Position numbers and translations under genes: made by a program. Below, piece after piece: positions 1 to 64,000 of a stretch of 64,000 nucleotides of DNA. The stretch is from positions 3,726,001 through 3,790,000 of the forward strand of contig NC_063152.1 of NCBI RefSeq assembly GCF_020921035.1, given 5' to 3'. This DNA comes from Rhodamnia argentea (taxonomy: Eukaryota > Streptophyta > Magnoliopsida > Myrtales > Myrtaceae). The notes under the pieces were generated by a model. It made no database searches and had not been told where the DNA came from. It was given only the letters and a program-made list of their open reading frames with translations. How positions within the stretch are numbered: position 1 is the stretch's first letter; each line of letters begins with the position of its first letter.

Positions 1-41
1 ATCAATGGAAAACATTTGTAAGTCATTACAATTTATTAAAT

Positions 42-43
<2 letters not shown>

Positions 44-90
<47 letters not shown>
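44..90. repeat. (AG)n microsatellite
   Basis: Uninterrupted AG dinucleotide run seen directly. It lies just downstream, on the minus strand, of the possible exon at 101-278. Confidence 0.95.
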
Positions 91-92
<2 letters not shown>

Positions 93-100
93 CACTTTAC

Positions 101-278
101 CATCATCTGACTGAAGTAGCTTTCTGGATGAGCTATGGCTTTGAGCGTTGGGATGGTCAGGTCCTTTATTAATGGCTGCTTCACCAGCAACTCTCTCTTC
201 TCCATGAAGTAAAACCAGTACTGCAGCAAATCAATGGCCACATGCTTTTTGAGCTCCAAAATGCTCAAATTAGCGCCG
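101..278 (-). other. Possible internal exon of an unidentified gene
   Basis: On the minus strand an open stretch is bounded by a pyrimidine-rich acceptor ending TTTAG (at 279-283) and a donor ATG|GTAAAG (at 95-100). The translation is protein-like, with hydrophobic and charged residues alternating (LELKKHVAIDLLQYWFYF, then KRELLVKQPLIKD) and no low complexity. I do not recognise the family. It may be one exon of a gene whose remainder lies left of the window, or a captured gene fragment. No neighbouring exon is seen within 1 kb on the right. Confidence 0.25.
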
Positions 279-301
279 CTAAAGTTAAAGTTAAAGCCCA
301 A

Positions 302-1440
302 AACATATGATCGCCGGCGTTGAAGACACTACAAACAACCTGTTTTCCCCATTTTTTTCGCTGTGAAAGTGTTAAGTGATTCGAAAATCAATCGAGTCTA
401 AAGATTTGGATATCCATGTTATAAGCATGAGTTTCGACCCAAAATCCTAATTTACGAAGATGCATGTCTTAATAAATTGAGCGATAACCCTAATTTAAAT
501 ATCCATGCTATGATTATTCTGAACAATTATTTAGTTGTTAGGTGAAGGAGGAAATCATTTGTCTATGACTAGGAATGTCATCTTGACGTATATAAAGTTC
601 CTACTAATGTCATAAACTCTGGAACTACATGCAGTTGATTGTCCTCTTTGTTCTTATTCCGACCTATCATTTTTATATGCATGACAAGTAAATTAGCCCA
701 TAACGTGCACAATCTAACTCAGAGCCACCCACAGAACAAAACAAAAAAAAAAAACACCGCTTGCGTCGCGAATGGCCTCAAGAAAACAGCAGCTAGGGTT
801 TACGTCATTCCTCCTGTTCATTCCGGCGAGAGAGAGAGAGATGGTACCAAGGAGTGAACAGACGACCACGAATCTGAAGCAAGAAACAGCTGAAGAGACA
901 GAGACAAGTCTAGCTTCTTTCACTGCTCCGTGGCGACCCATGATGCTCGACTTGCTTCACGACACGAGATACCCAGAAAGAGATGGAAACCCTTCAAGCT
1001 TTCAAACGGCTGAAAGATGAAAAAAGAATGCTGTGTAAGAAATTTGCAGAAGAACGTGCTTCTCTCGCAGCAACTGTACCGTACTCGCTCCAGAGCGTTT
1101 TGGGCGGGACTTTCGTGGAAGAAGAAGAAGAAGAAGGCGGAGGGAGCACCAGTAGGAGGAGCTAGGGCATAAATGCAGCTTTCATTTATAGCTCTCAAGG
1201 TGGGGGGGAGTGCCTCTGGCCATCACTGGCACAAAAGCAAGCATGCTGTCCCGGACTCACAGGTGTGCCTCATCCTATACTCTGTTCCCTCTTCTTCTTT
1301 CACACGTGGGTGAACTCAATTGACAAGTATTCCTCTTGTGTTCATTGGCTACATGTTTTTGCATTTGAAATTTAAAAGTTTGGAGATACTGATGTTACTC
1401 CTAGCAAGAGCATGACTTGTGCTATAACCTTCTGGATTAG
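302..1440. other. Intergenic stretch, no supported gene
   Basis: AT-rich spacer. A short charged open stretch at 983-1165 (+), beginning METLQAFKRLKDEKRML and ending in a Glu run, reads like the start of a protein but has no visible continuation or recognised domain. I treat it as unsupported. Confidence 0.4.
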
Positions 1441-1828
1441 AGAGGATTAGATATTCAAACGGGGTGAGTCGAGTCAGATATGGTCCGACCCATATTAACT
1501 CATTCAATCCTTTTTGACCCATTTTGATTTTATACAAATCTAGTGACCCATACTCGATCCAATCTATATTATTCAACCATTTCGATATATTAAAATCCAG
1601 TTTAGAGAAAATTATTTCTTAGACAATTTTAAAGATATATATTGCTATTTTTTTTTATAGTTTTGCTAACTAACCCATTGATGACTTATTTAAAACCTAT
1701 TTAGGATCCATTAAGTTTCTAAGTAACCCATTTATGCGCCATTTTTAAAACTCAAAGAACTCATTTATGACCCACCATCATGAAATATAGATCAAATGTG
1801 GGTTTTAGACCTATTTTGCCACCTCTAG
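1441..1828. repeat. Degenerate transposon-like repeat
   Basis: Short segments of the type 'tgacccat', 'aacccatt' and 'acctatt' recur. The right end reads ttttgccacctctag, whose complement resembles the CTAGAGGTGGCAA termini common on plant hAT-type non-autonomous elements. The left end is too decayed to define a terminal inverted repeat, so the class is only suggested. Confidence 0.3.
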
Positions 1829-4464
1829 GAGGATACTGCTATGCTTTAAGCACAGTTTTTCACTTCTATTTTGCTTGGTTTCGGAGAATAAGGGGATCGG
1901 ACTCGAGTTTCCATTTGACCAGCCTACACATCTGAGAGATTGAGGTCAAGAACAATGAAGCCTCTACCTGTCAAAGATTTAATGGGACAGTGGCCGTGCT
2001 GCGGCTGTGATCATGATTATGTCCGGTCGATTTCGGAAGAACCTCCTCAAAAAGAGAGAAAATTTTGCAATCATACCTCTCAGGACGCGGGTCGGACGCG
2101 TAATGATCACTCTCTCCCCAGTCCCCTACCAATCTTTTTCTGGGCATTTCTTCAAGGAGGAGGACATTAAAGAACTGTTGACTATGGACGTGTATCTGCA
2201 TGCCAGCCTCAGAATTAATTAGGGTTTGCATGCAGTTATGTATGCCTGACTGTGCTGCTCTCTACATATAACTGGACTAGGGCACGTTCATCTCACTCAT
2301 TTGTTCTGTAAGAGAGAGAGAGAGAGAGAGAGCATTACATGTTTGTTTTCTTTTTTTTCCATTGAGAGGCAGACAGGAGATGATTTAGTCGAACAAATGA
2401 CTTCACCAGGATGCTGAGAATATGCTTGGTTGGTTGTATGAATTGGTGAGCCGTAGTTAAGAGAGCCGCCAAAAGCAGGGACATGCCGGCGTTACCACTC
2501 ATGACACATGATCGGAGTCTTGTCTTGTGAGTTATTCAATTTGCTGTACCGCACCCCGCTCCTCGGCCTCCTTTTCTGCAGCATTCTTCTTTGTCATTTT
2601 GTTTCATGGCGATGTCTAGAAAAATGAAGTTTCGGAAAGGACTAAACTCAGATCGTTCAAGTGGTGTACTTAGGATAGAACTTTTGTTTTGATTGATGGA
2701 GGCGTGGTGACGAGGGTTGGTGGCAAGGTGCGACCCTCTCGCCTTTAAGTGCGACGAGGAGTGCAACCTCGTCGATCATGGTAGACCACCGTATGGCTTG
2801 CAATCCCGACACCGCCCTCCTCTCGGGGCCTCGCGGCCTCTCTCCCTGTCCCTCTCTAGTATGGACGCAGCAGTCGCCCTCATCTGAGAACGATGAGGGT
2901 CATATAGCCTTGCGCTAAGCCAGGGATCTATTGATGTCGGGCCCTGGACTCCCGTGCTCGCGTCCGGGACAAAAACCCCAACTCCTGTGCCTCGGTCCTC
3001 ACACCTGGGATCAGACCCTAGCGGCCGGGACCGGAGTCCATCTAAGCTAGGCCAGCTCTCATCAGTAAGTTTAGTGCTAATCCGACCCCCATTCTTTCTT
3101 GCCCTTCATGTCTAAAGTTTTTATAACTTTTTAACAAACTAGCATGAATTAAGAAGACCAAAGTTTAGGAATTCAATTTTCTGATAACAAAATACAATAA
3201 CCCGATTTAACATTCATAAGGGAATATGCTTATATGACATTTTTTTTATCTTCGGTTAGAATGACACCAGATTATGAGCGCCACAAAATAAATAATGAAT
3301 AATTAAAATTTATGATGAGGTCCACTTCTTTAAGAATTTGTGGTCCACAATATGCTGTTATTCTTATCTTACTTTACCAAAAAAAAAAACATGTTGTCAT
3401 TCTCACAATCACCAAAAAATTATTATGCTAAGAAAGTCCTTGAAAAAACGTTTAAAGATTTATTCCAGATTTACTAGGATGAAAGTTGGGAAAGTTGACG
3501 AGATCTTTTGCCATGTTATTTACCATAAAATCAGTCATAATAGTTTAAGAATGAGGCTTTGCTCCTAGAGAGGCTCATGGTCCATGCTTGTCCCGTCGCT
3601 AACGACGGACACCTCCCCTCCGGTGAATGGTAGAGCCGATGGTTTGACCACCCTCACACAAAATCCGCGTCGGCGTTGTTGTGCCTCTATACATACATAT
3701 GTACCCATTTATTCTTGTATGTGTGTCTTTGCGTCTATACCTATTATATTTGTGTACATACTATTAATTAAGGAAACTTATATGGCCACTTTAATGTAAG
3801 AAAAAACCATGAAAGGCGGATACACATATTTAAAATACTATAAGACCACACCCATAACCATGACTGGGTAAAATCATAAATATCATAATCAAGATTATTG
3901 ACAAGTAATTAATGAATTGCCCTTCGATTTTGAATTGCAAATAATTGTCAAAGATTCCATAATAAGTCTCGCGTATTTCCTTTTACAGTAATTTAGATTA
4001 TATTCGTGAAAAAGGAACAATTAAGTAGTTGAGTGCTTGTAGGTAAATTTATTTTAATGTCAATGTTAATGTGAATGGAACAATACAATAATATATCAAA
4101 ATATAAGGTAGACTTCATTGCATATTAATTTAGTGATATTAAGTATATTATATGTATACTCATAAATTGAAGGAAACCGGCGTCCATATCATACTATGAT
4201 TTGCATTTACGTTATGCACGAAGTCTTAGCGATTTCATGAGAAAAATTGATCGATTTTACCCTAAAGCAACATCCTAATCAAATTTACGAGGCGTGGCGA
4301 TCGAACGGTATCGGCATAGTTTAAATCTCCAGCGAGATAAATGAATACAAACGCGTCGATAGATTGCCAGATTTTATATATTTAAATCTGAACAACTTAT
4401 TTCGGCAATCAAAATCTGACATTTAATATTATGCCTTTCCCAGGATTAATTGATGGCCCCTATC
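1829..4464. other. Intergenic stretch with simple repeats
   Basis: No gene supported. It contains an (AG)n run near 2311-2332 and a GC-rich patch at about 2710-3060 that differs in composition from its AT-rich surroundings, consistent with an inserted repeat. The rest is AT-rich spacer. Confidence 0.5.
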
Positions 4465-4672
4465 CAAGTCTATAAATTGGTGCGACTTCAGTGATCAAAT
4501 TCACTCATTTCGATTTCCTCTTCTCAAATACCCCTCTCTCTTTTCCTTTCTTCTGAGTTTAGTGGTCTCTTGTTGAAGCTCAAGACAAGCTTCAAACACT
4601 TAGCTTCATCATCTCTTGGCTTGCCACAACAAATTCAATCATCAAAGCTACAGTTCAAAGGTACGCAAAACC
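4465..4672 (+). promoter_or_regulatory. Promoter-like site with short non-coding first exon
   Basis: A TATA-type box (tctataaatt, near 4470-4479) is followed about 30 bp on by a pyrimidine-rich leader and then a plausible 5' splice site, ttcaaag|gtacgc, at about 4661-4662. This order is what a plant promoter plus 5'UTR exon looks like. No coding exon is found in the next 1.8 kb, so it may be a dead promoter, a transposon promoter or a non-coding transcript. Inferred only. Confidence 0.3.
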
Positions 4673-6480
4673 TTAATTTCCTTTTAGGGTTCAACCTTTG
4701 TGTCCGCGGCTTAATTACTCCTCACCAAGCCAATTACTCATTTCATAATATATATTATTATTATCTTGTTTTTCCACCAAAAATGAAAATGACATAATAT
4801 ACATCGTTGAATTTATGGTGACTTGAATTATTGTTTTTGATATGCTTTTAAAGATTTGAGGTCCACAGTATTACGTAAAAATCATGTAGAGTTTGACATC
4901 AATTATTTATTTAATACCGTGCGCCTCAAATCTTTAAAAATATATATGAAAAGCAACGATTTGAGAAACTATAAATACCTTGATATTATGTGGAATTTAA
5001 TGATGATTTTTACGGAGAAAATTCAAATTTGACTTTTTGGGTTTGGTTTACTCTAGCCGTTTAAGGTCCTTTTTTTAAGAGTTGTGTTTGCTATATATAA
5101 AAGGATGGGACAATTGTCCAAAAAATTCTAAATCTATTGCATTTTTGCAAATTCAATCATAAACCCTTTAATTATGTCAATTGACTTTATTTGGCCAATT
5201 TTGGCCTGAAATCACCGACATGAATGCCGATGCCAACGTAGAAATTTTTTGATAATATTTTAATAGTTATTATTTCTCTTTTCCTTTTCTTTTCTTCTCT
5301 TTCCCTTCTTTATTTTTTCTTTACTGTGGCCGGCAAGGGTTGTTGGGCCCTTGCCCGGATCCGGGCGAGGCCATCGCGGCCGCGGACGAGGGCTTTGTTG
5401 CCTTCGCCTAGTCGACCCTCGGCGGCCATAGTACAAAATAAAAAGAAAAGAAGGAAAAGGAAATAAAATAAAAAAATAACAAAATAAAAATTAATAAAAG
5501 ATTCGAAAAAATAAATAGAAATTTTTTAAAAAAAAATATTGCCCATGCCAGCATTGGCCATGCTACATAGAAAGGCCAGCGTCCATCAACGATTATTAAC
5601 CAAAAATGGTTGGATGGACTCAATTGGCACAATTAAAATGTCTAAGTCTGAATTAACAAAAGTGTAATAGGTTTAGAATTTTTTGGATAATTTTCCTAAA
5701 AAAGACCACATAGTATTTCTAGTTTAATCAAAGCTACATTATTATATAAGATACTTAAAATTTAAGTCAGTTATATTGGTTTGATATTCATCAGAAACCT
5801 TACGATATGTGTCTCTTAATCTTCAAATATATAGAAAAAAAAAATTAAAGACAACACTAAATCCTGGGCATAGAAGAGATAAACATTTTAAACTAGGAAA
5901 AATGTGGTATTTTACTACCACACTCTGAGATCTTTGCATTAAGCATTTTATTACATTTGATGGGAAATTGTTGCAGCTTGCTAATAAATTACTGTTTTAT
6001 TGCCCTAAATTCGGTAATATTTAACGGAAAATGAAAATAATCGATGCAAAGAATCTAGTAGTTGAGTATAGTAAAATACCGCCTTTTCGGTTCCGTTCAA
6101 AATCACCTTAATGAACAAACAACCGTAAGACTACACGTAAAACGTCCCAACTTCTCAACATAGATGAAAGGCATTTTTCATTTCCACACACAAAATTATT
6201 TTATCCAAATTGATTTTTTAATTGCTAAAAATTAATCCATTTGTTTTGTTAGCACTTAATTTTTACAAGGGCCATTTATTTGCTCCTTCAATCATTTATT
6301 TTCACTTATTTTGACCCATTGGTCTCGAAAAAATTAAAAGTTTCTGCAATTTCCTTTGGGCCATGTAATGGAAGTCAGCCTTAATTAATCTCCCAAGCCC
6401 ACCTCAGAGGTGAGTGTGGGCTGAGGACCAAGTATTTTCTCCTTGCCAATGGAGAATTTCTTGACTGACATTTTGGGTCG
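4673..6480. other. Intergenic spacer
   Basis: AT-rich, with homopolymer tracts and a GC-rich island at about 5330-5425 carrying complementary ccgg/ggcc-rich arms. No coding exon or RNA gene is recognised. The last few hundred bases grade into the ADA2b promoter. Confidence 0.5.
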
Positions 6481-6790
6481 ATTCATGCACAAACCGGTGC
6501 GGTCCTAAAAAGATCCCAACTTTGCGAAAATCCCAGTCTCAATTCACGGGAAAGGAGAGAGAGAAATCCAAATTGCGACATAAATTGCAGAAATTCCCGG
6601 TATCGGGAATCGATTTGCCTGCCCAATTCTTGATTTTTGTCATTACTAGGGTTTTGGGTTTCGCTGTGGACGTTCCGGGTTCTTGCTGGTTCTTGAAATT
6701 GCACGTTGCGCACGAAAGGGAAGGGTGGGGGAAAAGGGCGAGTTTCTTCGTTGAGCAGGTGGTCGGGAGCTCATTCGGCTTCGGATTGAC

Positions 6791-9700
6791 ATGGGTCGTT
6801 CTCGTGGCAACTTTCACTCGAACGACGAGGACCCAACTCAGAGGTTGAGCTCGTTTTCTTAAATTCTATTGCTCGAGTTGTTTTCTTGCTTGCGATGGTT
6901 CTTGATGATTAATCTTAGCTACATTGAAGATTTTGGGAGTGTTTTGAGGCTGGAATTGCTGTTGGTTGTGCTTTGGGAGCATTTTGTCTTCGCTTAATCT
7001 GGTGAATGGCCTGAAAAATTCTCACTTTAAGACCAGAAAGTTGTTATACTTAGTCATTCTCTCAACATGCCATGAGTTAGTAACTTAGCGCTACTAATCC
7101 TTTTGTCTAGTTATGAACTTACTAGAGGATCAAGTTTTGGTCACGGGACCATGGAGCATTGTCTCATTCTTTGGGGATAGGGTGGTGTGGCACTATCACT
7201 TCTCCAAGTAAATGTGCACTTGCTTACTTTGCAACTTTATGACTTTTTCTTTACTTTCATTTGATAGTAAGACATTAGCCAGAATTGAAGTGTTAAAACG
7301 TGGTGGGACTCGAGGGAGTTTTTAATTTCTTGCCTCTACTTTCGACGAATTTGAGCTGAAAGTAAAAGCTAGCTAGCCCTTTGCATTTTCTTGAGTTTGT
7401 GGAGTGTAGTTAGTTCTGTAGTCTTGCTTCTGTAACTGGTTCGACTAAAAATTGATTTTTCATGTTAGATGCGATTTGTCAAGGATACTTATCATCAGCT
7501 TGTAGCTTCGACTTTCTTTAACCTATTGAGTTGTCTAAGTTCATACTTTCTTTGAACTTTCTCAAATAGTTGATTCCGCACCATTCGATATCCTCATTCC
7601 TTGTGACACTTAATATTTATGCAAGAACAGCACTTTTTTTATGAGCTAGAGTATGTCTCACCAAACAAGGGTCTTTCATAATTCCCTGTTTTTGGCCTTG
7701 CAGATCGAGGAGAAAGAAGAATGCTACAAGTGGAGAGAACCTGGATTCTTCTTCTGCTGGTACTATAAGTAATAATTTACTTCAGTTTTTTTAAGGTTCT
7801 AACTGTTTAAAGTTTTTCGTTGTAACTCATATGTATCTTTTCACCTTTATGTCATTGCCTTCTAGTCTAATTTTGCCTGCATGAACTTGTCAACTGATAA
7901 TTCAGGCCAAGGATCAAGTGATGGGAAAAAGGCTTTATATCACTGTAATTATTGCAACAAAGACATTACAGGTAGAATCCGTATCAAGTGTGCTATGTGC
8001 CCTGATTTCGACCTGTGTATCGAATGCTTCTCAGTTGGGGCCGAGGTGGTGCCTCATAAAAGCAGCCACCAATACAGAGTCATGGTTAGTAATGGCATCC
8101 TTGAATTTGACCTTCTTTGGTCCATCTGCTAACATTAAACTCACATTTTTTAGTTATCTATAGACGTTTGCCGGAAGAGAGACAGGACGATCTCTAATTC
8201 TCATGAGGGCTCATGTGTCAATAGGCATGTTTCTCGAGCATCAATCTAAAAAAGTCTACTGCATTGTAATTTCTTGTCTGTCACATTTCTTGACATCTGG
8301 ACATGGTGTGACACTGATTATATCATTATCTAGAAACTAGGATCATCCTTCTTTGAACTATAGTACTTTCTAATGATGCTTCCAGAATGTCCGAAATCTG
8401 CTGTTATGCAATGGTGTCAATGCAAAATGTTTGATTTTTGATTCATGGAAGGTAATTTTGTTATGGTCTCTCTCATGTCGACAGGACAACTTGTCATTTC
8501 CTCTGATCTGCCCTGACTGGAATGCAGATGATGAGATATTGCTTCTTGAGGTTGTCTCTGCCTATTTCGATTCCTTGATTTTTTGTTCTTTTTCCTCTCT
8601 TTTTTATGTATATTTTGCTACGGGATGCGGGTAGTTATTGTGGAATGCATTTCAGGGAATTGAAATGTATGGGTTAGGGAACTGGACTGAAGTTGCTGAG
8701 CACGTTGGGACAAAGAGCAAAGAACAGTGCATTGATCACTACCGTGAAGTGTATATGAACTCTCCAGTCTTTCCTCTTCCTGTAGGAGATCCTAATTGAT
8801 ATGAATTCCGTTTCTCCGTTTCCTTTTTTTGCATTAATGTGGTTTGAGACCTTAACATTATTTCTTTGATAGGATATGTCTCATGTCGTTGGGAAAAATC
8901 GCAAGGAACTTCTTGCAATGGCTAAAGGACACGGCGAGGACAAGAAAGGTGTGTCACTATGTTTTGTTCTTTCCCTGTGAAGTTTTGTAAAAGCTTATGT
9001 GACAACATTCAAAACAACAATCTATCATGAGAAGTAACTGTTTCATCTTGGTCATCAAATTTGAACTTCTTGGTTCGTGCTTATTGGTTGGGTTTTGTTT
9101 TCAAAGGAGGTATGCTTGTGATTTACTGCAGGACCTTCTGTTGGTGATCTATCATTAAAGGAAGAATCCCCTTTTTCTCCTCCAAGAGCCAAGTATGCGC
9201 CTGTCTCCTTTGTGCCTTCATTCTTAACTGTTATACCTTCCTGGTTGGTGATGTGCAATATTAACTCTCAGAGTCGAAGATCCACACAAAGGTGGTTCTT
9301 CTGGCCGTTTGCTCTCTGGTGCAAATGCTGGTGGGTTTGTCAGATACTGGTTCTTTTGTGGATCATTACGCTTATTGTTTCTAACCTTTGGGGGTGGTTG
9401 TAATGTTCCCTCGGTCTTGTCAAATCAGATATGGATACTGGGTCTTGCTCTAGTAGCAACAATGCAGCATCAGGAGCTGGTATCAAGGCATACAACATGG
9501 CCCAAGCTAAGAACGGAGTTAGCAACATCAAAGTTGAAGGTATGATAAACATTCTTTTGTGGATAGCCTAGTACAAATGCGTTCAACATAAGTTTTGTTG
9601 TTAACATCCTTTGATATGTTCCTGCAGATGCCCAGTTTAATAGCAATTTTAATGGGATGACTCCAAGTACTTTGGGGGATGATGGCCCGTCTCTAATTGA

Positions 9701-10871
9701 GTCGAGTGGTTATAACCCCAAAAGACAGGAGTTTGATACAGAATATGATAACGATGCTGAGCAGCTACTGGCTGAGATGGAATTCAAGGAAACAGACACA
9801 GAAGAAGAGAATGAGCTGAAGTTGCGGGTGCTTCGTATCTATTCAAAGAGGTGATGGTCAAGAATCAGCTGATATCTATTTGCGGTTCTTAGAAGTTGCT
9901 AGATAACGTTTCTGAAAACTATGGGTTAAGCTTCTCTATTAAGTCAGGGTTGTCCTACTCTCGATGAGTTCTGGTGCATAGTCCCTCATATAATTTTTGC
10001 TGGCAGGCTGGACGAGAGGAAACGGCGAAAGGATTTCATACTAGAGAGGAATTTACTATTCCAAAGTACTTTTGAGAAGAGCTTGACACCCGAAGAGAGG
10101 GCGCTATGTCGGCGTTATGATGTCTTCATGCGGTTTCATTCGAAGGAGGAGCATGAAGATTTGCTCCAGACCATTGTTGCAGAGCATAGAACTTTGAAAA
10201 GGATAAAAGAATTGCAGGTACTTTGTGGCTTTATTCATGTGAAGATGTCTTAAGTTTTGCAACAGTGGATGATGCTCGCTTTTGTGCAAACATTAACAAC
10301 AATGTCTCTGTCACACATTCGAGGACATTAATTTTGCAGGAAGCCCGTGCGGCTGGTTGCCGTACATCAGCTGAGGCAGATAGATACTTTGAAAACAAGA
10401 GGAGAAGAGAAGCTGAAGAAAGTTCTCGCCGAGGTAAAGATAGTTCTCAGCTCGGTGCTAGCGGCCAGGGACCCTCCATTCATGCTTCCTCAGGCTTGGC
10501 CAACGATCTGGACGTGATGGGATTTAACGGCTCGGATTTACTTTCCGATCATGTAAGTCGTCCACCCGACTATGTATCGCATTTCAGTGAATTGAATGAG
10601 ACTTCTTACAATTCTTGGTAGCTGCTCTGCAATGGTCAAGACTCATTTTGAACTTCTCCGCTTATTATGTGGCTTGCAGGAGAAACTGCTTTGCTCAGAG
10701 CTGAGGTTACCTCCACCAGTTTATCTCAAAATGCAGCAGGTCATGTCAATGGAAATCTTCAGTGGCAATGTTACCAAGAAGTCCGATGCCCATCACTTGT
10801 TCCAGATGGAACCAGGCAAGGTCGATAGAGTTTATGACATGCTCGTGAGGAAGGGACTCGCCCCGCCTTGA
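6791..10871 (+). CDS. ADA2B: Transcriptional adaptor ADA2b-like, 13 exons
   Basis: Scaffold subunit of the SAGA-type GCN5 histone acetyltransferase module in the nucleus. It bridges GCN5 and transcription activators. I could join 13 coding exons with GT-AG borders: 6791-6843, 7704-7759, 7906-8084, 8485-8550, 8656-8781, 8873-8948, 9132-9192, 9272-9330, 9429-9539, 9628-9850, 10007-10217, 10340-10552 and 10680-10871. They sum to 1626 nt (541 aa) with phases that all agree. Domains: basic N terminus starting [10 protein letters not shown] zinc finger at about residues 46-95, with Cys pairs at 50/53, 65/68 and 74/77 and His 87/91; SANT/Myb-like domain at about 105-156 ([25 protein letters not shown]); central conserved stretch [18 protein letters not shown]-terminal SWIRM domain at about 455-541, ending in the [12 protein letters not shown] helix. 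The N terminus and [15 protein letters not shown] core fit the ADA2b branch better than ADA2a. The 5'UTR probably begins after 6480. The gene is convergent with Y3IP1. Confidence 0.96.
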
Positions 10872-11319
10872 TTCCATCCCTCTTCTCGAATTTGCAGTTT
10901 TGATATTATGCATTGCTAACCCGGTTGTACACAATTCGATCTAGAGAAATAGATCAGTGTTGTATAGTCCTATTTATCTCTGGAATGAAATGTCCTTTTG
11001 CTTATGATGTCATGAGCCAAATCCCACACCCTAGAAACTCACAGGAGAGACCAAACACTCTTTCTTCGTGTTGTGCTCTTGGCATATATATTCGAGGGTC
11101 TTGAACTCGCGGGGCTAGCCATGTCTGACATTATCTTCAAGGACCATTGATTTGCAAGAAGCAGGAACGTGAGGCTGTTCGATTTCTGCGCATGTATTTG
11201 CTCGTCTATGATAGTGCGGATCCCACTCATTGACTTAACATTTGATGTACATACAGGGGAAAAAGAGGTCAAAATCAACAAAAGATGGTGCACCCGAATA
11301 GTAAGGTCGAAAGAAGACT
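10872..11319. other. 3' intergenic space between two convergent genes
   Basis: About 450 bp holding the 3' ends of ADA2b (+) and Y3IP1 (-). No separate gene is seen. Confidence 0.6.
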
Positions 11320-14300
11320 TTACTGAAGAGAATTGTAGAACAGAATTAATACAACAGAAATGCCGATTATGACGGGAAATGCTGTAACCAAGTACAGCGC
11401 TCCATAGCCCTGCAAGAGAGAGCATTCTTGGTCACCACTCAACCCTAAGAATAAGCTAAGGGCAGATAACAAATCTTTGACAACCAAACTGAACCATGTA
11501 ATATCTTACTGTCGTAAGGTTCACAATACTAGCCGTTCAGAGTGGATCCATTCACTCAGAAGTTCAACAAATAATAAGAAACCTCGTAACGTTAAGTATG
11601 TGATTAATGAAGTTTATATTGCTACTGCCGCGACAAATCAATTCTCATGCTCCAGAGGCAGCAACAAAACTTCCCATTAAAACACTAGTTTCACAGCATA
11701 TGACCGCCTAACACCATCAACATCATCTACTCCAGCCAAAAGAATGTAGATGTGCTCGTGGGTCGGCTTAGTTCAGTTTAAAGAATCCACTTGCTCTGCT
11801 TGTAGTTGGGCTTTCTCTTTTGCCTAGTTTGACAATGAGCAATACAATATTAAGATGTGATTGCCACATATTATAGGTACAATCTCATCTCTTTACAGAG
11901 GTGAGATGAGGTAAGGATGACATAACTCAAATAGCAAGTACTCAAAGAATTTGCAAGAACAATGTAATTCCAAACAAACCACCCTTTAAAGGTATCAAGA
12001 AGTCGAACTTGTGTCAACATTTACTTTCTTTGTTTCTAAGTTCTGTTTTAGGTAGGAAAACATTGATGTGATTATTTATTACGAGAGCAATAATTTCTCA
12101 GCTCGAGAATAACAGTGAATAGAATGTACGAGCTTCAAGAAAGACGCTCTTCATCACAAGTATCATTGGACACTGATTCAGTTTCACAATCATACCAAAA
12201 CATTACACCTATCTTCTTTGGAAACTCGCTACATCATCACAATCATGGAGACAGAGCAGTAAAAGATACCGAAAGATCGGAGCCAGCATAATTATCTGTT
12301 TTGTCCTCCAAATTGTTCTAACAGCAGTACCGTATAAGTCATTGTTCTCTTCACCTATTCATTACTTGTTTTACTATACCATGATATTTGAGAGATCATA
12401 TGCATCTAAGGGAAGAACAAGCCACTGAAGGATTTTTATGCAACTTATTAGTTTATTCTTCCCTCATTAATGTGATGATCAAGAGACAGCTTGGAGAGAG
12501 AGAAAGATCTGGAGATGTACCACAGCTGGAGGCACTTCTGTCTCATCACTGTTATTAGCCTCATCAATTTCAGCAGCTGAATCCCAGTCGACATTCAGTC
12601 TCTTAGCAGCCACTTCAGGATTGATACCAGTGTCCGTGGCCTTTGCATATAGTGATTTGCCTGGCTTCTTTTTGGGGGCCGCCTCCTAGAACACAAGCAC
12701 AACATACACAGATAAAATTTGTGAGGAAAAGGACTTGTCATGTGGACTCATTTAGGGAAATAGATCCCTTTAGGAGACAGAATGCACCATTTAAAAGTTA
12801 AGCTGTGTCAGCTAGCTCAGATATACTTCACCATTAGCAAAATGGAAAAGGAAAGCTACCTTCACTTAGACAGGTGAATAAGCAGAAATGCACAGATAAC
12901 CATCTCAAGAGACAGCTCATGACGAAGATTCACATTTATTAGATATCTCATGATAAAACCTAACATGATTGTGGCCTTGTGGGTCAGGTGTATAGGGGTT
13001 TCAGGACTACAAAAGTAAATAAATTTCAAGCTGTACCTCCAAGTTAGGCCACTCAAGCATCTCCTTTGCAAGCATTTTAAGAGCAGGACGATTTTCTGGG
13101 ACCTTTCCTTCATTGACCTACAATTAGAACTGCACTATAAATAATCCCAGTAATAATAGTATTATACATAATATCAAGGAATTTCTTATCCCAATGTGGC
13201 AGCATAAGCCGTCATGAAAATTACAAATTCGGAGATAAGACAAGAGCAGCTTATTCATATAGAGACATTTGATGGACTATCAGAACAGATTCAGAGCATT
13301 AGACAATAGCCTTAAATGAGGTGTAGCAATACAATTTTCTAATCCCTGTGGTGAGTCTGTTTTTAAGTACTTTTGATGTTCATGTTCTTGGGCCACACGG
13401 TGTTGATTTGGAATTCTTGCAAACAGGCCTGTACGCGCTTGGTACTTCTGGGTTAAATACTTCACTTGCGAGAAAAAAAAATAAGAAGTATGATTTATCA
13501 AGCTGTACTCTACCTTGAACATGCTCTGGTTCTGGGCAAAGTACAGAATAATGGAAAAGAGAGGTCTGGAAGAACAGCAGAAGTTTGTAATATATAGGAA
13601 TTTGGTATTAGCTTTTCTTCTTTGCACTCAGTAATCTTTTTCTTATTGTGGTTGGAAATCCCATGTGAAAATCATAATAATCCCAATCAATTTGTGAGAG
13701 AGTGAATGCAATTCTTCAGGTCAAGACTGAAACCTCTCATCATCTTTCTGCAGAAGATTCATGATGCTTTCAAAAGCAATAACTAAACTCAAGAGTTTAT
13801 GAAGGCAACCTACTTGAGAAAGAGCTCCAAGCAATATGCATTATTTTCTGACCAAAAAAAAAACCCATTATTTGGCTTGCGAAAGGGAAAATTATTTTCC
13901 CATTGTCATCAATAATTTGAAAATATAAAGCTAATTGTACCAATTGCAGCACCATGGCCATCTTCAGATTTCAGTCACTGTTGTTTTGAAAAGGTAATAA
14001 CCAAAGTCAAAAAGAGCAAGGTTTAGGCTGTCCTCATATGTCCACACGATAATCCTAGATATCATTAACCATTAAGAGAGCAGACAACAGGGTACCTATA
14101 GTCCTTATACATTACATCCTTATGTTAATCCTAGATAGCTTTGACCATTAAGTGAGGCACAATAGTTTAACTACAGTCTCCTTGAACTTAGTACAACTTT
14201 CTAGATGCGCTCTGAAAAATGTCGGCTGCAAGGGCAATTGGCAGATTGTCCCCACTTTTGAGATACCTATAAAACCTACTGCTTCCTGTATGTAATAAAT

Positions 14301-15495
14301 CACAGTGGATGCTAAACAGGAACATCCCTTCTTTTATCTGATTCCGCTCTATGAATACAAGTGCTTAGGACATTGAACTTTCCACTGGGTTCTCATAATG
14401 TTTGGCCAAAGCATCACAAGTATTCTGAAAATCAGTGAGTTGAAATCACAAATTTCAAATCTGCGGTTTAGCTGGTGATGGTAATATTTCAAATGCGTAA
14501 GTACATTCCTTTATTTCCTTGATAACTTTCTAAACACTTGATTTATAAATTTGTAGAATCGCCCCATGGAAACACCATTACTGACTAAAGCATCGCTCTC
14601 AAGTAATAAAACTTGCAGCTAATGCCTCCCTTGGTCAAAATTACTAATAAATCACCAGAAAAGCCAGTAAAACACTAAATTCGAAAGGCCTGAGTGCAAC
14701 GCATTTAGCATAATCCTAAAATTCTCGGAGCTGACCTCAGACCTATGACTCCAGAAAATAAAGTTCAAGGACAGGAAGACATACTTGCTCTAGAGCTTCG
14801 ACTAAATCATCTCTAGTAGGGGCGTCAGGGTCTTCGATCCCAAGGAGTCTCCTTCGCTCAACTTCCCTCGGATCCTCGATCATAATCGTCAGCTTGACCT
14901 ACAAAGAACCGGAAAATTGCAAAAGTTCAATGTTGGAGCTCTGGCTAGAGAACAAAATTCTACTCCATTTCGAACCAAAGTGAAGCAGCCGACAAGGAAA
15001 CAGAACCAAACCAGGCAAAAAAGCAGCAGGAATAAGGCAATTACCTCACTGAAGATCATGTCTCTATTTTTCTTCAGAAGCTCCAACACCTACAGGCAGA
15101 GAGTACAGAAAAGGCGAGTCGATCAACGCGGACAAAGAAAAACAGCAGCCATAACCTAAACGCAGAGAAATCACGATAAGCAAAGAGCTTACTCTCTGAA
15201 TCTGCCGCACGTACTCGAGGTCCTGAGGATTGACATCCCCAGACCCATCCCGCTTCTCCTCCTCCTCCTCCTCTTCCGGGACAGAGGAAGTGCGCAGCTC
15301 GGCCTCCTCCTTCCCCACGCTTCTCACTCTCGCAGCCTTCCTTCGCAAGCCATGGCTTCTGCACCGGCGATTCAGCACCGGATCGCATCCGACCCGCAGG
15401 CTCGAACCCGGCGAGGAGAGAGGTTGCGCATGGCCAGAGCCGGAGAACGCGACGGGAAGAGAGAACCGGTACTGGGGCGAATGCAAGCTCAGCAT
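11320..15495 (-). CDS. Y3IP1: Ycf3-interacting protein 1-like, chloroplast PSI assembly factor, 6 exons
   Basis: Y3IP1 is a nuclear-encoded thylakoid protein that works with Ycf3 in assembling photosystem I. Six exons on the minus strand: 15193-15495, 15045-15089, 14785-14898, 13037-13117, 12521-12685 and 11320-11409. All are separated by phase-0 GT-AG introns and give 265 aa plus TAA. The start is the first in-frame ATG (MLSLHSPQYRFSL). The open frame continues upstream without a Met, so this start is well constrained. The N-terminal ~80 residues are Ser/Arg-rich and acid-poor, typical of a transit peptide. They are followed by a Glu run, the VLELLKKNRDMIFSEVKL helix, the core EDPREVERRRLLGIEDPDAP, and SLYAKATDTGINPE. 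A C-terminal hydrophobic segment (LVTAFPVIIGISVVLILF) fits a membrane anchor. Length is close to the ~280 aa of the Arabidopsis protein as I recall it. Intron 3 is about 1.7 kb and intron 5 about 1.1 kb. Confidence 0.94.
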
Positions 15496-15845
15496 TTGAG
15501 ACGCTTGGTTCACCTCCTCGTTGCTGAATTCCCCGCGAGCTGGAGCTAACAGCGGCGGCCGACGCACATGCTCTTGAGCCCGAGAGCAGCTCTTCGAGCT
15601 TCTTCGACTGGCGAGGAAGATTGAGACGGCGACGGAGGAGAGGTGGAAGAAGATGGTGGAGCTGTGGAGGACTGCCGCTTTATCTTCTGCCGCGATAGTG
15701 GAGAGAGGAGAAGATGGAGAAGAAGATGATTACGTGGCTTTTGGTTTACTGGTAACCGTTGAGTTTCATCGGTTACGATCACCTGTCTTTCTAGATTTCT
15801 TCATTTATCTTTTTAATTTTTGGATTAATATCATTAAAAAAAATT
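15496..15845 (-). promoter_or_regulatory. 5' leader and promoter region of Y3IP1
   Basis: Relatively GC-rich, with CT/GA-rich blocks (15650-15730 in particular), as expected for a leader plus TATA-less promoter of a housekeeping chloroplast gene. No clear TATA box. The reading frame of exon 1 stays open into this stretch but has no ATG, so it is treated as untranslated. Confidence 0.45.
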
Positions 15846-15849
15846 AAAC

Positions 15850-16210
15850 TAATAACACAAATAGTTTGTGAATTTTAATCCAATGTACAATGTGGGTGCT
15901 GAACTTTAAATTTATGATGTCCGAACTTTAACCCAACGTGCGATATCGTTCATGAACTTTTAATTTATTCAATATGGTCTCCCGACTTTTGATACATGTT
16001 TAATTCAATTCATGTACTATGTGAAAATGTTCAATGTACAGTTCAAAGATTAAATTGAACATATGCCATAAGTCTGTAAACCATATTGAATAAATTAAAA
16101 GTTCACGGACGACATTGTACATTAAGTTAAAGTTCAAAAATCACAATGAATAAATTTAAAGTTTACATTGTTTGTTGGATCAAAATTCACGGACCATTCA
16201 TATCATTTAC
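15850..16210. mobile_element. Palindromic (foldback) non-autonomous element
   Basis: Left and right arms are imperfect inverted repeats. For example, catgaacttttaatttattc (15951-15970) is mirrored by its near-complement around 16085-16115, and the outer gtgaattttaatccaatgta (near 15868-15887) is mirrored near 16172-16193. The whole segment could fold into one long hairpin. No coding capacity and no certain target duplication. A MITE or foldback element is the best description. Confidence 0.6.
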
Positions 16211-16762
16211 CTATAAAAAATTTCAAACCGATATCCACGACCTATTTATCACACACAAATTAATTTTCACCTCACGAAAAGCCCTAAATGATAACTTATC
16301 CCCAAATCGGTCATCCACGTCAAATCCCAATTTCAATAATTTGGATAAATTTGGGTCTGTAACCTTATCATTTCGTGGAAAAAAAATTGATTTAGGTTAA
16401 ATACACCGTGAACATATCAAGTTGGATTTTGAAAATAAAAATTAATTCGGAATAAATATGTCGTGGATATCGGCTGGAAATTTTTAAATTGCGTTAGCAT
16501 TTTTAATTCCCCCGCCCCCCACTCTTTCATCATAAGGGAAAAAAAGAGGGGGGAAGAAAATAAATACCAAAAAGTTTGAATCTCACGGTCACTATTTATT
16601 TCCTTTAAAGTACTTTAAATGGGACAAATTATTTTAAATTTTAGAAAGGTGATTATATGATTTAGTTTCCAAAGGTTTTGTGGAGTTTTCATTAAAAAAC
16701 AATCAAAATAAAAATTAAAAAAAAAAAGACAAAATGATAGTCTAGTTTCTTTTATATATGTT
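16211..16762. other. AT-rich spacer
   Basis: Poly-A/T tracts and a short C run near 16509-16518. Nothing gene-like recognised. Confidence 0.5.
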
Positions 16763-16770
16763 GACTTTGT

Positions 16771-17147
16771 GGGGACTAAAGTACGCTACAAGTGTCAAAA
16801 TTTATGTACGACATTTACTTTAATACCAAAACTTTAAAAACGATTACTTAAGTACTAATTTAAAAAAAAAAACTCTCATTTTAGTGCCAACTCCAATTTA
16901 AGCGACGTGACTCATCGAAAATCCGACGTGACCTACTTTTTATTAATATTTGAGCTAATGTGGCTCATCGGAGGTGGCACTAAGGCGAACGTTTTTCAAA
17001 AAAAATTGGCACTTAATTAATCGTTTTGAAAGTTTTGGCACTAAAATGATTTTTCAGAAAATTTAGCACTTAAGCGATCATTTTGGAAGTTTTGATATTA
17101 AAATGAGCGTCGTACACAAATTTTGACACTTATAGTATACTTACGCC
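16771..17147. mobile_element. MITE with terminal inverted repeats and 8-bp target duplication
   Basis: The 377-bp element is flanked on both sides by gactttgt (16763-16770 and 17148-17155). Its ends are about 80-bp imperfect inverted repeats: the left arm has aagtgtcaaaatttatgtac and the right arm its complement (gtacacaaattttgacactt). No ORF. An 8-bp duplication is typical of hAT elements, though a decayed 9-bp Mutator duplication cannot be excluded. The element at 51486-51945 carries related motifs. Confidence 0.75.
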
Positions 17148-17155
17148 GACTTTGT

Positions 17156-17800
17156 AGCGTGGTGGTGATTGAAGGAGGTCTAGGCCACCGAGACAGCTGC
17201 GTCAATGGGGCAAAGCATCTCATGTCTTCACCGTCTGAAGCCAAAGTAACGAGTCCAAGCCTTTCTGCCCCCATACCCCATCATCGCTGTTGTGACTGGA
17301 TGTTATGGAATGAGGTCAAATGGAAGATGGCCAAGGGCAAGATCAGAGCAGTTGGTTGCCATGCAAGCAGCAATTTTGTGGGATCTGATATGGTGATTTG
17401 TACAGCTTCCTCAAATGGGTTCGAGCGAGTGTGCTCTGCTTTTGCGAATTATCGGTGTTCGTCGAGTAATACGTGTCCTAGATCGAGGTATTGCTTTTCG
17501 AGTGCCGGTTTTCTACTTGAATCTGGTCTGAGGTGCTAAAGGTTTGGCTTGTGAGAAGGTCTGTGGGAAAACGGGCAGGTTCGATTGGACCGGTTGATGC
17601 AGTTTGATCAGAGGAACGATTTGCAGAAACTTCTCTTCTTGTTTAAGTTTGGATGGAATACTTGTTTGTATCATGTATGGGGGGACAGAAATGAGAAGTC
17701 ACATTGTATCAAAGGTCTTCATCCCTTTAACAGTATCATCTCCACCATTCGAATTGTCGTAAAGAGCAGATTCGAAGGTCTTGAATGAATTAGGACCAAG
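17156..17800 (+). pseudogene. LINE-like reverse-transcriptase tail remnant
   Basis: The open stretch at 17585-17788 ends with a pattern (FKFGWNTCLYHVWGDRNEKS followed later by STIRIVVKSRFEGL) that resembles the region after the zf-RVT domain at the C terminus of plant non-LTR ORF2 proteins ('...WRERN...'). The stretch before it (17123-17539) is open but unrecognised. There is no RT catalytic core nearby, so this is a short truncated remnant. Assignment rests on pattern memory only. Confidence 0.45.
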
Positions 17801-18072
17801 GTAGCTAATTCAATAAAATGTCACGTATGCGGCGTGAACTTTATAATATCCTATAAAGACCAGATGTTTCTTTGTGAGCAAACTACTTCAAAGCTAATTT
17901 TTTGTAGTTGGAAGTTCTTTAACGAGAGCAGTCCAGCAGTTGTTCACCTGCTGAAGAAGCAAACTGCATTCACACAGCTTCCCTTTTAAATCCCATCCTG
18001 CATTTGAATTCCCCTCAAGTGCCACATCCAACTTGCATAGAAGAAAGACACGAAAGCCGAGCATCGAAGAAA

Positions 18073-18630
18073 ATGGCTCTGTACCATCTGGTCGTCCTTG
18101 TGTCCCTCTTTATGGTTCCTAGATCGGAATCCGCCACATTTGCTTTCAACCGCACCGATTTGCAAGTGGCGGTCGATGACATGAGATCAAGATCCTTCTT
18201 TGGCTTTGCCATCCTGCTTCAGATGCTGAACCGCACATCAGAGCCGAACGAGGACTTGACTTTCCTGATACCCACGGATCCTGAACTATCGGCGCCATCG
18301 ATTGCAGTCAACCATCTTGAAGAGTTTCTTTTCAGCCATTCCATCAGAATGCCTCTATCCTTCCATGACCTGTTGCATTTTCCTACCGGAACACTTGTCC
18401 CGTCCGGCTATAGGAACCAGCTGTTCAGGATCCACAACCGTGGGAGATTGAGCTTCTTTGTCAACAATGCACGGGTTATCACGCCAAACGTGTGCTCCAA
18501 CTCTATGATCAAGTGTCATGGGATCGACGCAGTGATCGAGTTCGAGCATTTTCCGAGAAACGAAAAGGTTAAGGTCAGTCTGACGAATTCAAGTGCACCT
18601 CCACCGATGGAAGCCCCGAGTCCTGCTTGA
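18073..18630 (+). CDS. Secreted single-FAS1-domain (fasciclin-like) protein
   Basis: Intronless, 185 aa from the ATG at 18073. An upstream in-frame ATG at 18004 would add 23 polar residues ahead of the signal peptide and is less likely. The N terminus MALYHLVVLVSLFMVPRSES is a signal peptide with probable cleavage after SES. A single FAS1-type domain follows: the H1-like strand LTFLIPTDPEL, a central LEEFLFSHS, and the C-terminal CHGIDAVIEF typical of the H2 region. N-glycosylation sequons are NRT (twice) and NSS. The end, APPPMEAPSPA, is a short Ala/Pro/Ser stretch like an arabinogalactan glycomodule. There is no hydrophobic tail for a GPI anchor, so it is probably secreted to the wall or apoplast. 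FAS1 proteins are adhesion or cell-wall proteins. The substrate or partner cannot be read from the sequence. Confidence 0.82.
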   Translation: MALYHLVVLVSLFMVPRSESATFAFNRTDLQVAVDDMRSRSFFGFAILLQMLNRTSEPNEDLTFLIPTDPELSAPSIAVNHLEEFLFSHSIRMPLSFHDLLHFPTGTLVPSGYRNQLFRIHNRGRLSFFVNNARVITPNVCSNSMIKCHGIDAVIEFEHFPRNEKVKVSLTNSSAPPPMEAPSPA

Positions 18631-19129
18631 ATGGCTTCGCCTTCGGTTTCTGTTCCTGACTGACAAATCTGCTTCATACATGGATGACCTTTCTGTGTGG
18701 AAGCGTGCTTCTATTAGCTCTCAAAAAAATTAGGTGGCCAGCTTCTTGATTTCCACATTATGTTTCCAGACTGAAATTGCAAAATAACAGCCTATTGAAG
18801 CATGAATTAATTACTTATCCATGAACTCTACTGGTACATTTAACATTCCTTGTCACGAGCAAATCACGAGGAAGTCGAATCAATGAATATCGCGATGCAC
18901 GGACTATGACGACTTCAAAAGTAAGATCGATGAATGGCGTGCCATACCAAGGGATTTACCAAATGAGATGCGGTCACTGACTGCCACAAGAACATGTTAT
19001 ATGTTAAAAATTGTCACTTCCTATGATCACATGTAGAAACTGATCCTTGATATTAAGCAGTCTTACAATATGATAACAAAATGTCAAGATATGCCAGCAA
19101 GAGAAGAGAGGACATATATAAGAGTTTGA
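18631..19129. other. Intergenic, 3' flanks
   Basis: 3' region of the FAS1 gene (+) and of the minus-strand gene at 19130-19543. No further feature recognised. Confidence 0.5.
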
Positions 19130-19543
19130 TTACAGATGAAGAGAAGTGTCCACATCATCACAATCATAGGCTTGATCACATTTATCAGAGACATTGCGGT
19201 TCGAGTTCGGTCTGGAGGACATTAAGTCTGCTAGGAGAGGGATCTCCGCTCGCCGATAATTGGAGTAATGATCCACTGTGCTCGGACAAAGGGAGGAAGG
19301 AGCCTGCGGAGGCGAATGCTGAGGAAGCCTCGGTTCGCCGCGGAAGAGCGGCGGATTCTCATACTGCTGATAACCCGGGGTGGTCCGGTCGGGCACCTCG
19401 TGCGGCTGTCTGGCCAGTTTCGAGAACTCCCTCTCCTCCCTCATCTCCTTCACTCTCTGCAGCTGCTTGAATCTCTCTTGCAGCAAGGCAATGGAGGAAT
19501 GCCTCACATCATGGTCATTGCCCTCTCTCCCCATTTGCTTCAT
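19130..19543 (-). CDS. Conserved-looking plant protein of unknown function, 137 aa
   Basis: Intronless open frame starting MKQMGREGNDHDVRHSSIAL. Its first half is a strongly helical, Arg/Glu/Gln-rich segment (LLQERFKQLQRVKEMREERE) that looks like a coiled coil or nucleic-acid/protein-binding helix. The second half is Pro/Ser-rich and probably disordered, ending in a cluster of Asp and Cys. No signal peptide, membrane segment or known catalytic motif. The amino-acid composition and the clean start make it likelier to be a real small gene than chance, but no family is recognised. The 5' leader probably runs toward 19990. Confidence 0.6.
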   Translation of the reverse strand: MKQMGREGNDHDVRHSSIALLQERFKQLQRVKEMREEREFSKLARQPHEVPDRTTPGYQQYENPPLFRGEPRLPQHSPPQAPSSLCPSTVDHYSNYRRAEIPLLADLMSSRPNSNRNVSDKCDQAYDCDDVDTSLHL

Positions 19544-20127
19544 GATCTCTAAACCTTAAGCAGCCTCAACCAAAGCCTTTTAGATGTATTTATAGGATGA
19601 TGTGGTGGCACCTAGCTATTGTCATTTTTACTAAGTTAAGCATATGTAGGCTGCTAAGCCTCCCAATGCAATTATAATCCAGCTTTCTTTAAGAAGAAAA
19701 GATAGGGAAAAAAAAAAGGCAGTGACCAGTGAGAATCAGCTGGAAAGAGAGCAAAGGTCCAAGAGGAAGAGACTGAGTGGTCAATCTAAGGAGTTACTTT
19801 CAGAGGGAGTACATGAAAGTAGAGGCAGGAGCATTGCAGAAGGAGAAAAGGGTTCCCTAGAGAGGTCCAAAAGGGAGTTTGAAACTAGCTCATGGAGGTG
19901 TGTGGATGTGGGAATATGGCTGGGGATAACCTGTCCCTAGGAAAGAGTCCAACTTTCTAAAGCTTTGGAGATGATGGAGATGAAGATGATGATGATGAGG
20001 ATGGAGCCTTTCATTTTGTTTTCTGAAGCTTTGTTTGGCCCTTTTTTTCGGCGTAACGGGCGGCTATGAACACGCGCGAATCGCTCCTAGCTTCCCATGT
20101 GCATTGAACCGTTAGTCTCCATCCATC
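19544..20127. promoter_or_regulatory. Probable upstream region of the 137-aa gene
   Basis: Contains purine-rich tracts (19681-19720) and a (GAT)n-like run near 19972-20003, suggestive of a 5'UTR/promoter for the minus-strand gene. No TATA box was assigned with confidence. Confidence 0.35.
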
Positions 20128-20466
20128 GACAGGGTAGATGGAGTGTCCTTTTAAGGTCATTCTAAACGAAAGACCGTGCCTTAAGGCAAGAGATTTGCCG
20201 CATCCGAATCGGACGCTAATTACTCAGCCGATTCTTGACTGCTACAATAAGTTGTTTGGTCTTTTGCTTCTTTTCATGGCTAGTCTAACCTTCGACTCGA
20301 TCAATCCCCACGAATGCACACAAAGTCGGCTCCTTCCATACGTGCAAGGCCATGAGGCTCCCCCACGGACAGGGTGGATGGGAGCGCCCTTCAAGATTGC
20401 TCTGATTGGGAGACAGGCGACTCTGGCACGAGATTTGTTGCATCCAAATCGAGCGCTCGATCGCAG
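20128..20466. repeat. Imperfect direct duplication, period about 231 bp
   Basis: The segment beginning gacagggtagatggagtg (20128) recurs in diverged form from gacagggtggatgggagc (20359). Each is followed by a 'ggca(a/c)gagatttg' and 'gcatcc(g/a)aatcg' block. The copies are clearly related but heavily substituted, indicating an old duplication. Confidence 0.6.
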
Positions 20467-20519
20467 CGGTCGATACTTGACTGCCGCGACAGCGATTAAT
20501 AATTTGCCTTGCTCCTAGC

Positions 20520-21274
20520 CTACGGCAGAATGGTTTCCTAGGGAGAAAAGGAGGAGAAATAAATGGTTGGACATGGGGGGCGGTCCTGAGGGGGAAAGGA
20601 CAAAGAGTTAGAAGTGAGAATTGACATTGATTCTTTGGATTTCCATCGTGCGCCGATTTGACGAAGAAGGAGCTAATGCAATGCGACAATGGAGAACGTA
20701 CATACCAACATTCACAGTCGGTCACATCCTGTCTTGTCCTGAAGCTGTTGGACTGGAATGACATGCCCGAGCTGAAGAAGCCATGCCTGTTATTTGCTGT
20801 GCATTGGATGCTTTTCCTTCTTCAAACCCATCATCCGCTCTTCTAGAATTGGCTTAGACAGGCTCCATTGTAGGTTTGGATGGATGATTTTCACTTCAAT
20901 CCATTAAGCTTTGTTGGAGTTATCGTAGAGTCGCCACCGATCTGCTTTAATTAGATTATTTTGAAACCTCGATCTTAAGTTAGCCGATGAATGATCATTT
21001 TTAAGATTTCACAATCTTTTTCGAGCGAGGGTCTAAAATGGCCAACTTCATCTCGAAAAAAGACGTGAACTAGGATCCTTTTGTCTTTCTAGATGGTCCA
21101 AATTGAACACCGTCTCGAATAAGAGCCTCAAGTAATCAACTTAGTCTTAAATGAGGGTCTAAAACAGATCCTTCCTCATATAAGAGCATAAACTCACTAT
21201 CTCGCCGAATCTTCATCAGCAGTCTTGCACATGCGACTCACTTGTATATCCTGACGGTCACTTTGACCCAAATT
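20520..21274. other. Unclassified spacer
   Basis: Contains repeated phrases such as 'gagggtctaaaa' and 'ctcgaa(a/t)aa' between 21025 and 21170, suggesting a decayed repeat. No gene recognised. It ends where homology to the 55.9-kb region starts. Confidence 0.4.
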
Positions 21275-22256
21275 GAGGTTAGGGTTCTTCTATGGGCAAT
21301 TTTCCTCCTAAAATCCCTGACGTAGCTTCTCCTTTTCGATTGTGTCGATCATCCTTGGCTCCCTCACATGTGCAAACCAACCTTTGGCCAGCAAGTGAGC
21401 TCAATCCTTTATTTGAAACCAAGTTGGCAATTTCATGTCGATATTTGAAACGAGATTCACTTTATATCCATTTTTGAGAAAGTGACGTCACTATAAATTT
21501 TTGTTTGAGACTAAATTATTCACTCCAAGTCTTTTATTCGAGACAAGCTCTACTGTGGCCCTTTTCTTTTTCAGACAACAAGCCTACTTTATTTCCTTAT
21601 TCGACACTAGGTTATCTGTTTTAGGTTTTTGTCTAAAATAAGGGCAACTCTGAACCCTCTTTAAAGGCAGCCTCCCTTGCTGCCCTTACTTGATTTTCCC
21701 TTCTTTTGGATCATGAGTCCAACAACCTTTGCCAATTTCAATTGAGCTTCTTAACATATTGACAAGTGGGTCCAGGGCTATGCCTTAAGGAGTTACAAAA
21801 TATGATAGAGCGAAAGAAAACAAACTTAAAACCACGCTTTCATCTAACAATATAAACTTTTAAAATAATTAACGATGATTTTTTATAAAAAAAATTACAT
21901 GGTACTAAAGTAGAAGGTCCTAATTTCAAGTTTCCAGGCCCGCAATTAGTCTTTTAGGCTTACAGTGAAGTGCAGCTTATGCATTTAGCTTATCCTTTTA
22001 AAAAAACTTAATAATAGTCTCACAAGATTTTGCACGTTCTCATTACACAAAAGTACATATGTGACCGATCTCTACGTAACAAGAACAAGCAAATCTAGAC
22101 TAAGCGTGATCTGTACATGATTGACTCGGATCATGATCACGAAAATTCATGAAGATGCGCCATATCAAATCACAAACACGGTCATTGCTAATCATATCTC
22201 CACCATGGTCTATCAAATTTTCCCTTTCTCCATCGATGAGTGGCAAGCTAGACATT

Positions 22257-22545
22257 AGGGATGTGCACGGGAACCGAATCGATTCTAAAATTGGACATGA
22301 CCAATCGATTTAGGGTGATCCCTCGTTTTAGGTGCGGACCAAACCATTCGGACCAACTGAACCTATATGTCATGTATTTTATTTTTCCTTTTCTTTTAAA
22401 AATTAAAGAAAAGAAAATTGCCAGAACACTAAATCGGATCAGTTCACCTTAGGAACCAAACCAACTCGAAAGCAGAAACAACTGGTCCTACTGTCGGTTC
22501 TAGGGTGGTGGACCGGCCCAATCCACAAACCGATCGACTAGGCAT
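22257..22545. mobile_element. Possible hAT-like non-autonomous element
   Basis: Begins agggatgtgcacgggaaccg, a terminus typical of plant hAT-derived repeats rich in 'ccggtt/aaccgg' words, and ends around cggcccaatcc...gactaggcat. The copy in unit C lies at about 56907-57195. The inverted termini are only approximate (aGGGATGTGC against the complement GGATATGCC), and no target duplication is visible. Confidence 0.35.
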
Positions 22546-22559
22546 TTGAATTCGTTGTT

Positions 22560-23580
22560 TAAGGTTCTCCATGGGGATTAACGTTGACGGTAACTGCTAA
22601 CGTGATTGCCCCTTCATTACCCAACATTGCACTCCTCGTGGCCGTTCGATCGAAAGTTGATGAAATACTGACCGTCGGATTGGGGATTATTAAACGGAAA
22701 GATGAAATTTTCGGTTTTTCCGTTTTTCACACGGCGAGATCACTCGTCATCCAATCACCGAAACGACAGGTGTGCGTCCGATAACGGTCGATCTCCACCA
22801 CAAATGGAGAGACCGTTGACTCTGACCAGCTTCATGGATGGACTGGTTCTTCAACTGAGCTCGCTTGCAGGTGCTAGTATCAAATCCATGCCTGCACTTC
22901 TGTTTTCTCGAGCTTTCTGCTGTACAACTATAAGCTCAGTTAGTGATTGGGTCCAGTCGAAGATAAGCTCGGAACAAAGGACTCCGATCGCCTTGTGTTG
23001 AAGTTCGTTTGCTGCGGGTTTGCCCAACCGTTTCTTCTACTGGGTTTTGTTCAAGATCTGCATTTGAATTTGCACACAGCGTTTGAGAGTTAATGCTCAC
23101 TTGAGGTCAAGAAGAATGGTTGCGCAAATCAAAGATAGGAAGAAGAAGAAGGAGAAGGAAGAGGAATGTGAGGACAGAACTGAAGTGAACTGAAAGTCAA
23201 TGGTTAATGGTCTTGTGCTGTCCAAACCATTATGTGGATGCTTTTTTCGGGTTAGTTCGCTATTACCCTTGACCATGTTGTTGGCAAATTAGGTAGCGAG
23301 GCAAGCCGCGTATCTGTTCGAGCCTCGTGTAAGACAGCATCTTGATGAATGTTCCGATTGCAATCTTTGAGCCATTGGCACGAAAGATGTGTGCTAAGGA
23401 GCCGGTCAAGTACTCGCAGATCAGAGAACTGAAAGAGCAAGGGAGTTCCGAACCAATTGCTGTATCGCTCTCAACTAAGCTCAGATGCAGGTGCTCCTTT
23501 TATCTTAATCACTTCACCTACTTGCCAGCATCAATTCGCGCTTCAAATTCATGTCTCGGTAGTCTCTTCCAATAGTTTAT
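22560..23580. repeat. Conserved 3'-flank module present in all three units
   Basis: This about 1-kb stretch has counterparts at about 44.8-45.9 kb (B) and 57.3-58.4 kb (C). It includes two related words ending ttgcaggtgct or atgcaggtgct (near 22866 and 23488). Short open stretches occur, for example 23342-23575 (+), but the reading frames are not kept between A/C and B. A protein role is therefore unlikely. Function unknown: perhaps 3'UTR, a convergent non-coding transcript, or passive hitch-hiking. Confidence 0.45.
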
Positions 23581-24070
23581 GATGGAAGATTGCTGAATTA
23601 TAACTTATGATCATCTCTATATGTCCGGTTAATCTCCGGTTCTTAAGATTGCAGCTATTTTACCTGTTCCTATGCATATGCAACTTTCCATTCTGATGAG
23701 CTTTTGGGTAGGGTTTTGGATACTTTGTAAGACATTTCCAGAAACCAACTGTTAAGACCTGAAAGAAGTGCTAATAAGAGGCAGTTTACAGAAAACAGGA
23801 AGAAAAGAGAAGAATTGGAAGGAAAAAGAAATGATTTGGAGGCAAAGATGGAGTTCGTTGTGGCGTCTTATATAATGTACAATGAGATCTGACTGAGCAA
23901 CTCTGGGCAACTAGTCAGTATAAGTTGCAAAACTAAGGTTAAATGAACTGAGTCATTCTGCCTGACTCGCTTCTATCATGCATCTCTTCCTGATCCACCT
24001 TATCCAGTTTTTCCATCACTTGCAGAAGCTCGAGATTGCAAGCGGCTTCTGGGACAGCTGAGGATAGGTT

Positions 24071-27000
24071 TCAGTTATCTCCGACAACTGAACCTGGTGG
24101 CTTTGTCACCCACTTCTTAATCATGAGGAGTATGCACTTTCCAGCTAAGTCAATGCACCATGTGGTTATCCCAACAAACAGACATATTCCCCATTCTGTG
24201 CATGTCAATCTTGAATCACCTGCAATGCGATGTGCTGTCTCGAGATATTCGACCTGCAACAACAAAGCCGCAACTACACCCACCCAGAACCATTTACCGC
24301 GTTGGACCCCTCTGAATATGTTCTTCTTCTCGGGCTCTCGGGCATTGAACATGTTGAATACCTGGCATAGAAAAAAGCTGTTGAAAATCGCAGTCTCAAT
24401 TACCTTCTTGTTAAGCCTGAGCATTGTAGGCCCTTTAGATTGTATGGTTGCCAAAAGAGATGCCTGGTAAGCTGATTGTATGAAAATATTCACCCACATG
24501 GCCTTGGTAATGAGTTGTTTATGTGCTCCAGCTGTGAATTTCTTCATGAGCATATCACCAGGTGGCTCCATCAAAAGAGCCAGACCACCTAGAAGAGTCA
24601 AAACTGAGATTGCCCAGTTCAACTGAACCGTCGTTATAGGCGAACTTCCATGGCAGGCAACCGTGATTAACTGTATCAACAACCCGGCAAAGGTCATAGT
24701 CAGCTGAAATTGAATGTACTTTCGCATATTACTGTATATGCATCTTCCACACTCCATTATGGCCCAGATGGATGAGAAATTGCCTTCCGTGATGACGATG
24801 TCGGCGCTCTTTCTTGCAATCTCAGCGCTCCAAGTACCAAATGTGAGTCCCACATCAGCAGCTTTTAGCATGGGAATGTCATTTGTTCTGTTTCCCACCA
24901 CTGCAACTGTGTGTCCTTGATCTTTCAAGCAATTCACCAGAAGAAGCCGATCTGATGGGAGGGAGTTTCCCATCACAGAAATTCTAGCTGCCATGTCCAT
25001 CCTCTGTTCCACAGTGCTATTCCGAAAACTTTCACCTGTGATGACCTGTGCATCTGAATCAGGCGGTATCACTTCAATCTCTGCAGCAATGCTCTGAAGC
25101 ATCGAAACCTTCTCACTCGATACTAATAGTACTTTGATTCCGGCTTCTCTACATTTATTTATCACCTCTCTTGTATCTTCCCTGCTAGTCTTGTTCAGCC
25201 CCAATAGTCCCAGCATCGTTAGATTGCCTTCATCAAACCTGGAGTCATCAACTTGCTTACAAGCAAATGCGATGGATTCAAGACCGTTTGACAGCATTTG
25301 CTCAATGATGTCTCCAAAAATCGTCTTCTCACTTATATCCATGGACCTTGGTATCCCTTCAATGTCATAAAATTGTGAACACATGTCTACTATTAGTGTT
25401 GCAGGTCCCCTGAAGTGCAAGAACCTAGGCCCGTTACCTCCATCCTTTCCAAGCAATGCTGCAACTATGTTCTTGTTGTGGGTTGGCTGTTCAAACTTAA
25501 CGATACTGTGAAGTTGCTCCCAGGTTTCCGTTTTCAGTCCCCATTTCTCTGCGGCCCAAGAAAGGATTGAGTTATCCATTGAGGATTGGCTGTTCTCTGC
25601 TAGTAAAGACGATATGCCAATTCCATCGCAAAGTGCTTCCCAAACATGACTCGGTACCTTGGAATCTTCACTGATAACTTCTTTACCAATCCAGCACCTT
25701 TCCACTTCTTGTGGCGTCAATGGTAGTCCCTCTGCTCTGTCAGTGCAGATAACTGTGACTGATGCCATGGTGACTGTAATGGATGGTTCTTGAGCAAAGG
25801 TCCTGTCACCTAGCATCCTCTTGTTCCAGCAAGTGATGGCAATGGTGATTGCTAATGGTAGTCCTTCAGCTATTCCAACTAGTAGCAAAATGAATGAAGT
25901 CAACATATTCAACATCCCGCTTGGTCTCAGAGCAACTCTTTTTATAGCTTCAATTAATGCCTTCAGAGAAGGTGGCTTCCCTGAGAAGTCCGGCAGGCCT
26001 GAGTTTTGATGTTCCTTCTTGAGATTGAACCGCAAAAACAACACCACGGTGATGATCATTGAGATGACAACACCAATTATTTGTTTCATGGTGCTCAGCT
26101 TGTTGAGTTGCTTCTCTACTGGTGTCCTTTTTAAAGTTTGGGCTCTCCTCGACATAATGCCCAACTCTGTCTCGGCACCGACTGAGGTCACCAGCATTTG
26201 GCCAGCACCATCAATTACTTTGGAACCACAAAACAAGAATGGATTATGATCATCGATGATGGCATCAGCTTTATCACTCACTTCCAAGGATCCAGGGGGT
26301 ACGAGCAAACCATCTGCAGGAACTTGGTCTCCCTTCTCTAATAGCACAATATCTCCCAAGAGGACATCGGAGATGCAAATAGTTTGACGGTTTCCACCTC
26401 TTACAACACGAACTTCCAGTTTCTGATTTTGCCAAGGATGGTTTCTCGACAGCTGACGCGAACTTTCATTCCGATATTCACAAACTGAATGGACCGTCAC
26501 GATCAGAATGACGGCACCTAGTGTAAGAGCGCCTTCATACCAACCCGTTCTCAGTCCTTTCTCTTTGATCCCAAAGGCCGACGACAGAATGGCCAAAATC
26601 AGGAGAAGCAAAATGGTGCAACTATTGCAAGATTTCCCGAGGAAGTGGACGAACCTTCTGTTATGAGCCTCCAACTCGGGTTTAAGGATTGTAGCGTGTC
26701 GGCGAAGGCGAAGGAGGTCCTCCTTATGACCTGGAATTCCGTTGACCATATCACTGTTGAGAGCCTCAGCTATCCCTTGGACACCTCCAAAGGCTTGTAA
26801 GCTAGTCAAATCCTTCTCCATTATCATCCTAGCAACGTTTTCAATTTGGAGCACCAAATCAGTAGCTTCGTGAATGTTGCGCCCATTATCGATGAGCAAC
26901 TCATGTGTGGGCTCTGGTTCCCTGGTATTAGGTACTGTGATCTGCAATAACAGGATATGTTACTTCAGGTGTAGAAATTCCTTCCCCATGTTTTCCTGTA

Positions 27001-28766
27001 AGCTGCTGCACTATTTCACAGCTTAAAAAGCATCACAAGAGAGCAATTCCAGATCTTTATCTGAAATCATTTCAGCGCATTTCGAGCTATACTTCTAACG
27101 GTCGATATCATATGTGCTCATCTGATTAGTACAGAGAATAATAGATAATGTGTGAAGCCCATCAATGCATGAAGTAGACAAATTGCTATCAGCAATACAT
27201 ACATACATACATACATACATACATACATACATACAAGTGTAGATTCGATGGTTGAAACATGATTTGTGGCTTCAGAACACTTCATGGAAATCAGTTGCAG
27301 CAGGCCTAGAGATTATAGTTTCAGCACTAAGGAGTAACAGCGCGAAAGTAGCTTTCAAGTTTCACAATCCACTGATTCATTATGTGGAAAACTGATCTTT
27401 TTGTGACCCAGTACCCATGGAATGCAACTGAGACCAGTTCAATGTTGCTGCTGAGAAGCCTAAGGGACAATTCTACCAATCTCATCTAGCTACCTACCCA
27501 TCGATGCTTCGTGTTCATCGGCACAATTGCTCTAGATGGTGCATGGATATGGGTCGATGACGCTGGAACTTTTATGACTCGATAGGACGTGGAGGAGGAA
27601 CCAGTCTGGGTTCAAAATGGGAATGTCGCCATCACATGAAAGATCGGTCGGAGATTGGTGAACTTCTAAGCAAGACAAAGACACGAAAGATCACTTGTTA
27701 AATGTTTTGGTGGTGAGTTGTTATGAAAGTGCTTTGTGGTCTTGTGATGGAAAAAGCAATGATCTAAGACTACTCACTCCAAGCTGTGTCTCCATCCCGG
27801 TTTTATCTGCTGTCGAAACTACCCGGAGAAACTTGAAGACCAAGGAGACCGAACGCCACCACCTCCTCAGGGTTTTGCCAGCATCGTGGAGAACCGGTTG
27901 CTGCGACTCGACATCTCGATCTTCAACTGCACATGCCTTAATCTCAGTGTCATTTGATGTCGCCATCACATGAAGGATCGGTCGGAGGTTGGTGGACTTC
28001 TAAGCAAGACAAAGACACGAAAGATCACTTGTTAAATGTTTTGGTGGTGAGTTGTTATGAAAGTGCTTTGTGGTCTTGTGATGGAAAAAGCAATGATCTA
28101 AGACTACTCACTCCAAGCTGTGTCTCCATCCCGGTTTTATCTGCTGTCGAAACTACCCGGAGAAACTTGAAGACCAAGGAGACCGAACGCCACCACCTCC
28201 TCAGGGTTTTGCCAGCATCGTGGAGAACCGGTTGCTGCGACTCGACATCTCGATCTTCAACTGCACATGCCTTAATCTCAGTGTCATTTGATGTCGCCAT
28301 CACATGAAGGATCGGTCGGAGATTGGTGAACTTCTAAGCAAGACAAAGACACGAAAGAGCACTTGTTAAATGTTTTGGTGGTGAGTTGTTATGAAAGTGC
28401 TTTGTGGTCTTGTGATGGAAAAAGCAATGATCTGAGACTACTCACTCCAAGCCGTGTCTCCATCCCGGTTTTATCTGCTGTTGAAACGACCCGGAGAAAC
28501 TTGAAGACCAAGGAGACCGAACGCCACCACCTCCTCAGGGTTTTGCCAGCATCGTGGAGAACCGGTTGCTGCGACTCGACATCTCCATCTTCAACTGCAC
28601 ATGCCTTAATCTCAGGGTCATTTGCTGTCGAAATGAGAATTGGATTTGCCTTCAGGAACTGGAAGGCCCATCGCCACCGCCTCCCTGGGGCTCCGCCGGC
28701 ATCGTTGAGGAGGCTCTCCTGCTGAGACTCGATGTCCGAGGCATCTGCCGAGCTCTTCTGCGACAT
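24071..28766 (-). CDS. ACA-like P2B Ca2+-ATPase copy A, predicted catalytically dead, with extra N-terminal exons
   Basis: Related to plant autoinhibited Ca2+-ATPases. Exon 1 is 28446-28766 (start ATG at 28764-28766, donor GTGAGT) and the giant exon is 24071-26941 (acceptor TTATTGCAG). Together they give 1063 aa, close to the family's ~1030-1075. Two in-frame 222-bp exon copies (28112-28333 and 27778-27999) could add 148 aa. Fold landmarks are retained: the N-terminal Arg/Trp module, ALQAFGGVQG-like segment, TM1/TM2 (CTILLLLILAIL, ALTLGAVILIV), the M4 'AEGLPLAI', and the C-terminal TM block. Catalytic marks are lost: no TGES after LEVSDKADA; DKTGT reads DRAEG (Asp at 25739-25741); the TGD-like motif reads SSE; TGDGxND reads GNRTND; M6 lacks the Asn/Asp pair (NWAISVLTLLGG); and PEGL reads AEGL. 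Pumping is therefore unlikely, and a regulatory or structural role is only inference. A CGA-to-TGA change truncates the tail relative to B and C. Confidence 0.8.
27199..27236. repeat. (CATA)n microsatellite in the ATPase A intron
   Basis: Tetranucleotide run in the last intron. The orthologous run in unit B (49507-49550) changes into (CGTA)n, and unit C has almost none at this position. Confidence 0.9.
27625..28625 (-). repeat. 334-bp tandem array containing the ATPase regulatory exon
   Basis: Units start at 27625, 27959 and 28293, and units 1 and 2 are almost identical. Each full unit holds a 112-bp intron-like part with donor GTGAGT and acceptor CTTGCTTAG, plus a 222-bp open segment (27778-27999; 28112-28333) whose frame opens exactly at the acceptor, since an in-frame TAG is the splice site itself. 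The third unit merges into exon 1. The encoded module contains DVESQQPVLHDAG and RRWWRSVSLVFKFLRVV. Phase 0 on both sides means units can be included or skipped without a frameshift. Confidence 0.85.
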
Positions 28767-28970
28767 CTTTTTGGAGGGAGCTTCCCGTTGATCAACTGGC
28801 AAAGAGAGAACTAGTCCACTTACCAGGTAACACAACACATACTCTGTCTCTCCAGTGAACTTCTAGCGAAGATAGGGAGGAAAACTTTACCTGTTACGTG
28901 AACCCAGAGGAAGTAGATGCTTGAAGAACCGTAGCAGAAGAAGAACGACATTGGAACTCGAGTTGAGCCC

Positions 28971-28980
28971 CTTCTTATAG
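28971..28980 (-). promoter_or_regulatory. Candidate TATA box of ATPase A
   Basis: Minus-strand CTATAAGAAG lies about 210 bp upstream of the start codon and just before a leader that ends in a plausible donor (AACAG|GTAAAG, around 28888). The same box is present in the orphan copy (40091-40100) and in unit B (about 51323-51332). Confidence 0.45.
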
Positions 28981-29229
28981 AGGCTGAAAAGCGCGTCGAA
29001 CCTGGAGGGAAATGCCTGACACATTTCGCTGCATACGTGCAAGTTTGAAAGTGCAGTACACGGTGGAGCTTGGCAGAAATACACGTCGACGTGTATATAA
29101 TTTGAAAGTCTCCAGTGTTACAGGTTAAATAGAAGACCATGCTTTTGTTTCGGAGAAAATTTCATGATAAATACAAACCTATTTTTCGAGAAATCTTTTT
29201 CTAGCTCATTCATTTGCCTAACTTTAAGT

Positions 29230-29248
29230 TTTTTTTTTTTTTTTTTGT

Positions 29249-29345
<97 letters not shown>
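29230..29345. repeat. Compound microsatellite T(n)-(CT)n-(AT)n-T(n)
   Basis: Poly-T, then a CT run, then an AT run, then poly-T, upstream of the ATPase A promoter. The paralogous copy at 40350-40411 has lost nearly all CT repeats and part of the AT run, showing rapid length change since duplication. Confidence 0.95.
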
Positions 29346-29346
<1 letters not shown>

Positions 29347-30200
29347 ACGGTAAATGATTTTCTTTTTACCAATCATTTTCAACGAACCAAGCACATAAAA
29401 GTTCAGAAAATCAACTCCGGAAAAATTCTTTCGCTCAAACAAATCGTATGGCATTTCATTTGATGGTGCCTTACGCAATGAGCACATTTTGGCACCATTT
29501 TTATGGGGAGAGTCAACCCTAGCGTGTCCACGCTCCCCGCGGTGATTTTTCTAGCACACGCGTGACATTTTAACCCCATGCCCAACTTCACGAAAATGGA
29601 TCATATAATGGGAACGCAAGAGCCATTTGGTCCGATCTCGCGGGATCGGAGGCTTATTCGATGCACGTGGACGGGTCGATTTGCACGCGTTTGCGGAAAT
29701 CAAGAAGAGTTGGACGTCGGAGGCAGGTGGAGGACGAGTAGCGTCCCCGTCGTCCTTCTCTGTTATTGAATGGAGTAGGGCATGGTTTGTTGCTATGGTA
29801 TCACGCTCGTCGCTTCATGGCAGGAGTCCAAAGATATTTCTGCATGACTTCCATGGGAAAATGGTGAGGGGTTTTGGAGGAGAATGAGGGGGAATCATGG
29901 ACTGTACTAGCATAAGACTTGTACATTCGCCGACGGGGTGTCGCCGTCCTACGTGGTACGACCGCCACGTCTTTTATTGCCAGTGAAAATTAGCCGGAAG
30001 GTCTACCATTGCGTTTGATTTGCTTTTGCTTTTAGGAAAAGCCCTTAAGGAAATGCACAAGATTTTAAAGGAGTTTTCCAAAGTGCAATCTGTGTTTGTT
30101 AAATTATAATCTAAAGTCCTTGTAAAGTAACTTTGAGAAATATTCCATTTGCAAAGAACTTTTTCGACTTTTTTGTTCCAAAAAATAAAATCAAACCCTT

Positions 30201-31354
30201 CGCCAGCTTTTTGTCATATAGATATTAGGCGAAACAGATGCACATGACCCCATCTGAATTCATAGGTTATGAACATACAACACAAAGTCATTTTGACCTT
30301 TCCCTATCCCAACTCTTAGTGAAAATTGCATGGGCATTCATTCGAAGTTGATTTACTTGACGGGTGCACATATTTCGTAGAATTTTTTTTCAACGATCCA
30401 ACAAGAGGGTCTTCTCAATATAGGTCCATTAGCTTATTGTATTCGTGCTAATTCGTAATATTATAATCAACCTAGCATGTACACCTGTCATAACGAGCGA
30501 TCTCGCAGTGATTTTCGAAGCAAACTACGTACCATTGACCCCATGATCCATCCTCAACAAAGATGCTGGTGACCACAAAGTCATTTGCACAGGATGATTA
30601 CGTTAAACATCGAACGCGCTTTCAAAGACCGTCCTTCCGATTTATCCCCCCAACATCTCAAGAAATCTAAGGAGTAAAATGAGGCAAAGTTATTCTTCTT
30701 CTAGTCGTCATCGTGAAGTTTCCAAGTTGCTTCTTTCCCTTTCTTTTTTATTTGCTGAAAGAGAGGAACTCAAGTAGCAAATCTGCTAACTGATTTTGTC
30801 TTTTTCACTAACAAAGATATCTAAAGTGACCATTAGCGTACAAAAATTAGCGTTAATTCCGTAAGGGATTCCCAAAGAATGGAAAAGGGAAAATTAACCA
30901 TTCACCTAAACATTAAAGCCATAAATTGCTGTCGATAATGAAAAAAAAAATATTAACTGATTATTTTCAGCGATATGAGTGACTATTTTGAGAAAAAAAA
31001 ATATTTTTTAAAATTTTTCATTTTTCACAAAACAAACGCTTCCTAATTAAAGAAATGGTTAATATCATGAAAAAATCAAAACCGGTACACTTGTGACAAA
31101 AAAAAAATGTGGCATTTTTAATTAATTTTTTAAATTCTAATTGGTAATTTTTTTAAAAATTAGATTTTTAAAAAAGAAAAATTAACAGAAAATTTTCAAA
31201 ATAAAAAGTTTATTTAAAATATTAAGTTAAAAAATGAACAAGAAAACTAAAAAAAAAACAAAAAACAAAGCCATTTTGACCTTTCTCTAACCCAACTCTT
31301 AGTGAAAATTGCACGGGCATTCATTTGAAATTGATTTACTTCAGGGAGCACATA
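30201..31354. other. Spacer with start of second-layer duplications
   Basis: Contains the first copy of the 'gatccaacaagagggt' word (about 30397) and of the 'aggaactcaagtagcaaatc' word (about 30765), both recurring further right. A truncated foldback end (ggttaatatcatgaaaaaat) occurs at about 31058. No gene recognised. Confidence 0.5.
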
Positions 31355-33018
31355 TTTCGTAGAATTTTCTTTCACCGATCCAACAAGAGGGTTTGCTCAA
31401 TATAGATCGATGAGCTTATTGTATTCGTGCTAATTCGTAATATTATAATCAATCTAGCACGTACACGCATCATAACAAGCGATCTCGCAGTGATTTTCCA
31501 AGCAACTAACGCCATTGACCCCATGATCCGTTCTCAAAAAAGATGCTGGTGACCACAAAGTCGTTTGCACGGGACGATATGCTTTGCCTTTTGCAGAATT
31601 GGAGGTTCATTCAACGCGAGGAAGCAGAGACCAGACAGGACAACGACTAAAAAGACCGATCAAGTTAAAAGCTTCGTATTTGCCCTCCACGAACCAAGAC
31701 AAGTCAGACATTGGGAATCCGGAACCAGTTAAGTGTTCGGACCGGACTTTCTTTGGTTGGTTGCTCCGATAAAAGAATGAATCTCGCTCTGATAAATTTG
31801 TGTCCAAAAACTGTGTTTCTCCACGGATTCTGTCTCAAGTCTGTATTTTGTTGGGAAAGTGGGAGATCGAACAATAAAATAGATTAAGTACAAAAATAAA
31901 TTGAACACCATGTTTATGCAATTCGGTCATGGAGATCTACGTTCATGAGGAGGCAGCAAATTTAATCCAATGAGGTGAAAGATTTTGCCCGAATTTGTTC
32001 ATTGGACTCACGGGTACGTGTCTAGCTTTTGGTTATCTTGGTCATGTTCCTTGATTCCTCATCAATATCACTGAATGAATTGTCAAAGCTTGAAAGTTGG
32101 AATTAAATTCTTTAAATTGTCTAGATGGACACAATTGTTAAAATGTGAAAAAAGTTTATAACTCAATTGAAAAAATCGAAAGATTCAGAACTGAATTGAC
32201 GAAAGTGTAATAGGTTTAGGGACATTTTTGGACAATTCTCCTTATTCTTTGTAAAGCTTGATAGTTTGATTCTTCAACTCAACCTCGTTGGGACACCATC
32301 TAACCGTATTTGGGACCAAACGTCGCTGGGGTTGCGCGGTGTGGCTTGTGATGGGAAGTAGTGAAGCGGAACTACATCGGAGACGACGGTGGTGGGATAG
32401 CCGATAGTGATGGTTCAAAGAAAAGAGGAAGAAGAAGAAAATAAAAAGTGGGTAGAATACTCCATGTGTCGCGTTCAAATATACAAAAAGATCATTTATT
32501 TAATGTAATTCTAAAGGTTCGGAACTAAATTGAACAAGAAAGTTTTCATGAATTACATTAAATATCGAACGCGCTTTCAAAGACCGTCCTTCCGATTTAT
32601 CCCCCCAAACATTTCATGAAATCTAAGGAGTAAAATGAGGCAAAGTCAAAGTCATCATTCTTCTAGCCGTCATCGTGAAGTTTCCAAGTTGTTTCTTTCC
32701 CTTTCTTTTTTATTTGCTAAAAGACAGGAACTCAAATGGCAAGTCCACCAACTGATTTTGTCTTTTTCACTAACAAAGATATCCAAAGTGACCATTAGCG
32801 TACAAAAATTATCAATCATACCGAAAGGGATTCCCAAGGCATGGAAAAGGGAAAATTCATCATTCACCTAAACATTAAAGCCATAAATTATTGTAGATAA
32901 CAAAAAAAAAAAATTATTAGTTGATTATTTTCAGCGATATGAGTGACTATTTTTAGAAAAATATTTTTTAAAATTTTTCATTTTTTCACAAAACAAACGC
33001 ACCCTAATTTAAAAAAAA

Positions 33019-33428
33019 GGTTAATATCACGAAAAATCTCAAAATGTTACACTTGTAACAAATTTTCCTCAAATTATATTTTTGACTAAAAAAATCCCAA
33101 ACGGGTACACATTTAACAAATGTATTCAAACTGATATATTTGTGATAAATTTACCTTCCGTTAGTTTCTCGTTAAATTTTACTATTAAATTATGGAGTTG
33201 GATGACACGTGATTGTCGGCGGATGTACTAGTTTGAGATTTTTACCATTTGTTTGTGACAGATGTATCGGTTTGGGATTTTTCGTGATATTAACCCCGAT
33301 TTAACGTAAATTTGTCATATGTGTCCCAATTTGGAGTTTTTGATGGTCAAAAAATATATTTTCTGATAAATTTGTCACAGTATACCAGTTTGGAGATTTT
33401 CGTGATCCAAAAAATAGTTTGAGATAAG
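33019..33428. mobile_element. Foldback element family, copy 1 (truncated right)
   Basis: The left end, ggttaatatcacgaaaaatc, is mirrored by ggatttttcgtgatattaacc near 33276-33296, with 'tttgtcacag' and 'tttgtgataaatttacc' words in between. The right part stops at the junction with the next tandem spacer copy. Other copies are at about 35849-36326 and 53769-54193. Confidence 0.6.
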
Positions 33429-35848
33429 TTTGTCATAGAATTTTCTTTCACCGATCCAACAAGAGGGTCTTCTCAATATAGATCGATGAGCTTATTGTAT
33501 TCGTGCTAATTCGTAATATTATAATCAATCTAGCTCGTACACGCATCAGAACGAGCAATCTCGCAGTGATTTTCCAAGCAACTAACGCCATTGACCCCAT
33601 GATCCGTCCTCAAAAAAGATGCTGGTGACCACAAAGTCGTTTGCACGGGACGATATGCTTTGCCTTTTGCAGAATTGGAGGTTCATTCAACGCGAGGAAG
33701 CAGAGACCAGACAGGACAACGACTAAAAAGGCCGATCAAGTCAAAAGCGTCGTATTTGCCCTCCACGAACCAAGACAAGTCAGACATTCGGAATCGGGAA
33801 CCAGTTAAGTGTTCGGACCGGACTTTCTTTGGTTGGTTGCTCCGATAAAAGAATGAATCTCGCTCTGATAAATTTGTGTCCAAAAACTGTGTTTCTCCAC
33901 GGATTCTGTCTCAAGTCTGTATTTTGTTGGGAAAGTAGGAGATCGAACAATAAAATAGATTAAGTACAAAAATAAATTGAACACCAGGTTTATGCAATTC
34001 AGTCACGGAGATCTACGTTCATGAGGAGGCAGCAAATTTAATCCGGTGAGGTGAAAGATTTTGCCCGAAGTTGTTCATTGGACTCACGAGTACGTGTCTA
34101 GCTTTTGGTTATTTTGGTCATGTTCCTTGATTCCTCATCAATATCGCAAAATTTACGGCACTAAATGAATTGTCAAAGCTTGAAAGTTGGAATTAAATTC
34201 TTTAAATTGTCCATATTCACACAATTATTAAAATGTGAAAAAAGTTTAGGACTCAATTGAAAAAATCGAAAGATTCAGGATTGAATTGGCGAAAGTGTAA
34301 TAGGTTTAGTGACTTTTTTGTACAATTCTCCCGATTTTTTTTAAAGCTTGATAGTTTGATTCTTCAACTCAACCTCGTTGGGACACCCTCTAACCATATT
34401 TGGGACCAAACGCCGCTGCGGTTGCGTAGTGTGGTTTGTGATAGGTAGTGAAGCATAACTACATCGGACTGACAACGGTGGTGGGATAGCCGGTAATGAT
34501 AGTTTAGAGAAAGGAGGAACGAGAAGAAAATAAAAAGTGGGCAGAATACCCGATATATGGCTTTCAAATATACGGAAAGATCATTTATTTATTGCAATTT
34601 TAAAAGTTCGGAACTAAATTGAACAAAAAAGGTTTCATGGATTACATTAAATATCGAACACGGTTTCAAAGACCGTCTTTCCGATTTATCCCCCACGTCT
34701 CATGAAATCTAAGGAGTAAAATTAGGCGAACTCAAAGTCGCTCTTCTTCTAGTCGTCATCGTGAAGTTTCCAAGTTGCTTCTTTCCCTTTCTTTTTTATT
34801 TGCTGAAAGAGCGGAACTCAAATGGCAAAACTGCCAATTGATTTTGTCTTTTTCACTAGCAAAGATATCTAAAGTGACAGTAAGCGTACAAAAATATAAA
34901 TAATACCGAAAGGGATTCCCAAAGCATGGAGAACAGAAAATTCATCAATCACGTAAACATTAAAGCCATAAATTATTGTCGATAACGAAAAAAACAATTA
35001 GATTGATTATTTTCAACGATACGAGTGATCTTTTCTAGAAATTTTTTTTTTCAAATCACTCATTTTCCACAAAACAAACACACCCTAATTGAAGAAATGG
35101 TTAATACCTTGCTCGAGGCAGGCGACGCCAAGCCTCACTTGGCGAGCCATCGGCTACGGCCGTAGCCGGCAACCGGCCTAAGGAGAAGAAGGAATACTAA
35201 AAAAAAAAAAAGATGAAAAAAGGAAAAAAAACAATAAAGAAAGTAATTTTAAAATAAATTTTATCCAAAAAATAAAATTTTCAATTTTTGAAAAAATAAA
35301 TAAAAACGAAAAGAAGGTAAAAAAATAATTAAAAAAATAGTTGAAAGAGAGGAACAATGAAAAATGTGAAAAATATTTTCCTCTTCTCAAAATGAGGAAA
35401 TCATTTTCTTTAGTTTTAGAAGGTTTTTGGTTGACCGTAAAATATTTTCCGTTGCCGCTCATTTTCCGCCCCCCAAACATTGGAAATTGAGGAAAATTTT
35501 TTCCTGAAAAATATTTTTCGTGAAACAAACAGAGCCTTATTTGCTAAAAGAGAGGAACTCAAATGGCAAATCTGCCAATTGATTTTGTCTTTTTCACTAA
35601 CAAAGACATCTAAAGTGACCATTAGCGTACAAAAATTATTAATAATACCGAAAGGGATTCCCAAAGAATGGAAAAGGGAAAATTCATCTTTCACCTAAAC
35701 ATTAAAGCCATAAATTGTTGTCAATAACGAAAAAAAAATTATTAACTGATTATTTTTAGCGAAATGAGTGACTATTTTCAGAAAAAAAATATATTTTTTA
35801 AATTTTTTTTATTTTTAACAAAACAAACGCCCCCTAATTAAAGAAAAG

Positions 35849-36326
35849 ATTATTAGCACGAAAAACTCCAAACCGATACGATCGTGACAAATTTTTTTGA
35901 ATTATTTTTAAACCACAAAAAATCCTAGACGGCTACACCCGTAACAAATGTATTCCAAACTGATATATTTGTGACAAATTTAGTCTCCGTTAATTTCTCG
36001 TTAAATTTTACTGTCAAATTGTTGAATTGGATGACACATGACTGTTGATGAGTGTACTAGTTTGAGATTTTGACCTTCTGTTTGTAACGGATGTATCAGT
36101 TTGAGATTTTTCGTGATATTAACCCAATTTAACGAAAACTAAAGAAGGATAAATTTGTCATATGTATCCTAGTTTGGAGTTTTTAGTGGTCAAAAAATAT
36201 AGTTTGGGCTAAATTTGTCACGGTATACCAGTTTGGGATTTTTGGTAGTCTAAAAAATAGTTTAGAGTAAATTTGTCACGGATGTAACAATTTGAGATTT
36301 TTTTTTTTTTTTTGTATTAACCTTGA
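35849..36326. mobile_element. Foldback element family, copy 2
   Basis: Starts gattattagcacgaaaaact and ends in gagattttttttttttttttgtattaacc. The inner inverted words match copy 1. The poly-T near the right end is copy-specific. Confidence 0.55.
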
Positions 36327-36330
36327 AAGA

Positions 36331-37009
36331 AAACAGAATAACAACGTAGTGATTTTGATACTCAGATGAACTATCCACAACAGTTGAACTTCTTTTCACT
36401 TGTTCCAATTAGAAAATGAACGAGAACATCATTTTGTTTTCGCTTTATTATTCACGAAAAATTATTTTCAATTTTTTACAAAGAGATCGATCGACAAGCT
36501 ACGGCGCGAAATGCATCCTAGACTACCTTCTCTTCATTATAATTCACCTTATCAGCTTAGTAATCCCAGTGGTATAAGCTTCATATGCAGCTGGACATGC
36601 CCATATAGAAAGAGGAAACCCAGCATGCTCTTCTCCTTAATTTTCTATCTTTCCTATGGAGTCGCCCCTTGGGGAATTCATTTCGTTGTTTCACTCAAAC
36701 GGACATGCGAGCAGTCTGAACCCTAAAACTCTAAAGACTAGCCCTCAAGTTCTTTCTCGTCCGAGTACTCAAGATCTCATCGCGCCCGTCATCCCGTTTC
36801 TCGTTGCTGCGGTAGAAGTTTTCTTCTTTTGCAATGCAGCGAGAGTTGATTGAAATCATGGAAAATATCTTAACGGGAGCTATCCGGCAAAATCGGATGG
36901 TTTCGTCGGGAAAAAAAATGATGGTAGGCCGGAGATCAAATTCAAGACTGGCGGTGGTTCGATGTGGTCGTGTGCATGCGCAATCCATGTACAAGCAGTA
37001 CGCAAAAGA
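36331..37009 (+). pseudogene. Spacer with a small ORF cut by the copia element
   Basis: Paralogous to 54194-55105. The open frame starting at 36834 (MQRELIEIMENILTG) matches the one at 54931 for about 59 codons, then runs into the retrotransposon terminus at 37010, so its 3' half is lost here. The encoded peptide is basic and of unknown function. Confidence 0.45.
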
Positions 37010-37270
37010 TGTTGGGAACTTGGACTCCAAGTCCCATAAGAAAGGTGAATGAAAAGTGAGAGATGGAGAATCTCACATTGAAAAAAGAGTAGTTGAAAGA
37101 TGGGTTTAAATATGAGAACCGCACAAATGAGTTTGAACCCCAAGGGGCATCTCACTTTTGTGGAAGGGAGAGGACGTAGGCTTTGTTAAGGTTGACCTAC
37201 ACACGCGCCGCCACCCTGGTCGGAGCCTAGGCTGGCTTGTTCCTATTTGTTTTAAGATCATTTTTGTTTA

Positions 37271-37437
37271 ACCGAACAGACATGTTTGGAAATTTTTCTT
37301 GTTCGAACAGACATGTTTGTCTGGAAAAATCATTTGGTTCGAATGGACATATTTGTCTGGAAACGTTTTTTTGTCCGAACAGACACATTCATCTGAAATC
37401 TTTCTTTGAACAAACATGTTCATTTGAAAGAGATATG
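37271..37437. repeat. Five-copy 31-36-bp repeat in the LTR (U3 enhancer-like)
   Basis: Units begin at 37271, 37302, 37338, 37374 and 37407. Each holds a variant of gaacagacatgtttgtctgg, itself an imperfect palindrome pairing cagaca with tgtctg. They sit upstream of the TATA box, the usual place for LTR enhancers. Confidence 0.7.
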
Positions 37438-37503
37438 TTCGGGTTCGCGACTCTTCATACTTAACCTCTTCATTGCCATTTCGTGATTATTCGCTTCACT
37501 ACC

Positions 37504-37509
37504 TATAAA
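37504..37509 (+). promoter_or_regulatory. Candidate LTR TATA box
   Basis: tataaa within acctataaacaca, located after the U3-like repeats and about 410 bp before the Gag start. Confidence 0.5.
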
Positions 37510-39484
37510 CACAAACATTGACTACCGCCTTCGGACTAATTTTTTTTTTTTTCCATTCATTCTCCATCTTCATCATTTGTGCGATTATTCTGCGAAGTTG
37601 CGTTCAAAGATTTCCTCCGAAGAAGTACCACTTTAGAGGAAAGGTGATCCATTATATCCTGGGAGGCAATTTTTCAAGAACCTTGGTTACCGGTGGAGGG
37701 GACAAATTTGTCTTGAGGACACAACGTAAATTCGTTAGGCTCGGATTATTCGTCTACATTCAGATTTCTCATTTGCACTTGGTTTTAGGTTTGTCGATCA
37801 ACCTTACTTTATATATACACGAACACTTAGATGACTACAATCTTAAGACAAATTTGTGTGCTTGGTTCGTTTTTTGTTGTAAGTATTCTATTTTTGTAAT
37901 AGAAACGGCTTCAACATCGATGACGGTGTCTGTTCCAACTCATGGAGAGAAGCCAAAAAAGTTCAATGAGGCTGATTTCAAAAGATGGCAACAAAAGATG
38001 TTGTTCAATCTCACGATTTTGAATTTGGCAAGGTTCCTTAATGAGGATGCTCCTGAGTTGGATGAAGGAGAGACAAACAAGGAAAGGGTTGCTGCTATAA
38101 ATGCGTGGAAGCATTCTGACTTCCCGTGTCGCAACTATATCCTCAATGGTCTGGACAATTCTCTCTACAACGTTTATAGTCCGCTAAAAATGGCTAAAGA
38201 GTTGTGGGAAAATTTGGAGAAGAAGTACAAAATAGAAGATGTTGGATTGAAGAAATTCATTGTCGGCAAATTTCTGGACTTCAAGATAGTAGATTCTAAG
38301 ACCGTCTTAAGTCAAGTTCAAGAACTTCAAGTGATCGTGCATAACATTCATGCTGAAGGTATGATGATTAGTTAATCATTTCAAGTGGCTGCTTTCATTG
38401 AAAAGTTATCACTGTCATGGAAAGATTTCAAGAATTATCTCAAACACAAGAGAAAGGATTTATCATTTGAAAACTTAATTGTTCGATTGAGGATAGAGGA
38501 AGACAATAGGCTTGCTGAGAAGAAAGTTGACAAAAATCTAGAGATCTCAAGAGCCAACGTTGTTGAAGAAGGATCGAAACCCAACAAAAAGAGGAAAAAG
38601 TATGGAGAGGGATCCACCCAAGGCCTGAAAAAGTTCATTGGCAAATGCTACAATTATGGAAAGTCTGGACATCGTGCCAAAGACTGTACAACCAAGAAAA
38701 GATAGAAGACTCGGGCAAATGTGATGGAACAGATTTCCAATAGCGTTGATAATATCAATCTTACTGCTATGATATCCGAGTGCAACATGATGGGAAACCC
38801 CAAAGAATGGTGGATTGATACTAGAGCAACACGTTATATCCGCGCCAACAAATCGATGTTCTCATCTTACACGCCTATGGGAGATGATGAAAAACTCTAC
38901 ATGGGTAATTCATCGACCTCTAAGGTTGAAGGCGTTAGAAAGATTGCTCTGAAAATGACATCCGGTAAAATAGTGACACTAAACAATATGCTACATATGC
39001 TAGATATACGCAAGAATTTACTATATGGATCTCTCCTTAATAAAAATGGTTTCGAGTGGGTGTTTGTACTCGATAAGTTTGTACTCTCCAAAAATGAGAT
39101 GTATGTAGAAAAGAGTTATCTTAGTGATGGTCTTTTCAATTTGAATGTAATGATTGTTGTACCCAACGATGATATGAATAAAGTTGTTTCTGTTTATGTG
39201 CTTGAGTCTCCTAATACAAGGCGTGCTAGACTAGAACATGTTAACTATAAGTCAATAAAGAAATTAATGAACATGGGGTTATTGCCAAAGTTTGACTGTT
39301 CAAGTGAAAATGCCAAGTGTGTGTTAAATCAAAGTTTTCGAAGCCTCATTTTTATTCTGTAGATAATAGAATCACAGAACATTTATATTTAATATACACA
39401 GACATATGTGATATGAAAGCAATATCATCAAGGGGTGGTAAGAAGTATTTTTTTTTTCACATTTATAAATGACTGTTCAAGGTA

Positions 39485-40367
39485 TTGTTAAATGTTTTGG
39501 TGGTGAGTTGTTATGAAAGTGCTTTGTGGTCTTGTGATGGAAAAAGCAATGATCTGAGACTACTCACTCCAAGCTGTGTCTCCATCCGGGTTTTATCTGC
39601 TGTTGAAACGACCCGGAGAAACTTGAAGACCAAGGAGACCGAACGCCACCACCTCCTCAGGGTTTTGCCAGCATCGTGGAGAACCGGTTGCTGCGACTCG
39701 ACATCTCCATCTTCAACTGCACATGCCTTAATCTCAGGGTCATTTGCTGTCGAAATGAGAATTGGATTTGCCTTCAGGAACTGGAAGGCCTATCGCCACC
39801 GCCTCCCCAGGGCTCCGCCGGCATCGCTGAGGAGGCTCTCCTGCTGAGACTCGATGTCCGAGGCATCCGCCGAGCTCTTCTGCGACATCTTTTTGGAGGG
39901 AGCTTCACGTTGATCAACTGGCAAGGAGAGAACTAGTCCACTTACCAGGTAACACAGCACATACTGTCTCTCCAGTGAACTTCTAGCGAAGATAGGGAGG
40001 AAAACTTTACCTGTTACGTGAACCCAGAGGAAGTAGATGCTTGAAGAACCCTAGCAGAAGAAGAACGACAATGGAACTCGAGTTGAGCCCCTTCTTATAG
40101 AGGCTGAAAAGCGCGTCGAACCTGGAGGGAAATGCCTGACACATTTCGCTGCATACGTGCAAGTTTGAAAGTGCAGTACACGATGGAGCTTGGCAGAAAT
40201 ACACGTCGACGTGTATATAATTTGAAAGTCTCCAGTGTTACAGGTTAAATAGAAGACCATGCTTTTGTTTCGGAGAAAATTTCATGATAAATACAAACAT
40301 ATTTTTCGAGAAATCTTTTTCTAGCTCATTCATTTACCTAACTTTAAGTTTTTTTTTTTTTTTTTTG

Positions 40368-40408
<41 letters not shown>

Positions 40409-41275
40409 TTTACGGTAAATGATTTTCTTTTTACCAATCATTTTCATCGAACCAAGCACATAAAAGTTCAGAAAATCAACTCCGGAAAAATTCTTTCGCT
40501 CAAACAAATCGTATGGCATTTCATTTTATGGTGCCTTACGCAATGAGCACATTTTGGCACCATTTTTATGGGGAGAGTCGACCCTAGTGTGTCCACGCTC
40601 CCCGCGGTGATTTTTCTAGCACACGCGTGACATTTTAACCCCATGCCCAACTTCACGAAAATGGATCATATAATGGGAACGCAAGAGCCATTTGGTCCGA
40701 TCTCGCGGGATTGGAGGCTTATTCGATGCACGTGGACGGGTCGATTTGCCCGCGTTTGCGGAAATCTAGAAGAGTTGGACGTCGGAGGCAGGTGGAGGAC
40801 GAGTAGCGTCCCCGTCGTCCTTCTCAGTTATTGAATGGAGTAGGGCATGGTTTGTTGCTATGGTATCACGCTCGTCGCTTCATGGCAGGAGTCCAAAGAT
40901 ATTTCTGCATGACTTCCATGGGAAAATGGTGAGGGGTTTTGGAGGAGAATGAGGGGGAATCATGGACTGTACTAGCATAAGACTTGTACATTCGCCGATC
41001 GGGTGTCGCCGTCCTACGTGGTACGACCGCCACGTCTTTTATTGCCAGTGAAAATTAGCTGGAAGGTCTATCGCTGCGTTTGGTTTGCTTTTGCTTTTAG
41101 GAAAAGCCCTTAAGGAAAATGCACAAGATTTTAAAGGAGTTTTTCAAAGTGCAATCTGTGTTTGTTAAATTATAATCTAAAGTCCTTGCAAAGTAACTTT
41201 GAGAAATATTCCATTTGCAAAGAAATTTTTCTACTTTTTTGTTCCAAAAAATAAAATCAAACCCTTCGCCAGATT
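39485..41275. repeat. Orphan 1.8-kb copy of the ATPase A 5' region
   Basis: Closely matches 28363-30200 (offset +11,122 at the left), including N-terminal exon, leader, TATA box, microsatellite and upstream spacer. There is no ATPase body attached. It is bounded left by the truncated copia element and right by unrelated sequence starting around cagatttgatgaagggc. Confidence 0.9.
39568..39888 (-). pseudogene. Orphan N-terminal ATPase exon, nonsense-mutated
   Basis: Counterpart of exon 1 of copy A (ATG at 39886-39888). In the first Arg/Trp module the codon after RRWR is TAG instead of TGG (near 39800), closing the frame after about 30 codons. With no downstream catalytic exon within 6 kb on the minus strand, it is a dead duplicate. 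Confidence 0.75.
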
Positions 41276-43700
41276 TGATGAAGGGCTCAGGCCTCCCGCG
41301 ACCATCTTCTAAGGACGCATGGCCTGAGGCAACCCTAGGCTGCCCTTACCGGGGTCTCGAGACGTGCACTAGGGATCATGTGACCTGCAAAGGTCGCGCG
41401 ACTCCAACACTCCGAGGTCGCGTAACGTCGGCGGACATCGGCTGGTCTCACGCAACTCTCGACGGAGTTTCCCGCACAATCTACATGGAGAAGATGAATA
41501 GTTTTTAAAAAGGTAAAGTCGGAAAAATAAAAATTGGTGATGACAGTTTTGGAAGAAAAAACATTGTTAACCTTAGGAAATGTCATTTCGAATATGCTAA
41601 AAATATCTTGAGCTTTACGCTTTGCTAATGCTAGCATTTGGCTTAAGGAGTGGCCATAAAAGTTTGCAAACACCCTAAGGTTACGTTTGATCATCTAAAT
41701 TTATTGCCATGGTAGGATTAGATAGGACAAAATATAAAATCCAGCATACTTGTTTGATGAATCACAGGTACAAAGCCAGATATTTTCATATCTTGTCATA
41801 TCCATTGTTGGATATTTATGATATATCGGTGTAAATAAATATGAAAATGCATAAATGGAGATTGCGAGGATTTCTTATAATTCATTGTCAAATCTAGTAA
41901 AAGAGAAAAAAAATATGATCATTGACTTTTACGGTTATAAAAATTATACTGTTTTGACTCTCCTGCTATTTTTGTGAAACTTCAACATGAATCACAAAAC
42001 TACGAAAGAGAAGGAGTTTTGAATCTCTTGATATTATTGTAAAATTTTGACGTGAACCTAAGAACTACAAAAGAGAAGAAGCTTCAACTCTCTCACCGTT
42101 TTCTTAAAACTTTGACGTAAACTAAGAAACTACGGAGAAATCGTAAAGCTTCAACATGAACTAGAGATATAGAGGAGAAGGAAACGGAGAGAGTGAGTTG
42201 TTAAAGCAATTTCATTGCCTCTCATACTTCGAGAATTAAAAAGGTCATTTTCAAATTGGAATTAATTCATTTAAAATCTGAATTCTTCTACTTCGTTTGT
42301 ATTTAGTTATCTTCTATTATTTTTCCATTTCTTGTTTTATGTTTTTGTTTCCTTCCATCATTGATTGATAAAAAATTTATAGATACTAAATATATGTATC
42401 CAAAACATATATTATAGAGTAGAAAGAAATTGAGATATATAAATAAAATAGGAATAAATAAAAACAAAAATTATGTTTTTAATGTTGAACTATTAATTTA
42501 TTAAATAAGAAGATTGTTATTTGAGAAAAATGACTTTTATATGATAAATATAAGAAATTCTATCCACCTTTATCTCACTTTTCCCATGGCATAATTTTGT
42601 CCATGATATATCATCCTTGTATCCGACTTTATATTTTCTTGGGCAGGAACGAAACACGAGATAGGATAAATTTTATCTTATCCCAACTATGATCATGGTT
42701 ACTAAAGGTCGCCCAAATTTTTCCCAAGCCCCTTGGGAAAGCTTAACCAAACACATCATCATTAGCAAATGGTCAAAAGGTTTATGAATAATTGACAAAA
42801 TTAAAAAATTTTGGATTGATTTGGTCGCTACACAATAGACATAGGACTTTTTGAATTCCTGCAAATTTGTATGACACAAAATCGACTAGAACATCAATTC
42901 TTGGGAAGATGTTTTAGTGGGGGGGTGTATCTGATTTAAATGGCGACTTTGATGCTTTTTGCTTGTGTTCGAATACTAAATTTATAGCCTAGCTATTATA
43001 TAATCATTTTTTTTGTATTGATTTTGTACATCCATCATGATTAAAATTACCTAGAAATATTCTCATCTAAAGAACAGTCTGCTAAATCTCGTCAATCACA
43101 TTCGGGGAAGAAAAAAAAAGAATTTGATTGTGAAACAGTGCTAATATTCTCTATTATGAAAGAAAAGATTAACATTATGCTCACTTAGATTTCTAATTAT
43201 TTATCATCGACCTTGGTGGCTATGAGTAAAGTAGTCAATTCCCGCTCACTTTGTGAATATTCCTGTCTTGATTTTACAAAATTTAACACGGCCCCTCTCG
43301 CGAAAGACGAAGAAAAAAAAAATCACAATTACATAGACATAGGGGGAATGATCTAGCTCGAAAAATATTAAGAAGCGCATGATTTTTTTTATAGATCACA
43401 GATTTTATCATGTTATAAGTTAGTTTCACGAGTTACAAAAACAAATCAAAATAATTCAGAGAAAAGCTCAACGATAAATGAACCATCACAGAGATGAAGT
43501 CAGTGTCGAGAAAGTTTTCTAGATGCAAGGATTTTCTTTGTACTTTTCTTCTTTCTTGCTTAACTCCATGTGGGAAAATACATGATTTTACGCGTAGATT
43601 GAAACAAAACAGTTTTTTTTTTTTTTTTTGTATTTTTCTAATTTGTATTCGTTTTTATGGTACTTTGCCGACAGCCACACGATTCAACTTAAACTATTAG
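41276..43700. other. Unique spacer between duplicated blocks
   Basis: 41276-41500 is GC-rich ('gcctcccgcgaccatc', 'ggtcgcgcgactcc') and looks like part of a dispersed repeat. The rest is AT-rich, with two similar phrases 'ctctcaccgttttctt' and 'tctcctgctatttttg' followed by 'aactt(t/c)(g/a)ac(g/a)tgaac' at 41955-42170 (a decayed short tandem repeat). No gene recognised. Confidence 0.5.
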
Positions 43701-43707
43701 TGTAGGT

Positions 43708-44095
43708 AAAAAATCACCAAAAACTCGAAATTATGCCCATTGTAACACATTTGCTTTAAACTTTTTTCTATGACAAAATAAACCTCGGAATTGTACCTGC
43801 GTAACGCATTTAGCCTTCGTCAATGAGCAACATTAAAAAGCCGTCTACGTGGACGTCGGGAAGCAAATAATGTTGACATGACGCCCATGTGGCTTAACTA
43901 AGATAAAAATGACGTTATTTTGGCTGCAAAACCATCTAACGGAACTTTGATGGAGGGTAAATAGGTCATATAGTTCAAGTTTGTGATTTTTATGTTACAA
44001 GAAAAATTTTAGGGTAAATATGTCACAAAAAAAAAAAGTTTAGGGTAAATATGTCACAGTAAGTATAGTGTGGGATTTTTTGCGGCTTTTTCCCG
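43708..44095. mobile_element. Foldback element
   Basis: Left arm (aaaaaatcaccaaaaactcg, then 'tgtaacacatttgctttaaac') is mirrored by the right arm ('gtttagggtaaatatgtcac', then gggattttttgcggcttttt). The centre contains cacgtcg-type words ('acgtggacgtcgg'). No ORF, no certain target duplication. Confidence 0.5.
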
Positions 44096-44690
44096 TTAGA
44101 GTATGTTACATGAATTTATGCAACACATCAAGACTTACATGGTGTGGTTTGATTTGTTACTCACGTTCATGGGGAGAGCAACCGCAAAAGTTCCACCATA
44201 AATTGAAAGAATTACAAGCACGAAAGCACAAGATCTCAACTATTTCTCAACTCGTAGAACCAAGGAATCCCAGGAATATTTTCACACAATCTTCCGTAGA
44301 TAACTCATGCAAAAAAATTGAAAGAAAACCTCAAAGCTCCTCTTGAATGCTCTAATATTGTGACTTGCAAGATAGGTCAAATTATTAGCTTATAATCCGA
44401 GTCTCGAAGGTTTCGTGTGTCACTCGAGCACCTGACTAGAAGGGGTCACGAGTAATGAGTTTGAGAAGGAATGACAAGATTTGAATGTGCTATCATACCA
44501 CATTAGACAAATCGGTTTTTTTTTTTTTTTTTTAAGTTTATGCTGATAAATAGAGAATGGCTATGGAATATAAGGTTTTGGCAAACAAGATGCGACATTT
44601 TTGTACTCAATTTGAGAGAAGTTTCATACCTCCGGTCCGATTCCCAGTTCTACTCTAAGACTATGCTCATCCCTAAGAGAAATTAGGTTG
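44096..44690. other. Spacer left of unit B
   Basis: No gene. Repeated phrase 'catacctccgg/gaccc' near 44628 and 44757 shows a small duplication at the block edge. Confidence 0.4.
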
Positions 44691-46298
44691 CATGTACAAA
44701 AGAATCACGAATTGTTGCATGTGGATCTTTTTGGACCAAGTCCGAGAAAAGGTTCATACCTCCGACCCATGAAACGAAAGCGACATTTGAATTCGTTGTT
44801 TAAGATTTTACATGGCGATTAAAGCGGACAACAACTGTTAAAGTGATGGCGCAGCTTTGCATTACGCATGTGGCCGTTGATCAATGAAATACTGACCGTC
44901 GGATTCGGGATTATTAAACTAACAAACGGAATATAAGGTTTGGCCTTTCGGACAAAAGTGTGTCCGGTCATGGTCAAACTCGCCAGAAACGGAGAGGGCC
45001 GTTGACTTTCAACAGCTTCATGAGACCGACTGGTGCTTCAACCGAGCTCGCTTGCAGGTGCTAGTCCCAAATTCATGTCTGCACTTCTATTTTCTCGACA
45101 TTTCTGCTGTATAATGGTTATGTTCAGTTAGCGAGTGAGTTGGATCGAAGCTAAGCTCGAAACAAAGGACTTTGATCGCCTTCCATTGAAGTTCCTTTGC
45201 CGATGGTTTGCCAGTTCCTTCGACTGGGTTTTGTTCAAGATCTGTAATCTGATATGCTTGCGTGTTTGAGAGTTAACGCCTTCTTGGAAATGAAGAAGAA
45301 TGATTGAGTGAATCAATGACAGGAAGAAGGAGGAGAAGGAATGTGAGTACAGAACCGAGGTGAACTGGATATCAAATGGTTTGATAGTCTTGTTCTGTCC
45401 TCACCATTATTGGTAACTGTTGGTTAGATGAACTGGTGATGTTCACTAGCTAAAAGCTTCGAGGTTCCTTGTCGAGCGTTTTATGCTGAATTTGTAGATG
45501 GTTTTGGGCGTTAATTCGCTAGTTTTTTGTTGATGATGTTGTTGGCAATTAGGTGACGAGCTAGGCAAGCGGTGAGTTTGTTCGAGCCTCGTGCAAAAAA
45601 CAGCATTCTTAATGAATGTTTTCAGCGGAAAATGCGTTGAGCCATTGAGCCCGGAGATGTCTGTCAAGGAGCCGTCGAGAACGCACGGGACGGAGAGTCG
45701 AAATAGCAAGGGTGTTCCAAACCAATTGCTGTCTCACTCTCAGCTGAGCTCAGTTGCAGGTGCTACTCTTGTTTTTATGACTTCACCTAAATGTAAGCAT
45801 CAATTCGCCCCTCCAAATTCATTTCTGTGTAGCCTCCTAATAAAAACTTGTGATTATCTTCTGCTGTCATTTGCTTGGCCTCGATATGTTGATTTAATCT
45901 CTGATTCTTAAAATAGCAGCAATTTTACTTGCTCATTTGCACGTGCAACTGTAGATTCTCATGATCTCTTCCTTAGGACTTCAGATATTTTGGAAGAAAT
46001 TTCCAGAAACTAACTGTTACGACCCTGAAAGAAGCACTAATAAGAGGCAATCTGCAGAAAATATATATGCTACCAAATGAAAGAGGGGTGGTTACATGGA
46101 TTAATGCGAGAAAAGAGGAAGAAACCAGAAGAATTGGAAGGACAAAGAACTGATTGCGAGACATAGATGGCGTTCGTCATGGTGCCTAACATAGTGTACG
46201 ATGTGATCTGAATGAGCAATTCTGGACAACTAGTCAGTGTGAGTTGCGAAACTAAACTGAGTCATTCTGTCTGACTCGCTTCTATAATGCATCCCTTC

Positions 46299-49200
46299 CT
46301 AATCCACCTTATCCAGTTTTCCCATCACTTGCGGAAGCTCGAGATTGCAAGTGGGTTCTGGGACAGCTGAGGATAGGTTTCGGTTATCTCCGACAACTGA
46401 ACCTGCTGGCTTTGTCACCCACTTTTTAATCATGAGGAGTATGCACTTTCCGGCTAAGTCAATGAACCATGAGATTATCCCAACAAGCAGACACATTCCC
46501 CATTCTGTGTATGTTAATTTTGAATCACCTGCAATGGCATGTGCTGTCTCAAGAAATGTGGCCTGTAACAACAAAGCGGTAACTGTACCCACCCAGAACC
46601 ATTTACTTCGACGAACCCCTCTGAAGATGTTGATCTGTTCAGGCTCTCGGGCATTGAATTTGTTGAATACCTGGCATAGGAAGAAGCTGTTGAACATCAC
46701 CGTCTTGGTTACCTCCTTGCTAAGCCCGAGCATTGTAGGCCCTTTAGACTGTATGGTTGCCAAAAGAGACGTCTGGTAAACCGTTTGTATGATAATATTC
46801 ACCCACATGGCCTTGGTAATGAGTTGTTTTTCTGCTCCTGGTGCAAATTTCTTCATAAGCATATCACCAGGTGGCTCCATCAGAAGCGCCAAACCACCTA
46901 GAGGGGTCAAAACTGAGATCGCCCAGTGGAACTGAATCGTCGTTATAGGCGAACTTCCATAAGAGGCATTTGTGATTAAGGGTACCAACCCCGCGGCTAA
47001 GGTCATAGGTAGCTGAAATTGAATGAATTTTCTGATGTTACTGTATATGCATCTTCCGCACTTCACTATGGCCGAGATGGATGTGAGATTGCTTGCCTTG
47101 ATGACAATGTCGGCGCTCTTTCTTGCTATGTAAGTGCTTCCAGTTTCAAACGTGAGTCCCACATCGGCAGCTTTTAGCATGGGAATGTCATTTGTTCTGT
47201 TTCCGACCACTGCAACTGTGTGTCCTTGATCTTTCAAACAACTCAGCAGAAGGAGCTGATCGGAGGGGAGGGAATTCCCCATCACAAAAATACTATCTGC
47301 CTTATCCATCCTATCTTTATCAGAAATACTCCGAAATACTTCGCCCTCGATGGCCCATGCATCTGCATCAGGCCGTATTACTCCAAACGACGTAGCAATT
47401 TCCTTAAGTGTCGAAACCTCCTCACTCGATACTATCAGTACTTTAATTCCGGCTTCTCTAAAATTTTCTATCACTGTTCTTGTATCCTGCCTGCTAGTCT
47501 TCTTCAGCCCCAGCAGTCCCAGCATCACTAGATTGCCTTCATCAAACTTGGAGTCATCAACTTTCTTACAGGCAAATGCGACGGATTCAAGACCTTTTGA
47601 GTGCATTTGCTCAATAATGCCTTTAATTTCCTTCCGTTTACTTGTATTCATGAACCTTGTATTCCCTTCAATGTCATAAAATTGTGAACAACTGTCTAAT
47701 ATTGTTGTTGCAGGTCCCTTGCAGTGCAAGAACCTAGGCCCGTTACCTCCATCCTTTCCAATCAATGCTGTAACTATGTTCTCGTTCTCGGTTGGCTGTT
47801 TGAACTCAATGCTACTGTCACGTTTCTTCCAGATTTCCATTTTCAATCCCCATTTCTCTGCAGCCCAAGAAAGGATTGAGTTATCCACTGAGGTTCGGCT
47901 GTTCTCTTGTATTAGAGAAGATATGCCAATCCCATCCCAAAATGCTTCCAGAACATGGATGGATATTTTGGAATCTTCACTGATATCTTTTCCACCAATA
48001 CAGCACCTTTCAACTTCTTGTGGGATCAATGTAAGTCCCCCCATTTTGTCGGTGCAGATTATGGTGACTGATGCCATGGTGGCAGTTGTGGATGGTTCTT
48101 GAGCAAACATGATTGCGCACTTCTTGTTCCAGCAAGTGATGGCAATAGTGATTGCTAATGGTAGTCCTTCGGCTATTCCAACGAGTAGCAAAGTAAGTGA
48201 AGAAGCCAGCATAGTTAACATCCCTTGTGGTCTCAGGGCAACTCTCTTTATAGCTTCATATAATCCCTTCAGAGTATGTGACTTCCCTGAGAAGTCCGGC
48301 AGGCCTGTGTTATCATATTCCTTCTTGACCATGAACCGCAAGAACGACACAACAATGATGATTATTGAGATGACAATTCCGATTATTTGTGTCGAAGTGC
48401 TCAGCTTTCTGAGTTGCTCCTCTACTGGTGGCATTTTTTGATGGTTGAGCTCTGCTCAACATATTTCCCAACTTTGTCTCGGCACCAACTGAGGTCACCA
48501 GCATTTTTCCAGTACCATCAGTTACTTTGGAACCATAAAACAAGAATGGATTATGATCATTGATGATGGGATCAGCTTTGTCATTCACTTCCAAGGATTC
48601 AGTGGGTATGAGCAAACCATCAGCAGGAACTTGGTCTCCCTTCTCTAATTGCACAATGTCTCCGAAGAGGACATCGGAGATGCAAATAGTTTGAGGGCAT
48701 CCCCCTCTGAAAACACGAAATTTCAGTTCCTGATTTTGCCAAGGCTGGTTTCTCGACAGCTGACGCGAACTTTCATTCCTATATTCACAAACTGAATGGA
48801 CCATCACGATCAGAATGACGGCACCTAGTGTAAGAGCGCCTTCATACCAACCCGTTCTCAGTCCTTTCTCTTTGATCCCAAAGGCCAACGACAGAATGGC
48901 CAAAATCAGGAGAAGCAAAATGGTGCAACTATTGCAAGATTTCCTGAGGAAGTGGATGAACCTTCTGTTATGAGCCTCCGACTCGGGTTTAAGGATTGCA
49001 GCGTGTCGGCAAAGGAGGTCCTCCTTATGACCTGGAATTCCGTTGACCATATCACTGTTGAGAGCCTCAGCTATCCCTTGGACACCTCCAAAGGCTTGCA
49101 AGCTAGTCAAATCCTTCTCCATTATCATCCTAGCAACGTTTTCAATTTGGAGCATCAAATCAGTAGCTTCGTGATTGTTGCGCCCGTTATTGATGAGCAA

Positions 49201-50874
49201 CTCATGTGTGGGCTCTGGTTCCCTGGTATTAGGTAATTCTGGGATCTGCAATAACAGGATATGTTACTTCAGGTGTAGAAATTCCTTCCCCATGTTTTCC
49301 TGTAAGCTGCTGCACTATTTCACAGCTTAAAAAGCATCACAAGAGAGCAATTCCAGATCTTTATCTGAAATCATTTCAGCGCATTTCGAGCTATACTTCT
49401 AACGGTCGATATCATATGTGCTCATCTGGTTAGTACAGAGAATAATAGATAATGTGTGAAGCCCATCAATGCATGAAGTAGACAAATTGCTATCAGCAAT
49501 ATCAGCAATACATACATACATACATACATACGTACGTACGTACGTACGTAGAATGACACGTCTTAGTTCTGGTGTAGCAAAATAAGAAAAAGAAAGGATG
49601 TTCAGTCTTTGTAATCAGATGCATTGTGGATTGCCAATAAGTATCCTAGATTTTGTACGATAGTACTAGGTGACCTGGGGTTATTTCACTTATTCAGAAT
49701 TCAAGCATTGTCCCTCTAATAGAAAGGTGTGATCGTCTTAGTTACCCTGTAGCTGTAATGCTTTAAAAACTAGTACAACCTGAAGGATCACTACACTTAT
49801 CAAATTGATTTTCTGTTTGGACTTTGGCAAACCTTGTTATAGTTCAATTTAAGTTGAAGTTTCAAATCTGAAGTGCTTCCAGTATGCTCCTTTTTCAAAA
49901 GCGGTAAACTTCGTGAAGCATAAATTCGATGGTCGGAACTTGATTTGTGGCTTCAAACATGTGACATAAATAAATCAGTTAGACATTACATTGTTGGTAC
50001 TAATGAGTAAGACACTGAAAGTAGCTTTCAAGTTCTCAATCAACTGACTCATTGACTGAGAGACACTTTGCAATGCTTTTTTTAACCCAGTAGCCATGGA
50101 ATGCAACTGAGACTAGTTGATCTTCTGAATAGAAAATGCTTCCACCATATTGCCACTGAGAAGCCTAAGAGACAATTCTACTAATTTCTGTTTGTTCAAT
50201 GCATGCTGTTCTTTGGCACATCCTTGCTCTAGATGATGAAGGCAGGTATTCTTGTGAACGAATATGGGTTATTCACACTTGAACTTTTATGACTCAATAG
50301 GACATGGAGGAAGAACTATTCCTATTTCAAATGGTTACGTCGCCATCACAGGAAAGGAAAGATTATTTGGAGACTGACGAACTTACACGCAAGACGAAAG
50401 ACTCATTAAGATTTTTTGTTGGTGGGTTCTTATGAAAGTGTCGTTTGGAAGAAAAAGAGATGATTTTGAGACTGCTCACTTCAGGTTGTTGATCCATCAC
50501 AGGGTCATATGCAGTCGAAACGCGCACCCGGAGAGCCTTTAGGACCAAGTAGACCAGCCGCCACCGTCTCCTTGGGGTTTTGCCATTATTGATGAGGGCG
50601 ATCGCTTGCTGAGACTCGATGCCCTGGTCATTAACAAAGCTCTTCTGTGACATCTCTGGATGAAGTTTCACGTTGATCAACTGGAAAAAAGAAAACTACT
50701 CACTTGTGCCGCTCTCACAGTGCCATTTGCTATCGAAACGAGCATCCAGAGAGCCTCTAGGACCGAGGAGACCCAATGCCACCGTCTCCTCGGGGTTTTG
50801 CCTGTACTGATGGGGAGGTTCTCTTGCTGAGACTCGATGTCCAAGTAGTCATCCGCGAAGCTCTTCTGCGACAT
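46299..50874 (-). pseudogene. ACA-like P2B ATPase copy B, frameshifted
   Basis: Giant exon 46299-49245 (acceptor TTATTGCAG) is split by one extra base in a T run (six T at 48434-48439, where copy C has five at 60891-60895). The frame therefore shifts between the actuator-domain end and M3. Two candidate first exons precede it: 50480-50653 (donor GAA|GTGAGC) and 50704-50874 (donor CAA|GTGAGT). Each begins MSQKSF and carries an RRRW module. Only 23-50 bp separate them, so they can only be alternatives. Catalytic marks are degenerate: DKTGT reads DKMGG (Asp at 48048-48050), TGES is absent, TGDG reads VGNR, and M6 reads HWAISVLTPLGG. The C terminus is the longest of the three (ending MGKLDKVD). 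Unless the shift is bypassed or is a sequencing error, no full-length protein is made. Confidence 0.75.
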
Positions 50875-51224
50875 CTCTGATTGGAGTTTCCCGCTGGCAA
50901 AATGAAAGCTAGTCAAACTTCCAGGTAATGAATGAAGGATCATCACTGAAAAAACCATAGCATATAGTTCTCTCTCTCTCCCCCTTGGAACTTTTAGGCA
51001 ATGATGGGAGGGAAAACTTTACCTGTTTTACGAATCCCAAATAAGTATCTGTGGATCAACAGCACTAGCAAAGAAGAAAAGGCAGAAGTAGCAGATGGGA
51101 TTCTGAAAAAAGACTAGTATACAGCAATGGACCTCGCTGTGAGCCGAGCCCCTTCTCGTAGAGATCCCAGTTTGGAGTTTCACGTTGATCAACTGGCAAG
51201 AAGAAAGCTAGCCACACTTCCAGG

Positions 51225-51227
<3 letters not shown>

Positions 51228-51263
<36 letters not shown>
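51228..51263. repeat. (CT)n microsatellite upstream of ATPase B
   Basis: CT run within the leader/promoter zone of copy B, matching the position of CT runs upstream of copy C. Confidence 0.95.
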
Positions 51264-51265
<2 letters not shown>

Positions 51266-51485
51266 GGCAGATGAGACTATGAGTGAAGACTGGTACATAC
51301 CAATGGTGCTGGGCGGGAGCCTCTTCTTATAGAGACGATGGGTTTAACAGCAGAAAACTGAAAAGCGCGTTTAACTTTCACATTCGGGTGAATTCGAGAT
51401 TTGCACTTTGTCTTTTCAACCACGTTCTTGCTTTCCCCCCACTGAGGCATTTTTAGGCAAAAGGACAGTCTAACGTGAATAATTG

Positions 51486-51945
51486 TGTGAGACATCACCT
51501 TAATGCCAAAAGTTTCACACGGACTTCAAAATTCAGAAATTTTTTTTAAAAAAAAATTAGATTTTTCAAAAAGAAAATTTAACAGAGAAATTTTAAAATC
51601 AAAACTTAATTTAAAATAATCAGCTAAAAAAATTGACAAAAAACTTTAAAAAAAAAAAAAGGCAGATCAGGCAGCTAGGCTTGGCCAGCAGTTCCTTTTT
51701 TTTTTATAGCTTTTTCTTAAATTTTTCAGCTTATTTTTAAAATTATTTTAAATAAAAAATTTAAATTTAAAATGGACCTCCGGTGAACCACGTCAGCATC
51801 ATATATTAATAAAAAAAGTGCCACGTCGGACTTCCAACAAAGAATATCGGAGTTGGCACTTAAGTGATCTTTTTTCAAAAAACTTAGTACTAAAATAATC
51901 CGATTGAAACTTTTGGCACTAAAGTGTCCTTTTGATGACATTTTT
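51486..51945. mobile_element. Foldback/MITE-like element related to 16771-17147
   Basis: Left 'ttaatgccaaaagtttcaca' is mirrored at the right by 'attgaaacttttggcactaa'. Internal words 'gccacgtcgga' and 'ggagttggcacttaagtgatc' are shared with the 16.8-kb element. It interrupts similarity between unit B and unit A at the promoter side. Confidence 0.55.
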
Positions 51946-54431
51946 ATATCGATATGAGTGATAGCTTTTATATTTGCCTGTATGTATTATTATCTACTCG
52001 ATAGCTTCCCTCGACATATAATAGTGTAAAGATACTCTTTTGAGTTCCGCTGATCTATGGAAGAATTGGGTAACATGTCGATGCTTCACATATCTCAGAT
52101 TAAGTAAGAGTCAAAGCGCGCGTTCCGTACGACTTCGTGAACGGCTTGAACATATCCATTTCAAGGCGCGTCCATGGCTTTCCTTATTGTCTAGCTGTTA
52201 GCTGAGTCGTGGATATGATCGTGGATCGGTCCGAATATCTCTAATTATGAGCTTTTGTCATATAGAGATCTCGCATCGACTTTCCAAGCAACTACACGCC
52301 ATTGACCCCATGGTCCATCCTCAAAAAAGATGATGGTGACCACGAAGTCAGTCGGACAGGATCTATGCTTTTGTTTTTTTGCTGAATTGGAGGTTCATTC
52401 ACCGCGAGGAAGCTTCGTATTTACCCTCCACGAGCCAAAGACAAGTCAGAAATTGGGAATCCGGAACCAGTAAGTGTTCGGACCGACCTTTCTGCGGTTG
52501 GTTGCTCCAATAAAAGAATGAATCTCGCTCTGGTAAATTTGTGTCCAAAAACTGTGTTTCTCCACGGATTCTGTCTCAAGTCTGTATTTTGTTGGGAAAG
52601 TAGGAGATCGAACAACAAAATAGATTAAGTACAAAAATAAATTGAACACTAGATTTATGCAATTCGGTCATAGAGATCTACGTTCATGATGAGGCAGCAA
52701 ATTAAATCCAGTGAGGTGAAAGATTTTGCCCGAAGTTGTTCATTGGACTCACGAGTACGTGTCTAGCTTTTGGTTATCTTGGTCATGTTCCTTGATTCCT
52801 CATCAATATCGCAAAATTTACGGCACTGAATGAATTGTCAAGGCTTGGAAGTTGGAATTAGATTCTTTAAATTGTCCGGATGGACACAATTGTTAAAATA
52901 TGAAAAAAGTTTATGACTCAATTGAAAAAATCGAAAGATTCGGAACCGAATTGACGAAAGTGTAGTAGGTTTAAGGACATTTTTGGACAATTCTCCTGAT
53001 TCTTTGCAAAGCTTGATAGTTTGATTCTTCAAGCCAACCTCGTTGGGACACCATCTAACCATATCTGGGACCAAACGTTGTTGGGGTTGCGCGGTGTGGC
53101 TTGTGATGGGAAGTAGTGAAGCGGAACTACATCGGAGACGACGGTGGTGGGATAGCCGATAATGATGGTTCAAAGAAAAGAGGAAGAAGAAGAAAATAAA
53201 AAGTGGGTATAATACTCCATGTGTCGCGTTCAAATATACAAAAAGATCATTTATTTAATGTAATTCTAAAGGTTCGGAACTAAATCGAACAAGAAAGTTT
53301 TCATGAATTACATTAAATATCGAACGCGCTCTCAAAGGCCGTCCTTCCGATTTATCCCCCCAAACATTTCATGAAATCTAAGGAGTAAAATGAGGCAAAG
53401 TCAAAGTCATCATTCTTCTAGCCGTCGTCGTGAAGTTTCCAAGTTGTTTCTTTCCCTTTCTTTTTTATTTGCTAAAAGACAGGAACTCAAATGGCAAATC
53501 CACCAACTGATTTTGTCTTTTTCACTAACAAAGATATCCAAAGTGACCATTAGCGTACAAAAATTATCAATCATACCGAAAGGGATTCCCAAGGCATGGA
53601 AAAGGGAAAATTCATCATTCACCTAAACATTAAAGCCATAAATTATTGTCAATAACGAAAAAAAATTATTAGCTAATTATTTTCAGCGATATGAGTGACT
53701 ATTCCTAGAAAAATGTTTTCAAAATTTTTCATTTTTCACAAAACAAACGCACTCTAATTAAAAAAATGATTAATATCACGAAAAACCCCAAACTGGTACT
53801 CATGTAACAAATTTTTCTCAAATTATTTTTTTGATAAAAAAAAATTCCAAAGCGATACATTTGTAATAAATTTACCTTCCATTAGTTTCTCGTTAAATTT
53901 TACCATTAAATTATTGAGTTGGATAACACGTGATTGTCGTCAGATGTACTAATTTGGCATTTTTACCCTTTTTTTTGTGGCGGATGTATCGGTTTGAAAT
54001 TTTTCGTGATATTAATTTGATTTAACGTAAATTTGTCACATGTGTTCGGTTTAGAGTTTTTGATGGTCAAAAAATATATTTTCGGCTAAATTTGTCATAG
54101 TATACCAGTTTGGAAGATTTGGTGATCCAAAAAATAGTTTGGGGTAAATTTGTCATAGATATATCGGTTTGAGATTTTTCATAATATTAACCCTTAAAGA
54201 AAGAGAATAATAACGTAGTGATGTTGATACTCGGATTAACTATCCACAACAATTGAACTTCTTTTCACTTTTTCGGACTCGAAAAAGAATGAGAACATCA
54301 TTTTGTTTTCACTTTATTATTCACGAAGAATTATCTTCACTTTTTTACAAAGAAATCGATCGACAAACTACGGCGCGAAATGCATCCTAGACGACCTTCT
54401 CCTCATTATAGTTCACCTTTTTAGCTACTTA
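51946..54431. repeat. Second copy of the duplicated spacer (B to C)
   Basis: Paralogous to about 31,500-36,560. For example, 52838-53233 matches 32242-32478 nearly base for base, and the foldback at 53769-54193 matches those at 33019 and 35849. Only one unit of the 2.08-kb tandem duplication is present here. No gene recognised. Confidence 0.8.
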
Positions 54432-54640
54432 GGGTGGGTTTGGTTCGACATTTGGAAAGAGCTTTGAGGGAATGCAAATGCTGAAAGCTAATGCTGGGGC
54501 TTCTAGCATTGGGCTTTCAGCCTTCCCAAGAGGAATGTTTGGCCAAATGCTCCTTCGAAATGCTTGCCAAACGGTTCAACATTTTTCAAAGGAGCATTCG
54601 GGGCCAAATGCTACTTCTAAATGTCGAACCAAACTCACCC
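54432..54640. mobile_element. Tourist-like (PIF/Harbinger) MITE, 209 bp
   Basis: Perfect-looking 3-bp TTA target duplication (54429-54431 and 54641-54643) around terminal inverted repeats gggtgggtttggttcgacat and the complement of aatgtcgaaccaaactcaccc, one mismatch in over 20 bp. The paralogous position at about 36560 has no element. The GGG..GTTTGGTT end is the Tourist type. No ORF. Confidence 0.85.
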
Positions 54641-54930
54641 TTAATCCCAGTGGTATAAGCTTTCATATGCAGTTGGACATGCCCAAATAAGAAGAGGAAA
54701 CCCAGCGTGCTCTTCTCCTTAATTTTCTCTAAAATGTGATCTTTCCTATGAAGTCGACCCTTGCGGAATGAATTTCGTTGTTCCACTCAAACGGGCATGC
54801 GAGCAGTCTGAACCCTAAAACTCTAAAGACTAACCCTCAAGGTCTTTCTCGTCCGAGTACTCACGATCTCATCGCGCCCGTCGGAAAATCCCATTTCTCG
54901 TTGCTGCGGTAGAAGTTTCCTTCTTTTGCA

Positions 54931-55206
54931 ATGCTGCGAATGTCGATTGAAATCATGGAAACTATCTTAATGGGAGCTATCCGGCAAAATCGGATGGTTT
55001 CGTTGGGAAAAAAAATGATGGTAGGCCGAAGATCATATTCAAGACTCGCAATAGTTCGATGTTGCCGCGTGGATGCACAATCCATGTACAAGCAGTGCAC
55101 TAAAAAGAGATTGTGGACGTGGTTGCGGATGAACCTAGCGTGCTGCTCTGGTTCGTTTCATTTTGTGGAAGTTTATCAGCTTGCATTCACCGAGAATTCA
55201 GATTGA
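54931..55206 (+). CDS. Hypothetical small protein, 91 aa
   Basis: Starts MLRMSIEIMETILMG and is rich in Arg/Lys (RQNRMVSLGKKMMVGRR). Its first ~59 codons match the disrupted copy at 36834-37009, with the frame kept despite substitutions. An aaccctaaaa telo-box-like word lies about 120 bp upstream in both copies. No family recognised. It may be a real small ORF or a chance frame inside a young duplication. Confidence 0.3.
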   Translation: MLRMSIEIMETILMGAIRQNRMVSLGKKMMVGRRSYSRLAIVRCCRVDAQSMYKQCTKKRLWTWLRMNLACCSGSFHFVEVYQLAFTENSD

Positions 55207-55832
55207 ATGCTATGTATCCTAGTGTATTGTAGCTCTGGATATGTATCAAGTACATGCAGATGTATTTCCTTTCTAGGGTGTGTTTCTTTCACGTAAAATT
55301 TCATGATAATAAAAACATCTTCGGTGGAAATTTTTCTGAAGAAAATTATTAGCTTTCATTTGTTTGGCGGTTCAGCTGGAAACGTTTTCGGCTGCTTGAA
55401 TCTCATTTGAAATAATGGGTACAGAAGAAGGTGAAAAAGTGAGCATTTGTTAAGAGACTTTTTTTTTTTTTACAATAAATTCAATGACTAATTATGGAGT
55501 ATGGACAGTGAAGAGCATTCTGGGTTTTCCTCTTTCTAATTCTTGCATATTCTGTTCTATTTGATTCCGGGTCCCTGTGAGCAAGAACCCACTTATGAAC
55601 CACATTGGGAAAATTGTGAGTTTTACATCTTTTGCACTTTTGTCAATTCAGTTATAAACATTTTTATTTTTTATCAATTCAGTCATGTTAGCTAGAAATT
55701 GTTAACATGGACGCCAGTAATCCTATATGACACCACCACGTTCACGTGGACAACTTTCATTAATAGTTTAATATTTTTTCAGATTTTTTTCTCTTTTTTA
55801 TTTTCCTTTTTTTTTTTTTCCCTCCTGTCATC
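55207..55832. other. Spacer before unit C
   Basis: No gene. Poly-T tracts at 55459-55471 and 55808-55820. Confidence 0.5.
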
Positions 55833-55919
55833 ACCCTCGACCTCTGACACCGAGGGTCGCCCTTGCCTCGACCTCTGACATTGAGGGTCACCCTCGACCT
55901 CCGACACTGAGGGTCATCC
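55833..55919. repeat. Three-copy ~29-bp GC-rich minisatellite
   Basis: Units start at about 55833, 55865 and 55891: variants of cctcgacctctgacaccgag plus ggtc. Within each unit accctcg pairs with cgagggt, so each can form a hairpin. It ends less than 10 bp before the left boundary of unit C. Confidence 0.8.
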
Positions 55920-58778
55920 ATTTTAAGGTTAGGGTTCTTCTATGGGCAATTTTCCTCCTAAAATCTCTGACGTAGCTTCTCCTTTTCAATCGTGTCGATC
56001 ATCCTTGGCTCCCTCACATGTGCAAACCATCCTTTGGCCAGCGAGTGAGTTCAATCCTTTATTTGAAACCAAGTTGGCAACTTTATGTCGTTATTTGAAA
56101 CGAGATCCACTTTATATCCATTTTTAAGAAAGTGACTTCACTATAAATTTTTGTTTGAGACTAAATTATTCACTCCAAGCCTCTTATTCGAGACAAGCTC
56201 TACTGTGGCCCTTTTCTTTTTCAGACAACAAGCCTACTTTATTTCCTTATTTGACACTAGGTTATCTGTTTTAGGTTTTTGTCTAAAATAAGGGCAACTC
56301 TGAACCCTCTTTAAAAGCAGCCTACCTTGCTGCCCTTACTTGATTTTCCCTTCTTTTGGATCATGAGTCCAACAACTTTTGCCAATTTCAATTGAGCTTC
56401 TTAACATATTGACAAGTGGGTGCAGGGCTATGCCTTAAGGAGTTACAAAATATGATAGAGCGAAAGAAAACAAACTTAAAACCGTGCTTTCATCTAACAA
56501 TATAAACTTTTAAAATAATTAACGATGATTTTTAAAAAAAATTACATGGCACTAGAGTAGGAGATCCTAATTTCAAGTTTCGAAGCCCACGATCGGTCTT
56601 TTAGGCTTACAGCGAAGTGCAGCTTATGCATTTAGCTTAACCTTTTTAAAACACTTAACAATAGTCTCACAAGATTTTGCACGTTCTCATTACACAAAAG
56701 TACACGAGTGACCGATCTCCACGTAACAAGAACAAGCAAATCTAGACTAATTGTGATCCGTACATGATTGACTCGGATCATGATCACGAAAACTCATGAA
56801 GATGCGCCATATCAAATCACAAACACGGTCATAGCTAATCATATCTCCACCATGGTCTATCAGATTTTCCCTTTCTCCACCGATGAGTGGCAAGCTAGAC
56901 ATTAGGGATGTGCACGGGAACCGAATCGATTCTAAAATTGGACATGACCAATCCATTTAGGGTGATCCCTCATTTTAGGTGCGGACCAAACCACTCGGAC
57001 CACCTGAACCTATATGTCATTTATTTTATTTTTCCTTTTCTTTTAAAAATTAAAAAAAAAATTGCCAAAACACTAAATCGGATCAGTCCACCCCAGGAAC
57101 CGAACTAACTCGGAAGCAGAACCAACCGGTCCTACTCTCGGTTCTAGGGCGGTGGACCGGCCCAATCCAAAAACCGATCGACTAGGCATATCCATCATGC
57201 GAGCAAAAAGAAGTTCTGCCACATGTCCAGAAGAATCACTAGTTATTGCCGTTCCAGAAAAGGCGCAAACTTTCACATCGGACCCACGAAAAGCTGCATT
57301 TGAATTCGCTGTTTAAGGTTCTGCGTGGGGATTAACGTGGACAATAACTGCTAACGTGATTGCCCCTTCATTACCGAACATTGCACTCCTCGTGGCCGTT
57401 CGATCGAAAGTTGATGAAATACTGACCGTCGGATTGGGGATTATTAAACTGAAAGATGAAATGTTCGGTTTTTCCGTTTTTCACACAGCGAGATCAGTCG
57501 TCATCCAATCACCCAAACGACAGGTGTGCGTCCGATAACGGTCGAACTCCACCACAAATGGAGAGACCGTTGACTCTGACCAGCCCCATGGATTGACTGG
57601 TTCTTCAACTGAGCTCGCTTGCAGGTGCTAGTATCAAATCCATGCCTGCACTTCTGTTTTCTCGAGCTTTCTGCTGTATAACTATAAGCTCAGTTAGTGA
57701 TTGGGTCCAGTCGAAGATAAGCTCGGAACAAAGGACTACGATCGCCTTGCGTCGAAGTTCGTTTGCCGCGGGTTTGCCAAACCGTTTCTTCTACTGGGTT
57801 TTGTTCAAGATCTGCATTTGAATTTGCACACAGCGTTTGAGAGTTAATGCTCACTTGAGATCAAGAAGAATGGTTGCGCAAATCAAAGATAGGAAGAAGA
57901 AGAAGAAGGAGAAGGAAGAGGAATGTGAGGACAGAACTGAAGTGAACTGAAAGTCAATGGTCAATGGTCTTGTGCTGTCCAAACCATTATTCGTTTAACT
58001 GTAATGGATGCTTTTTTCGGGTTAGTTCGCTGTTACCCTTGACCATGTTGTTGGCAAATTAGGTAGCGAGGCAAGCCGCGAATCTGTTCGAGCCTCGTGT
58101 AAGACAGCATCTTGATGAATGTTCCGATTGCAATCTTTGAGCCATTGGCACGAAAGATGTGTGTTAAGGAGCCCGTCAAGTACTCGCAGGTCAGAGAACT
58201 GAAAGAGCAAGGGAGTTCCGAACCAATTGCTGTATCGCTCTCAACTAAGTTCAGATGCAGGTGCTCCTTTTATCTTAATCACTTCACCTACTTGCAAGCA
58301 TCAATTCGCGCTCCAAACTCATGTCTCGGTAGTCTCTTCCAATAGTTTATGATGGAAGATTACTGAATTATAACTTATGATCATCTCTATATGTCGGGTT
58401 AATCTCAGGTTCTTAAGATTACAGCTATTTTACCTGCTCATGTGCATATGCAACTTTCCATTCTGATGAGCTTTTGGGTAGGGTTTTGGATACTTTGTAA
58501 GACATTTTCAGAAACCAACTGTTAAGACCTGAAAGAAGTGCTAATAAGAGGCAGTTTACAGAAAACAGGAAGAAAAGAGAAGAATTGGAAGGAAAAGAAA
58601 TGATTTGGAGGCAAAGATGGAGTTCGTTGTGGCGTCTTATATAATGTACAATGAGATCTGAATGAGCAACTCCGGGCAACTAGTCAGTATAAGTAGCAAA
58701 ACTAAGGTTAATGAACTGAGTCATTCTGCCTGACTTGCTTCTATCATGCATCTCTTCCTAATCCACCTTATCCAGTTT

Positions 58779-61700
58779 TTACATCACTTGCAGAAGCTCG
58801 AGATTGCTAGCGGGTTCTGGGACAGCTGAGGATAGGTTTCGGTTATCTCCGACAACTGAACCTGGTGGCTTTGTCACCCACTTCTTAATCATGAGGAGTA
58901 TGCACTTTCCGGCCAAGTCAATGCACCATGAGATTATCCCAACGAGCAGACATATTCCCCATTCTGTGTATGTCAATCTTGAATCACCTGCAATGCGATG
59001 TGCTGTCTCGAGATATTCGACCTGCAACAACAAAGCTGCAACTACACCCACCCAGAACCATTTACCGCGATGGACCCCTCCAAAGATGTTCTTCTTCTCG
59101 GGCTCTCGGGCATTGAACATGTTGAATACCTGGCATAGAAAAAAGCTGTTGAATATCACGGTCTCAATTACCTTCTTTTTAAGCCTGAGCATTGTAGGCC
59201 CTTGAGATTGTATGGTTGCCAAAAGAGATGCCTGGTAAGCTGATTGTATGAAAATATTCACCCACATGGCCTTGGTAATGAGTTGTTTATGTGCTCCAGC
59301 TGTGAATTTCTTCATGAGCATATCACCAGGTGGCTCCATCAAAAGAGCCAGACCACCTAGAAGAGTCAAAACTGAGATTGCCCAGTTCAACTGAACCGTC
59401 GTTATAGGCGAACTTCCATGACAGGCAACCGTGATTAACGGTATCAACAACCCGGCAAAGGTCATAGTCAGCTGAAATTGAATGTACTTTCGCATATTAC
59501 TGTATATGCATCTTCCACACTCCATTATGGCCCAGATGGATGAGAAATTACCTTCCGTGATGACGATGTCGGCGCTCTTTCTTGCAATCTCAGCGCTCCA
59601 AGTAGCAAATGTGAGTCCCACATCAGCAGCTTTTAGCATGGGAATGTCCTTTGTTCTGTTTCCCACCACCGCAACTGTGTGTCCTTGATCTTTCAAGCAC
59701 TTCACCAGAAGAACCCCATCGGATGGGAGGGAGTCCTCCACCACAGAAATTCTATCTGCCATGTCCTTCCTCTCTTTCACAGAGCTATTCCGAAATCTTT
59801 CACCTGTGATGACCCGTGCATCTGAATCAGGCGGTATCACTTCAATCTCTGTAGCAATGCTCTGAAGCATTGAAACCTTCTCACTCGATACTAATAGTAC
59901 TTTGATTCCGGCTTCTGTACATTTATTTATCGCCTCTCTTGTATCTTCCCTGCTAGTCTTGTTCAGCGCCAATAGTCCCAGCATCGTTATATCGTCTTTA
60001 TCAACTTGCTGACAAGCAAATGCGATGGATTTGAAACCGTTTGAGTGCATTTTCCCAATGCTGTCTCCAAAAATCGCCTTTTCCCTTTCATCCATGGGCA
60101 TTGGTATCCCTTCAATGTCATAAAATCGTGTACACATTTCTAATATTATTTTTGCAGGTCCGTTAAAGTGCAAGAACCTAGGCCCGTTACCTCCATCCTT
60201 TCCAACCAATGCTGCAACTATGTTCTCGTTGTGGGTTGGCTGTTCGACCTTAGCAATACTGTGAATTTGCTTCCAGGTTTCCATTTTCAGTCCCCATTTC
60301 TCTACGGCCCAAGAAAGGATTGAGTTATCCATTGAGGTTTGGCTGTTCTCTGCTAGTAAAGACGATGCGCCAATTCCATCGCAAAGTGCTTCCCTAACAT
60401 AAGTCGGTACCTTGGAATCTTCACTGATAACTTCTTTACCAATCCAGCACGTTTCCACTTCTTGTGGCGTCAATGGTAGTCCTCCTGTTTTGTCAGTGCA
60501 GATAACTGTGACTGATGCCATGGTGACCGTAATGGAAGGTTCTTGAGCAAAGGTCTTGTCACCTAGCATCCTCTTGTTCCAGCAAGTGATGGCAATGGTG
60601 ATTGTTAATGATAGTCCTTCAGCTATCCCAACTAGTAGCAAAGTGAATGAAGTCAGCATATTTAACATCCCGCATGGTCTTAGAGCAACTCTCATTATAG
60701 CTTCATGTAATTGCTTCAGAGAATGTGGCTTCCCTGCGAAGTCTGGCAGGCCCGAGTTTTGATGTTCCTTCTTGAGATTGAACCGCAAAAACAGCACCAC
60801 ACTGATGATTATCAAGATGACAACACTGATTATTTGCTTCATTGTGCTCAGCTTGTTAAGTTGCTTCTCTACTGGTGTCCTTTTTGACGTTTGAGCTCTC
60901 CTCGACATATTTCCCAACTTTGTCTCGGCACCGACTGAGGTCACCAGCATTTTGCCAGCACCATCAATTACTTTGGAACCATAAAACAAGAATGGATTCT
61001 GATCATTGATGATGGCATCAGCTTTGTCATTCACTTCCAAGGATCTAGTGTCAATGGGTATGAGCAAACCATCTGCAGGAACTGGGTCTTCCTTCTCTAA
61101 TAGCACAACGTCTCCCGAGATAACATCACAGATGCCAATAGGTTGAGGGCGTCCCCCTCTTAAAACATGAACTTCCAGTTTCTGGTTTTGCCAAGGCTGG
61201 TTTCTCGACAGCAGACGTGAACTTTCATTCCGAAATTCACAAACTGAATGGACCATCACGATCAGAATGACAGCGCCTAGTGTAAGGGCGCCTTCATACC
61301 AACCCGTTCTCAGTCCTTTCTCCTTGATCCCAAAGGCCAACGACAGAATGGCCAAAATCAGGAGGAGCAAAATGGTGCTACTATTGTAAGATTTCCTGAG
61401 GAAGTAAATGAACCTTCTGTTATGAGCCTCCGACTCATGTTTAAGGATTGCAGCGCGTCGGTGACGGAGGTCCTCCTCATGACCTGGAATTCCATTGGCT
61501 ATATCACTGTTGAGAGCCTTAGCTACCCCTTGTACACCTCCAAATGCTTGTAAGCCATTCAAATCCTTTTCCATTACCATCCTAACAATGTATTCAGTTT
61601 TGAGCACCATATCAGTAGCTTCATGATTGTTGCACCCGATACTGATGACCAACTCATGTGTCCGCTCTGGTTCCGTGGTATCCGGTAATTCCGTTCTCTG

Positions 61701-62994
61701 CAGCAACAGAATATGTTACTTCTTTTCATTTTTCTTTTTTCGCTCAAAAAATATATGTTACTTCAGGTGTAGGAATTTCTTCCCAGTGCTTTCCTGTAAG
61801 CTGCTGTACTATTTCACAGCTTAAAAAGCATGACAAGACAGCAATTCCAGATCTTTATCTGCAATCATTTCAGCGCATCGAGCTATACTTCTAGTGATCG
61901 TTATCATATGTGCTCATCTGATTTTTTTTTTTTTTGGTAAAGGTAAGTGCTCATCTGATTAGTACAGAGAATAACAGATAATGTGTGAAGCCCATCAATG
62001 CATGAAGTAGACAAGTGCTATCAGCAACATATGCATAAATATATAGACAAGTGTACATTCCACCGTTGAGACTTGATTTGTGGCTTCAGAACACTTCATG
62101 GAAATCAGTTGCAGCAGACCTAGAGATTATAGTTTCGGCACTAATGAGGAAGAGCGTGAAAGTAGCTTTCAAGTTTTCAATCAACTGATTCATTATGTGA
62201 AAAAAAAAACATCTTTTTGTGACCCAGTACCCATGGAATGCAACTGAGACCAGCTCATCTTCTGAATAGGAAGTGCTTCCGCCATGTTGCTGCTGAGAAG
62301 CCTAAGGGACAATTCTATCACTTATGTCGCTTAAAAAAATGAATAAATGAACTTTTTTTCATCACTTGCAAAAATAGTTAGGCATAAATTGCTATCGAAC
62401 TAATTTTTCTAAATGATATAACAATCATTTTTCGGAAAATGTTTTTCAAATTGCTTATTTTCCGTGAAATAAACACACCCTAAGGGACAATTCTACCAAT
62501 CTCATCTAGCTACCTACCCATCTATGCGTCGTGTTCATCGGCACAATTGCTCAAGATGGTAAAGAGGGTGATCATGTGAATGGATATGGGTTGATTACGC
62601 TGGAAGTTATATGACTAGATAGGACGTGGAGGAAGTACCAGTCTGGGTTCGAAATGGGAATGTCACCATCACATGAAAGATCTGTCGGAGATTGGTGAAC
62701 TTCTAAGCAAGACAAAGATAGGAAAGATCCCTTGTTAAATGTTTTGGTGGTGAGTTGTTATGAAAGTGCTTTGTGGTATTGTGATGGAAAAGGCAATGAT
62801 CTGAGACTACTTACTCCAAGCTGTTTCTCCATCACGGTTTCATCTGCTGTCGAAGAGACCCGGAGCGCCAGCTGCGACTCGACATCTTGATCTTCAACCA
62901 CACATGTCTTAATATCAGTGTTATTTGCATCGACGAGGATGCTCTCCTGCAGAGACTCGATATCCGGGGAATCCGCCGAGCTCTTCTGCGACAT
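58779..62994 (-). CDS. ACA-like P2B Ca2+-ATPase copy C, predicted catalytically dead, no calmodulin-type module
   Basis: Exon 1 is 62815-62994 (ATG at 62992-62994, consensus donor GGA|GTAAGT) and exon 2 is 58779-61697 (acceptor GCTGCAG). Both junctions are phase 0, giving 1032 aa, the usual ACA size. It has the same architecture as copy A: cytosolic N terminus, TM1/TM2, actuator-like loop, M4, P- and N-domain-like body and a C-terminal membrane block. It is the least eroded at the phosphorylation site (DKTGG, Asp at 60492-60494), but Thr of DKTGT is lost, TGES is missing, TGDG reads VGNR, the KGA lysine reads NGP, M4 reads AEGLSL and M6 reads NWAISVLTLLGG. Exon 1 keeps MSQKSSADSPDIES but lacks the RRW helix through an in-frame loss. 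An in-frame TAA just after LQVM shortens the tail relative to B. A membrane pseudo-pump, or a recently inactivated gene. Confidence 0.8.
62318..62478. mobile_element. 161-bp insertion with 17-bp direct flanks
   Basis: cctaagggacaattcta occurs at 62301-62317 and again at 62479-62495. Units A (about 27460) and B (about 50170) have it once with no insert. Long target duplications are typical of retroposition. The insert has A/T tracts but no clear pol III boxes or poly-A tail. A short SINE-like or processed insertion is suggested. Confidence 0.6.
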
Positions 62995-63088
62995 CTTTGG
63001 ATGGAGCTTCACGTTGATCAGCTGGCAAAAAGAGAACTAGTCCCACTTACCAGCCTACCAAGCACATAGTCTCTGTCTCTCTCTCTCT

Positions 63089-63218
63089 CCAATGAACTTC
63101 TTAGCAAAGATAAGGAGGAAAACTTTACATCTTTGATGAACCCAGAAGAAGTAGATGCTTGAAGAACCCTAGCAGACAACAAACGAAGGGTGTACGGCAA
63201 GGGAGCTCGAGGTGAGCC

Positions 63219-63273
<55 letters not shown>

Positions 63274-63400
63274 ATGAACTTCTTAGCAAAGATAAGGAGG
63301 AAAACTTTACATCTTTGATGAACCCAGAAGAAGTAGATGCTTGAAGAACCCTAGCAGACAACAAACGAAGGGTGTACGGCAATGGAGCTCGAGGTGAGCC

Positions 63401-63457
<57 letters not shown>

Positions 63458-63590
63458 ATGAACTTCTTAGCAAAGATAAGGAGGAAAACTTTACATCTTT
63501 GATGAACCCAGACGAAGTAGATGCTTGAAGAACCCTAGCAGACAAGAAACAAAGGTGTGCATGGGAACGGATCTCGAGGTGAGCCCCTCT
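63089..63590. repeat. 182-184-bp VNTR including (CT)n, three copies
   Basis: Copies start at ccaatgaacttcttagcaaa 63089, 63271 and 63455. The CT runs at about 63223-63270 and 63405-63454 form part of the unit. The repeated sequence corresponds to the single-copy leader and promoter of ATPase A (28855-28980). In the first two copies the CT run begins where the TATA-like cttcttatag stands in A. Confidence 0.9.
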
Positions 63591-64000
63591 AAAAGGAGGC
63601 TGAAATGCGCGTGGGACCTTCAGGGAAATGCCTGACAGACGCTAAATTGGAAAGCACAATGGTGGAGTCTGGCAGAAGCTCGACAACCTTTTAATCCCAT
63701 CCTCAACTTCACGAAAATGGATCGTATGATAAAGTTCGATTTGACGGGATCGGAGGCTTATTCGATGCGCGTGAAGGGGCCGATCTGCTCGCGTTTACGG
63801 AAACCGAGAAGAGTTGGACATCGCTTCATGGCAGGAGTACAAAGATATTTGTGCATGACTTCCATATGAAAATGGCGAGGGGTTTTGGCTGAGAGAGTGG
63901 ATAGGAGGAGAAATGAGGGGAAATCATGAAGTGCACTAGCATAAGACTTATACATTCGTGACCGGGCATCGCCATGCTATGTGGCACGACCGCCACGCTA

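Follow-up and report, generated by a model that had tools for sequence, protein, structure and literature searches.

Introduction

Among the ACA pumps of plants, ACA12 and ACA13 are intronless, and ACA12 has been reported not to be stimulated by calmodulin, though able to bind it (PMC5920303, partial text). The binding of two calmodulins to one ACA (PMC6255812), splice changes in the animal PMCA pumps (PMC8835232) and alternative splicing by way of tandem exon duplication, an idea cited in PMC2674458, are already in print, as the partial texts of these sources indicate. In a literature search of partial coverage, none of the titles listed dealt with splicing in plant ACAs, with arrays of exons or a variable set of calmodulin modules in them, with degenerate P-type ATPases of the kind described below or with ACA expansions in eucalypts or Myrtaceae. 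The duplication of half an exon together with intron sequence in a degenerate pump was likewise not among the titles that this partial coverage yielded.

Here we describe such an arrangement in a window of 64,000 nucleotides from Rhodamnia argentea (NC_063152.1, positions 3,726,001 to 3,790,000). A sequence-only reading of this window had proposed that an array of in-phase exons adjusts the number of calmodulin-binding-like modules in a Ca2+ pump. The explanation that we favour, and hold to be probable, is that a 334-bp segment of a degenerate ACA12/13-like gene was duplicated in tandem in two steps, which left a probably neutral array that is unlikely to tune a pump.

Results

A 334-bp repeat at the exon 1/intron 1 boundary of gene A

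In the window, TRF and a second repeat search both found a 334-bp unit in the region of exon 1 and intron 1 of one gene, here called gene A. The unit is present in three tandem copies (27623-28624) that are 97-99% alike, with pairwise differences of 9, 8 and 3 of 334. The features of gene A are as follows.

28446-28766, minus strand: exon 1, 321 nt or 107 codons with two RRW modules, open from the ATG to a GTGAGT donor, phase 0
28291-28624, minus strand: array unit 1, made of the exon-1 tail (28446-28624, 179 nt) and the first 155 nt of intron 1
27957-28290, minus strand: array unit 2, with 9 differences from unit 1 and 3 from unit 3
27623-27956, minus strand: array unit 3, with 3/334 differences from unit 2 and 4/334 from the second unit of paralogue A'
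28112-28333, minus strand: candidate cassette exon 1, 222 nt, phase 0, predicted from sequence
27778-27999, minus strand: candidate cassette exon 2, 222 nt, phase 0, predicted from sequence
27666-27674, minus strand: third copy of the CTTGCTTAG acceptor, which if used would give KFTNLRPIFHVMATFPF and then a stop
26942-28445, minus strand: intron 1 with the array skipped, GTGAGT ... TTGCAG, 1504 nt
24074-26941, minus strand: body exon, 956 open codons, an ACA-like P-type ATPase without catalytic motifs

Much of the geometry in the sequence-only reading is borne out. Exon 1 (28766-28446, minus strand) does hold two related modules, and coordinates and frames agree with two 222-bp copies in phase 0. 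Both stretches have CTTGCTTAG in front and GTGAGT behind and lie at 334-bp spacing, with 112 nt from each donor to the next acceptor. The body begins in phase 0 at 26941, preceded by TTGCAG. As had been stated, inclusion of the units would leave the frame of the pump intact: phase 0 is kept throughout and both copies in gene A are open; one further open, in-phase copy is found in A'.

Other parts of that description need amendment. The 222-bp copies exist, but the array has three units, the first of which is the tail of exon 1 itself. Two 222-nt stretches were found, but only 179 nt of each copy exon 1 (its tail), the remaining 43 nt being former intron 1. The frame had also been described as open exactly between the splice sites; its 5' limit is in fact the TAG of the acceptor, an in-frame stop, and at the other end it overruns the donor by 54 nt, to 28058 and 27724 respectively. 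A third acceptor (27666), absent from that description, leads to a stop after 17 codons, so that a productive mRNA may use the CTTGCTTAG acceptor at most twice and must pass over it after that. Sixteen of the 20 nucleotides upstream of this old intronic AG are pyrimidines, against 11 of 20 for the body acceptor.

The expectation by chance was obtained by enumerating 52,461 duplicated units, each beginning in exon 1 and extending 100-300 nt into intron 1. An open phase-0 exon arises from some AG in 73% of them, and from a pyrimidine-rich YAG in 35%. The 334-bp repeat is itself beyond chance; the openness and phase of its units are unremarkable and expected by chance. An open frame between splice sites was discarded as a sign of function on account of the acceptor TAG, the continuation of the frame beyond the donor and this chance expectation of 0.35-0.73.

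Paralogues and the origin of the array

The window contains further copies of the gene or of parts of it.

46302-49257, minus strand: paralogue B body, with one 1-nt frameshift and no other stop
50480-50653, minus strand: paralogue B exon 1, with one RRW module; a second exon-1-like copy begins at 50874
58782-61697, minus strand: paralogue C body, open, with the same motif losses as A
62815-62994, minus strand: paralogue C exon 1, RRW motif gone; the single-copy intron behind it carries CTTGCTTAG
39485-41065, minus strand: locus D, limited to exon 1, which has an in-frame stop, and the region upstream of it

Comparison within the window showed that intron 1 of both C and B is single-copy across the stretch of the unit. 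At the place of the acceptor, C carries CTTGCTTAG as intron sequence and B has GCGTGTAAG. Use of this AG in C would give 31 codons and then a stop, and the last AG of A' gives 17 codons before a stop, as in A. Because the AG leads to a stop in C and at the ends of the A and A' arrays, a single-copy gene has to pass over it to make a productive mRNA. At the junction of the units, the letters CGACA are common to exon and intron, which suggests microhomology.

The species' own genome (346.66 Mb, 74 contigs) was searched with the unit, which matched at least 13 places; among the matches listed, all are on contig C3, between 3.75 and 3.88 Mb. Of the 13 places listed, 5 are full-length matches, three in A and two in A', a paralogue 72 kb from A. 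A' therefore has two units, that is, exon 1 and one 222-nt copy, open, in phase and with splice-like sites as in A. The two paralogues differ in unit number (three in A, two in A').

Differences per 334 are 5 between A1 and A'1, 4 between A3 and A'2, 3 between A2 and A3, 9 between A1 and A2 and 9 between A'1 and A'2; the bodies of A and A' are 3.6% apart. Because of these unit distances, two units were most likely present before A and A' separated, and the third was most likely gained later in A. At three sites locus D has the base of A1 where A2, A3 and C have another, on which ground the first duplication seems to be older than D too. In the protein tree the A' body was grouped with C, at 57% support, and both carry DSLPSDGVLL; this may reflect gene conversion between copies, which could also blur the order of the unit duplications.

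Exon-1 duplication is, by sequence comparison, recurrent in the cluster, as B and B' (L014) also have it. In gene B, two exon-1-like copies with one RRW module each lie in tandem at a distance of 221 nt (ATG at 50874 and 50653), and L019 has two copies arranged as in B. Upstream of the B' body (L014:5511-6124) lie two tandem stretches about 69% like the 334-bp unit, the product of an older duplication that took in the end of exon 1 and the beginning of the intron. Locus D (39485-41065), L012 and L013 each consist of a copy of exon 1 and its upstream region; all three share one in-frame stop, and their match to A ends at one common point, A 28363. A fragment of copia-type gag/pol adjoins D in the window (37.5-39.4 kb). 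Upstream of gene A, at 30272-36278, there are nested direct repeats with spacings of about 0.98, 1.96, 2.08 and 2.83 kb.

The body of gene A has lost the motifs of a pump

The coding body of gene A lies in one exon, with the N-terminus in a separate exon. Its residues 39-937 align with ACA8 (8qmp) with an E value of 3e-153, and Pfam pump domains are matched. The characteristic motifs are nevertheless altered at every covered site in A, A', B, C, C', L014, L016 and L019. TGES is missing from A, B, C and those of the fetched paralogues in which the site is covered. DKTGTLT is replaced by DRAEGLP in A, DKAGGLP in A', DKMGGLT in B and L019, DKTGGLP in C and C' and DKTGGLA in L014 and L016. The TGD of the P domain has become SSE or SSD in the cluster, GDGTND has become GNRTND, GNRTKD, GNKTNH or GNSTNE, and the Asn/Asp of TM6 (NLIMD in ACA8) has given way to AISVLT or VIS(V/I)LT.

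L036 and L037 (1028 and 1061 aa), two genes of this genome that lack introns, served as controls; among the 51 matches listed they rank first and third of those outside contig C3. Both retain these motifs, TGES and an intact DKTGTLT included, as well as one N-terminal RRW segment. The residues lost in A are needed for ATP-driven transport by P-type ATPases. With its catalytic and Ca2+-site motifs gone, the A protein would thus be unable to pump, and gene A very probably does not encode a working pump.

From the A' body (L011:1513-3924; 804 open codons) a further 176 residues are missing without a shift of frame; the gap lies between the phosphorylation site and TGD, in the nucleotide-binding region. 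The motif-less ACA-like bodies form a tandem cluster, covering 24074-61697 of the window as well as L011, L014, L015, L016 and L019. Long open frames are found in six cluster bodies (A, A', C, C', L014 and L019), and L016 has one stop. The B body (46302-49257) is broken by a single 1-nt difference, and L019, with the same motif letters, is open over 987 codons. Another large cluster, at 3.54-3.70 Mb of contig C1, is made up of ACA-like matches that are more distant and in several cases carry stops.

The RRW modules are kin to the N-terminal region of plant ACAs

Module 1 of A, RRWRWAFQFLKANPILISTAN, aligns with RRRWRLAFTVIYFMRALKSLSK of L036, within the single N-terminal RRW segment of the intact intronless L036 and L037. 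Kinship of the gene A module with the N-terminal RRW region of plant ACAs is supported by this alignment. The module had been likened to the autoinhibitor of ACA8, ACA9 and ACA10; its relation to the RRW region of plant ACAs stands, but neither exon 1 nor the 222-nt exon of A has a match to PF12515 (CaATP_NAI). An ACA8 N-terminus matches this profile at 4.1e-20, and the intact L036 and L037 and an ACA12 N-terminus are missed by it. The miss says only that the module is, by sequence, not of the ACA8 type, and PF12515 was set aside as a test of calmodulin binding.

The module segments are basic and hydrophobic, and putatively calmodulin-binding-like by sequence. Hydrophobic moment was also rejected as a discriminator: among four peptides of the window it was unusual only for module 2 (reached by 4.7% of shuffles), it separates nothing clearly, and even the ACA8 segment has a low value. 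Searched against the PDB, exon 1 gave a single match, a B3 domain at E 0.67.

Exon 1 carries two RRW modules in A and A', one in B and none in C and C'. D, D2 and D3 have two each, the first of them interrupted by an in-frame stop common to all three loci. RRW is lost in C and C', whose frames are still 972 and 973 codons long, and members without RRW but with long frames make the family unlike one in which module number sets pump activity.

Open frames and near-neutral residues

Several results are those expected of plain pseudogene debris, in which the array would be one more rearrangement. The synonymous share is 20/72 on the A branch, 87/285 on B and 37/127 on C, for a neutral expectation of about 0.28. 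The NG86 dN/dS of A and C is 0.73, against a neutral null of 0.775 +/- 0.126, and their bodies diverge almost as fast as intron 1 (7.6% vs 8.5%, or 69/814). B has its frameshift, L016 its stop, and D, D2, D3, L020 and L021 are partial.

The state of the frames argues against this explanation. No stop interrupts the bodies of A, B and C, where about 17.7 are expected; for the A-C pair alone 7.4 are expected, and just 0.1% of simulations were free of stops. Body indels are all multiples of three, bar one in B, whereas 7 of 10 A-C intron indels are not. A codon model gave an omega of 0.7-0.8 on five open bodies, with omega 1 worse by 4.4-4.7 log units, and of about 0.8 on six, with omega 1 worse by 3.2. 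These five or six bodies were picked for openness, leaving out B, L016 (one stop), D, D2, D3 and the L020 and L021 fragments, and a stop count on the five (about 22.5 expected) is biased for the same reason. We read the whole as weak constraint on residues and a stronger one on the frame. Plain debris is accordingly possible, but we give it a minor share of the probability. This is an oddity of the cluster, and it raises the question of what preserves long open frames in several degenerate pumps whose residues drift almost neutrally.

Discussion

A probable two-step duplication and its possible products

In the explanation that we favour, the duplicated segment would have run from the last 179 nt of exon 1 across the donor into intron 1. 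As productive splicing in the single-copy gene must ignore the old AG, the exon 1-to-body splice is taken as ancestral, and the splice from the donor at 28445 to the acceptor at 26942 would still give the main productive mRNA. The old intronic AG, which now has a donor behind it, may admit one or two units as in-frame cassettes; their inclusion would lengthen the N-terminus of A by 74 or 148 residues. If the array has any effect, it would concern the N-terminal tail of a membrane protein that does not pump, and at most the binding of calmodulin or a partner. The array is probably neutral. Since the catalytic residues are gone, a role in tuning pump activity, and with it exon-number tuning of autoinhibition, is unlikely. 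The three stop-free bodies indicate that the protein may do something and that its N-terminus may matter.

Skipping of the array is not the only outcome to be weighed, since the pyrimidine tract of the old AG (16/20 vs 11/20) means that inclusion is not to be dismissed. With this better tract, and an intron of 112 nt as compared with 1504 nt, inclusion could be the main event. The units might then be regularly spliced in, constitutively or alternatively, to give N-termini with three or four RRW modules and little consequence for fitness. The GTGAGT donors, the shared phase 0 and the open frames of both A copies and of the A' copy are all compatible with this, and exon definition would give the first acceptors, each followed by a donor, an advantage over the last, which is followed by none. 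For a productive mRNA, however, the same acceptor has to be passed over in C and where each of the two arrays ends, and we regard regular inclusion as unlikely. Were the units spliced in, this would be a young example of a cassette exon put together from part of an intron and half of an exon. One genome holds side by side the single copy of C, the two units of A' and the three of A.

A further proposal would give the cluster a function: the dead pumps would be kept as membrane-bound binders of calmodulin or a partner, with a ladder of RRW modules (0 in C, 1 in B, 2-3 in A', 2-4 in A) set by exon duplication and splicing, without pump activity. We consider this very improbable.

The proposal that exon copy number tunes the calmodulin-controlled autoinhibition of an active Ca2+ pump, for which the RRW kinship of the modules, the activation of ACA8 by two calmodulin molecules on its regulatory domain (PMC6255812, partial text) and the unequal unit numbers of A and A' could be cited, deserves almost no credence: it was rejected for the loss of pump motifs (TGES, DKTGT, TGD, GDGTND and the TM6 Asn/Asp) in A and, wherever the site is covered, in the other cluster copies, C and C' lack RRW altogether, ACA12 is reported as deregulated in the partial text of PMC5920303, and exon 1 has no PF12515 match, a weak argument given that intact kin are missed too.

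Comparison with known systems

Gene A resembles the ACA12/13 type (cluster 3) in its one-exon body and N-terminal RRW segment, and intact intronless kin of the same genome align with it; the ACA12/13 label, based on the intronless body and the N-terminus, is to be read in that sense. Unlike that type, A lacks the catalytic and Ca2+-site motifs and has an intron between N-terminus and body, and the cluster has 0-2 RRW modules in exon 1, with up to two more in the array.

The regulatory domain of ACA8, with two calmodulin sites according to the partial text of PMC6255812, resembles A in having more than one calmodulin-binding-like N-terminal segment. In A, by contrast, PF12515 is not matched, there would be no working pump to inhibit, and the modules are repeats of one RRW segment.

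At splice site C of the animal PMCA, alternative exons alter the calmodulin-binding region of a P-type pump (PMC8835232, partial text). There the change is C-terminal, known at the RNA level and in active pumps, whereas A has predicted splice sites in a degenerate pump. The idea of splicing through tandem exon duplication reportedly goes back to Kondrashov and Koonin (2001). Gene A is alike in having duplicated, in-phase copies; it differs in that part of an exon was copied together with intron, so that the new 5' end of each copy is of intronic origin.
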